In this document: one piece after another, positions 1 through 64,000 of the stretch | Layout: the number at the start of each line of letters is the position of its first letter | Numbering within the stretch: position 1 is the first letter of the stretch | Origin: Owenia fusiformis | Lineage: Eukaryota > Annelida > Polychaeta > Sabellida > Oweniidae | Length of the DNA: 64,000 bases | Direction of reading: 5' to 3' | Assembly (NCBI GenBank): GCA_903813345.2 | Contig: CAIIXF020000005.1 | Coordinates: 38,009,375 to 38,073,374, forward strand | The notes under the pieces: model-generated | The model's database searches: none | What the model was told of the DNA's origin: nothing | Seen by the model: the letters and a program-made list of their open reading frames with translations, nothing else | Made by a program: the position numbers and the translations under genes

Positions 1-1960
1 TATTTCAATACACAGCAGCATATTTCAGCTCTTCGACAAGATGTAACACTTGTTGGTGGGGAAAGTATATCCAAAGAACTAAGCATGAGATTTAGGTCCT
101 GGTACCCACTCCATCATGACAGAATAAAAAATATTTTCAATATTTTGTGAGATTTTGAGTTAATATTTCCAGCACATTAAGTATGTTTTTTGTATGAAAC
201 GAACGGGCAATTTCATTATTAGCCGCAAATTTTACGGTTTCTGCTGGAATTGTCCTGAAATTGCCATGTGTCGAGAGAAATCCTCCTCCTCAGCAGGTGT
301 CCAGAATCCGTACCTCCTTCTTCCCCCCTGCTATAAGCAGTTAGCATTTCCCCGATTAAGAACTCGCAATTTGATTGGCTGTCGCAACACTGCGACTGCA
401 ATCATGTATACGTCATCGGTGCATAATTAGATCACGTGATTCAGTTTAATCGGGCGCGTCCAACTTGGTTATAGCAGGGGGTAAAAAGAAAGAAGATATT
501 CTGGATTTTGAAGCCCTGTGATCGGAGGATGAGAGAAATAGTTGGCAGATTTTTTTTATAATTACAAAATTCTGAGTCGGGAAAGTATAGTTGCCTTACA
601 ACTCACTTAGCTTCTTATTGCCGACAAAACAGTTGGTATCAAGCCAAGAAATTCTTTGGATATAAAGTCATTGCTTTGTCCTATGTTCGAATAATTCTTA
701 AATGCAATATTTATGCATAAACATTTCTCATTTTCAGACACACTTACGCAATTTTGAGTAGTCACGTAATATCTCGCTACCAACGAGATCTCGTTTGTAC
801 AACAGAAGCTGGTGAGCTTTTTTAAATGGGGCCTAAGTCCAAGACCATGCACCGTACTCTTCTGATCATGCAATGCTAACTTTTTTTTATTTTTATGGAG
901 AATAGAATAATCAGCGCGGTAAGACAGTTAAAGATGAGAATGACCTTCTCCAAGTCCTATCGACCCTGCGTGGCATGTCCTCAGATGTGTTCAATCATGT
1001 GTTTGAGTCATGGATACAGAGTGCTACTCTTGGACTGGCCAAAAAGGAGTCTACTTTTTAAAGTAGAGGATACACAAGAATACAAAATGATGTATTTAGC
1101 AAATGTAATTGCCACCAGTTGTTGGATTTAACTTTTATATGGGATGTACAAAATGCTTAAAGTCTCTGGAACTTTCTGCGTGGAATGTTGCCCAGGGCAT
1201 TGTGATGTCATGTTACCATAGCAACCATAACTCTACCCAAATTTCACATTTTTTGTCGAAACGTCGCAGTTTCAATTACAATGCATGAAAGTACATTATG
1301 TACAGTTTTGAAGACGATTGATGCATATTAATCAAAATACCAGCACCAGTCCTGTTATTTTTGGAACACCCTGTGCAATAAGATTATAAGATTATATCTG
1401 ATATAAGATTATAAGATGTTTACGGTTTATAGGCATATTTGATCAATAGTTAAAAGTTCAATTCTTATAAGGTTCGTACTGTATGGCCATATCGGGTTGA
1501 TAGCTTGATTGTATCGGTGGGAGTCCAAACTGTTTTTGAACTGACTTACACCTGTACAATGTTGTCATATCCAGGGCGGTCAGGGTATGAGAGATCCCTG
1601 GGTGAAAGATTAATTTACTAATTATCGGCAATAGCTACATATATACCTGCTTCTTACGTACTCAATAAATGCAATTTACACGACGTTTAATTCTCTGTTA
1701 AATTACAGGATACGTATCCTGTTAAGTAACAAAATCATTGTAATGTCAAATGTGAAAATCATAAGACATTAGAAAAGAAATATCGTCGGAAACAATTTAT
1801 ATTTATAATAGTTCACTTCTCTTGGGTCTGTGAATCAATAACCCAATGCAACCACAGTGAACAGAAGGACCCCCCCCCTTAACCCGGGGAGATTTTCGAA
1901 AAATCATTAAAACAGGTCGTTTTGCCTTGTTATGATTACACGACTCTCATGATAACATGT
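1..1960. other. Non-coding stretch, no gene recognised
   Basis: No open frame here resembles a protein family and no exon with convincing splice signals was found. A mariner-type end motif (ACACCCTGT) occurs near 1366-1374 beside a short ATAAGATT repeat (about 1378-1418), but no opposite end is visible. A C-homopolymer lies near 1870. The missing first exon of the sulfotransferase gene starting at 2933 is not visible here. Confidence 0.5.
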
Positions 1961-2745
1961 ACACCAAACTAGTTCTTACCCGTTCTTGCCAGTCCTCCGA
2001 AAACGTCGTAAAACGGGCTCAATCTGGCTGTGGTCGGGAAATATGTCTGAAATAATTAGCTTCTTCGTTCTTAAACAGTCTTCAATACGTCTATCTCGTT
2101 CGCAGTTCGTTCAGGTCGCACCACGTCGGTGTGCAACGTCGTAGAACGCGTCCCTTAGTCTAGAAGGTCAACATGACCTGATTACAGAACGGTATGGTCG
2201 CCATCGAATTTTGAATCGATTCAAAATTCTAAAATCACATTCCCGTCTGAGAACGTTCATAAAGTTCGTAAATAGACCTTAGAAAGTTGCAGCTACGTTC
2301 ATTCCGTTCGCACACAGTTTAAAACCAGTTTTGAAGAACGCAGTGGCAACTTGTTTGGTGTGATAGCTATATTTTTGCTAACTCATTCATAAGCAGTGTT
2401 AAATACGTTCTTAATCAGTTTAAACCCGTTTGCAATTAGTTCTACCTCGTTCCGAACACGTCCTCAGACAGTTCAACTCATTGTTAAAACGTCCCTAGTA
2501 GGATTGAAGTACGGTTCCGTTTGTAGTACGTCCAGCTCGTCGTTAGTACGTTGTCACTCGTTCTAATTGTAGAACGTGACGACCACGAGAACATTTTGAG
2601 CATTGTCTAAGTTCTAGAGGACCTACCCGTTCGAATACGTTCGATGAAGTTTGTAAATAGATCCCAAACGGTTCATAGTAGGTCCAGTCCGTTCGTACAC
2701 AGTTGAAGCCCGTTTCCGAGAACGTAGTGAGAACTAGTTTGGTGT
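1961..2745. mobile_element. Non-autonomous inverted-repeat element, 785 bp
   Basis: The ends are a perfect 16 bp inverted repeat: ACACCAAACTAGTTCT at 1961-1976 and its complement at 2730-2745. The interior is unlike its surroundings, being packed with degenerate GTTC/ACGT words roughly every 10-13 bases. A segment at about 2254-2368 recurs at about 2634-2750, including the phrase TTTGGTGTGATAG that also forms the right end, so part of the element has been duplicated internally. There is no coding capacity. A target-site duplication is unclear (GATA occurs on both sides). It is probably a MITE of unknown superfamily. Confidence 0.6.
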
Positions 2746-2932
2746 GATAGTTGGGTTAGATATCACTTCAATGAAAATATAATTTTTTCTCACGTCAAAT
2801 CTGACTTTATTGGTCAGAAGAAAAAGTTGTTCTTACACAAATATTGTTTCGTTTGTACATTATATTGTGTTGAAGTATATGTCGTCTTCGTTTTGTCTTT
2901 ATTGTGTATAAGGTTCTCTGGATCTTTTACAG

Positions 2933-5900
2933 CCAAAAATCGAATTCCTGCCAGGGTATAAGAATCCATGTTGGGTAGAGGCCTTAAAAAAGGATCCGTA
3001 CTCTAATGTCCCCAAGACCACGAGTCATAGGAGATATTACAAACGCATGACAGAATATTACAACCATAGGTAAGCGACAACATGGCCTGAATAGAATATT
3101 TCAAATGAAAAAAAGACATGAAGAAAGATTCCTGGTCTTCTTAAATATGCAACTGTTATAGCAAAGTTTCTAACTAATCCACTTGACCCAAATAAACCTG
3201 AGCTTTGTGAATATTGTGGAGCACTAGAGGGAGACATTTTCTCACACAGAGCAGTAATGTGCATGGAAACTCCAGAACGAAACAATATGCTGAATAGAAT
3301 CACTGTGGCTATAGGTCAGTCTGAAGCTGGGATTTTTCTCAGAGAATTCGTTTAAACCCCTCTTCCAGTGTCAATGAAAGGCCTTTCTTGTTTTAGCGCC
3401 TGTGTTAATTTGAAAACGATAAACATAGTGTTGCCTTACTTTAGCAATATAATTAAAACTCTAATGTAGAATTAAACACACCGTTCCAATAAGCTATAAC
3501 CGTTGAGTTATGACGTGCAATCAAAACCCCAGAGGTGCAATTTTTATTTGCTTTTAACTTTTATTTTTATTTGTTTTGTTCTGTTTTGTTCTTTGTTTAT
3601 TACGTGACTGTATAAATGTTGTATTAATAATAAACTCCCACTAAAACTCAGTATGTAGATGGAAGAACGTGCTTAATGATTGAAAATTTTGTGATTTTGT
3701 TTCAGGAACCTAAATTATTTATTCAAGGTATTTATCCTCGAAGATACTCTCTTGGTTATGTCCTTTTCTGTAATAAACAATGTAACAAGTTTTAAATTAC
3801 AGATATTTACAAAACATTCGGTTTCGCTTGCGATGCCTTCCTTACTACTATATTCTTGGCCAACCTAAATGCGGTACAACAGACGTTTACTTTAAGCTAA
3901 ATTTACATCCGGACGTTGAGAAGGGAATGGGAAAAGAACTTCAATGGTGGACGAAGAGAAGATACGGTACGCAATATTAAAATTACTAAACATGACAATT
4001 ATAAAATATTTATAAACTATGTGTTTTTCACAATTCAAATGTCCCTTAAATTAAAAAGAAGAATCAAATGTGTTTTTCTCATTTCGAATGTCCGTCAAAT
4101 TAAAAAGAAGAATCAAATGTGTTTTTCCCAATTGAAATGTCCGTCAAATTAAAAAGAAGGATTAAATGTGTTTTTTTTCAATTCGAATGCCCGTCAAATT
4201 AAAAAGAAGAATCAAATGTGTTTTTCCCAATTGAAATGTCCGTCAAATTAAAAAGAAGGATTAAATGTGTTTTTTTCAATTCGAATGTCCGTCAAATTAA
4301 AAAGAAGGATTAAATGTGTTTTTCTCAATTCGAATGTCCCTGGACTGCGTTTTGATCGAAGTAATATCGTAGAGATCACGTGAATGATTTAAATAAGGCC
4401 ATAAGAAAATGTTAAGACAAGGAACATGTCAACTATATTTCATTGATGTTTTAGGTCGTGATGGATGGACCCAATCTTTGGCTGAATATGTGAATGTGTT
4501 TGATCGGGCTTCCGTTGAAATACAACGCAGCTCTAAAATTGATAATACGACACTACAAATAGTTAGAAACAAAATAACAGGTACAGTTGAACATTCATAC
4601 AGGGTGATCATTAAGTAAGATCAAAGGTGCTCTAATTTTTGTAAGCGTTATTGAATCTGGCTCATTTTCTCACAGGATGTTGATCTAATAATTAAATAAA
4701 ATTTATGTAACATTTTATATTCTGCATTCTATGGTAACCATGGCAGGGATGGTAAGGTGCATTATTACCACCTTGCCGGGCCAGTTCTAGGGGTTTAGTG
4801 CTAGTTTAGAAGGCATTCATTTTACTATATCGACCTGAGAAATGTGTGACGTCATAGTGGTGGTCCATATGGACCGGTCTAGAATATATTCTGGACCGGC
4901 AATTTTCCCCGGGAAGTTAGATATCGTTCAATTCGTAAGATTTTCTTGCTGTTTCAGTCCTGGTCGTTAACGGTGGTAGTAATACTAATAACGTCATTTC
5001 TGCGAGCAATATAGTGAAATATTGGACCTTGGGCCTTCGGCCCTCGGTCCAATATTTCACTATGTTGCCCTTAGAAATGACGTTTTTGTACTATTATCCC
5101 AATGTAGGATGAAGTGATCCACCAACTTTGGTCTTTTATTGATTGATTGATTTATTAATGGTATTCAGATACGTGTTCATCAAACGCATTAAACATCACG
5201 AAAATGTGTTGAATATATAATAGTAAATATAAAGAACACCTAAAATAAACATCTGAGAAAATAAGCATTCAAAATAATGCATTAAATATAACAAAATATG
5301 GTGGTATTTCCAAATGTATAAAACCATTAATTAAGAAAACATCATAATATCTTCTTTCTTTTTTGACTGATCCGGGTACCCTCGACATGGGTTGCCATGG
5401 TTACCATAGAACGCATAATTTATAATGTGACATGCTGAAATTAAGTGCAATGTCTTTCACCCATCATATCCTTTTTATTTCTTGTTATTATCGGACCAAA
5501 CATTCAGAGGTATGTGACAAATACCCCAAATGTTATATTAACAAAGGCACAACAGATACATGTAATTTACTCATTCCTATGGGGTGGAAAAGTTGAAAAG
5601 GTTAAGAGACGAAGTTTAATTGGCCGATTACGACGAGGGTGGTCTAAGAATGATCGACATGTTTTCTATGGAAAAAGCACTTAAACTGATGTGACTAAAA
5701 ATATTAATTGAACCTAATATAACATACAGAAAATGGTATCTTAGGCGTAGAGGAAAATTATATAAAAGTAAATTTATGACTTCATTTAATGGAAAAAGTC
5801 ACATTAGTGAATTAGTGTGAGATATTTAACTATTGCTAACTTATTTAAATTTTCATCTAATTTTTAAAAATGTTCACCAGTTATTCACAATATTTACACC

Positions 5901-8899
5901 ATGTGCCACCAAGAGTTTACAAAATTTTGAAAATGTTATGAATGATAAAAGACCATGCACGTTTTTTCTTTACAGAGGGTATGTGAAATGACTTATCTAA
6001 TATTCAGAAAGAGAAATAAATGTTAATTGACTTTCATGAAATGTCAATACTATTGTTTATTTCAGTTGGAATCTTGAAATATAGTTTAAAAGACGTCGAT
6101 GTCTTGAACGATGTTTTATCCGACTCTTATTAATCTTTAGGTGATGCTTCCGCCTCAACACTCTGGGACAATGCTCACTGGGATAGCTATCATGGGAACG
6201 CAGGCCGAGAAGACCCTTTTTATTTAACTCCACAATTCTTACATCATCTTCAGCCAGATGCAAAATTCATCGTTAGTCTTCGTAACCCTACACTTAGGTG
6301 AGAAATGAGAGTTAAAATATATAATCTGAGGGGCGGGATTCTTAGTGCATAGTCGATGTGTGATGTGTTCCCGTGTTTGATTTGGAAACAGACGCTCTTG
6401 TAGAGATATCAACCTTCGATAATTTCATAACCACTCTGACAATCAGAACAGGTTATCTTGTGATCTTCTCAATTTGTAAAATGTATATGAAACATTTGAC
6501 AGTTGACATTTGACATTTCACCCTGTTAATTTATACTTTCTTGGAATATGTTGTGTTGATGGATATTGTAAAATATAAACACCCTTCAAATGGCTTCTTT
6601 GGTTATGAAACAAAATTAAAACTTGTCCTGTCTAAGGATTGATGCGAAAAAATCCCATTGGGGATCGATCTCAGAACCTCTCACTATATGGTTGAGTGCT
6701 TTGTACCGCTGAGCTTCAGAACCGGCTGATTTTTGGAACACCAGCCTTGCTCCCCGGGAGGTATCGTGATGCAAAACACGGTGTTCCAGTGACCTGCCTA
6801 AAATGGAGCCCTCCCTTAGTTTAACTTGCTTTCTATATTATAGTGGTTTATTCAATTTTGTAAGTGTGAATCTTATAATACATCAACATTTTGATATCAA
6901 GTAAAAGTGTTTTAAAATGACAATTAATCAAATAGAAACAGTATCATGCTTTTACCTGCGTTATGATAATTTTATGAACAGCGTATGTTTACGCTTTAGA
7001 GTTTTGAGAGGGACATAGATTAACTGTCATTGATATACTTATTGATACATTGATATACTAATCGATCATATTTAAGGTTATACTCCGATTACCTCTTCTT
7101 TTCATCGGCGGCGGAAAAATCAGCTAAAGATTTCCACGTGAAAGTCGTGAAGGCCATAAATGCATTCAAAACATGCACTGAACACTTCCCAGAAAGAGCA
7201 TGTGTCTACAATAGCACATTTGCGACATATGACGATGATGGTGAACTGACCTATTATACAGAACCAGTAAGAGGAAGAGGAAGAGTAAGTGAACAAAATC
7301 AATAGAACATTGAAAAAGATACAATGTTTGTGATGAACATCCTATGATTTTGAGTGATATTTCATTCTATTATGCATCTTCTCTAGAAATTGAAATCTGA
7401 TTGGTTCAAAGCTGCGTTCTTAAAGAAAATCAGCAGGTATTTTTTAAATCCCCCACCCTTTTTATGAACGCTATAATTTTTGTAGTAAACAATATTTCTG
7501 AATTAAACTCTACTGATTTGTGTAGTGCCAAATATTCCTGATATACTAGACCATCTGTAAATACGCGTCATATTTCCCTGAGCATTAATGCACCCAACAT
7601 TAATAATTTATGTCAATCACAGGGTCAAATGGGCACACGAAACAACAATGCATTCTCTGCCTTCCACTGAATTGAGACATTTTTTGTGCCAGTTGAATTT
7701 ATAGGTAATCACCTCATCCCTATGCAACTTATCTGCAATCTGCACTTTGTTTTGTCTTTAGGTTCGTTTAAGAATTGGATTGTACGTGGTATTTATCAGA
7801 GACTGGTTAGCTGTCTTCAAGAAGAAACAGTTTATGATTATTAAGCTGGAGGAAAGGTCGGAGAATGATAAGGGGGTGATCGAAAAGATATTAGAATTTC
7901 TCGAGATGCGTAAGATAATATTAATATTTATCACATACTATGTAGAATAATAGTGATTTGATTGGTTGCTTTCTATGACGTATTTCCCGTATCACATACT
8001 TTTCATATGATATGAGCACACGTTGTCTATGGTAACGAAATGGCGTCATACAACTACATTCCATTCTTTCATTTGACGTCATATTATTTCATGAAAAAGT
8101 AAGGATTCAACGGTATGACGTCATATTGTTTCAAAGCGAAATTTCAAAACACACAAAAATTATAATAGTTACCGGGAGTAACAGTACTGAACACAATCAT
8201 AATTGACCAAAGAAAAATGCTTCAAGATTCCTAAGCATGTGATAAAATTGTCATCACACGTTTCAGCTTATGTGATACAGGAAATATTCCACTCAGATAA
8301 CAGTGTATCACCACTCAAGCTTCGCTTTCGTGGGTGATACAGTGTTACCTTTCATGGAATATTTCCTGTATCACATGCTGAAACGTGTGATAACTGATAA
8401 TACTTTACTCTAAACGCCTTACAGCTCTCCCAAAGGGCTTTCCAGTCCCCCCTCCCAATTTAGATATGACCATTTTAAAGAATAGACATCAAAAGCTGAT
8501 AGAGGTATTTGTTGGAAAATGTCAAACATGAACTTCTTTAAGCGCTTTTTGGAGGTTTCGAAGAATTATTGTTCAAATCGGTAAAGTGTATCGCAAATAT
8601 ATTTTTGAAATGTATCAAAAGGAGAATACGATGAAAAATAAGAATATAGGACATAAAACCCATTTAGATTTAATGCTAATGTTGTGTTATCACTTTCTCA
8701 ATTAGGCAAATTGACTCCACTCGAGGAACAGGTCCTTAAAGTGCAAGCACCCGCCAACACAAGACGGAAGGAAGATGTTGAGATGGGCCCGATGTTCGAA
8801 TCCACTGCGAAATTATTAGACGATTTCTACAAACCATACAATGACCAACTTATTGAATTACTAGATGATGATCGTTTTAATTGGACTACACATATTTGA
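2933..8899 (+). CDS. Carbohydrate sulfotransferase, CHST15-like, copy 1 (exons 2-8; exon 1 not in window)
   Basis: By family this is a type II Golgi enzyme that moves sulfate from PAPS to a sugar of chondroitin-type glycans. Seven exons splice in phase into 377 residues plus stop: 2933-3069, 3803-3966, 4455-4580, 6141-6297, 7077-7284, 7762-7909 and 8706-8899. All use GT-AG borders. Exon 3 carries the 5'-phosphosulfate loop GQPKCGTTDVY, exon 4 a GRDGW segment, and exon 5 GDASAST and the 3'-phosphate-binding RNPTLR. The protein ends NWTTHI. The first exon, with the membrane anchor, is missing from the window; the paralogous one at 14330 lies downstream. Against copy 2, four exon-3 positions differ (L to V after TTD, F to V, K to M, H to Q in KELHWW), and copy 2 has the more family-typical residues. 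A possible poly(A) signal is AATAAA at 9116. The fold is secure; the exact sugar acceptor is inferred. Confidence 0.85.
3118..3652 (+). mobile_element. Retroelement 3' fragment inserted in intron 2 of copy 1
   Basis: This ~535 bp block is absent at the matching place in copy 2 (near 15990), so it was inserted in copy 1 after duplication or lost from copy 2. On the plus strand it encodes a short reading frame with CEYC, then H and C in C-x2-C-x9-H-x4-C spacing, typical of the zinc-binding tail after a non-LTR reverse transcriptase. A stop follows, then an AT-rich 3' region ending in TAATAATAAA. It is a 5'-truncated LINE tail and probably non-functional. Confidence 0.6.
4020..4350. repeat. ~49 bp minisatellite in intron 3 of copy 1
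   Basis: There are six full units and one partial unit of about 49 bp, each with the core GTTTTTCTCAATTCGAATGT followed by an AAATTAAAAAGAAG segment. Two sub-variants (AATTCGAATG and AATTGAAATG) partly alternate. The matching intron of copy 2 (16327 onward) keeps only one partial unit, placed directly at the splice donor. The array therefore expanded in copy 1 or contracted in copy 2 after the duplication. Confidence 0.9.
4990..5084. repeat. Hairpin-forming inverted repeat (copy 1 intron 4)
   Basis: Arms of about 39 bp start AACGTCATTTCT and end AAATGACGTT. They hold a nearly perfect core (CAATATAGTGAAATATTGG and its complement) around a GC-rich loop GGGCCTTCGGCCC. The same hairpin occurs in copy 2 at 17009-17103. 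It looks like a foldback or MITE end-to-end structure that predates the duplication. Confidence 0.85.
5440..5832 (+). pseudogene. LINE reverse-transcriptase C-terminal remnant (copy 1 intron 4)
   Basis: The reading frame contains FLWGGK, then an IKRRSLIG-like phrase, then DYDEGGLRMID. That series is characteristic of the region after the polymerase core in non-LTR retrotransposons. Copy 1 has a frame disruption after RRSLIG; copy 2 (17451-17840) keeps the frame about 20 residues longer. Both have an in-frame TGA before a continuing downstream segment. It is a dead intronic fragment that predates the duplication. Confidence 0.7.
6640..6830 (-). repeat. Possible tRNA-derived SINE remnant in intron 5
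   Basis: Read on the minus strand, an AGCTCAGCGGTAC phrase (A-box-like) is followed about 35 bases later by GATCGATCCC (B-box-like), in tRNA-like order. The B box is imperfect and no full cloverleaf could be drawn with confidence. The same sequence occurs in copy 2 near 19190-19370. Confidence 0.35.
8254..8390. repeat. Long hairpin inverted repeat (intron 7 of copy 1)
   Basis: Outer arms of about 36 bp (TCACACGTTTCAGC to GGAAATATTCC, and the complement) enclose inner arms GTGTATCACC and GGTGATACA around a short loop containing AAGCTTCGCTTTCG. The same structure is at 20802-20938 in copy 2. It is of foldback-MITE type and predates the duplication. Confidence 0.85.
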
Positions 8900-9493
8900 A
8901 AATCTAATTTGTCTACATGTCCAATAATTATTATACAGAAAGAACGGCTAGTTCTAGAACAAACTAGAGTTCTAAAACAAAGTGACCAAAATAACATTAT
9001 ATTAATGTACATCAGCTATTACATTACTAGTATGTTAATGTAATCATTACATTATATTAATGTACATCATTTATTTTTATATGTATTTGATATACCATGC
9101 GTTGAAGTATGAAAAAATAAAATTGCTGATTAGTCCAGCTGCAATATAATCGATCAGAGCTTTGTCTAATTGCAATGAAAATGAATATATATTATATAAA
9201 CGTAGATATTGATCACATCGCAATTATTACGTTACGTCAATTAAAGAGCGATATTCCACGTAACTTGAATTAAAAAAAATTACCACTACCCATATATCTG
9301 TATCTAGGCATCATCAATCGCACGTGTACAGCATCGCTTCCCTTGTAAAATAGAAACCACTAGGTCTCTGAGTCTGGCTTTCGGAACATATTTATAAACA
9401 ATTTAGAAAACACAACTCGATGTCATTTTAGCCTCTTTATTCGATTTCTCAATTAATAGTTTGATATTCATATTTTTTGTTTTGTTCTGCAAT

Positions 9494-9923
9494 ATCCCAG
9501 ATGCGAGTAGAAATAATCTTGATTTACGTCATTAAAAATTCACAATTAAGTGAAACTGATGTCATATTTGGAATCTACACGTAAAATTACATTTAGAAAT
9601 GTGGTTTTGAAAAGAGTTTATCAACTTTGAATTTTCTTTGAGAATGTGACTTCTAGGTCGGGGATATTCCCAGATAGACCCCATGTTGTAAAACCACAAA
9701 AAGTGAAATATCTTTTCTTGTGTTGGGCAGATAATATTTTCTTTTACTGTACATATTTTAATTTATATTACTATCAGATACTCAGAGGTACTATGTAAAG
9801 TGAACCACTATAACTGATGCATATTCAAGTTTAAGGGAATTTTGTAATACCCTGCCATGTGAATTCCCCCGAATCAGCCACCTGGTGGCGAAACTGGTAA
9901 CTACCTACTCGCATCTGAGTAAT
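9494..9923. mobile_element. MITE with CAGATGCGAGTAG termini, ~430 bp
   Basis: Ends are CAGATGCGAGTAG (from 9498) and CTACTCGCATCTG (to 9917), a 13 bp perfect inverted repeat with weaker outer similarity. The matching place in the second duplication tract (near 21715) lacks it and reads straight from TTCTGCAAT into TTCATTCAAAC, so it was inserted after duplication. A longer, interrupted relative is at 41632-43009. It has no coding capacity. Confidence 0.8.
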
Positions 9924-10796
9924 TTTATTCAAACTTTCAAATCTACATTCGGCATTAGATATTAAAATATAAGCGAAATGCATGAAACAACTTCCCAGAT
10001 TCATTCTACATACAACTCCCGGTTCGATCCTTTGCGATCTCCTTGTCACCTTATATGAATTGTATTTATATAAATTGTCGAAGAGTACTGTTTCTTAACG
10101 GGTACTTACTAAAACATCGCATTTCAATTATAAAGATTAATGGGAGCATGATTTCTTAGTTTCTTAGAACATGTTTTAATTTGAGACAAGTTTTGAAATA
10201 GAGCAATACAGTATCCCGGCCTTTAAAACGAAAATTACTAATGTCTCTTATTCTCGGAACATGTATTGATTTAAGACAAGTTTTGAAATGGAGCAATACA
10301 GTATCTGGGCCTTTAAAAAAAAATCACAGGTAGCCCCCAGCAATCTAGGGTCAGGTTCAAATAAACTGCATAGAGCTGGGTCAACATGTAAAACCACAGC
10401 GAAAATGTGAACATGGATAATTGTAAAACTTTTATTGATAAATGACATCCATTTCACTATTTGCCCAAATACTATGAAAATAAAAAAATATTGTTTGAAA
10501 ACATCATCAAAATCACCTTAAAAATACATTCATGATGTTAACGTCTTCAGAAGATGTCGTATGCTCAAAACAAGCAATTCGTCATTGTTATAGCATTCAA
10601 AAACATACAATTGCCTAAAGATTGACATTCTGGATGCATCACACTGGTATACGTATTTTGCAAATAGCGTGATATATTGTGGTATACTGTTTTGTAGATT
10701 GATTACTGGAAACAATGCTTCATATCTGCCTTTTTCAGCATTTATATCTGGGTCTTAAATTTTTGCCTATTGTCCATCATTTTGTTTTAGTTGGAT

Positions 10797-11400
10797 ATCT
10801 TGATGAATTGAATATTATAATCAGGTCTTATATCAACAGTACTTTCCTTACAAAATATCTTGTTTTCTTTTACAAAACACTTTTCCCAATGTAATTGAGT
10901 GATTGATTACAGTGGAAATAGTGCTTCATTTCGGCAATTATTCAGCATTTATGTCTAAGTCTCGAAATTGTCCACCATTTTGTCCAACTACAAGATTGGG
11001 AATGGCTAAGATTTGTGGGGGAGTTTTGCTATCACTAAAATTGTCAAAAATAAGAAAAAGCCAAAACACCCCCAGATTCATGGGGTTACAAAAAATGGAA
11101 TCAATCACATTTTGTAGGCAAGACGGGAAGACTGAGAAAGGATAAAAATGACAAAAATAGAGCCAACGGTACAGAAATCCCCGATCATCCCGTCCTGTGT
11201 CATTTCTACTGTATATTGGACCAAATTATTTATATAATTGCTCTCTGTTTGCCCGAGTGACGTTATTTTCTCACCAGGTTCCCGAAAAGCAGTGACAATG
11301 GTTTAATCATTTTGTTTTCTATTATCTATTTTTGTTTCTTGACTGAGAGATGTCAAAGCTGACCATTGGGTCCCAGTCAGATTCACATAAAGCAGTTAAC
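10797..11400. repeat. Dispersed repeat, related to 35500-36130
   Basis: About 600 bp that matches 35500-36130 in the same orientation with moderate divergence. Shared phrases include TTTCCTTACAAA, GGAATGGCTAA-like and CACATTTTGTA. No protein-coding signal and no clear termini were found, so this is an old dispersed element of unknown class. Confidence 0.7.
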
Positions 11401-12147
11401 CCACCTATTAGTCTAAGAATAAATGATTGAAACTAGGCAGAATGAAAACCCATGCTGGGTGGCTGAGTTATTAATTCTATTTGGGTTACCTTTTTTGGCT
11501 CTCACCAATGGGTAGTTAATATGAACCAAAGTCGCACTCAACAGTATTAACTATGACGAAAATTGCTTTGTTATGTTTCTTAACTATGATACATATTTCT
11601 CAAGTGTCAGAAGACCATAAGTCAAAAAGATAAATCGACATTAAAAGATATGAGTTTATGATTAAGCCCTGCAGAATCAACTGGCGATCACGAATATTAC
11701 AAAGTGTTGTCGTCTTGTGATGTTATTTTCTTCCGTCTTCCGGGCGGTCATGTATGCAAAATGGCAGATTTATTTATTTTCAAAATTCAGTTTTTCAATA
11801 ATTTTCGTCACAACTCTACAAGTATTCCACTAATTTGCTTAAAATGTACTGATACATATTGATGCAACAAAAATTGAAAAAACGGGGGTGGAAGGGATTG
11901 AAAATTATGACAACATTTTAGAAAAACATGTGGGTGGGTTGTTTGCATCTTCCCTGTCTCAAAGTCGAAATTATTGTATCATCTCTATGAGTGCTTTTCC
12001 TGGAATTAATGTAATTTCCTAACATATATGCTGCTGTTTAAATTCTCAGAAAAAAGCAGAAATCCAATATATGACTGTTGCGATACTTTCCCTCCTCCTT
12101 TATTCTCATTCACGTTCAATTGGTTTAAATTAAAATCATATAGCATA
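11401..12147. other. Non-coding stretch, nothing recognised
   Basis: AT-rich sequence without a convincing exon, RNA gene or paired repeat end. Confidence 0.5.
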
Positions 12148-13380
12148 CACTATTGCTCATAAATATGGAATATCAGATTTGCCAGATCAGAATTCAAGTA
12201 TTGGACTAAGACAACAGTTATCTAAAGTCATTTGAGCAATTTATTTTCTAGGCAAATCATATACACATATTTAATCCACAAATCAACATTTTCAGGGAAA
12301 AAATATTTCCATTTAAGTATAGAAAGTTGCTGTCGTTTAAGATGGGGAAGGCTAAAAAATTTTCAAAACAACCCAATCCAATATCCCGATCAGATGTAAA
12401 GAATGAACACCACTATGAGTCCGCATTCATGACATTCTTTATAGTTCTTTAAAATAAATACCATATACATGAATAGATGTCTCTGCATACCTTGTCTTTG
12501 GGCTTTGACGGGCCTGGTGGGTCATTTATGGAACATGTTAAAATGGGTAGCTTGAAGTTCATTTCGTTTTCACTGCAGAAAAACAGCGCATTTATACACT
12601 GCTTATATAATTTTGAGTGATTCGGCCACTAACTATGGAGCTCTTCCTCTTCCTCCTGGGGGAGGACATAAAACCATGTCAAGAAAAAATTCAATGTACC
12701 GATTTTAATTATTTTTCTCTGGTTGGTACATAAGACATTGTGCTTTTGAAATAAAGGTGATAATTGAGCAAAAATTCGATCTGTTTTTTCTTGAGGATAT
12801 TGGAAGTTAACATTTCGGCCTATGGCAAAATGGCAAAACTAGCTAAACAGATCAGGTCATGAAGATGAATTCGAGTATTTTATTCCATAACAGCACTAAT
12901 ATGCAGTATGCCCTCCTCATGCTGCATTCAGAGCATCCAATACCATGAGGTCAGTTGTCAATGAGATGTCTGACCTGTCTACGCGAAATAAGTCACACTG
13001 ATCAATCAGGGGAGTATTAAGTAACTCTGCTAAATTTTGAGATGTGGGATACCTGTCACGAATTGCACTATCAGTCTTTTCCCACATGTGCTCCACGGGA
13101 GGCTGATCAGGTGACTTTGGTGTCTGGTAGCTGCTCCACATTGCCTGCCCTGTCGAAATCCTGCACAATGCAGCTATCATGCACAGGAGCTTGATCAAGC
13201 TGCAGTTGAAAGTTACGCCCAAACACTCTGTTTGCATGTGAAACTAGATGTAGGTCCAAAAAGCCATTGTACCTCTCATCGCTGACAATAGGGTTGAGAC
13301 TCAACAAGCGGGGGCGACTTTCCTTGGTGAATACCGCCTCAGATATGAACAGAAATATTCCATATTTATGAGTAACAGTG
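12148..13380 (-). mobile_element. Tc1/mariner-type transposon, degenerate, 1233 bp
   Basis: It is bounded by TA (12146-12147 and 13381-13382), as expected of the Tc1/mariner superfamily. Terminal inverted repeats of about 30 bp begin CACTATTGCTCATAAATATGG on the left, with an imperfect complement ending GTAACAGTG on the right. A minus-strand transposase remnant lies at 12917-13307. The length suits the superfamily, but the amino-terminal half of the transposase is not found and the interior has no long frame. Confidence 0.8.
12917..13307 (-). pseudogene. Tc1-like transposase C-terminal remnant
   Basis: Two overlapping minus-strand frames together give the family's order of motifs: a YNGFLDLHLVSHANRVFG-type segment, QLDQAPVHDS (around the second catalytic Asp of the DDE core), then SPDQPPVEHMWE (around the third acidic residue) and RDRYPTSQNLAEL. 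Moving between frames requires a frameshift near 13110-13160, and the N-terminal DNA-binding part is missing. It is a dead fragment. Confidence 0.75.
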
Positions 13381-13536
13381 TATGTTCGCTAATCGCATTA
13401 TCTTTAAGCTGATTTAGACGTATTTGCCCCATTCAAGTTCCACTGCACAATTCTAAATATGTTCTTGTTTTGAGGGAGAGTGAATGAGAACACTTTACCG
13501 CTACTACAGCGACCGAATACAAAAATGCAATGGTAA

Positions 13537-14027
13537 CACCCCAGTCACATTTCCTGCGGCCGCCGTGCGGTCTATCATTTCTGCGGCCAGTTGCTTTTCT
13601 ACGCTCGCCGCAGAATTTCTGCGCTCTCATACTTTTGCAGTCACATTTCCCACGGCAGCCGCACGGTGAATTTTAAATTTCTGTTGATAAATAATACTTT
13701 TTTTCATTTTATTTACATCGGGACAATTTATAAATGTTATTCATAGTGCTAGGATGTAATATCAAATGAAAAGTGATCGTGAAACATCGACAAATAATGA
13801 TTCAATCTTGTTTAGCCAGTTGTTTTCTACGGGGACCTCAGAAACGAACAACTATTATAACTCCGAGTTATAATTTCTACGCCTTCCCTGCGGCCTGTAA
13901 AAATCTGCATTCGCCGTACGGAGGCCGCAAGGCGAGCGTAGTTTTTCTACGCTCGCCGCAGAAATTCACCGATTTAATTGATCTGCGGTCGACTTGCGGC
14001 CGCCGTGCGACAAATGTGACTGGGGTG
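13537..14027. mobile_element. PIF/Harbinger-like MITE, 491 bp
   Basis: The ends are CACCCCAGTCACATTT and AAATGTGACTGGGGTG, with TAA on both sides (13534-13536 and 14028-14030), matching the 3 bp TWA target preference of PIF/Harbinger. The interior is GC-rich for this genome and has repeated CTGCGGC/GCGAGCGTAG words, including a self-complementary GCGAGCGTAG-loop-CTACGCTCGC near 13935-13965. Relatives at 24050-24626 and 24630-25108 lie in the opposite orientation. Confidence 0.75.
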
Positions 14028-14794
14028 TAAGACGGATTATTTGATTTCTAACTGTTTTGTTATCGATTCTTTTTGCATCGATTTGCTCATGGACTAATGT
14101 ACTATTTCTAACTAGATTTTGTAATTGGTATTGAGTCGTGCCATAACATCACATACGTTTTCTAACCAAATTAATTACTTTTCAAAGCTGACAAAAATCA
14201 GTAAATCATTTATTGAAACTCGGGGTAAATCTCTGTTGAATCATACCAAATATATGATATAACCTTCTTATAATCTCTGCATTTTCAGAAATAAGCTAAA
14301 GCATTCCAATTGAAGGCAACACAGGGGGAATGGTTTTGCGTCATATATCGACGTGTTGGAGAGTACTGGTAGTTTCAGGGATATCTCTCGTCCTGCTAAC
14401 GTGTTTATTTGTGCTACCAGTTATACCAAATGTAAGAAGAGGGCGTTTAAAATACGTTGCAGATTATAAGAGCGTACGGCATAGAACTGCTTTTGACATT
14501 CCATCCAACTGGGACCCAGATTTGAATGCCACACCAGACAATAAATACAATAGAGGAGAGGGAGTATGTACGGACAAATTCACCAGAAAGGACATTAACT
14601 TAACATTTCTCCTTAATTTATATAAAAATAGTTCCAGGGAAATCCCAGAGGAAGTTGGCATTGCTCAAGTTAAGAAGAACGCCAACTTTACCTTAATGTC
14701 TCATAAAAAAGATGTGGATATATTAAAACTGGTAAGTTCTCTTGATTTGTCAACATTTTCATCCTATGCACTGTATACATATCGCGCATGGCTC

Positions 14795-15030
14795 AGTGGC
14801 ACCCGCTATGGCTCAGGGGCAGAGTCAAAGTTACCACTAACGCTTGGCCCCGGGTTCGATACCCGGTTCAGACAAGTTCGTTTGCGCATTAATACATTTA
14901 CATGTCATCTGTGTTATCACTCTCATCCACTACCTCATTGTTTATGTTCTCTCCATCAGTGTCCCTCAGTGATGATATATTACTTAGTAAGCTGTCACTG
15001 CACTGACACTTTGATTATCTTATGATGATG
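14795..15030 (+). repeat. tRNA-derived SINE in intron 1 of copy 2
   Basis: An A-box-like TGGCTCAGGGGCAGAG near 14807 and a strong B box GGGTTCGATACCC near 14853 are about 40 bases apart, as in a tRNA promoter. The flanking bases do not pair into a clean acceptor stem, and an unrelated body follows. That is the layout of a tRNA-headed SINE rather than a working tRNA gene. Confidence 0.6.
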
Positions 15031-17008
15031 ATATGGATAGTATTGTATCTGCAAGTGGCTGTGCATTTGTTGAAAATGTAAACATAAGTCGATATTACTA
15101 TACCAATAACTGTTTCATGCCGATATTAATGAGATCATTTAATTCACCTGTATGTGTATCTATAATAAAAAGGCAGTTTTCTGTGATGTTAGCGCAATAT
15201 ACAGATGCATTAGGAACAGCTTTAAAATATGATAATCGCCACTCATCGGCCGATTTTTAGACATCGTACGGGCGCCGGCAGAGTTTTATCGCGGAGATAA
15301 AAGTTGCCGATATCTTGGCGATTTTTTGAAGGATCTAATGCCGGAAATACTTGAAGTTGGAGATTTGTAATGTTTTACCTCATTTTGGACAGTATTGAAC
15401 AGTTAGATATGGTTGAACTCATGTCTGTTGACAAGAAGATTGACCTCCTCTATCTGGGTTAATCTAGGGAACGCTTCTCAAAATGAGACCCAGAGCAACA
15501 AGTTTTTATTGGTCTAATGCACTGTAATGATAATGAATATGACGAAAATGAATAACAATTATCAGCCAGAATTATTAATATGGCAAATAATATATCTGTA
15601 AAGACTTTAGGCAGCCGAAAATCCAATAGCCAGGCAATATTTGAAATGACGATATATAAGTTCAATTGTTCAAGCAAAAACCCGTTTTATTGACAGTGAA
15701 GGGTTTTTGAAAAAGCCTGTCAAAATCATAAAATTTGAAATTTTGATAAAATATTTATTTTCAACCTGTCCGGGGTACTATTGTGTATGAGGTTTTTTGG
15801 ATCTTTTACAGCCAAAAATCGAATTCCTGCCAGGGTATAAGAATCCATGTTGGGTAGAGGCCTTAAAAAAGGATCCGTACTCTAATGTCCCCAAGACCAC
15901 GAGTCAGAGGAGATATTACAAAAGCATGACAGAATATTACAACCATAGGTAAGCGACACCATGGCCCGAATAGAATATTTCAAATGAAAAAAGACGTGTA
16001 AACGCCTACTAAATGTAGATGGAAGAACGTGCTTAATGATTAAAAATGTTGTGATTTTGTTTCAGGAACCTAAACTATTTATTCAAGGTATTTATCCTCG
16101 AAGATACTCTCTTGGTTATGTCCTTTTCTGTAATAAACAATGTAACAATTTATAAATTACAGATATTTACAAAACATTCGGTTTCGCTTGCGATGCCTTC
16201 CTTACTACTATATTCTTGGTCAACCTAAGTGCGGTACAACAGACCTTTACTTTAAGCTAAATTTACATCCGGACTTTGAGAAGGGAAAAGGAAAAGAACT
16301 TCATTGGTGGACGAAGAGAAGATACGGTATGTGTTTTTCTCAATTCGAATGTCGCTTGACTGCGTTTTGATCGAAGTAATATCGTAGAGATCACGTGAAT
16401 GATTTAAATAAGGCCATAAGAAAATGTTAAGACAAGGAACATGTCAACTATATTTCATTGATGTTTTAGGTCGTGATGGATGGACCCAATCTTTGGCTGA
16501 ATATGTGAATGTGTTTGATCGGGCTTCCGTTGAAATACAACGCAGCTCTAAAATTGATAATACGACACTACAAATAGTTAGAAACAAAATAACAGGTACA
16601 GTTGAACATTCATACATGTACAGGGTGATCATTAAGTAAGATCAAAGGTGCTCTAATTTTTGTAAGCAATATTGAATCTGGCTCATTTTCTCACAGGATG
16701 TTGATCTAATAATTAAATAAACTTTATGTAACATTTTATATTCTGCATTCTATGGTAACCATGGCAGGGATGGTAAGGTGCACTATTACCACCTTGCCGG
16801 GCCAGTTCTAGGGGTTTAGTGCTAGTTTAGAAGGTATTCATTTTACTATATCGACCTGAGAAATGTGTGACGTTGGTGGTGGTCCATATGGACCGGTCTA
16901 GAATATATTCTGGACCGGCAATTTTCCCCGGGAAGTTAGATATCGTTCAATGCGTAAGATTTTCTTGCTGTTTCAGTCCTGGTCGTTAACAGTGGTAATA
17001 ATACTAAT

Positions 17009-17103
17009 AACGTCATTTCTGCGAGCAATATAGTGAAATATTGGACCTTGGGCCTTCGGCCCTCGGTCCAATATTTCACTATGTTGCCCTTAGAAATGAC
17101 GTT
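17009..17103. repeat. Hairpin-forming inverted repeat (copy 2)
   Basis: Same structure as 4990-5084: arms beginning AACGTCATTTCT, loop GGGCCTTCGGCCC. Confidence 0.85.
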
Positions 17104-17450
17104 TTTGTACTATTATCCCAATGTAGGATGAAGTGATCCACCAACTTTGGTCTTTTCTTGCGAATGGTATTCAGATACGTGTTCTTCAAACGCATTAAAC
17201 ATCACGAAAATGTGTTGAATATATAATAGTAAATATAAAGAACACCTAAAATAAACATCTGAGAAAATAAGGATTCAAAAGAATGCATTAAATATAACAA
17301 AATATGGTGGTATTTCCAAATGTATAAAACCATTAATTAAGAAAACATCATAATATCTTCTTTCTTTTTTGACTGATCCGGGTACCCTCGACATGGGTTG
17401 CCATGGTTACCATAGAACGCATAATTTATAATGTGACATGCTGAAATTAA

Positions 17451-17840
17451 ATGCAATGTCTTTCACCCATCATATCCTTTTTATTTCTTGTTATTATCGG
17501 ACCAAACATTCAGAGGTATGTGACAAATACCCCAAATGTTATATTAACAAAGGCACAACAGATACATGTAATTTACTCATTCCTATGGGGTGGAAAAGCT
17601 GAAAAGATTAAGAGACGAAGTTTAATTGGTGATTACGACGAGGGTGGTCTAAGAATGATCGACATGTTTTCTATGGAAAAAGCACTTAAACTGATGTGAC
17701 TAAAAAGATTAATTGAACCTAATATAACATACAGAAAATGGTATCTTAGGCGTAGAGGAAAATTGTATAAAAGTAAATTTATGACTTCATTTAATGGAAA
17801 AAGTCACATTAGTGAATTAGTGTGAGACATTTAACTATTG
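17451..17840 (+). pseudogene. LINE reverse-transcriptase C-terminal remnant (copy 2 intron 4)
   Basis: Same fragment as 5440-5832 but with the frame kept further: FLWGGK, then IKRRSLIG, then DYDEGGLRMIDMFSMEKALK, ending at a TGA (17697-17699). The sequence beyond still reads as a weathered continuation. Confidence 0.7.
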
Positions 17841-18056
17841 CTAACTTATTTAAATTTTCATCTAATTTTTAAAAATGTTCACCAGTTATTCACAATATTT
17901 ACACCATGTGCCACCAAGAGTTTACAAAATTTTGAAAATGTTATGAATGATAAAAGACCATGCACCTTTTTTCTTTACAGAGGGTATGTGAAATGACTTA
18001 TCTAATATTCAGAAAGAGAAATAAATGTTAATTGACTTTCATGAAATGTCAATACT

Positions 18057-18614
18057 AAAACTAAAACTGTTACAAACATTTTGACGCCACATATAAAAAC
18101 AAATACTGACAATGATTTACTTCTATTTATTAGTCTCATGCATTCAAAATCAATTCAAAGGCAATGGGCTGCTCTCTTGCATAACATGTTTGTAAAAAGA
18201 CAATTTGACCTTGAAAGGCTGACTGAAACATAATTATTTGTAATGTCCTAATGTATGTTTCACCATATTCATTCGATTGAGTGCCTCATTACTTTTATAC
18301 TATAATTTAACTCTAGTCAATTTAAAGAGGCAATATGTTACATGTTAACTCTTTCTATTTATTATGTATATGAATTTATAATTATCAAACATGTGCAATA
18401 CTTGGGATAAATTGTTTTATTATACATTACTGATACGCATTGTCTACAGTCTGACAGTATATGCTTAATGTTCTTGCGATAATAATTTGGAAGTTAGTGA
18501 CCAGTGTCTCATAAGCCGACATCGGCTGGTGGTATTTTAACTATGTTTTTATATATGTATTAATTGTATCATACCAGTGACACTTAAATAAAATATTTTA
18601 AACTAAACTAAACT
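18057..18614 (+). mobile_element. Retroelement-like 3' fragment present only in copy 2
   Basis: Copy 1 reads directly from TCAATACT to ATTGTTTATTTCAG; copy 2 has 558 bp between these. The block opens with about 55 codons ending in a TAA near 18230 and including a QRQWAALLHNMFVKRQFDL phrase. It then has an AT-rich 3' region with AAATAAA and ends in repeated ACTAA/AAACT. That resembles a LINE 3' end with a short repeat tail. It could be an insertion in copy 2, or the lost 3' end of the RT remnant upstream. Confidence 0.5.
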
Positions 18615-20801
18615 ATTGTTTATTTCAGTTGGAACCTTGAAATATAGTTTAAAAGACGTCGATGTCTTGAACGATGTTTTATCCGACACTTATTAATCTT
18701 TAGGTGATGCTTCCGCCTCAACACTCTGGGACAATGCTCACTGGGATAGCTATCATGGGAACGCAGACCGAAAAGACCCTTTTTATTTAACTCCACAATT
18801 CTTACATCATCTTCAGCCAGATGCAAAATTCATCGTTAGTCTTCGTAACCCTACACTTAGGTGAGAAATGAGAGTTGAAATATATAATCTGAGGGGCGGG
18901 ATTCTTAGTGCATAGTCGATGTGTGATGTGTTCCCGTGTTTGATTTGGAAACAGACGCTCTTGTAGAGATATCAACCTTCGATAATTTCATAACCACTCT
19001 GACAATCAGAACAGGTTGTCTTGTGATCTCCTCATTGACAGTTGACATTTGACATTTCACCCTGTTAATTTATACTTTCTTGGAATATGTTGTGTTGATG
19101 GATATTGTAAAATATAAACACCCTTCAAATGGCTTCTTTGGTTATGAAACAAAATTAAAACTTGTCCTGTCTAAGGATTAATGCGAAAAAATCAGTCGAC
19201 CCCATTGGGGATCGATCTCAGGACCTCTCACTATATGGTTGAGTGCTTTGTATCGCTGAGCTTCAGAACCGGCTGATTTTTGGAACACCAGCCTTGCTCC
19301 CCGGGAGGTATCGTGATGCAAAACACGGTGTTCCAGTGACCTGCCTAACATGGAGCCCTCCCTTAGTTTAACTTGCTTTCTATAGTATAGTGGTTTATTC
19401 AATTTTGTAAGTGTGAATCTTATAATACATCAACATTTTGATATCAAGTAAAAGTGTTTTAAAATGACAATTAATCAAATAGAAACAGTATCATGCTTTT
19501 ACCTGCGTTATGATAATTTTATGAACAGCGTATGTTTACGCTTTAGAGTTTTGAGAGGGACATAGATTAATTGTCATTGATATACTTATTGATACATTGA
19601 TATACTTATCGATCATATTTAAGGTTATACTCCGATTACCTCTTCTTTTCATCGGCGGCGGAAAAATCAGCTAAAGATTTCCACGTGAAAGTCGTGAAGG
19701 CCATAAATGCATTCAAAACATGCACTGAACACTTCCCAGAAAGAGCATGTGTCTACAATAGCACATTTGCGACATATGACGATGATGGTGAACTGACCTA
19801 TATTATACAGAACCAGTAAGAGGAAGAGGAAGAGTAAGTGAACAAAATCAATAGAACATTGAAAAAGATACAATGTTTGTGATGAACATCCTATGATTTT
19901 GAGTGATATTTCATTCTATTATGCATCTTCTCTAGAAATTGAAATCTGATTGGTTCAAAGCTGCGTTCTTAAAGAAAATCAGCAGGTATTTTTTAAATCC
20001 CCCACCCTTTTTATGAACGCTATAATTTTTGTAGTAAACAATATTTCTGAATTAAACTCTACTGATTTGTGTAGTGCCAAATATTCCTGATATACTAGAC
20101 CATCTGTAAATACGCGTCATATTTCCCTGAGCATTAATGCACCCAACATTAATAATTTATGTCAATCACAGGGTCAAATGGGCACACGAAACAACAATGC
20201 ATTCTCTGCCTTCCACTGAATTGAGACATTTTTGTGCCAGTTGAATTTATAGGTAATCACCTCATCCCTATGCAACTTATCTGCAATCTGCACTTTGTTT
20301 TGTCTTTAGGTTCGTTTAAGAATTGGATTGTACGTGGTATTTATCAGAGACTGGTTAGCTGTCTTCAAGAAGAAACAGTTTATGATTATTAAGCTGGAGG
20401 AAAGGTCGGAGAATGATAAGGGGGTGATCGAAAAGATATTAGAATTTCTCGAGATGCGTAAGATAATATTAATATTTATCACATACTATGTAGAATAATA
20501 GTGATTTGATTGGTTGCTTTCTATGACGTATTTCCCGTATCACATACTTTTCATATGATATGAGCACACGTTGTCTATGGTAACGAAATGGCGTCATACA
20601 ACTACATTCCATTCTTTCATTTGACGTCATATTATTTCATGAAAAAGTAAGGATTCAACGGTATGACGTCATATTGTTTCAAAGCGAAATTTCAAAACAC
20701 ACAAAAATTACAATAGTTACCGGGAGTAACAGTACTGAACACAATCATAATTGACCAAAGAAAAATGCTTCAAGATTCCTAAGCATGTGATAAAATTGTC
20801 A

Positions 20802-20938
20802 TCACACGTTTCAGCTTATGTGATACAGGAAATATTCCACTCAGATAACAGTGTATCACCACTCAAGCTTCGCTTTCGTGGGTGATACAGTGTTACCTTT
20901 CATGGAATATTTCCTGTATCACATGCTGAAACGTGTGA
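20802..20938. repeat. Long hairpin inverted repeat (copy 2)
   Basis: Counterpart of 8254-8390; same arms and loop. Confidence 0.85.
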
Positions 20939-21749
20939 TAACTGATAATACTTTACTCTAAAAGCCTTACACCTCTCCCAAAGGGCTTTCCAGTCCCCCC
21001 TCCCAATTTAGATATGACCATTTTAAAGAATAGACATCAAAAGCTGATAGAGGTATTTGTTGGAAAAATGTCAAACATGAACTTCTTTAAGCGCTTTTTG
21101 GAGGTTTCGAAGAATTATTGTTCAAATCGGTAAAGTGTATCGCAAATGTATTTTTGAAATGTATCAAAAGGAGAATACGATGAAAAATAAGAATATAGGA
21201 CATAAAACCCATTTAGATTTAATGCTAATGTTGTGTTATCACTTTCTAAATTAGGCAAATTGACTCCACTCGAGGAACAGGTCCTTGCAGTACAAGCCCA
21301 CGCCAACACAAGACGGAAAGAAGATGTCAAGATGGGCCCGATGTTCGAATCCACTGCGAAATTATTAGACGATTTCTACAAACCATACAATGACCAACTT
21401 ATTGAATTACTAGATGATGCTCGTTTTAATTGGACTACACATATTTGAAAATCTAATTTTGTCTAATTGTCTAATCATTAATAAAGAAAGAAATCGCAAT
21501 TAATACGTTACGTCAATTAAAAGAGCGATATGCCAGTAACTTGAAAAAAAAGAAAAAAAATTGCCCATGTCCAGATTTAGGCATCATCAATCGCACATGT
21601 ACAAAATGGCTTCCATTCTAAAATAGAAAACACAACTCGATGGCACTTTTAGCCACATTATTCGACTTCTCAATTAATAATTCGATTTTCATATTTTTTG
21701 TTTTGTTCTGCAATTTCATTCAAACTTTCAAATCTACATTCGGCATTAA

Positions 21750-22122
21750 AGAGAGAATCAGATATAGCGAGCAGGCTAAACAAAAAATTGTTTCAATTTT
21801 AGAATATTTTTGGCTCATGTCTTTCCTTGTCATGTCTATTTTCTAAAAATCACAAAAGTGCATACTTTATTCCAGGAAAATTAAAGATTTTTACAATAAT
21901 ATATTATTTTTCTATAAGAATGGTTACCATTTTTATTATTTGGGAGAATTTAAACATTTTTCACCCATTTTTGCACTTTGAATCATTAATAACTTCACCA
22001 ATTTATAACATATTGTGAATCTTTTGGGAGATATTGTATTTGATAGTGTAAGGAATACATTCGTAGGTCAATTATACATGTTGCTTGTAATTTCGTCAAC
22101 CCCTATAGATCAGATTCTGCCT
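21750..22122. mobile_element. MITE with TTAA target duplication, 373 bp
   Basis: TTAA stands on both sides (21746-21749 and 22123-22126). Termini AGAGAGAATCAGAT and ATCAGATTCTGCCT form an imperfect inverted repeat. Copy 1 of the duplication (near 9956) shows the site uninterrupted, one mismatch from a perfect empty TTAA site. A second copy in reverse orientation is at 36187-36556. TTAA targets are typical of piggyBac or Kolobok-type elements; the choice between them is open. Confidence 0.75.
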
Positions 22123-22722
22123 TTAAATATTAAAATATAAGCGAAATGCTTGAAAAAACTTCCCCGATTCATTCTACATACAACTTTGATCCTTTATGAT
22201 CTCCTTGTCATCTTATATGATCATTGACAAATTGTTGAAGAGTACTGTTTCTAAACGGCTACATCGCATTTCAAATATAAAGATTAATGGGAGCATGATT
22301 TCCAAGAGTTTCTAGCTCTTAGAACATGTTTTAATTTGAGACAAGTTTTGAAATAGAGCAATACAGTATCCCGGCCTTTAAAATAAAAATTACTAATGTA
22401 TCTTATTCTCGAAACATGTTTTGATTTAAGACAATTTTTGAAATGGAGCAAAATAGTATCTGGGCCTTTAAAACAAAAATCACAGGCAGCCCCAAGCAAA
22501 CTAGGGTCAGGTTTTAATTACTGCATAAAGTTGGGTGAACATGGGAAACCACAGCAAATTGTGTAACTTTAATCGATAAATGACATCCATTTCACTATTT
22601 TACAAAAATGTTATGAAAATAAAAAAATTGTTTGAAAACATCATCAAAATCATCTTAAAAATACATTCATGATGTTAACGTTTTCATTCTGGGTGCATCA
22701 CACTGGTATACGAATTATGTAA

Positions 22723-23578
22723 TATACACCCCCTCCATAAGTTTGGCAACCTTTGCCCCCCCCCCCCCATTGAACTACGTGTTAAAGCCTCGTTACATTT
22801 GAATTTTTATTTACCTAACCTGCGATTAAGATACTTAAACTATTAATGGAAACGTAATTTAACTTTATTTCCAATACCTCCAAATTTTCTCATTTTTTCC
22901 TCAGTTACAATAGGTCGAAAATTGATGATAAATTTGATGAATTTTTGAAAATCGACATTCCCATGTTAACCAATGTGTAATGGAAGGTTTGCCGCAAGTC
23001 ATGTGACAGAAGATACATCCATCCGAGTCCTTGCAAAAAATACAAGTTGGGTAACCAATAGAATTTACTAACCTTATTTACCAAAAAATGTATAGGTTTC
23101 TTCAGGTTCAACAAAATTATCAGGTTATAGGTCTTTAAAGTCAAAATTGAAATAACACAAGAGGCGAAACTGATTTTCAAAAATGACTTTGAAGCTCTTT
23201 AACTTTAGTATTCATCAAGTAAACACTTAGTGTACAAAAAAGTTAGACAATTCAATTTTCTACATAAAAATATTTTTTGCTGAATTTTTTACCGAACAGA
23301 TATCCTGGTTTCTGATTTGCCCCGAACCCACCATTTCTCATTGGTTTACATGGGAATGTCGATTTTCAAAAAATCATCAAAATCATCAATTTCGACCTGT
23401 AATTGAGAAAAAAATGAGAAAATTTGGAGGTATTGGAAATAAAGTCAAATTACGTTTCCATCAATAATATACGTATTTTAAACTGCAGGTTAAATATTAA
23501 AAATTCAAAGGCAAAGAGGCTTTAACACGTAGTTCAATGGGGGAGCAAAGGTTGCCAAACTTATGGAGGGGAGCGTAC
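22723..23578. mobile_element. Foldback element with ~250 bp arms and 9 bp target duplication
   Basis: The arms (about 22723-22976 and 23330-23578) are long inverted copies starting near CCCTCCATAAGTTTGG. Flanking ATTATGTAA occurs at 22714-22722 and 23579-23587. The paralogous tract at about 10650-10665 has a single, similar, uninterrupted site, confirming insertion after duplication. Long arms with a 9 bp duplication suit Mutator-like (MULE) elements. No transposase is encoded. Confidence 0.8.
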
Positions 23579-23625
23579 ATTATGTAAATAGCGTGATATC
23601 TTGTAGTATAATGTTTTGTATAATG

Positions 23626-24049
23626 ACAGCTTAGTTTAGTTTAGTGTAATGTAGTATACTGAAGGTAACGTAGTGTAGTACTTAGTAGTTAAGTATAATT
23701 ATCTCTGCAAACTGATACGCCATGCTATGACATCTTATAATAAATTACGATAGGGTAAGGATTAAAAGGTGGATTGAATCGGTGGATTGGATTCATGTAA
23801 AAGGTAGATTGGATCGGGAATCTTCAAAATAAGGAATTTCACTGGTACTCACCTAGTTACGCTGACGATACGTCAGCGTAACAAGATGGAAGAACTTCCT
23901 GGCTTCGTTTTTGGTAAAATATTTTTATTTCTCGATTCTACACCCCTTATAAGTTAAGTTGTAGGCAATACTTTGGCTCAAAGTTAAGGAAGATAGTCTA
24001 GTTTGAGATGCGCATATTAGTCTAGTCCTGCGCATATTAGGTAGAGTAA
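23626..24049. repeat. Low-complexity and short tandem repeats
   Basis: Contains TTTAGTTTAG/TGTAGT-like runs (23635-23690), GGTGGATTGGAT-like repeats (23770-23830), a perfect 12 bp palindrome (23856-23882) and a twice-repeated GCGCATATTAG phrase (24010-24040). No gene was recognised. Confidence 0.6.
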
Positions 24050-24626
24050 CTCCCCAGTCACATTTGTCGTACGGAGGCCGTGCGTCGACCGCAGATCAAT
24101 TAAATCAGTGAATTTCTGCGGCGAGCGTAGTTTTTCTACGCTTGCGGTCTCCGTACGGCGTATCCAGTTTGTACAGGTTGCAGGGTAGCCGTAGAAAATA
24201 TAAGTCGGAGTTACAATATTTTTCATTTCTGCGGTCCCCGTAGAAATCAACAGGCCGTTGCTAGACCGTAGAAAGGTCCTACAGTGGCGGCAAGTCGGGT
24301 CTACCGTTGACTTGCGTCTGCTGTAGGGTTTGATGGGTAATGTTCCTTTGGAAACAGTTTTCAAGTCAGTTTCGCAACACAATACGTATATTTTTTGATG
24401 TAAGGTAACTGATAACACAGCAACTTACATTTCACTTGACCTTTTTTCGATACTATATCCTAACATGACTACAAACAGATTTTTTAAATTGTACTCATGT
24501 AGATGAAATAAAAATAAGAATTAACGTTAAATCAGCAGAAATTCAAAAACTCGCCGTGCGGCTGCCGTAGGAAATGGGACTGTAAAAGTATCCAGCTGCA
24601 GAAATTCCACGGCGAGCTTAGAAATG
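24050..24626. mobile_element. PIF/Harbinger-like MITE, right end lost
   Basis: The left end CTCCCCAGTCACATTTG follows TAA (24047-24049) and matches the family at 13537-14027, with the GCGAGCGTAG interior words. The expected right terminus is absent. The similarity stops at GGCGAGCTTAGAAATG, where a second member of the family begins. The middle (about 24260-24530) differs from the other copies. Confidence 0.65.
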
Positions 24627-24629
24627 TTA

Positions 24630-25108
24630 CAACCCAGTCACATTTGTCGCACGGCGGCCGTACGTCGACCGCAGATCAATTAAATCTGTGTATTTCTGCG
24701 GCGAGCGTAGGGAAACTACGCTCGCCTTGCGGCCTCCGTATGGCGTATCCAGTTTTTTACAGGCCGCAGGGGCGCCGTAGGACTATAACTCGGAGTTATA
24801 ATATTTGTTCATTCCTGAGGTCCCCTTAGAAATCAACTGGCTCAACAAGATTGAATCATTATTTGTCAATGTTTCACGATCACTTTTCATTTGATATTAC
24901 ATCATAGCACTATGAATAACATTTATAAATTGTCCTGATGTAAATAAAATGAAAAAAGTATTATAAATTTAAAATTCACCGTGCAGCTTCCGTGGGAAAT
25001 GTGACTGCAAAAGTATGGGAGCGCAGAAATTCTACGGCGAGCGTAAAAGAGCTACTGGCCGCAGAAGTGATAGGCCGCACGGCGGCCGTATGAAATGTGA
25101 CTGGGGTG
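24630..25108. mobile_element. PIF/Harbinger-like MITE, 479 bp, abutting LRR-Ig gene
   Basis: Ends CAACCCAGTCACATTTG and AAATGTGACTGGGGTG are flanked by TTA at 24627-24629 and 25109-25111 (a TWA target). Same family as 13537-14027, opposite orientation. Its right end lies only 13 bases beyond the stop codon of the minus-strand gene at 25125, so that gene's 3' untranslated region must run through the MITE. Confidence 0.75.
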
Positions 25109-25124
25109 TTAGACTAACTGTAAC

Positions 25125-27179
25125 TCAGAAATGCAATCCCTTGATTTTCTTAGGACTTGTGTATACTGCACCGTCGGGTAAATCCTCGTATATAGGATTG
25201 GGTTCTGTTTGTTCCTCTTTTGGATCAGTTTCTTTTACCTCTATCTTGGAATACGACGCATCACTCCACCTTTTCACACCCGTACGGTCTTTGGGCAAAG
25301 CAGGAGGTATGTTCTGCGATCCTGTTGTCTCATTAATGTACGTAGTGTCAGGCTCCTCGTCAAGAGGTACTGGTAACATTGGCTTGTGGAAATTTGACGA
25401 AAGTGTGCTTGTCCGTTTATCTGGATCTCTTGGTGACGATACTATTCTCCGAGGTGGGTATTTCTTCTTAAGTCGAGGGTAAACAAATTTGTACAGTAAA
25501 AACAGAATCAGAATGCAGAGCAGTATTGTACCGATAAAAGTACCAACGATTGCCCCTGCCAGTGTTCCCGCAGCTGCCACAGCTATTCCTTTACGTTCAA
25601 AACGTTTACCACGCTGTATGTCGATGGTAAGCGATTTTCTAGATGATGGGCCCTCGATGTTTTTCGCTAAACATTCGTAATTCCCCGAGTCTGACTGAGA
25701 CGCTCTGTCAATTTTATAAATAATTTGATTAGAATAAATATACGACGATTTGTTTTGCGCCTGTGGGTTCTCCTGTGAGGTTGACCCAGAAGGATGTCGT
25801 ACAAGTATAGTAGGCTGAGGGTCACCTTCTGCTATGCATAGTATCGTAAACGGCTCTCTGCCATATATGTCATTGTCCCCGGCGAATCGTGTGACAACTG
25901 GTTTACGACATGTCATTCTTGACAGACTCAAAGTCGACATTTCGGTGCTAAATGGTGTTCTGCAAGATGCGGAAACATTCCTCCCTTCGGACGACGAGTC
26001 GTCAAAAGATTTTTTCAACCACTGTAATTCACAATTACAGTGGAATGGATTTCCTTTAAAATGGCACTGATCAAGCTTTTCTAAAGATGGCAGCATTGTT
26101 TTATCTAAGCTAGTAAGTTTATTGTTTGAAATGTCTAATTCTTTTAGTTTCATCATATGGTCGAAAATACTGGGTTCTAAAACAAAGATGTCGTTGTCTG
26201 CCAAACTAAGATGTTGAATGTCTATGAGCGGAAGGAGATTTTCTCGAGTTATGGTTGTCAGGCCGGTATCACTAATGTCGAGAATGCGAGCGTAGCGAAT
26301 ACTTGGAAACCGACTAAAGTCAATGTTCCCTATGGGATTACTTCTTAAGTACAACCTTTCCACGTGTACGTTTTCCAGAAAGTCAATATTTGATATATTA
26401 TTGTGACTAAAGTCTATGTGTATTACTAGGTGTTTTTGCCAAGTTAATTTGTCAACTGTTTGAATGTCATTATGAGACATGTCAATGTGCATTAGATTCG
26501 TCATGTAGTCAAAGGTTCCCGGACCAATGCTGGTGAGATGGTTGCTACCTATATCAAGTAATTGAACTTTGGACATTGTTAACGAAATATCCCAGTTGAA
26601 GCGACTCATATGAATGTTCCGTAGATACAATTCCTCGACTTCACCAAAAATGGGGTATTGATTGAAATTCAAATCTCTGATGGGATTGTGGGATAAATGT
26701 AATCTCCGAGCTTTTGTAAAAGTCAAGAATTCCAGATCTTTAATCCGATTTTTCTCCAGATTAAGTGTATCCAACCTGAAGTTTTTGAATACCTGGCTTT
26801 CGATTATTGTCAGGTTACCATGGTAAAAAGTAAAATTTGTAATGTTGGCATTATTAACAAAGGCTTCATTCCGGATTTTGGTCATATTACAACTGAAGCA
26901 TTCAAATGTAGTAATCCAGAGAAAGCGGCTAAGTAGGTTCTGATTCAGTTCCAGAAATTTGGCATTTCTGAGGATCAGATGTTTAACATCACGTGTCACA
27001 TTAGGCGGGATATCTGCATCGCTGGGTTCTTTAGACATGTCACAGTCCGCTTTTAAAGTCTGGCCGGTACGTTCGCAGAAACAAGGGTACCCAGAACAAC
27101 CAGAAGTCGTATGAAGCAATGAAATGAAAACGGCCAATAGTAGCAGTTCCATATTCATATTTTCTGGGTGAATACGCAT
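25125..27179 (-). CDS. LRR-Ig single-pass receptor, intronless
   Basis: One uninterrupted 684-residue frame. A signal peptide lies near residues 8-27 (initiation could be at Met1, Met8 or Met10). A cysteine-rich LRR cap (CSGYPCFC) follows. About ten leucine-rich repeats run from residue 60 to 370, with NxL/NxI signatures such as LDISNNKLTSL. An LRR C-cap (NPFHCNCELQWLKK) comes next, then one Ig domain at about 430-520 (cysteine in FTILC, closing DSGNYECLA). The membrane segment is 531-563, then a basic stop-transfer and a 120-residue tail. The tail holds tyrosines at 614 (TTYINE), 664 (NPIYEDL, an NPxY motif) and 673 (AVYTSP), and proline-rich stretches. The plan is that of LRRIG/Lrig/Kekkon/AMIGO-type adhesion or signalling receptors; the exact orthologue cannot be named. 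The single exon suggests an old retrocopy or an ancestrally intronless coding region. Confidence 0.85.
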   Translation of the reverse strand: MRIHPENMNMELLLLAVFISLLHTTSGCSGYPCFCERTGQTLKADCDMSKEPSDADIPPNVTRDVKHLILRNAKFLELNQNLLSRFLWITTFECFSCNMTKIRNEAFVNNANITNFTFYHGNLTIIESQVFKNFRLDTLNLEKNRIKDLEFLTFTKARRLHLSHNPIRDLNFNQYPIFGEVEELYLRNIHMSRFNWDISLTMSKVQLLDIGSNHLTSIGPGTFDYMTNLMHIDMSHNDIQTVDKLTWQKHLVIHIDFSHNNISNIDFLENVHVERLYLRSNPIGNIDFSRFPSIRYARILDISDTGLTTITRENLLPLIDIQHLSLADNDIFVLEPSIFDHMMKLKELDISNNKLTSLDKTMLPSLEKLDQCHFKGNPFHCNCELQWLKKSFDDSSSEGRNVSASCRTPFSTEMSTLSLSRMTCRKPVVTRFAGDNDIYGREPFTILCIAEGDPQPTILVRHPSGSTSQENPQAQNKSSYIYSNQIIYKIDRASQSDSGNYECLAKNIEGPSSRKSLTIDIQRGKRFERKGIAVAAAGTLAGAIVGTFIGTILLCILILFLLYKFVYPRLKKKYPPRRIVSSPRDPDKRTSTLSSNFHKPMLPVPLDEEPDTTYINETTGSQNIPPALPKDRTGVKRWSDASYSKIEVKETDPKEEQTEPNPIYEDLPDGAVYTSPKKIKGLHF

Positions 27180-27343
27180 GTTTGGTGTTTGCGATGATGA
27201 TCGTGGAAGACAATTAGTTTGGTATGTTTTATCCTAGATTTATCTCGATATACGCATCTTTGAATCTAATGACCTCTCATTCCATTTCGTTTAGCCTAAT
27301 AGCTAGAGGATGCTTTTGTCAATTCTGAAAAAGGGAAATTATA

Positions 27344-28117
27344 CACACCCGGGAATTTCGCGTCATAATTATTCCTATTGCGAGCGCGCGGCCATTTTGC
27401 CGGTCAATTCGGGTCAAATATTGTCCAACTTTACACACGATTTTCTAGTAGTTGATGATGCCCTTTAACGTATGTAATGATTTGTATATAAAGCTTACAT
27501 GTATCTGGATTAATATATTTTTATCCTGTGCAGTTTAAACAATTCGTTTTCTTCCATCTCTATAAGGAATTACATCATATTTTTTTCGAAAATCAGCGGT
27601 AAAACTTGACACATGTTAGCTATTTTTTCTCTAATTGTAATTTGAATTTTAAAATTCCGCCTCGGCCAAGACACAATTTGTATATTTAGCTCAAACATGT
27701 TTCAAATTTGATAAAGATTCATCCATAAATGAAAAAATGCCACCGGCGCAAAAAATGTTGTGTTTTCGTCAAATCTTTGCTGACGATGCGGTTTTTAGTT
27801 TACGAAGAAATTGCCCCTCCATAGTGAAGCCGTAACTTTACTAATATTGAACCTATCAACTTGAAATAAACAGGATTAAAATAAGCAATTCTTTAGAAAC
27901 ACGATGATATGTATCATGCCTATCTAACAATATATATTATGAAAGAAAATCATAGTTTAAAACACCTATCTGAATAGAAAATTTCATTGCAAACATGAAA
28001 AACTGACGGGTTGTACTTATACGTCCGCGCGATGTTTATACACGTTGCATAGGACGTTGCTATGCACAACAGCGCACCAAGCGGAGGAATAATTATGACG
28101 CGAAATTCCCGTGTGTG
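27344..28117. mobile_element. Inverted-repeat element 'B', 774 bp
   Basis: Ends CACACCCGGGAATTTCGCG and CGCGAAATTCCCGTGTGTG form a ~33 bp inverted repeat that also includes ATAATTATTCCT. A second copy in reverse orientation with high identity is at 41655-42617. There is no coding capacity. ATA flanks both sides here, but the second copy shows no matching duplication. Confidence 0.8.
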
Positions 28118-28516
28118 ATAACATTTAATACAACAAACTCGACTTTCTCTACAAACTATATATGAATATTCGCATACTCATGTTCTATTTCAATGAATGT
28201 ATTATTACACGTTGTGTATTTATGTACTTACAGATATGACTACCGCGTAACGTCTTCTATAAATGGCAAACATTATCCGTTGTCCCTTGGACTTTGGCAT
28301 TATTATTGTGTTATAAATTCTCACCGATAGTATAATTTGATTTGAATTGATAGCATTTAGTTACTTATTAATTAAACGGCAGTTAAAAGTAAACCAATTC
28401 CCGATCTCTTATCTAAGTATTCATTTGAGATTGTTATATCTTTCAGATTTTCAATTGAGATCAACCAAGTGTCCCGAATGCCCAGAGGATGCGTGTAGTA
28501 GTTATAAGTATATCAA
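28118..28516. other. Non-coding stretch, nothing recognised
   Basis: AT-rich, no gene or repeat partner seen. Confidence 0.5.
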
Positions 28517-28922
28517 CACCCTTGGTATACGCAGCTAACGAAAATTGACCGGTACGGGTCAAAAGCTGGACCGGTACGGGTTAACGGTTTTATTTGAATT
28601 TAAAATAGCCATAACTTGCTCAATATTGACTTCCTCGTGTCTAATTTGAAATATATGATGCCTACCGATGCTTTTAAGTACCCCAATTTTTTACAGATTT
28701 TTAAACGGACCAAAACTCTCTAAATGTGCATTTATGCTCTTTTCTCTCGAGAACGACTGTCTCATTTTCACGATAACTTTTATTTAGTACTTCTAACATA
28801 TAAGATCTATTTTTCCCCATCAAGGTATGATGTAAATGACATGCTATTTACATCTTGTGAGTTTCAATGACGCGCGTTTGATTTTATAAAAAATGCCAAA
28901 CTTTGTGACAAAGAATATCATC

Positions 28923-28996
28923 CTGCTTGCAGCGAGAAGACGGACCGGTTCGGGGCAATCTGCTTGCAGCGAGAAGACGGACCGGTTCGGGGCAAT
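28923..28996. repeat. 37 bp tandem duplication between the arms
   Basis: Two identical units starting CTGCTTGCAGCGAGAAGACG and ending GTTCGGGGCAAT (28923-28959 and 28960-28996). The second leads into the LINE insertion site. The unit contains the ACCGGT also found in the arms. Confidence 0.9.
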
Positions 28997-29253
28997 AGCT
29001 TTTTTTTTTTTTTTTTAAATATTTATTCAAGTTTTAGATTTACATTATAATATAAGGTTACATGATAATACATATTATAAGAAAGTATATAAGGGGGGGG
29101 TTTACAGGGGAGGGGAGAGGCTATAATTACTAGATCTAAGTATAGTGGGTCAAATGTGAGAGTTTGGTTTTTCTATTTAGGTCTTCTTTTTACCCCCTTT
29201 CTGACTCTGTATGTATGTTTTGTAGTATTTGGTTTCCAGCTCAGAAAGGGGGG

Positions 29254-32200
29254 TTATACATAATTTTCTATCATTGAATTTATAAGATTCCATTTTCTGT
29301 CATGCAATTCTTCTTGTCCATGTGTTTTTGCAATATATTTGTCAGCCTTCTTTTCTCTTATTAAGTATCTTTGAAAAGCATTTATGGTAGGTGTTTTTTC
29401 TTCCAATTTATTAATGTACATGAATCTCTTTATGAGTAAGGTTGCTAGGTTTTGGCTGAGAGACAATCTTGGAGATCCTAACATAAAAGCTTGGTCATCA
29501 GGTATCTCTTCATTCAGGATTCTGTAGCATTGTTGTTTGAAATCTTCCATCACTTGGCATTTCAGGAAACCATGTTCTATATCGTCTATTTGGTTGCTAT
29601 TGCACAGTACGCATGTTTGGGTTTTTACTTTTTTCATTTTGAAAAGTATTTTTCTGAAGTATATTGCCCTATTTAGTATCCTATATTGAAAATATTTCAT
29701 TTTCGTATCTTTTGTCAGTTTGTTTATTAGATTATATATTTTTTTCCATTCTATGTCTTTTTGAAAGTAGTCTCTCCATTTGGTTTGACCTGTAGGGGTC
29801 TTTTGCTTGAACTTTTTGCTGAGCTTTTGGTACGTTTTTTTATTGTCCCATGTTTTTAATCTCTCAATATTATCTTCGTCATCTTGTAAGTTGGTGTTTG
29901 CCATTAGGGTTTTCCACCTTGGTGGTATGCATCTTATAACAGTGTGGTAGTTGAGAAAGGTCTGGTTTTGTAAATTATATTGATTTCTTAGTTGATCATA
30001 ACTTTTCAAGTGACCATTTTGGTATAAGTGTTTAATTCTTGTTATACCTTTTCTTTCCCATTCTTTATTTTGAAGCGGGTTTTTGTTTTGCTTTATACAT
30101 TCATTGTTCCATATGATTTCATTGGAGGGGTTGTCAATATCCTGTTCTTTTATATATTTTACCTCGTGCCATATTTTAAGAACTTCATCCAAGCTTTTCA
30201 AATTAGTTGTAATTACATCAGACTTGTAAGGGTTTTCAATGTTATACTCTAAAATGTTATTGTCTCTGTTTTTGTCTAGTTTGTTCATCCAGATTCTTTT
30301 CCACTTACTGTTGCAATCTTCATTTTTTAGTTTACGCAGCCATTTTAGCTTTAGGTTTTTTGCATACGATTCAAGGTGTGTCATATCTAGTCCTCCTTCT
30401 TCTGTTGTTCTCCTAAGCGTTGCTCTTGCAATTTTGTCATTTTTATTTGACCATATAAAGTTGTAGAGGAGATCTTCTAGGTCTTTTAATGTGTTGTCTT
30501 GTGGTATTGGAACTGTTGTCAAAACGTATGAAAGTTGGGACTGAATTAAGGACTTTATTACACATATTTTACCAACTGGCGTTAGAGATCTTTCTTTCCA
30601 TGTTTTAATTAAATTCTTAATCTTCTGTATAGGTTTTTCTAAGTTGGCTTTCCCGATAGGTCTCCCATCCAATGGAATTGTAATTCCCAGGACCTTGATT
30701 TCAGTTTTTTCTAGTTTTGTCCCTACCTCATTGCATATGTTTTCTGCCTCTGCTGTTATAGCTCTGGTACTTTCTCCTAGTATACCTATCTTTGTTTTTT
30801 CTTTATTTATCTTTAGTCCTGAAACTTTACCAAATTTTTCAAGCATGTCTACGGAGGGTTTAATTGATGCTTTGTCATTTAGGTACAACACTGTGTCATC
30901 GGCATACTGTGACACCTTACAGTTCACATTGTCTATATCAATGCCTTTTATGTCTTTTGTTGCTCTAAGTGCAGTACTTAGTATTTCGGCACACATAATA
31001 AAAAGATAGGGCTTAATGGGCAGCCTTGACGTACTCCTCGTTCAATGTTTATGTAATTTGATGTATATCCGTTGTTGATGATAGTGCTTGTGTTGTCTTT
31101 ATATATTGTTCTTATCCAGTTTGTTATTCGTTCTCCAAAGTTAAAGTATTTCATAGTTTTATAGATAAAGTTATGTTCTAGTGTGTCAAAGGCTTTTTGA
31201 AAATCTATCATCATTACTATACCATTCCTGCCTTCTTGTTGAAGTCTTTCATTTGTATCTATGAGAAGCCTTATGTTTTCCCCTATGTATCTGCCTTTAA
31301 GAAAACCAGTCTGGTCTGTGTTTATGACTTTTTCTAGGTTGCTTTTAATTCGGTTAGCAATTGTTTTAGTAAGAATCTTGTAATCTGTGTTTAAAAGTGT
31401 AATTGGTCTCCAGTTTTTCAGTTTTGTGGCATCTTGGCCCTTTTTTGGTATGATTGTAATTATTCCGCGTCTTTGTTCTGTAGTTAATAGACCGTTTTCA
31501 AGAGAGAAGTTATAGCTTAGTATTAGTGTGTCTTTGATCTCTTTCCAGAAGTGTTTATAGAACTCTACTGGAATTCCATCTGTTCCAGGTGACTTTTTAT
31601 TCTTCATATCTCTAAGCGCTAGTACTAACTCTTCCTCTGTTAGATCTTGGTCACATTTTTCCTTGTCATATTCATTAATTGTTGTAATATTTCTTACTTG
31701 TGGAAAAAAAATGTCGTCATACTCATTTAGATTGTTTTTGGTTGCTTCGTAGAGCTTGCTGTAGAAAGCTGCTTGTTCCTTTGCTATTTCAGCTTGTGTT
31801 TCCACGCTTTCACCATTGTCTTTAATAACCTTTGACATTGTTCTGTTGTTGAAGTTTCGCTTTTCAAGTTTCAGAAAATAAGATGTTGGTTTTTCTCCTT
31901 CTGCTATCCATTTTGTTCTGCTTCTGAAAATTGTTGCTTCTGCATTTTGTGTATTTATTTGGTCAATGTCCTCAATTATATCCTGTAATTCGCGGTTTAG
32001 AAGTTCTTTCTGTCTTATTTCATTTGCATCTTTAATTTTATTTTCAATTTCTTTTGCCTTACTTTCCTTTAGTAGTAGGTCTGTATTTGTTTTCTTTTTC
32101 TGAGCCTTTGAGTACTCAATCGACACTTTTCTAATGTTGTATTTTGTTAGTTCCCATATTCCATTCGGGTTCAAGTTGTTCCTTTGTTTAGTGTTACAGA

Positions 32201-33017
32201 TTGTTGCTTTAATTAGATTATCATATTCAGGTTCTCCTATATATCTGGCATTCATTTTCCATATTCCTGGACCTCTTGGCTGATCTAGAAGTTTAATACA
32301 TATAGAAATTAATTCGTGATCTGCTATTTTGTATTGGTTCCCTGGGGTTCTTTCTATTGCTGTCTGTTCCGTGTTCTGTGCTAGTTCATGGCTTACTAGA
32401 AAATAGTCTAATCGGCATTTTATTGTGCTATTATGATTTTCCCAAGTATACACTTTGGAGTTTGGATTTTTAATTCTAAATATGTCTATTAATGTACATT
32501 CTTCCTGGAGATTTAAGATTTGCGCTCGTGTCTTTTTATGGCTTGCTATGTTTCCTCCTTCTTTATCTAAGAGTGGATTGAGTGGCACATTAAAGTCTCC
32601 TCCACATATCGGTTGGTAGTCCCGGTTTTGTTCAAGTTTTTCCATGAGTTCCTCAAAGAGCTTACTTTCGTCATGGTTATGTCCGTATACATTTATTAAT
32701 ATTACTTTTTTACCTGCTATTTTACATTTGACAATGATATATCTGCCGTTTTTGTCAATTTCATTGTCTATAAGCTCAATGTCTGCTTTTTGTGAAAATA
32801 GTATCGCTACACCTACTGTTTGTGTGCTAAATTGGGTGAAGAATGCTTTAAAACCCCATTCAAACTTCCATTGGACTACTTGTTTCGCTGCACAATGTGT
32901 TTCCTGTAGAAACATTACATCAAACTTCAGTCTCCTGGTCATGTTGAAAACCTTTCTTCTTTTAACCTTACTTTGTATACCTCTCACATTTATTGACCCT
33001 ATTTTAAGTGATACCAT
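29254..33017 (-). pseudogene. LINE ORF2: endonuclease-reverse transcriptase, one frameshift
   Basis: The N-terminal 679-residue frame (33017 to 30978) begins with an apurinic-type endonuclease: GSINVRGI, LQETH, GGDFNVPL, RLDYFL and ADHELIS in the family order. The reverse transcriptase follows, with WRPITLLNTDYKI, DFQKAFDTLEHNF and GVRQGCPLSP. The frame then breaks, and the second frame (30996 to 29254, 580 residues) continues with CAEIL and the catalytic QYADDT box. It goes on to a KIGILG segment and a C-terminal zinc-like CVLCNSN...HGFLKC. One missing base around 31004-31012, just after GCPLSP, explains the switch. No other break was seen, so the protein was recently functional, or the base is a sequencing error in a C run. 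Confidence 0.85.
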
Positions 33018-33775
33018 TTATAACATATTTTATTTGTAAAATTTTATGCTCTCCCAGTCCCCTGTACGCCCTTACATCGTTATTAATTGTTAAGTCGTAG
33101 GCGAGGTCGAGGAAAAAGGGGGTCCCACTAGATGGGTACCGCACCCCTGCATACCTCAACATATTGAAAGGAAAAAACTCAGTTCAGTCTCTAAGCTTGA
33201 GCAAAAGTTAAGCTTAGCTCAAAACTAGGCTACAAAAGGTTTTCAAAAAATAATGATTAAAAAATTCTGGGTACTCCACCTTTGTCTTATCTTGCGGGGA
33301 TTAGTCCTCTATTTAACTGTGACGCAATGTTTTCACTTTTTATCGCCCTGCCTCGAAATTGAATGGTTTTGATTGAGGAAAAGATCGAAGTTTTCAAAAA
33401 TTACCTCGGACTATATGCGCATCCCTAAGCAACAATGAATTTGATTGGATAGTAATTACAATTGTGAGGGCGCCTCTGATTGGTTGCTATGTGTGATTGT
33501 TCTCGGTAGCCAAAAACCTTTTATATGTTAACAGAAAGATCGATCCTTTCCTCAGAAAAATAAAATGGAGACTTTGGGCTTATGTGGTACTAATAGATGC
33601 GTCAAATATATCTGAGAACATGTGATTATTAATTTGGAAATAAGGATACATTTAGTAGTGTCTTAGTGAAAGTTCTGTTGTTATTGTTGTTGATGAAGTG
33701 CTTGGTCATGGTCTATTTGCTTCTGCTTTGTTTATGTCTAGGTTTTATACTCATAAAGTTAGTGGGGAATAACGA

Positions 33776-33940
33776 TTACTGTCTTTGTTGTGCGTTCCTT
33801 GATCGAGCCATTGCTTCTTTATATATTTCCTCTAAGTTGACCTTGTTACCGTCTATTATGAGCTTGAGTCCTACCCATCTGCATCTCTTTTGTTCTGCTT
33901 TAGCTTGTTTGATAATAGTTTTAAAAGCTTGATTTTTGAT
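33776..33940 (-). pseudogene. LINE ORF1 C-terminal fragment
   Basis: About 55 codons read in frame from the truncated 5' end of the LINE, including KRCRWVGLKLIIDGNKV and NLEEIYKEAMARS, to a stop at 33776. The sequence upstream of the truncation belongs to the host element, so the apparent Met start at 33982 is accidental. Assignment to ORF1 rests on position and general composition. Confidence 0.5.
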
Positions 33941-34689
33941 GGGGCAATAGCTGATGAAATTCTTTGTCACAAAGTTTGGCATTTTTTATGAAATCAAACG
34001 CGCGTCATTGAAACTCACAAGATGTAAACAGCATGTCATTTACATCATACCTTGATGGGGAAAAATAGATCTTATATGTTAGAAGTACTAAATAAAAGTT
34101 ATCGTGAAAATGAGACAGTCGTTCTCGAGAGAATAGAGTATAAATCCGCATTTAGAGAGTTTTGGTCCGTTTAAAAATCTGTAAAAAATTGGGGTACTTA
34201 AAAGCATCGGGAGGCATCATATATTTCAAATTAGACACGAGGAAGTCAATATTGAGCAAGTTATGGCTGTTTTAAATTCAAATAAAACCGTTAACCCGTA
34301 CCGGTCCAGCTTTTGACCCGTAGCGGTCAATTTTCGTTAGCTGCGTATACCAAGGGTGATCAATAGATTTTCTTTTTTGTACCAAGATTTTGAAAATTAT
34401 AACGAACCGGAAGATAAAACAGTATAGTTGTTTAAAAATGTTTAGAAAGAAATTAATATTAATTAAGAATATGTGTAAAATCAAATCGAAGATTTCATTG
34501 TTCTATGACATCATAATCCTAATCATTTTTGTTACCATGGTAACCGGTGACGCTCAGAAAAATACCAAAGGAAAATCAACAGTAATTTTATATCATGTTT
34601 GGACACTGTATTCATTGCTGAATATGTGACATACTGTTATAGGTTGTATTATTTCATTAATAAGTATATTCATTAATGTTCATAATACT

Positions 34690-34945
34690 GTCATTATTCT
34701 TCCATCGATTCTAATCCTTCAAAGTAGTTACGAGCATTTTGTAGGCATTTGTGATGCCTTTTCACCAAGTCCTGAAAGACGTGACACATTGGTGTGTGAA
34801 TTCCCCAATGATCTCATTACTGTCCTCAACGTGGATGATACCTCGTAATTTGTTCTTCACTGTGGGGAAGAGATAGAAATCACAGCCAGCTAAGTTTGGG
34901 GAATACGGTACATGTGGTACACGGCCACAACCGATTACCTCATGA
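34690..34945 (-). pseudogene. mariner-type transposase C-terminal remnant
   Basis: The minus strand encodes VPHVPYSPNLAGCDFYLFP, the conserved block around the third catalytic Asp of mariner transposases, followed by KNKLRG. The continuation has an in-frame stop. No terminal repeats could be paired. Confidence 0.7.
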
Positions 34946-35499
34946 ATGTGGGTTTGGTTTGCTTTTTTCTAATTTTTGACTTTGAATGTCTTTGATAAGG
35001 CAAACCTCAACCACAGCTGAAATCTATTCCAAATAGAGGAGTTTCTAAATAACTTTGAAATCTCGCTAATTCTCGTTTTTATATAAGATTATAAGATATT
35101 TGCACTTTTTCCTCTAATGAATTACTTTTCTTCATTTTTGATAGCATATTTGGATTCAGTGACAAATTTTCTCCAATTATAGCTTTGATTTAAACAGTTA
35201 TGTCATTTAAATCACTTTCCATGACATTGAAAAAAACTTGGGCCAAATCTCCATTGGTGCAATGCTAAAATTCATTAAAACATTGGTTTATTTGTATGAC
35301 AACTAATATTTTCATGGTTAATCACAATATGTACATTGACAGGGTCATCCAATAGTATGCCATTCAAGTTTTAGACAGATTCAACCAACACTCTTTGATA
35401 AATCATGAAATTAAGTGACTGTTGCAAGTTTCTAGCATTGGAGCGAGTGGAGGTCTGGCCCTAGAAAATCAAAGACAAACAAGGGTGACATCTATTATG
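34946..35499. other. Non-coding stretch, nothing recognised
   Basis: Probably the decayed remainder of the mariner copy and AT-rich unique sequence; no supported feature. Confidence 0.4.
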
Positions 35500-36130
35500 T
35501 CTTGATGAATTGAAGATTATAATCAGTTCTTATGTCAACAGAATTTTCCTTACAAATTCTCTTGTTTTCTTAAAATACAAAACACTTTTCCCCATATAAT
35601 AGAGTGATTGATTGCTGGGACATAATGCTTCATATCGGCAATTAAGCATTTATATCTAAAGTCTTGAAATTGTCCACCATTTTGTCCAACTACAAGATTA
35701 TGAATGGCTAAAATTTGTGGGGGAGTTATGCTTTCACTAAAATTGTCAAAAATAAGAAAAAGCCAAAACACTCCCACAATCATGGGGTTACAACCACTGG
35801 AATCAATCACATTTTGTAAGCAAAGGCGGGTAGACTAAGACAGGATAAACATGACAAAAATAGAACCAACGGTACAGAAATCCCTGATCACCCCTCGTAT
35901 ATGCTGACGCAACATAGCCCTACGTCCTGTGTCATTTCTACTGCTGTATATCATATTGGACTAACCTATTTACAGAATTGCTTTCTGTTGGCCCGAGTGA
36001 CGCTAATTTTCTCACCATGTTCCCGAAAAGTAGTGACAATGATTTAATCATTTTGTTTTCTATTATCTATTTTATTTTTGTTTCTTGACTGAGAGATGTC
36101 ATGACTGACCATTGGGTCACAGTACGATTC
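35500..36130. repeat. Dispersed repeat, related to 10797-11400
   Basis: Same orientation and moderate divergence. It carries a short extra segment near 35896-35928 relative to the other copy. Confidence 0.7.
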
Positions 36131-36186
36131 ACATAATGTCATTTTGATTTAATAGATGTTCAATGATGTTACCTCTGATATATTAA

Positions 36187-36556
36187 AGGCACAAACAGAT
36201 CTATGGGGGTGATAAAATTACAAGCAACATGTTCAATTGACCTACCAATCTGTTTCTTACAATCTCAATTACGATATCTCCCAAAAGATCTTCGGTATAT
36301 TATAAATTGGTGAAGTTATAATGGATTCAATGTGCAAAATGGGTGAAAATGTGTAAATTCTCCCAAATAATAAGAATGGTAACCATTCTTATAGACAAAA
36401 CAGCACATTATTGTAAACATCTTTAGTTTTCCTGAAATTAAGTGTGCACTTTGAGGATTTTTAGAAAATAGACATGAAAAGGAATGACATAATCCAGAAA
36501 TATTTTAAAATTGAAACAATTTTTGTTAGGCTGCTCGCTATCTCTTGATTCTCTCT
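36187..36556. mobile_element. MITE, TTAA type, 370 bp (reverse copy of 21750-22122)
   Basis: Ends AGGCACAAACAGAT and GATTCTCTCT, flanked by TTAA (36183-36186) and TTGA (36557-36560). It matches 21750-22122 in reverse complement. Confidence 0.7.
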
Positions 36557-36560
36557 TTGA

Positions 36561-37910
36561 TACTTAGACTTCTCTATACATTGTCGTGTGGGGTTTTCAC
36601 CTAGATTAGGCAATAAGTCGATTAGGTTTCGATTGATTATTAGGAGAAAGTAAATAAAAACTATACTATTCTCTATGTTCCCAGTGACTCGGCAAGCTCG
36701 CTGTCATTCACGATCAACATGGCCTCTCTCATTTCGTCACCGATGTCAATTGTTGCGTTGTAGTCAAAAAGAGAATTAATTTATGAAACACAAAATGCAA
36801 TCAAGTATATTGCGACGTAGCGTTATTCGCTGCAATAAAATACAAATATAAAAGTGCGACATAAATGTATAAATATAAATGATAATGACAAATGATGATG
36901 ATAATGATAACACTGCGCGTGTCAACACTCGAATTAAATACCCGATTCATTGCAGTGTTTTCTTTTACTGCGTATCTAACATCTTTCAATTTGATTCAGA
37001 TAAGTTGCATTTTCATTTAAGTCAACCGCTTTAGGGCTAAATATTCATTAGGTAAAAGGTATGTAAAATATGATCCCTGATCGCTAAGCTATCTCCTTAA
37101 TTGGAATTCTATGATAGAGTAATTGATACTTAAGATCCTCACTGACAACAAAACGGCATCTATTGGGAAGGACAATACTTGTTATCACAACATTGATACA
37201 ATATTTAACAAACACGTTTTCATCTCATCACTTCATTATATTCGCATAATTCTTTAAACGGTAATTTCCTCACGTTTCGTTAACTCATTAGAGTTATTTA
37301 TTGGCGACCGATAATGAATATTGTCTTTAGTGTTATCCCACGAGACGATACCTTTTACGCCTTTTAATAGTCTAGTAGCTAGTCATTTCATTTTGATTGT
37401 GATAATAGCCGTACAGAGATAATATCTCATCTTTTCAACGATACATAGTGGCGCGATAAATTGAGCAGTTCCAGCGAGGTTTTACCGATATCTACGAACT
37501 GTAATTATTTGAAGTAATTAGGTAGTAGTTTTGTGCTAATTCCACCATGGGGACTTCGATTCTTGAGTTCTTGTGTAACGCTTGAATAAATTTTGTTTCC
37601 TCTTTGCCCACCAAGACAATTGATATTATCAAATCTCAAATGTGTTTATTTGTAGACCGTCTAATATGACGCAAAACCAAAACATTCTAAAAACCATACA
37701 ACTATGATATTTCAAATTAATAAACCTTATAATGTACAAACATTTGTTATTGTTGTAAAGATTTGGTTCTATGTGAATGTGTGATTTCATTTATCAAAAT
37801 TATGAAATGTTTTTTTAAGTTATCGTTTTCGATGGGAACTTCTGTTCATTGCGGATGATGAACGAAGTGTGCAATGGCTAATACATAATTATTGCTGGCG
37901 AAGGATTTGA
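36561..37910. other. Upstream region of the HMX gene, no coding
   Basis: About 1.35 kb with less repeat content than its surroundings and several homeodomain-type TAAT/ATTA words. This is the natural place for regulatory DNA of the homeobox gene. A short ATGATGATAATGATAA run lies near 36894-36910. No specific element can be proven from one sequence. Confidence 0.4.
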
Positions 37911-37915
37911 TATTG

Positions 37916-38030
37916 GAACCAATCAGAGTAATGCGCCAGAAAGTGGATATTGAAATTCAGCCAATAAGAAATATCTTCCTCTGACAATAATAGGCAAAAG
38001 GCACCATCACCAAGCCAATATATAAGTAAA
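37916..38030 (+). promoter_or_regulatory. Putative core promoter of HMX (CCAAT boxes and TATA box)
   Basis: CCAATCA at 37919, CCAATAAG at 37961 and CCAATATATAAG at 38015 precede the coding start at 38160. TATATAAG (38019-38026) would place the transcription start at about 38050, giving a 5' leader of about 110 bases. Order and spacing fit a TATA-type animal promoter. Confidence 0.5.
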
Positions 38031-38159
38031 AAGGGGATTGAAAATACAATGCTGTAAATAATTGTATTATTTAGTAGTATTTTGAGGGTATTTCTCTTGC
38101 AACGCATGGCTGTTTGTGATTCCTATCACTAACTCAACGAAAGTGAAGAACATTTAAAA

Positions 38160-39452
<1,293 letters not shown>

Positions 39453-39599
39453 ACTTCCTATAGAAAGACTGACTATAAGACTGAGTTACTATATTTCAGA
39501 AATGTCAGTTAAACATTGGATAAACTTTACATTATTTCATATGGAATAAATACCTGTTATAAACGTTATCCGAGAACCAAAATAAAATGCAAACTTTAT

Positions 39600-41631
39600 T
39601 ATATTTTTATTTTTCGATATTTGGTAGTGTATTACTAAAATGTTTTTTTCTTCACTTAGGATAAGCATGTTTTAGTTTCAAACGTGTCGATCTCGTGAAA
39701 TAACTAAGAATCGTCTCTATTTAATGCAGTTCAGCAATTTGTGAATAACACAAGACAACATCGCATCCCTGAAACCATCGTGTACAATGTCATCTACAAA
39801 ATTAATTCCTCTTATCCTATTAAATTGGGATATGTTTTCATTGAATGTTAAAAATGTGTAAAATTGTATGTGTTCATACAAAGTACATGCAGATACTTTA
39901 TGATAATTTCCAGGAATACTGTCATGTAAATATTTTTGGTAACCATAACGAAATATTTGTCTTTAGGAATTGAACGTCTAAGGACACCCGAAGAAGATCA
40001 TTATCTAATATATTCTAGTTATTTTAACATTTTGAAAATTTTGCAGTGGATAATCTTGCGATCGTCTTTCTAAATGCTAATGCTTTTACTGCGTCAAAGT
40101 GAAACAACTTTACATGTGAAAATTCACACAATTTCAAAAGTTCATGCCAAAACATAGCTCCTCAAGACTAATCATTTACCAGATTAATAAGAGCAACCCA
40201 ATTATTCGGGAATTTATCCTGGATTTTTCCTCAAAATAGTTTCTAATCTTCACCATTTGTTCTACTTTTTCTTGGATAGTAATAATTTGAAACATCATTT
40301 AATTGTTAAGATCAGAATTCATGATCCTCACTATTTGAAGCTTTAAACGAGATAGAAATATTCAAAATTAAATTTCAATGGAAGATGCAACTTCAAGTTG
40401 TGATTTGGTTTGATCGAAATACCCATTAACCCTAATGTCTGCAACCTTTTTTATAACACTAAGTAAACGTTATTCTCTTCAGAAATGTATTGTTTTTTCG
40501 AAGAAGTATGCCAACAAAGGTCGAACCGAGGGCAACGTGACCCAAGGGGTGAAACATTATGACATTTTGCGAAAATTTTTGATCATCTTTCAGAATAGTT
40601 TTTTGGTACTGAAACTGTTGTTACGTAAAAGAAGCATATACTGTCTTTTTGAAAAACAGTATAAGTTTGCTTTCAAATAAAACAAACGTCAAGATAAAAG
40701 CGTTTAAGAACTGAACTTAAATGCATTCTTAAAGATAGTAGGCATCGCGAAAACCCATTGAAATTATTGAAACAACCAATTCAACTTATTCTTGTCCTAA
40801 TATCCATATTTCAGGATGCACTACAAAAAACAACACTTATTTAGTAAGAAAATAGATCAATGCTTCAGTTGGTATCATTCCAACATAATGTTGGTTCAAG
40901 GTTTTGCCTAGTAACCTCATAGAAACGGAATATGTATGGATATCTAAACACAAATGTCAATGGGAAAGGAGCAAAAATCTGGAAAGAAACCTCGCAAGAA
41001 AAGCAAGCTCTGGGTGTAAACCCGTCATAAGAAAAACAGACCCTTTATGATCTAACGTGAGAGTAAATGATGTCCAATCGCACCCCCCCCCCCCTCCAAT
41101 CAAGAACCAATATCAGAATTAAGTATCAGAAAAATTTAAAAATAATTGAAAGCCAATACTCATAACATCAAAACTAGTTGTAGAAACGGTACTCATAAAA
41201 TATTTTATTTAATCAACTTCTGATCACTAACTTTGCCCCTCTACCCCTAGTCACCTTGATTTTTACGCCAAAAAGTGTCGGCGCGGCCCAAGGTAGAAAA
41301 ATAATGAGGGCACAAATAAAATTTGCAAAAAATGCTATCGAAAAATCGAGGGGGTCAAATTGAACACCCCCTCCCACTGCAGACACTAGGGTTGAATATG
41401 CATTAAAATGTATATTAAAAATGGCTTTGAAGGTAAATAATGTAACATGACAACTTTTAGAACTGAACTGAACTGAACTGAACTCAGGGTTTTACTATTC
41501 ACATGAAACTAACTTTTTAGCTTTAATCCATGATCATTTTGCATGCATCTTTTTGTTATATTTATCATTCTTATTTGTTAATATAAATTCTAATATGATA
41601 TGTGACGTCACAAAAGCTAGAACAATAGAGT
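39600..41631. other. Non-coding region downstream of HMX
   Basis: No gene recognised. Holds a five-unit GAACT microsatellite (about 41458-41485) and a C-homopolymer near 41083-41094. A short CCCCT-rich segment near 41230-41390 resembles part of 49600-49740. Confidence 0.5.
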
Positions 41632-41654
41632 AGATGCGAGAAGAAATAATCTTG

Positions 41655-42617
41655 CACACACGGGAATTTCGCGTCATAATTATTCCTCCGCTTGGTGCGC
41701 TGTTGTGCATAGCAACGTCCTATGCAACGTGTATAAACATCGCGCGGACGTATAAGTACAACCCGTCAGTTTTTCATGTTTGCAATGAAATTTTCTATTC
41801 AGTTCAGATAGGTGTTACATTATAAACTATGATTTTCTTTCATAATATATATTGTTAGATAGGCATGATACATATCATCGTGTTTCTAAAGAATTGCTTA
41901 TTTTAATCCTGTTTATTTCAAGTTGATAGGTTCAATATTAGTAAAGTTACGGCTTCACTATGGAGGGGCAATTTCTTCGTAAACTAAAAACCGCATCGTC
42001 AGCGAAGATTTGACGAAAACACAACATTTTTTGCGCCGGTGGCATTTTTTCATTTATGGATGAATCTTTATCAAATTTGAAACATGTTTGAGCTAAATAT
42101 ACAAATTGTGTCTTGGCCGAGGCGGAATTTTAAAATTCAAATTACAATTAGAGAAAAAATAGCTAACATGTGTCAAGTTTTACCGCTGATTTTCGAAAAA
42201 AATATGATGTAATTCCTTATAGAGTTGGAAGAAAACGAATTGTTTAAACTGCACAGGATAAAAATATATTAATCCAGATACATGTATGCTTTATATACAA
42301 ATCATTACATACGTTAAGGGGCATCATCAACTACTAGAAAATCGTGTGTAAAGTTGGACAATATTTGACCCGAATTGACCGGCAAAATGGCCGCGCGCTC
42401 GCAGCGCCTCTAGCGGAGGAATAATTATGACGCGAAATTCCCGGTGTAAAAGCGTAGGTGGTCCTATCAAATTATGGTCCTAGTCTCTATTGATTTATAA
42501 GGTGACCTGATTACAATTATTTTCCTTATTATTTATACACAATCAGGGCCAGAAAGGGCCGTTAGGAAAGGGGACCATAATCCCAAGGGGACCATAATTT
42601 CTTTCACACCGGGTGTG
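41655..42617. mobile_element. Element 'B' inserted in MITE 'A', reverse copy of 27344-28117
   Basis: It begins CACACACGGGAATTTCGCG and ends in GTGTG after interruption by a smaller element at 42441-42612. Compared with the uninterrupted MITE at 9494-9923, no target-site duplication is visible at its borders. Confidence 0.8.
42441..42612. mobile_element. 172 bp MITE 'C' nested inside element 'B'
   Basis: Ends CCGGTGTAAAAG and CTTTCACACCGG (11 of 12 bases complementary). Inner TTATGGTCC/GGACCATAA repeats add a second pairing. It sits in the last bases of the right terminus of element B. Confidence 0.6.
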
Positions 42618-43009
42618 ATTTACGTTAAATATTCAAAATCCAGTCAAAGCGATGTCATATTTGAAATCAGCATGTGAAAGTACATACAGAAATATTGTTT
42701 CGAAAATTGTCCATCAACTTTGAAAATTTAATTGTTTTGAAAATGTAACTTCTTGTTCGGGTTGATTCCCCATAGACCCCATGTTACAAAATCACAAAAA
42801 GTGAATTATCTTTTCTTGTATTGGACAGATAACATTTTCTTTAACTGGACATATTTTAATCAGCATAACTATTAGATACATAAGGGTTATATGAAAATTG
42901 AATCACGCAAATAGATGTAATTTAATTTAAAGGGAACTTATACCCGCCATGCTATCTGACCCGAACGAGCCACCTGGTGGTGAATCTGGTAACAACCTAC
43001 TCGCATCTG

Positions 43010-44854
43010 CGTTATTGATTTACTGGTCTTCATTGGAGTATATATGACCGTTTAAATTCATAAATTCAAAAAGTTCTGTTTCTAGTCTGTTTCTTGTCAA
43101 TTTTATGATTTATGTTAAATATGTGACCTCACATTTCATTCTGCGCTTTGCCAAATACCTCAATCGCTACGCAATTTTGGTATTTTAAAAACGAAAAAAC
43201 AGAATAAAATTTTCGGTCATACGCCATAAATCAAAAAAACGTTACTCCTTAATGATAACACTATAGCATTTTATGCTACGTCACAAATTTTTATTGTGAT
43301 GTCATACAAGTGGTTGATTTCTTTTTCATAAAACGCATTTTCCGATTTCATAAGTAGCTGCATTTATATTAATTTTTTGAATAAGACGGGGAAATATCAT
43401 AATATTATTTTAAGATTCAATGAAACAAATGCGGATTATAACGCCTTAGAACGTAAAACAATGACTAAAGGTTTGGGATGAGTAACTATGCACTATTTTA
43501 TGAACTCCAATTAATAAAACACTATTTAATGCACTAGAGAGTTGAAAGAGAGAAAAACGTGTTAAAACATCCCGGGATTATTTTCTACTCGCAGCTCGAG
43601 GCGAGATGTAATTGACGAGCCGAACCTTTTGGAATCATAAAATGATGTAAATGTTTTTATATCAAGCAGAGCGTTTTGCATATGATAGTGATTTCAATAA
43701 ATAGCAACATCCAGCCTAAATGACAGCCAGATACCTGATCCAGGCGTTTATCAGCTCATAAAAGTTTCTACTTTGACAATAATCCCGGTATTTAGCCTAA
43801 TAGAACCACTTAAGGAAATGAATGTGGAAACAAAACGCTTTAGCATTATTACAATATTCCGTTTACACTTTATCTGAACATCCGATATATGTTCACTTTT
43901 GAGAAATTAATCGTTAGCTTGTCATTCTGAATACCCGATAGGCAAGTTCTCCTGTTCCAAGCGTGCGATTATAGTAAGATGATGATAGGTTATTAAAATG
44001 GAACGCCTAAAGCCACTGTGAAAACAGGGCATCGTATTAGCTGTTAAAAACAATTGTAGATCAAAATGTCTTGGGGAACTAGTAAACGATGAGCATGATG
44101 ATACCCGATGATTATTACTGAAATCCTTGTACTGCACAATACTCTAAATCTATTAGAATGTAAAGGGCAGTATACAATTGCGTAATACATGTACGACACG
44201 AGTACAAATTACGGTGCCCAAATTGCATATCTATAAGGTGGGGTATTTTAATTACATACATGTAATGGATTTCAAATAACATTCAAATGCGGCCATTTGA
44301 ATTATTTGGATGCAGTTTTAAAGTTTTACATAATTTTGTGAGTTTTTATCAAATTCTCATTAATTCTGAATGGACAGCTATATTTAAATGATTTCTTGGG
44401 TTTTGATTTTGTAGTCCTAATGTGAGTACATGTGTTATTTCTATCCATGATCGTTGGATGTGTTATTATTAATTATTATTATGCTAATTATTTATTATTT
44501 AGAAATAAAATAGTCAAGGAAATACGAATAAAATGTCTTAAAATGATGCCCTTACTAGCAATTGCACGTTAACTCTCTCCCGGGGATTAGATAGTGATTT
44601 CGTGCCAAAATGGCATCAGATATCAGTGCCGATGCTTTAATAACACTCAATGTGTTTCACTTTAATTAAAGCTTAGTGCTTTGACAGTTACTGAGCAAAG
44701 TAGATTGTTTTAAACAGAAGCCATTATGTGTTAATGAGCTACTAATATTCTCGATATAGCGGCTATTTAATGTATCTTTATCATTAAAGGCTACCATAGT
44801 TGATGGTTTAGACATTTCACCTTTAGCGTTATATTATAAGCCGTTTTACTAATA
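43010..44854. other. Non-coding stretch, nothing recognised
   Basis: No exon, RNA gene or paired repeat was found; composition is AT-rich and even. Confidence 0.5.
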
Positions 44855-45332
44855 GGCTTGATCCTTAAAACGTAACACGACGCTTGGGAATTTAGTTTAT
44901 ACATTTTCTTTTTCAACCGACCATAAAGTTTTTTGTTTGTTAGATGCTTGTCATTAGCTAATTTACCTTTGCCATAATTGCTCGAACCCATTCATAACTC
45001 ACGGAACTATATACTTATGAAAGATTTATCGGTAGCATTACGGATTATATGCATTTTTGTTTTGTATTTTTCACTCACATCTGCGAAAGCAAGGCTTGAT
45101 CCTTAAACAGAAACTCGACGCTTGGGGCTTAAGTTTATAAATTTTCTTTTTCAACCGACCATAAAGTTTTTTGTTTGTTAGATGTTTGTCATTAGCTAAT
45201 TTACCTTTGCCATAATTGCGCGAACCCATTCATAACTCACGGAACTATATACATGTGAAAGATTTATCGGTAGCATTACGGATCATATACATTTTGTTTT
45301 GAATTTTTCACTCACATCTGCGAAAGCAAGCT
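44855..45332. repeat. Tandem duplication, two ~237 bp units
   Basis: Units begin GGCTTGATCCTTAAA at about 44855 and 45092 and end GCGAAAGCAAG. Identity is high in the middle (CAACCGACCATAAAG, TTCATAACTCACGGAAC) and lower at the start. Short frames across it are not conserved between units, so it looks non-coding. Confidence 0.85.
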
Positions 45333-45917
45333 TTCAAAGGAACATTAAGACAAGGAAATGTATTATATACATATGGTCGAAGCATCTTATCCATGTACTT
45401 ATATATATCGTACATAGTCCTCTATGTAAATCTGTACATGTGCCGGGAGTTGTTATTCAAAGTACTTATTCATTACTTTAAGTAACGTTTCCCATTATTT
45501 TACGGTGATTGTCTCAAAACATCAAATTAAAGTGGTCTGTTATCACGCAAAGTGCTTCGAATTTTGTTGATTAGCAGAAATGTTGAAACCCATTATCTAC
45601 AACAATTAAATGGATGTGATGTTACAGATGAAATACATACACGCAATTTTCTCATACGTTGAATGTCGGAATTATATTTAAATCAGTGCAGATAGAATGT
45701 ATCGGTTAATATACAATTAGTGTGACTATCTCTCAGGCTATTGGTATTTGTATAACACGCTCAACGTGATCAGCACCCCCTGAGGCCCCTTACTTATGTA
45801 GGAAGGGACCAAGGTCGTCGCCAGATATGATATGGGGCAAGCAAAATATAACGAGATATATTTGCTATGAAAATAATGATAACAATTACATGTACCATTA
45901 CATGGTATACTGTGTCA
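45333..45917. other. Non-coding stretch, nothing recognised
   Basis: No supported gene or repeat. Confidence 0.5.
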
Positions 45918-46210
45918 AGGACGCCCATTCCAACCCTCCATCGCTGCATCAACATATTTATTACATGAAACGCAACAATTTTGAAAAGTCCTACGCAACT
46001 GTTCGAAATTGACCAAAACGCCCCGTTGTCTTCCAAAACGCCCCGCAGAGTCTATGACTACTGATAAGGTGTAAAGATCCAACGGGGCGTTTTGGAAGAG
46101 AACGGGGCGTTTTGATCAATTTCGAACAGATCTAATTGAAAGCCCATGGTTTAATGTAATAAATATGTTGATGCAGAGATGGAGGGTTGTAATGGGAGTC
46201 CTTGTGCAAA
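45918..46210. repeat. Two-tier inverted repeat with CGGGGCGTTTTGG motifs
   Basis: Outer arms (about 45925-45968 and 46153-46200) share CATCAACATATTTATTACAT and CAACCCTCCAT with their complements. Inner arms (46001-46045 and 46083-46128) pair GTTCGAAATTGA plus two copies of CCAAAACGCCCCG with their complements, around a 37 bp loop. The GC-rich motif recurs once more at 46470-46482. Confidence 0.8.
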
Positions 46211-49200
46211 ATATAGGGGAGAATAATAAAAGAACTGGCGATATATCGAGGCTTTTGGTTGAAATCTCTCAAGATTTGCATCTTCTCACATCTGGGGACC
46301 AAAACGCCGCTAAAACGAGTGACTATGTACACAAAAGCAATGTTTCGAGTGAAAGGTATTTATGTGAAAGTTTTAATGGAACAAGTTTGAAAAAACGGTG
46401 TACTGCGAGAGTCAAAATCATTGATTTTCCAAAGAAAAGGTAGGTTTGAAATTCAAATAAACGGTTTTGCGGGGCGTTTTGGTTTCGATACGCCCCGGTG
46501 AGTTAGTACCGCGTGTCCATAGCCAACTCAGTTCTACTTAACATTTTCGATCACATTTGTGACGTGTACCTACAATTGACCTTGATAAGTAAGGATGATA
46601 ACCTCAATTTTTGGACAATAATCAATCGTTACAAGCAAATATTAGTGTACCGGAATCATCGGTGTAGAGATTTTAGAATTACTACTATAGAAGGCGCTAT
46701 AATATAATAGGAAATCGGATAGTACATACGTCAACGCTTAAAACAAAAATGGCCATATATACATGTACGTTTGTAGTGTATGAAATGTCAACACGTTTTC
46801 GATGGAAATGAGGGAATCACTTCTGTTTCAAAAAAGGATGAATCAATCTTCAGGGGTTTCTAAGTAAGAAAAATTAACAGACACAATACGTCTAAATAAA
46901 AAAGAACAGTTGTCAGGACAATATTCATAGCAGCAATTTTGCCTCAAATAAAAGTATCTGATTGACGTGGAGAGACACTTATAGCGTAGGGTGTTCGGAA
47001 ATTATTTTGAGACAAACGAATAGTATCATAAGACAAATAAGTAAGATTATAAAAAGGGATTCTGGAAATGTATCTATACAGCGAAATTTTTCCGAGATTT
47101 AATTTGTGGTAAAGAAGAAGCTACACCGAGCCGACAAATAGAACCTGTTTTTCCAATGTTCCTTCGGACAAAGCTTTATACTTTTGCTCATCATGACAAA
47201 ATACATTTGGCTCTCACACAGAATTTTAACTATAAATTCCGGTTAACTCGTTTTCAAGATATCGAGTTAGTCCACCTAACCTTCCTTATTGACTCACTTG
47301 AGTGGTGCTCCCGTACATACTCCTCCTGAAGTTCGACGAGTGTTCATTTAAAGACTATTTGATGAGTTTGGCGATTCTAACAAAATTATACAGACTGACA
47401 CAAACAGAAGTGACAGCTTTATCCTTGTAAAAAATCCTTGAAAATCTATTCTTTTAAGGCATTTCATATCTTTTAAGGACACTGTATAGACTATTTGCAA
47501 TGTGTGAAAATAATTTACATGTAAGCCCAATAATATATTGTGGCTGGTTTATTCCGTTGAGGCGTTGTTTCCTAAACTTATCACACGATGCTACGCATTT
47601 TGTGCAAAGTTTGCAACAACACCTTTTCGAGGAATGATCAGTCTACAGTACACTGAGTCTAGGGCGCACATCCTTAAATAAAACGTTTTTGTTTCCATCA
47701 GATAACTTGCATGCCATAGTATTGTACCCCAAGATGATCAAGTTATATAAAACATAAGTCCAGGAAAATGTATAATTAATGCAAAATCGTTTTGAGTGTC
47801 ACCCAGAAACTTACCTAATTACACATGTTCCACAAGTAAAAGTAGTAGTCAGGTCAAAAACGGAGCTTTTTCGTCCAGTACCTTTATTTACCCCGTGTGT
47901 ATTAAAGATACGATTGAGTTGATAAGGTAAACGAGAAGTAATTAAAAGTGTATCTTCCCTAACATTTCTTAAGATATTACTTTGAATTGTTTTCTAATCA
48001 CGTTGAATTCATAGATACACTCCCCTCCATAGAATTGGGAACGGGAGGTTTTTTTATCGGACGGCACACATTAAGTTTAATTCTTAATTTTGTATGAACT
48101 TCGTGACAAATGCGATGAATCTTTTTAAATCACTTAACGTCCATCCTGTTTGAATACTATAGATGAAACGCAAAAAGGCAACATTATAATACAAATTCAT
48201 TGAATCACATCTTAATCTTGTAATATTAATTGTGTAGAGATTATATTCCGGTGAGAGTACCAGGCGTAGGCTTACATGGCAAGTCATTACTAATTGTTTA
48301 AAAAGTAATGAATGCCATTTCTGTATAAATGTGAAAATATATCGCTGTTGCATGCAAAGTTGTAATTAAACCGTACGAGACCGGACGTTATTGAGAGCAT
48401 CTCTTCGGAAATCTTCATTAAATGATCTCAAAAGAAGTGAAGAGACTTAGAGATAAAACAAACATCGGGACCTAAATATACATAATTGATGAAGATTGAT
48501 AAAGTATATCCTATCTCCATTATTTTAAATTAATCCTATATTTCAATTAGCTTAATACTTGCCCAAATAAGAGATATTAAGCTCCACGAATGAAATCACA
48601 GAATTATAATTGGTAGAGAATGAATGTTGCAGTTTATTTTATTCATTTTTTACCATTTGAACGCAGCCTAATTAGCCCCATCATTTGTCAAATTAAAAGC
48701 TGGCGTACGACTAATGGAGATCTCGTTATCTGGAAGAGTTTAATAGCTCGCTATATGAAATAACTGCACATGCTATTCCTTTGGGAACCATCGGTTTAAA
48801 TACATCGATTTGCGAAATAACTCTTTGTCGAGAATTTCAACCAAAAACGTAATTTCTGCTTCACCTAACGTGAGATTTAAACATGCTTTTCAACATATCC
48901 TACCAAAGGGAATAGATACTGTATAAGAGACGATTTTCGATTTTTTCAAAAAGAAATATCAAAGTTAAAACATTTTTCAAATCATCAACATGGATGGAAT
49001 TTATCTTATTTGAAAAGTAATGTCATCTTGACCCCCAGATAAGCCCTTTGTATGACGTCATTATTTTTTACTTTATTACCCTTTGTAACTTGCAGCCTCG
49101 CACGGTCTTGTTATGTCATTGATAAAAAGTATTCTATGCATGAATACCTGTTCATATCTTAGTTAATCTAGCAAGGTGTATTTCTCTAGCTGGCCCTATT

Positions 49201-51104
49201 TAACCCCACCTGTGCGAAACTCTAGGTAAACGTGCTTGAGCCGGAAATTCAAATGGTTGAGCCGGAAGGAGGGAGAGTGGGGAGTGTGTAACAACCATAC
49301 TATTCATCATCTAGAATGGTAATGGTGCCATCTATAATTTTCCGAAGCATAGCATCTTTAGAAGTTCGTTCACCGCGTATCATTAGCGCATCTCAGTAAA
49401 TCTTCATATCGTCGATGTCTGTACAATAATTAACTTTTCCGATTAATATTAACCCTATTGTGTAAAAGTATTTTTCATTACACTTTATAGTCAAATAGGG
49501 TAAAATAGAACCAGCTAATATTTGTATTTATATTATTAAATGTAGAGATAGTGTGCTTTTCAAGCAATCTCTGAAAAAGTTCTCACCATCCTAATTCAGT
49601 CACTATACCCCCGATCACCTCGATTTTTTGCACCAAATGTAGTATTTTGTCTGTAGCTATAGCTACTACGATTACATAACATTTTCATGGTAGAAAAGTA
49701 AAGGGAAAAAATCCGGTCATCCGACTCCCCCCCCCCCTTGTACACATTAGGGTTAATACAACTATTGGGCAATATTTCCTCTAGTGGAAGTAGTTGTCAC
49801 AACAACATCACCCCACCCCACCCTCCTCCGTTTTCTCAAACTGTTAAAAGGAGTCAACGATAGGAAAAACGATAATGGATAATGCAATAGTACAAAGTAA
49901 AACTGTTCTGTAATGTAACGCCTACAGTTGCGTCTTAATATACAGGAAGGAACAAGTGCGACGGGGGGGGGGGTAAGAGTGTCAGTTTAAATAATAATAC
50001 ACACTTTAGCCCATATCTTGGATATTAGAGGCTCGACAAACATCAGCATACTTTCTTTCAAATGACAAAAATAAAAACTTGATATAAAAGTGTGACAAAA
50101 TGATTTTTCTAATAAATCCATTTAAGCAAAGTTATTCCAGGAAACTTTTAATTATTCTAAACATAAAGAATTCGCTATTTATACTAGAATTCCCCCAAAT
50201 ATCAAAGAATACTCGTAGATTAATTCCTGAGAAATATAAACCGTTGAAAGCATTTGCTTTGGAAGCATTTGAAAAATCTCAATCCATTAATTAAATCATA
50301 TACCCGGGTATATATATTTAATCAACAGTTCATTGATGAGGAAACAATATATTAGATCCAGCAAAGCTCCTACAAAAATTAAGATCATGCAGAGCGTAAA
50401 TGTGCCCATGGTTAAGAAGAAAATGTGCTACATGTACATTTAATTTTTAAGTCCATATTTTTTGTCTATCTGCAAGAGAAACTTTTTAAGACATGACCAA
50501 TGGCTCGGTTGTAAAGGCTCTTTGTGCTTTTTAAGATGAATAAAAAATCAAACAATTGAAAAAAAATGTGATACGACCCATTTTCAGTGGCCTGAATCAT
50601 ATACAACTACAGCAAACTTGTGAAACAGCGAGAATAATAAGATAATCAATTTTTATAAGATCGAGAATATGTTGTTAATGTAGAATATGCCCTGCTATGG
50701 ATGAATTCCCAAAACTCTTTCTTTAAGTCAAACGTTTAAAGACAAATCTGTCCCGACTGAATAGACCTGACTTTTCTCGATCACTCCCAATCTTTTCTTA
50801 ATGAGCGTTGGACCTTTTAGACGAATCATCAAGAATATGTTTCAAGAGAGTAATTTCATTTTGTATAAAGAGGCGGTCTGAAAGCGTGCTTCAATTACAA
50901 TTTGAAACACGTTGACCATTTTGTTCTTTTCCGCTGTTCAACTCCTCTCGACCCTCCGTTCGTGTAACGAAGAGATTTGTACACTTATACTAACTGTCAC
51001 TTACAAAAGTACACGTCATGTATGCTTGCATTACATACGTACATTAATGCATGCAAACCCCATGTTCTCCATTTGCCTGAAACAATGTCAGTTCCATGTT
51101 TATT
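46211..51104. other. Long non-coding region
   Basis: About 4.9 kb without a recognisable exon or RNA gene. Features are the isolated CGGGGCGTTTTGG motif (46470), homopolymer C (about 49727-49737) and G (about 49964-49972) runs, and unremarkable AT-rich sequence. Short open frames (for example 46165-46443 and 50100-50294) show no family resemblance. Confidence 0.5.
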
Positions 51105-52556
51105 TAATACCTGAATGTATGTCCGACTTGCATTGTATGCTTGCATAAATGTCCGACTTGCATTGTATGCTTGCATGAATCTCCCACTTTTATTGTATGC
51201 TTGCATGAATCTCCCACTTTTATGGTATGCTTGCATGAATGCCCGACTTGCACTGTATGATTGCATGAATGCCAGACTTGTATGTATGCTTGCATGAATG
51301 TCCCATTTGTATTGTATGCTCGCATGAATGTCCCACTTGCATTGTATGTTTGCATGAATACCCGACTTGCATTGTATGCTTGCATGAATGTCCCGCTTGC
51401 ATTGTATGTTTGCATGAATGCCCGGCTTGCATTGTATGCTTGTATGAATGCCCCATTTGCATTGCATGCTTGCAAGAATGTCCCACTTGCATTGTATGCT
51501 TGCATGAACTTCCCATTTGCATTGTATGTTTGCATGAATGTCCCACTTGCATTGTCTGCTTGCATGAATGCCCGAGGTGCACTGCATGATTGCATAAATG
51601 CCCGACTTGCATTGCATGCTTGCTGAATGTTTCATTTGCATTGTATGCTTGCATGGATATCCCACTTGCATTGTATGTTTGCATGAATGTCCCACTTGCA
51701 TTGTATGCTTGCATTGTATGCTTGCACGAATCAGAAATGTCTCATTTGCATTGTATGCTTGTATGAATGTCCCATTTGCATTGTATACTTGCATGAATGT
51801 CCCACTTGCATTGTATGCGTGCATGAATGTCCCATTTGCATTGTATACTTGCATGAATGTCCCACTTGCATTGTATGCGTGCATGAATGTCCCATTTGCA
51901 TTGTATGCTTGCATGGATGTCCCACTTGCATTTTATGCTTGCATACATGTCCCAGTTGCATTGTATACTTGCATTAATGTTGCATTGTGTGCTTGCATGG
52001 ATGCTCCACTTGCATTGTATACTTGCATTAATGTTGCATTGTCTGCTTGTATGAATGTCCCATTTGCGTTGTATGCTTGTATGAATGTCCCATTTGCATT
52101 GTATGCTTGCATGAATGTCCCACTTGCATTGTATACTTGCATGAATGTTGCATTGTATGCTTGTATGAATGTTCCATTTGCATTGTATGCTTGCATACAT
52201 GTCCCAGTTGCATTGTATACTTGCATTAATGTTGCATTGTATGCTTGCATGAATGTCCAACTTGCATTTTGTGCTTGCATGCATATCCGACTTGCATTGT
52301 ATGCTTGTATGAATGTTCCATTTGCATTGTATGCTTGCATGAATGTCCCATTTGCATTGTATGCTTGCATACATGTCCCAGTTGCATCGTATACTTGCAT
52401 AAATGTTGCATTGTATGCTTGCATGAATGTCCAACTTGCATTTTGTGCTTGCATGCATATCCGACTTGCATTGTATGCTTGTATGAATGTCCCATTTGCA
52501 TTGTATGCTTGCATGAATGTCCCACTTGCATTGTATGCTTGAATGAATGTCCAACG
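51105..52556. repeat. Minisatellite, ~30 bp unit, about 48 copies
   Basis: The unit is close to GAATGTCCCACTTGCATTGT followed by ATGCTTGCAT. Variants have CCCATTTGC, CCAACTTGC or TATACTTGCAT. Shorter 24 bp units lacking CCCACT appear from about 51970 on, and pairs of units form a higher-order pattern near 51770-51900. Because 30 and 24 are multiples of three and stops are rare in the unit, long frames open in many registers on both strands, such as a minus-strand frame repeating AYNASGTFMQ. These appear to be by-products of the repeat. Confidence 0.95.
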
Positions 52557-55186
52557 TGATATCGCCCTCGGTCAATAGTACTATGATACCTTCCTTGGCA
52601 GATATCATATTTTCCTTCGGATAAAATTCATATTGCATTTCTCCTATTAAATTACCTATATGTGTGCCCCACATTTACTTTATACCGGTATATACGGTAT
52701 GTTGTTTTAGATATTGTCTGATTAAAATTGAAAAAGGGAGTCCGTCAGATGTTTAAGAACATTTTCTTCAACGTTTACAAAGTTGGAAAGACTCAGAAAA
52801 TTTACCAACAATAAAATGACATATTTAGACACAGCTTAAATGAAAAAAAGTTTCCTTATAAATAAAAGTGTTTCCTGTATCATACATATTCACTTGTATT
52901 TAACATATCTAATAATAACCATAGGTTGATCGAATTGACGTTTTTAACCCATTTTAACTAACTAGTACTATATATTGAAGTTGCGTCAATAGGAACTTAA
53001 CATTTTGAAATGTGTTTTTCGGCAAGTTTTGAAAACATGTCGAGTATTCAAACATCTATTACAATTTTATTTATGAGGAAATATTTGATAATTAAAAAAC
53101 TGAAAATGCCTGACAAGGGCTCTAATATCAGTATTTAAAAAGCTTGGCAAATGCATATAATTTTAGGACACGAAGTCGCCCAAAAAACACTTCTTAAGCT
53201 TTAGACTACTTTGGATAACAGAATGTTCTTACTTAGCGATTCCACAGTGATAACGTTTGAGACCGGGCATGCCCGGGACATCTTTCATCAATATAATTAT
53301 GGCATCTATCTTTTAATGCATCGTTTAAAGCCACAGATAGTTATTACTGTATGAAAACCTATGCATAAAAAGATATAATCCAACCCTTCTGAGACCATCA
53401 TCGTAATAAATTTGTCAGAAATGTACGCTAACATCTTAAACAATGTTGCGGATCGGGTCCTCATGGGGGAAATTACCGCTCAATTGAAACCTTTTCCAAT
53501 TCCGCTTACATTAATGTTAGAATTTTATACAGCATTTGAAATTGGAAATTAGTCTTCCGTGACGGGCGAGTGGATACTGATCTATCACAGTGACAGGCCA
53601 ATAATGAAACAGCAAACTCCGGCTACCTACAATCGTTTATTTTGACCCAATTCGTTATAAAAAAAACTTCTAGTGTTTTTAAAATGTTTGATGAATAACA
53701 AACACCAACTAAAAATATTGTTGCTGACGTGCCAATATTTATCAAATAGTCAAGTTATAAACTAAAAACGCAATTTCAGTTGGGAAACTTTTATAAGTTA
53801 GTTTCTGCAACCTCGCGGTTTGTTCTCGTTGTACTCATGACTCGTAGATTCAAATCTACATATTTAAAAACATATGTATCGATCATGTATATAATTATAT
53901 ATAGTTTATTTTGCAATAAATAATCATATAGAGTATATTTTGCAAATAAAAAACAATTAACCGAAAAAATAAATAAAAACATAATTATCGCAATTCTAAA
54001 TGTGGCCAATATCAACCAAGTGTCAGTGAAATAAATTGTTACTCTTGTCAACAGCGTTAACGATTACTAATCCTTTTTAACAGTTAATTTTCACCACATA
54101 TCGGCCCATAGATCAGGAAATCAGTACCATGTAATGAGACTAGCGATAGCTCATCAATCAATTTGACTCTTAAGTTGATTCAAATTTATAAATTTCGTCA
54201 GTAAAGATTTTTTGTTGAAACACGAATGCTACTAGAGCTATATTGGTTAATAGGATGTACCGTATATATTGCTCGATTGAATTTTTGAATTGTATATGTA
54301 TTTCAGCTTAATTAGCTAACCTTATAGTATTCAAAGTGTCATGTTTATACTTGTAGTTTTTGTTCTTTGACTTTCTATTCTTAATCTAAAACAATTTTGT
54401 ATGTACTTTTTGTATGTATCTTTTTGTGCGTTATGCAATTTATACTTTAATCTGTCATATTTTGCAGAACTGAAACGTGTCTATTGTGTCACTGTTTAGT
54501 AGTGTTTGGCAAATAAATAAATTATACTAACAGTTTAATATTACAATAATTGGAGAAGATTCTATGCAGAAATTCGAGTTGCTCCTTCAACATGTGAACC
54601 TTTTCCGGTATGTTTGCATAAAACTTTGCACGACTGTACACTAAACATGATCAATATAGTATTGTACATGAAAACAGTACATACATAAAGTGAACATACT
54701 ATACTAGTGACTGGGGTGCAGCAGGTATCAATGTTTCAGACGTGTTTATATATTTATTCATTTAATCTACTTGCAAAACGTCTTGCCTTTATGTTCGATT
54801 CCTTGAATTTTCCAGGATTCTTTCTACATTCGATCGGAATTCAATGGAAACATTATGATTTTTTAAAATTCTAAACTAATTGAAACTATGGGTATACCAT
54901 GGTTAGAGATCACATGCTTTCATTATCTTATTCTCATATTATTGATACTAGAACAATAGCTTAAAACCCCAAAATGTATCGACTGTACTTAGTATATATT
55001 TTTTGAGGTTTTATTGCAAATAAATAAAAATTACATGACATATCTATACATATACAGCAATGTGATATTGTATATATTGTTGTCCGCCATATCACCTCTC
55101 TATCATGTCTAATATCATTTTTATATGATGTCATACCAATAAGACAAAATACATGACAACAATATCCATAAACAAAATACAGTATA
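52557..55186. other. Non-coding region, nothing recognised
   Basis: AT-rich. No exon with family resemblance, no RNA gene, no paired repeat ends. Confidence 0.5.
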
Positions 55187-55352
55187 CAATTGTTGACCTC
55201 TCAAGAGGTCAACCGGCAAAATTGTATACCGAGACTGTAAACCGAGAAACTACTGTTGACAGAGACCGAAGGTCGAGGTCAACAGTAGTTTCAAGGTTTA
55301 CAGTCGAGGTATATGATTTTTACGGTTGACCGAATGGAGAGGTCTACAATTG
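55187..55352. repeat. Hairpin-forming inverted repeat, 166 bp
   Basis: Outer arms CAATTGTTGACCTCTC and GAGAGGTCTACAATTG; inner arms GACTGTAAACC and GGTTTACAGTC, then AAACTACTGTTGAC and GTCAACAGTAGTTT, around a loop CCGAAGGTCG. Same style of foldback element as 4990-5084. Confidence 0.8.
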
Positions 55353-55819
55353 TTTTGTTAGTCAGAAGAAACTAATAATACACATATATACGACAATTAT
55401 CAATCATATGGCTTCATTTCACAATCTTTTCTCCGAACCACGCCAGCGATATTAGTTAAACTCTCTTGTTTTCGGCACATCACTGCAAACTAACTAGTAA
55501 AGAAATGTTAATTTTACGTTTCTATTTGTATTTTTGCTATACTTGTCGACTAGTAAAGTCAAAATATCACTTTCATCAACAACTGGCTTTACTTTCTTCA
55601 GGTCAGTGCATCAACGTTTACAAAATGTCCGTCTACCATGTTTTTTCTGTAAACATTATGACGTCACATTCCCATAATTCACAAGTGTAGTACAGTAACA
55701 TACGCGGTCAATAATATGATATCCCATGATGCACAGGTGAGGTACAGGCAAAAATGTTGACCGCTTATTGACCAATCAGATGCGAGTATTTACACTGAGG
55801 TACTAACAATAGAACCTGT
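55353..55819. other. Non-coding stretch, nothing recognised
   Basis: No supported gene or paired repeat. Confidence 0.45.
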
Positions 55820-55995
55820 GTATCTGAACACCTGGCTAATTCGAACACCTTCCAATTTGAACACTTTTTTTAGTCCCATTTTTTCCTCCCATTGACTCCC
55901 ATGTTATACAAACCTTGAAATCTGAACACCTTCTAATGTGAACAGTGAACAACCAGATTTGAAAAAGTGACCTGTCTAATCTGAACATTTTATCA
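55820..55995. repeat. Degenerate short repeats (TCTGAACACCT type)
   Basis: At least six variants of (T)CTGAACACCT or TTCGAACACCTT occur within 175 bases with irregular spacing. It may be the subterminal part of an old DNA transposon; no ends were identified. Confidence 0.45.
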
Positions 55996-57264
55996 GAAAT
56001 CAAATGTCTGGACATTTCAATAATAGCCACACATTGAGTCAATGTTATAGTTGTTATTTATCTTTACATACATGTATACAATGTAATCAAAGAACCAATA
56101 TTGTCCTAATTAACTTATTCAGTCTCAATGACATCCCTAATTTGTGGAACTTAGTATACATATAGCTGAATCAGTCTCAGATTATTTGATTGTATATTTT
56201 CATCATCGGAATGCGTGCTTACAAAGAAATCTATAGCCGAATTTCCAGCATTACAGGAGAGCTACATATAAAATATCATCAATGTGCATTGGGTGCTGGT
56301 CAGGATAACATTTTTGTTTTGTCTTTTATGTACATCACGTCTTTATAATCCCGTCACAAACATAATATTACTTTGCAAACAAAATTTAAAGAGCACCAAA
56401 GCCCAGACACCGAAAGACTACGCTTTAAATAGACAAATGGAGAAAATATATACTTCTAGATCTATTGTTAACACTATAAAATATTCCAAAACATTATTCT
56501 TAAAAATTGCATTGGAAATATATTTGCCATTAAAGGGTTAAGAGGAAAAATGTTCAAAAGGTTTTTGCCACCTGAGTGATGTCACAATGAGGTCACTTAC
56601 ATACGTATGTATGTTGCAAAATATTTTGACATGTAAAACATTGAGTTTGTGAAAACTACGTATCAGATATCACATTTTATTATTGAAATAGTGTCTCCTT
56701 TGTTCAATCTTTGCATTGGTGTTTTTGCACTGTACAGTGGAATATTTGATGATTAAAAAAAATATTTGAAAAATGACGGGAAATTTGAATATTCGAGAAA
56801 TGCAAAGCTGACAACTCAAATCTTCAAAATCTCTAAAATAAACTTTAAAGTAATGAAAAATAGCAAATGAATGGTAAAAACACATTTTCAAACTTAAAAT
56901 GGGCACTTAACAAATTAATTCGTAAATTAATAAAAATGCCCAACTCTTACAGAATATAAAATACCTTTGTTTAAACAACTTTAATTTATGAAGGTCGATA
57001 AACAGCATGAGTGAAAACTACATGACGTATTCACCATATTCCCTTTTGACACATGTATTATTAACTCCACCCCTCTCCAGAATCCTCATTTTTTATTAAA
57101 CTTCCTTATAGTTTCGTGACTTCTTTTGCAAACACTATATTTTTAATCAAACAGTCGATAATACTTTAGACATACATAATTTTGCATAGCTCCGTTAAAG
57201 TTCAGTTGAGAAAGAATTTATTTTTTACAGGAATTTGTAATGTTTTAAACATATTTTTAAGAAA
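55996..57264. other. Region upstream of the usherin-like gene
   Basis: No upstream exon or clear TATA promoter could be assigned. Confidence 0.4.
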
Positions 57265-60200
57265 ATGATTTTTATTCGTATGCTGACATCGAGTTTGATT
57301 CTGACTCTTCACGGATATGGCGTACAAGGGGGTTTCGAGTGGCACAATGTTGCCGCATTTAAGCCAGTCACTAGCGAACCTTTGAACGCAACATGTGGCG
57401 ACCAATCCAAGAAGGAAACGCCCTCGTTTTGCACACGTACAAGCGGTTGTGAGATTTGCTTAGCTGATTGTCCTCACGGGACAGATAATGAGGTCCCGTT
57501 GCATAATGACATCATTGGAGTACTTGCCCGGGATCAACCCGACTTCTTTAAGGATGTCCCGTCTGACAAATGTGCAATTGGTTCGCCAAATTCATCACCT
57601 TGCATCACGCTAGTTGAAGACAAGTTTTGTCAGATCAAAAACGATACATTTCCAGAATTATACAATGAGATTGAAGACCTAGCGTATGGTCTGACAGTTT
57701 ATATCAAACCTGTTGATTACACATTTTCTGGTACAGATTACAGGTAAGGATAATATCTTCATCTATAAGTGTAACCAACTAACATAATTTTCTATGGAAA
57801 ACATATATCTAATATCGAAAAAAATATATCATATACATGTTCATTGTTTAATCAAAGCGAGGTCCTGGTGTGATAATTTGTTTAATTCAGTTATAAATCA
57901 TATTTACAAAACCTAATATGCATATGTTTAGAGTTTTAAAATCGTAAGTTCAAAATTCGGAATTATAAAATAGATTGAATGAAAAATGTTAAATCTGGAG
58001 TAAAAAACGTGCTCGTTAGTTCAAAACCCAAAACAATCATTACAAGAATATGTAGCTATGAATACACATTCGATTGCGATGAATACTCAAAAGTCATTTT
58101 ATGTGGAAATTCACTGTTAGGATTATCGTAGGTTGACAAAATATTTACTCTAACGTATTACATTTTACTCTCATTTTTTGCTGTTATTGAATGTAACCAT
58201 AGTTCGTTTCAACATTAAACAAATAGGTGTGACGAGGAAGTTAAATTCGCATACCTATCAATTCTAGAACGTTAGTGACATTGAGCGGCACAGTTGAAGG
58301 ATCAGTCTCCAGCGAGGTATTACACCTAGGAATCAACAAATCAGGGGCCTTGTATTTGGTGCACCTTGGGCGTTCGATTCCTGTCTCAAACTCATTGGTG
58401 AAAGATGAGTGGACCTTCGTAGCAATCCAGGTGTGCATTTCAGCAGAATTTCCTCCTTTTGTCAAGAAAACTCTAACAATATACAGGGTGTTTCATATGT
58501 ATGCATTCCCACCTAAACTCATACATGTAACGTTGCCACCCTTTCATGCTAAAGTATATGCAATTTTGTTACTTTTGGAAAGTATCAGAATCTCGGGATG
58601 TCCGTGATAAAAGATACAATGTATCACTGACCGTATGCAGGTACTGGTTCATTTAGAAGAAATTCATGTAGAAAGAATTTCTGATCATGAAATGTACCTT
58701 GAAGAGGTATAGTAAAAACTAAAGTGCACTACAGGTCATTTAAAACTTTAACGAGAGAGAAGTGTATTAAAAGTTCAAAGGAAATCAAATGAGGTAAAAA
58801 TATTAAGGGGGAAAGAGATTTTTGGTTTCAATTAAAAAACAACATACGTTGAAACATTTTCTATACCATTTGTCAGGTTACGTTCAGATGAACACAAAAT
58901 TTTCTTGATCGAGTTTACGTGGGGGGGGGGGCATATATATGAAATACTCTGTACACATTGCTATGACACTTTATACTATGAAACTCCAATGGCTGTCAGT
59001 TGTTAATTCGTATTGTACTTGTCTGGTTAGACATCTATACAATGTGATACAAAGTAAACCTAAAAATATTTTTAAAAAAACATTTAAATCAAACAATTTG
59101 TCTTTGATGCGCGATGAAATGGGCTATTTTTTAATCATGTAATTAATGATTGATATGATACTTTAGGTCTACAGGAATCACGTCAGTTTGTTCCTCAATG
59201 GGATTCATGTCATATATGACAATAAGGCAACATATGGCAATGTCACACTACATCACTTCAGTGTGGGGAAAAGTGAAGCAGGTAAGACTTAAGACATGCT
59301 ATTGAAGTCCGATATATTGTAGCCGATTCGGTTGCCATACTTTACAACATACCACAAACTACCTCCTCGTGATTGTAATATGGAGGATCGGGAACCTGCT
59401 CTATCCTCCCATACTAATACAATCTCTGCAATGCACAAGAATGTTCTAGAAGGAAACTGAGATAAGGCTGTGATATCTCACGATGCCATAAATGAGTCTT
59501 TCATGGAAGCATTGCTCCTCCTCTTTTATTCGCAGACATTTTTATTTACAATATATATTCTGTGTGCTAAAAAATATTCAAATCCAAACTGAATGATTAC
59601 AGGTGACGAGGTATTCCATGGTGGAATACAGCAGCTGAGAATATATGGGAAGACCCCCACTAACAAGTATAACTATTAATATAATTGACGATATGAAATT
59701 AGAAAAAATTGAAATTATCCTATTTATAATTATAATAATACACTAAGTCTATATTTAAATTTTTGTTGAATAATAAAATGTTATAGTTTGAAAATAACAA
59801 CATAATAAAATGTTTCGCGCTTGTTTTTTATTATTCATTATTTCAATCGGTCTTATTTCTCAAACAGCGTAATGTACATTTATTTATTTGAATTTATGCA
59901 GAACAATCTGATTCATTAAAATATTTTAAAAGGGATATTGCAACGTTTGCAAATAATAAGTGGAGACCTTCAAATACGACAATGTGCAGATGTCCCGAGG
60001 CTTTCCCAGAAGAGTGGGATGCAAGCGGCTCTCAGTATTGTCGAACTAATAACTTCATCATCCAAAGAGGAAGCTACGTCAGAAGGGATACCGTATCTTA
60101 TGCCACGTGGATCTCACAAATTTATGTGACTTTTCAGAACAATTCGATTGACATAGGCATTGATCTCGAACAATCAGTTGAGGTTAGTAAGCGTGTATAA

Positions 60201-63200
60201 TAATAATTTTACGTCTAACTTCTGTCAAAATATCGTCCTGGAGTGGGACAGCTAGACGTTATCACCTTCGAATGCCTAAACGTTTCAGGAACTTTGATAT
60301 ACATGTACAAATGGTCTTGCATTGACTTCCCGTCGCCTAGAGTATGAAACTTGAACCTACGAGAAAAATAATACAATCCTAATTAACAAAGCTCAATAAG
60401 CATTTACACATGTCTTTACAACAAATGCAACCGGTTTTCAAATGTCAAATATGAGCTTTTACATCTTTAGGTACAGCACATTGAGCTATCGACATACTCC
60501 GGCCTTTTCATGGACCTACTTCCTTTACGGAGCCTTGTGGTAGAAAAGCGAACTACACCTGGCATAGGACCTTGGCAAACCTGGCAGTACTACTCTAAAT
60601 CGTGCCTACAGGACTTCAACATTAAGCCTGATCAACCACTTCAAACTGATACAGATGTTATTTGTAAAGATCTCAGGTGAAATGTGTTTTTGATAGCTTC
60701 ATTGATTTTGTCTATATATTCTCGAATCTAATTGTAATAGCAAGGGTTTTTGGTTAACAAAGATAGTACAGATAAACTATAATACTACCCATCCAACTAT
60801 TTTACAGTTTTTTGCCACAAACATATACACAGGGTGTTCAAAACGCAACCGAAAAAAATCGCTATATCTTGGAAAATACTTTAGTGCAATTGTGTTAATC
60901 TTTTCAGTAGAGAAATAAGAGACCCTAAATGTATATCTCCTATGATTAGAAAAACACAATGCCTTGGTCACCCTTTCTTTCTGAAAAAATGAACACAATT
61001 GGTTTAGTATTTTCTAAGTAAAAGCGATTTCTTTGGGTTGTCTTTTTGAACACCCTGTATAATTATTTCAAAAACAAAACTTAATTGGTTTTCAGTTGGT
61101 TGTGACAAGATTAATCTATTAAACTCCCGTCATAATAAAAATTAATTCATTTCAGTAAAACAAGCTATAGTCGTTCGATAAGGTTTGAACTGATAGACCA
61201 AGAACGAGCTGGTAATGATACATCGAAGTTAACTGAATCATTGGCCACGTTCATAAGAGCTGGAGAAATACGAGTACATATGGCACTTGCTAGTGAATTC
61301 CTGAACATTACTGCTGAGATCAAACAAATTGTTGGCATTCTGGAGTTCAAAGTTATAGCCAGGTAATTTGTGTTCCTTATTAATGTACATACCTACTATA
61401 AAACCCGCCTCCTGTTCCAGGTTTCACACAAAAAACGTTCATGAAAACGAAAACTTATTGTATTCGAATATACCAAACGTATTTGAAAAATATAAATGGA
61501 CATTATTTTCCATGATACGTATGGTACGAAGCGCGGTTCCAATTTGCCACTAGGCTTTCTTTAGCATGCTTGCCCTCTTTTCGTTCAAAGGAGAATTATT
61601 TGTATTGAAGGTGTTTCTGCAACGGTTATGGCGACACCTGCAATACGACGCAAACACCATACGTTTGTTCGTGTACATCTATTTCAAACAGAACGGGACT
61701 GCAGTGCGAAAAGTGTAAGTTTGGCTTTTACATGAAAAATAATTCGTGTATTCCGTGTCCAAGCTGTAACGTTGCTGGTGTAGTGAAAACAGAAACATGC
61801 GACAGGGTAAGTGTCTTAATGAAATACAACACCTGATACCGATCATAATTACATATTGAATCGTTGAAGAATAACGAAAAAGTAATTTGTGAAGATAAAT
61901 GTATTTGGACGGACTGTACTACATAGTCTTATGTTCGTTTGCGTTTTTTTGACTCCTGATCATTCCAATCAATCTCTATTTTACATCCACAATATTAACA
62001 TGATTGCCTTTCAAATGAATAATTTCAGGTAACTGGCCAATGCCCATGTAAGGCTAACTTTGAAGGTTTACTCTGCGACCAATGCAAAAATAAAGGTTGC
62101 TCCTGTCCTAGTAATTTACAAGGAGTAAACTGTGATTCCTGCAAGCCAGGGTATTTCAACTTCACCAATGACAACCCAAATGGATGTGAAGCTTGTAATT
62201 GTGATCCCCATGGCTCTGTCAATAGTGGATCAGGAGTATATGAGTGCGATGCTTCTACTGGTTATTGCCCATGCCTTGCTAATGCACATGGTGCAAAATG
62301 CACGAAATGCGACGATGGTTATTATTGGGATGATGGATGTAAACCTTGCCAATGTCATACGCCAGGAACAATTGCCCAAAGTAGGATTTGCAATGTCACA
62401 AGGCAATGTCTTTGTAAGAGACACGTATCGGGGATGAGGTGCGACTCATGTGATGACATGCACTGGAAGCTGTCCCTTTCCAACGCTGATGGGTGTCAAC
62501 CATGTAACCACTGCTACAACAAGGGAACCGTGCAACATAGGGGAATGAGTAGATGTCACAAAACAACAGGGCAATGTGAGTGTGAGGAAGCAGGAGCTAT
62601 GGACAGGGCAGGCTATTATTGTGTATGTTCATCTTAATACAGTCGTTTTGGTTCGTGTATCCATTTGAAATATTTTCCCAAATATTTAAAATAATTATTG
62701 GTTCGCCAATTTCTTCGCTTGACAACCAATGTGCTGCATGCTTATTTGATTTGACTAGATGATAGTTTCGTACATTTATAATCATTCCATTCAATTTGTC
62801 CTTTTATGAATTGCAAGATCGTTCATGATGCTTAATATCAAGATCAAATTTATAAAGTTTCACTTTACTCATATAGAGGCCGTATGTGACGTCAATCGTG
62901 CCTCTTTATGGCCCTGTGGCAGGTGGAACAAACATCACCATAAGTGGAGCGCACTTTGGTTCGGAAAACGCGACGGTGAACATTGGGGGCAAGGCATGCT
63001 TAGTATTCAACATGTGAGTTGGACATTCTGGAGATACGTTGTCTTAATTGTTAAGATTTGTCACGGTATACCTGTACACCATGTTATAGTCTAGATGTCA
63101 GGAATTTACTAAGATTGTGATCCTTTATATGCACGATATGTTTTTATAATAATTCTAATGTGGTTGACAATCGTTTTAAAGACAACCATAGCTCTCGCTA

Positions 63201-63847
63201 AAGAAATCTAAGCACTTGTGCTTAAATATTTGTAAATGAATTATTGTTCACGTGCTAAGATATTCAATATTAATGGGAATTAATTCTAGGACAGCAATCG
63301 AGTTACATTGTACCAGCCAAGAGTTTGATTCCTCTGGGAAGATTGGAGAAAATGATGAATTTCCACAGGAGTTAGTGATAACTCTTGCAGATGGAATTAC
63401 CCTTCCAAATAATCACACGAATTTCACCTACAAAGGTAACCCGGATATAGAAGGTTTTTGGCCGCGTGAACTTTTTGAAAGGTATGGAACTGATCGAATC
63501 ACTTTATTTATAAAAGTAAGCATCTTGTACGTCAAGTTGTTGTTAACTTTGAAATATTTATTTGCATTTTTTAGTAAACTTGCTTTGGATGATAATATAC
63601 TGTACATGTAGAATGAACCCAGTGCTTTATTAAAGATATCTGCTAACCGGTGACATAATCTAAGAGCAAAATGATATAGCAATACGAATTGAGGTAAAAT
63701 GGATAATTTCAATGGCAATGTTATATCTTATATTATTTTAGCGGGGGATCAAATGTGACGGTGCGGGGAAATAACCTTGACTCTGTACACCAAGTCATTA
63801 TGAAAATAATCATGGTTTATAAAGGCGAGGAAACAGTTTTCGAACAG
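57265..63847 (+). CDS. Usherin-like laminin-domain protein with IPT/TIG-like domains, first 12 exons
   Basis: Exons: 57265-57743, 58268-58430, 59167-59281, 59603-59666, 59933-60182, 60471-60676, 61156-61362, 61611-61806, 62029-62622, 62877-63013, 63290-63481 and 63742-63847. All GT-AG and in phase: 903 codons, open at the window's end. Order of parts: signal peptide; cysteine-rich N-terminal region; laminin-G-like domain through exons 2-4 (EWTFVAIQ, VSLFLNG, QQLRIYGKTP); laminin N-terminal domain in exons 5-7 (starting CRCPEAFPEEW and closing with EFKVIAR); laminin-type EGF repeats in exons 8-9 (CFCNGYGDTC onward, about five). Exons 10-12 resemble IPT/TIG domains (VPLYGPVAGGTNITISG, GGSNVTVRGNNL). 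The first three parts match the start of usherin (USH2A), a matrix protein of sensory-cell links and basement membranes, which continues with fibronectin III rather than IPT. Exon 2 must start at 58268: the earlier AG at 58226 would run into a stop. Confidence 0.8.
60828..61059. mobile_element. Mariner-like MITE in intron 6 of the usherin-like gene
   Basis: Ends ACAGGGTGTTCAAAA and TTTTTGAACACCCTGT are complementary, with the inner GCAACCGAAAAAAATCGCT and AGCGATTTCTTTGGGTTG also pairing imperfectly. TA-rich flanks on both sides suit a Tc1/mariner-type TA target. About 230 bp, non-coding. Confidence 0.65.
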
Positions 63848-64000
63848 GTAAGGTGACCATACTGTATTAAACCCATACCATTCAATATGTTAAGATGGAT
63901 TGCGACTTTTCGAATTGAATACATCTTGGATTTTTCAACCGTTTGACGTCTCGGATTTTTGAAGTTGGTGTGCACTTTCCCGTTTTGTCGTAATTGGAAC

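Follow-up and report, generated by a model that had tools for sequence, protein, structure and literature searches.

What kind of protein is encoded by a gene in which exons for laminin-type EGF modules appear to run directly into exons for IPT (TIG) domains? The question is raised by a locus towards the 3' end of the window, that is, of the whole 64,000-nucleotide stretch of DNA that was analysed. Usherin is a matrix protein of the eye and the ear. According to the available part of PMC10258241, it carries a LamG-like domain, a laminin N-terminal domain and ten laminin-EGF modules in that order, and then fibronectin III repeats. The IPT domains of MET and of the plexins sit in the extracellular part of membrane receptors, as described in the accessible portions of PMC8249616 and PMC6374515. 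Judged from the sequence, an usherin-type head followed by MET/plexin-type IPT domains is probably a real domain order at this locus. We lean towards the view that the gene encodes a large extracellular protein in which this head and an IPT tandem are combined in a membrane-anchored receptor for matrix sensing or adhesion.

Twelve exons were placed on the forward strand between 57265 and 63847, with GT donors throughout, AG acceptors from exon 2 onward and mutually consistent phases, and together they encode 903 residues without a stop. The domains follow one another along the DNA in compatible reading phases. In the 903 residues, the Pfam order was Laminin_G_3, Laminin_N, EGF_laminin and TIG, all above the curated cut-offs by which matches were counted (listing limit E 1), and this agrees with the order LamG, LamNT, laminin-EGF and IPT that had been given in a preliminary description of this DNA. 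Only the front part of the gene lies within the window, and the gene extends past its 3' end. The donor of exon 12 (CAG|GTAAGG) ranked first of the 123 GT sites between 62000 and 63990 by a matrix built from eight sites, which suggests that the gene continues beyond the window. The codon bias was too weak for judging exons, with 51 of 5000 background segments scoring at least as high as exons 10 to 12. In each of 20000 background stretches 435 bases long there was a stop; since the exons had been picked as open, this does not count as independent evidence. In NCBIfam, one repeat model was matched below threshold (E 0.0015). A hairpin at 55207-55331, some 2 kb ahead of the gene, has two 61-base arms, 82% complementary and spaced by 3 bases.

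The head of the protein would consist of a leader, a LamG-like domain, a laminin N-terminal domain and a laminin-EGF rod. Exon 1 (57265-57743) holds the start codon, the leader and an N-terminal segment that is rich in cysteine and was not matched by Pfam. The leader is moderately hydrophobic and may be a signal peptide; the 19-residue stretch with the highest hydropathy of the 903 residues (1.31) lies in it and begins at residue 2. The LamG-like domain (Laminin_G_3, residues 177-277, E 2.6e-8) begins in exon 2 (58268-58430), has its middle in exon 3 (59167-59281) and ends in exon 4 (59603-59666). When this region alone was compared with the PDB, no credible match was obtained, the best one being an ADP-ribosyl cyclase at E 0.047. 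A second Pfam match to the region, 3keto-disac_hyd, which was the sole additional match to the 903 residues, scored below its cut-off and was rejected. The laminin N-terminal domain (Laminin_N, residues 326-471, E 5.9e-15) begins in exon 5 (59933-60182), of which the acceptor is weak by eye and was chosen because it restores the phase, and it continues through exon 6 (60471-60676) to its end in exon 7 (61156-61362). Intron 6 contains an inverted repeat at 60840-61046, with two 41-base arms that are 80% complementary and may be the termini of a small DNA transposon.

By Pfam and the cysteine positions, exon 8 (61611-61806) encodes laminin-type EGF module 1 and the start of module 2, and exon 9 (62029-62622), with an uncertain 3' end, encodes the remaining modules. 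EGF_laminin matched five stretches when the whole protein was searched (E 3.5e-26). The EGF part as drawn has 42 cysteines, an even number, which we group as modules of 8, 8, 4, 8, 8 and 6, giving about six modules; the last of them, with its six cysteines, stops at the splice site of exon 9. The best PDB match to residues 1-758 was laminin beta-1 (E 2.5e-24). The laminin and netrin short arms are like this head in having LamNT and laminin-EGF, but here a LamG-like domain lies ahead of LamNT and IPT domains lie behind the EGF rod. With usherin (USH2A) the likeness goes further, because there too a LamG-like domain precedes LamNT and laminin-EGF follows in the same order; the difference is that about six EGF modules (five Pfam stretches) are found here and ten in usherin. 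The head order documented for usherin (PMC10258241, available part) is also what speaks for an usherin with an IPT insertion, in which the fibronectin III repeats would come after the IPT domains, outside the window. However, the number of laminin-EGF modules, about six against ten, argues against this explanation, and we consider it unlikely. It overlaps with the membrane-anchored receptor that we prefer, since usherin is itself membrane-anchored. The long fibronectin III part of usherin, its later LamG pair, its membrane segment and its PDZ motif would all fall beyond the window here.

The segment 62877-63847, which the preliminary description had singled out, corresponds exactly to exons 10 (62877-63013), 11 (63290-63481) and 12 (63742-63847), and the sequence motifs quoted there were present. 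As had been stated, these exons can splice in phase, with AG acceptors and GT donors and with entry phases of 0, 2 and 2 that fit the preceding exons. Exon 10, of which the acceptor is likely rather than certain, encodes the first half of IPT domain 1 (by TIG and by matches to MET and plexins), exon 11 the second half and the beginning of domain 2, and exon 12, apparently spliced onward past the window, belongs to the first half of domain 2. Thus exons 10 to 12 cover IPT domain 1 completely and domain 2 in its N-terminal half. The earlier reading of these exons as IPT/TIG-type domains was therefore right as to type and has to be revised as to number, which is about one and a half. The 145-residue piece encoded by exons 10 to 12 matched TIG with 60.9 bits and E 1.2e-16 (cut-off 20.9 bits), and in the whole protein TIG matched two stretches (E 7.7e-15), the first at residues 760-817. 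Taken alone, IPT domain 1 matched TIG at E 2.2e-12, and the half of domain 2 within the window at E 0.0014 with 19.0 bits, slightly under the cut-off. A match of Plexin_RBD to the half domain, at E 0.17, was taken as chance. IPT domain 1 holds two cysteines, and two cysteines are described for IPT domains in the available part of PMC6374515. When the protein was compared with the 64,000 nucleotides by tblastn at E 1, the IPT exons proved to have no other copy in the window.

It had been allowed at the outset that these exons could be divergent fibronectin III domains. IPT and fibronectin III are both immunoglobulin-like folds, and the AlphaFold2 models were unusable for telling them apart, with a mean pLDDT of 36.9 from one sequence and 34.6 from a two-row alignment and with no usable fold. 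By sequence the Pfam comparison pointed the other way: beside the strong TIG match, the fn3 model gave no match to the IPT part at a limit of E 1 or of E 10, although the HMMER filters conceal most weak matches. We therefore regard fibronectin III domains as extremely improbable here.

Solved structures place the IPT piece more closely. Among 177635 distinct PDB sequences, the 145-residue piece had 10 matches at E <= 1, and these were from MET and plexins only: four from MET, two from plexin A4, two from plexin A1, one from plexin A2 and a marginal one from plexin C1 (E 0.45). The closest was MET (E 5.7e-15), followed by plexins A4, A1 and A2. The best alignment includes IPT domain 1 and half of IPT domain 2 and spans residues 657-778 of MET, which we take to be IPT2 and the start of IPT3. 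IPT domain 1 alone matched the same chains of MET and the A-type plexins, and the next match came at E 1; the half domain 2 alone had no significant match in the PDB, the best being at E 0.41. The stalk thus appears to be of the MET/plexin kind among those IPT families that have solved structures. No fibrocystin chain was among the 10 matches, and the PDB set may contain none. Proteins of the fibrocystin type have several IPT repeats and further domains typical of that family.

The join between exon 9 and exon 10 is the weak point of the gene model. As drawn, it leads from 62622 to 62877 in agreeing phases across an intron 9 of 254 bases. The donor of exon 9 (TGT|GTATGT) matches the consensus at five of nine positions and ranks 56th of the same 123 GT sites, and the acceptor of exon 10 ranks 17th of 95. 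Because the donor of exon 4 likewise matches five of nine positions, weak donors are not limited to this junction. We scanned the whole of exon 9 for pairs of donor and acceptor that were in frame and free of stops and left an intron of 60 bases or more, and scored them from eight donors and eight acceptors. There were 80 such pairs, and the drawn pair ranked 19th by this small local score. The acceptor at 62877 occurs in seven of the 80, among them three that outscore the drawn pair; their donors (62124, 62424 and 62235) all lie earlier in exon 9. The pair with the top score overall, 62438 to 62879, would lose the end of the EGF part. The donor at 62575 matches eight of nine consensus positions, and its in-frame partners are only acceptors inside IPT domain 1. 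Its better pair, with the acceptor at 62923, trims the last EGF module as well as IPT domain 1 at its start, and with 62923 instead of 62877 the TIG score falls from 46.4 to 27.8 bits. We prefer the donor at 62622 because an open frame with an EGF-like cysteine pattern reaches it, a stretch that would be lost with the earlier donors. All 80 pairs keep EGF-coding before IPT-coding sequence, and many of them cut into one or the other; the domain order is therefore firmer than the exact junction.

If the model were wrong at this join, the usherin-like transcript would end after exon 9 or continue elsewhere, and the IPT exons would be part of another transcript. The IPT frame is shut by a stop codon immediately before exon 10, and with an intron 9 of so few bases this makes a separate in-frame gene starting there unlikely. 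In-frame joins do exist, and EGF-like coding sequence reaches the junction. On the other hand, the donor at 62622 is weak, and read-through beyond exon 9 would add four residues before a stop, so that a short secreted form is conceivable. On balance we consider an error at the join improbable, and it is very likely that EGF and IPT share one transcript.

With exon 9 joined to exon 10, and only then, the protein has IPT domains at the place that the first fibronectin III repeats occupy in usherin. MET and the protein are alike in that IPT domain 1 and half of domain 2 align with MET residues, and differ in that the 903 residues were not matched by any Sema or PSI model at E 1; the kinase region of MET would lie beyond the window. 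The same holds for the plexins and the Met-LP receptors: the IPT part aligns with plexins A4, A1 and A2, whereas neither Sema nor PSI was matched here at E 1, and the intracellular GAP region of plexins would again lie beyond the window. Since two features of usherin (ten EGF modules and fibronectin III next) were not found, and neither were Sema and PSI, we file the protein under neither usherin nor MET/plexin. By analogy, it may work in parts like a combination of the two. It is conceivable, if doubtful, that the protein is a relative of MET and the plexins in which an usherin-type laminin head replaces Sema-PSI, in other words a signalling receptor, with a kinase or GAP inside, that senses matrix in place of HGF-like or semaphorin ligands.

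In the course of events that we envisage, exon shuffling would have put an IPT stalk behind a laminin-EGF rod, and the mRNA would contain an in-frame splice between exons 9 and 10. The head would bind proteins of the basement membrane or of the neighbouring matrix, the IPT tandem would be a spacer that keeps the head at a distance from the cell, with a membrane anchor at its end, and the whole protein would act as a matrix-sensing or adhesion receptor. Because the head is usherin-like, usherin binds type IV collagens (work cited in PMC4878875, available part) and the IPT domains of MET and plexins occur in receptors, we infer a head that binds matrix, carried on an IPT spacer, in a protein more probably anchored than secreted. 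Given EGF and IPT on one transcript, membrane anchoring is likely.

A secreted matrix protein with the same domain order would be a different outcome. Here LamNT and laminin-EGF would join the basement membrane or another matrix, and the IPT domains would be further spacers or binding modules without an anchor. All the domains seen are extracellular in kind, and the 903 residues include 20 N-glycosylation sequons. The 19-residue hydropathy scan, with its maximum at the leader, found no clear membrane segment in them, and the part of the gene within the window contained no kinase or other anchor. In RNA-seq of a mussel, a transcript named usherin, which may or may not correspond to the present protein, had the top fold change in the mantle, according to the available part of PMC4581086. 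However, MET and the plexins, which are the nearest IPT relatives by the PDB comparison, act as receptors in the membrane (PMC8249616 and PMC6374515, in their accessible portions), and we consider secretion possible and rather less probable than anchoring.

Among the literature matches listed, with subscription journals mostly outside their scope, there was no description of the order LamG, LamNT, laminin-EGF and IPT. A survey of plexin and Met receptors took the Sema domain as its key criterion and used Sema queries (PMC6374515, available part), so a protein without Sema would be outside its reach. A single 339-residue query, which reaches close relatives only, gave no pattern match in a scan of viral contigs, and the seven pattern matches that it gave in a scan of prokaryotes included no relative. 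Orthologues may well be annotated already in public genomes; a lineage-specific architecture, as proposed in the preliminary description, is a possibility. If the joining of usherin-type and MET/plexin-type modules is true, the usherin head would be portable, a laminin-like head might be coupled to a receptor stalk, and there would be IPT receptors beyond the reach of a survey based on Sema. Should the gene end as an ordinary secreted matrix protein, it would be one more mosaic protein of animals.

Other features were observed elsewhere in the window. There are tandem repeats at 4019-4339 (a 49-base unit in 6.5 copies), at 44854-45330 (a 238-base unit, tandemly duplicated with 93% matching) and at 51115-52552 (a 30-base unit, with about 20 copies in one block and about 28 in another). 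Three open frames of 310-314 codons, one on the forward and two on the reverse strand, lie in or across the last of these arrays. A non-LTR retrotransposon on the reverse strand (29257-33017), whose matches to endonuclease and reverse transcriptase are divided between two open frames that overlap, is probably a decayed copy. Also on the reverse strand, an open frame of 702 residues at 25128-27233 has leucine-rich repeats and an immunoglobulin domain by Pfam and, by eye, a membrane-like hydrophobic stretch behind the latter, as in an LRR-Ig surface protein. An open frame without a Pfam match (38133-38636) lies upstream of one on the forward strand (38853-39449) that contains a homeodomain (Pfam E 3.2e-22), presumably of the HMX/NK5 type.
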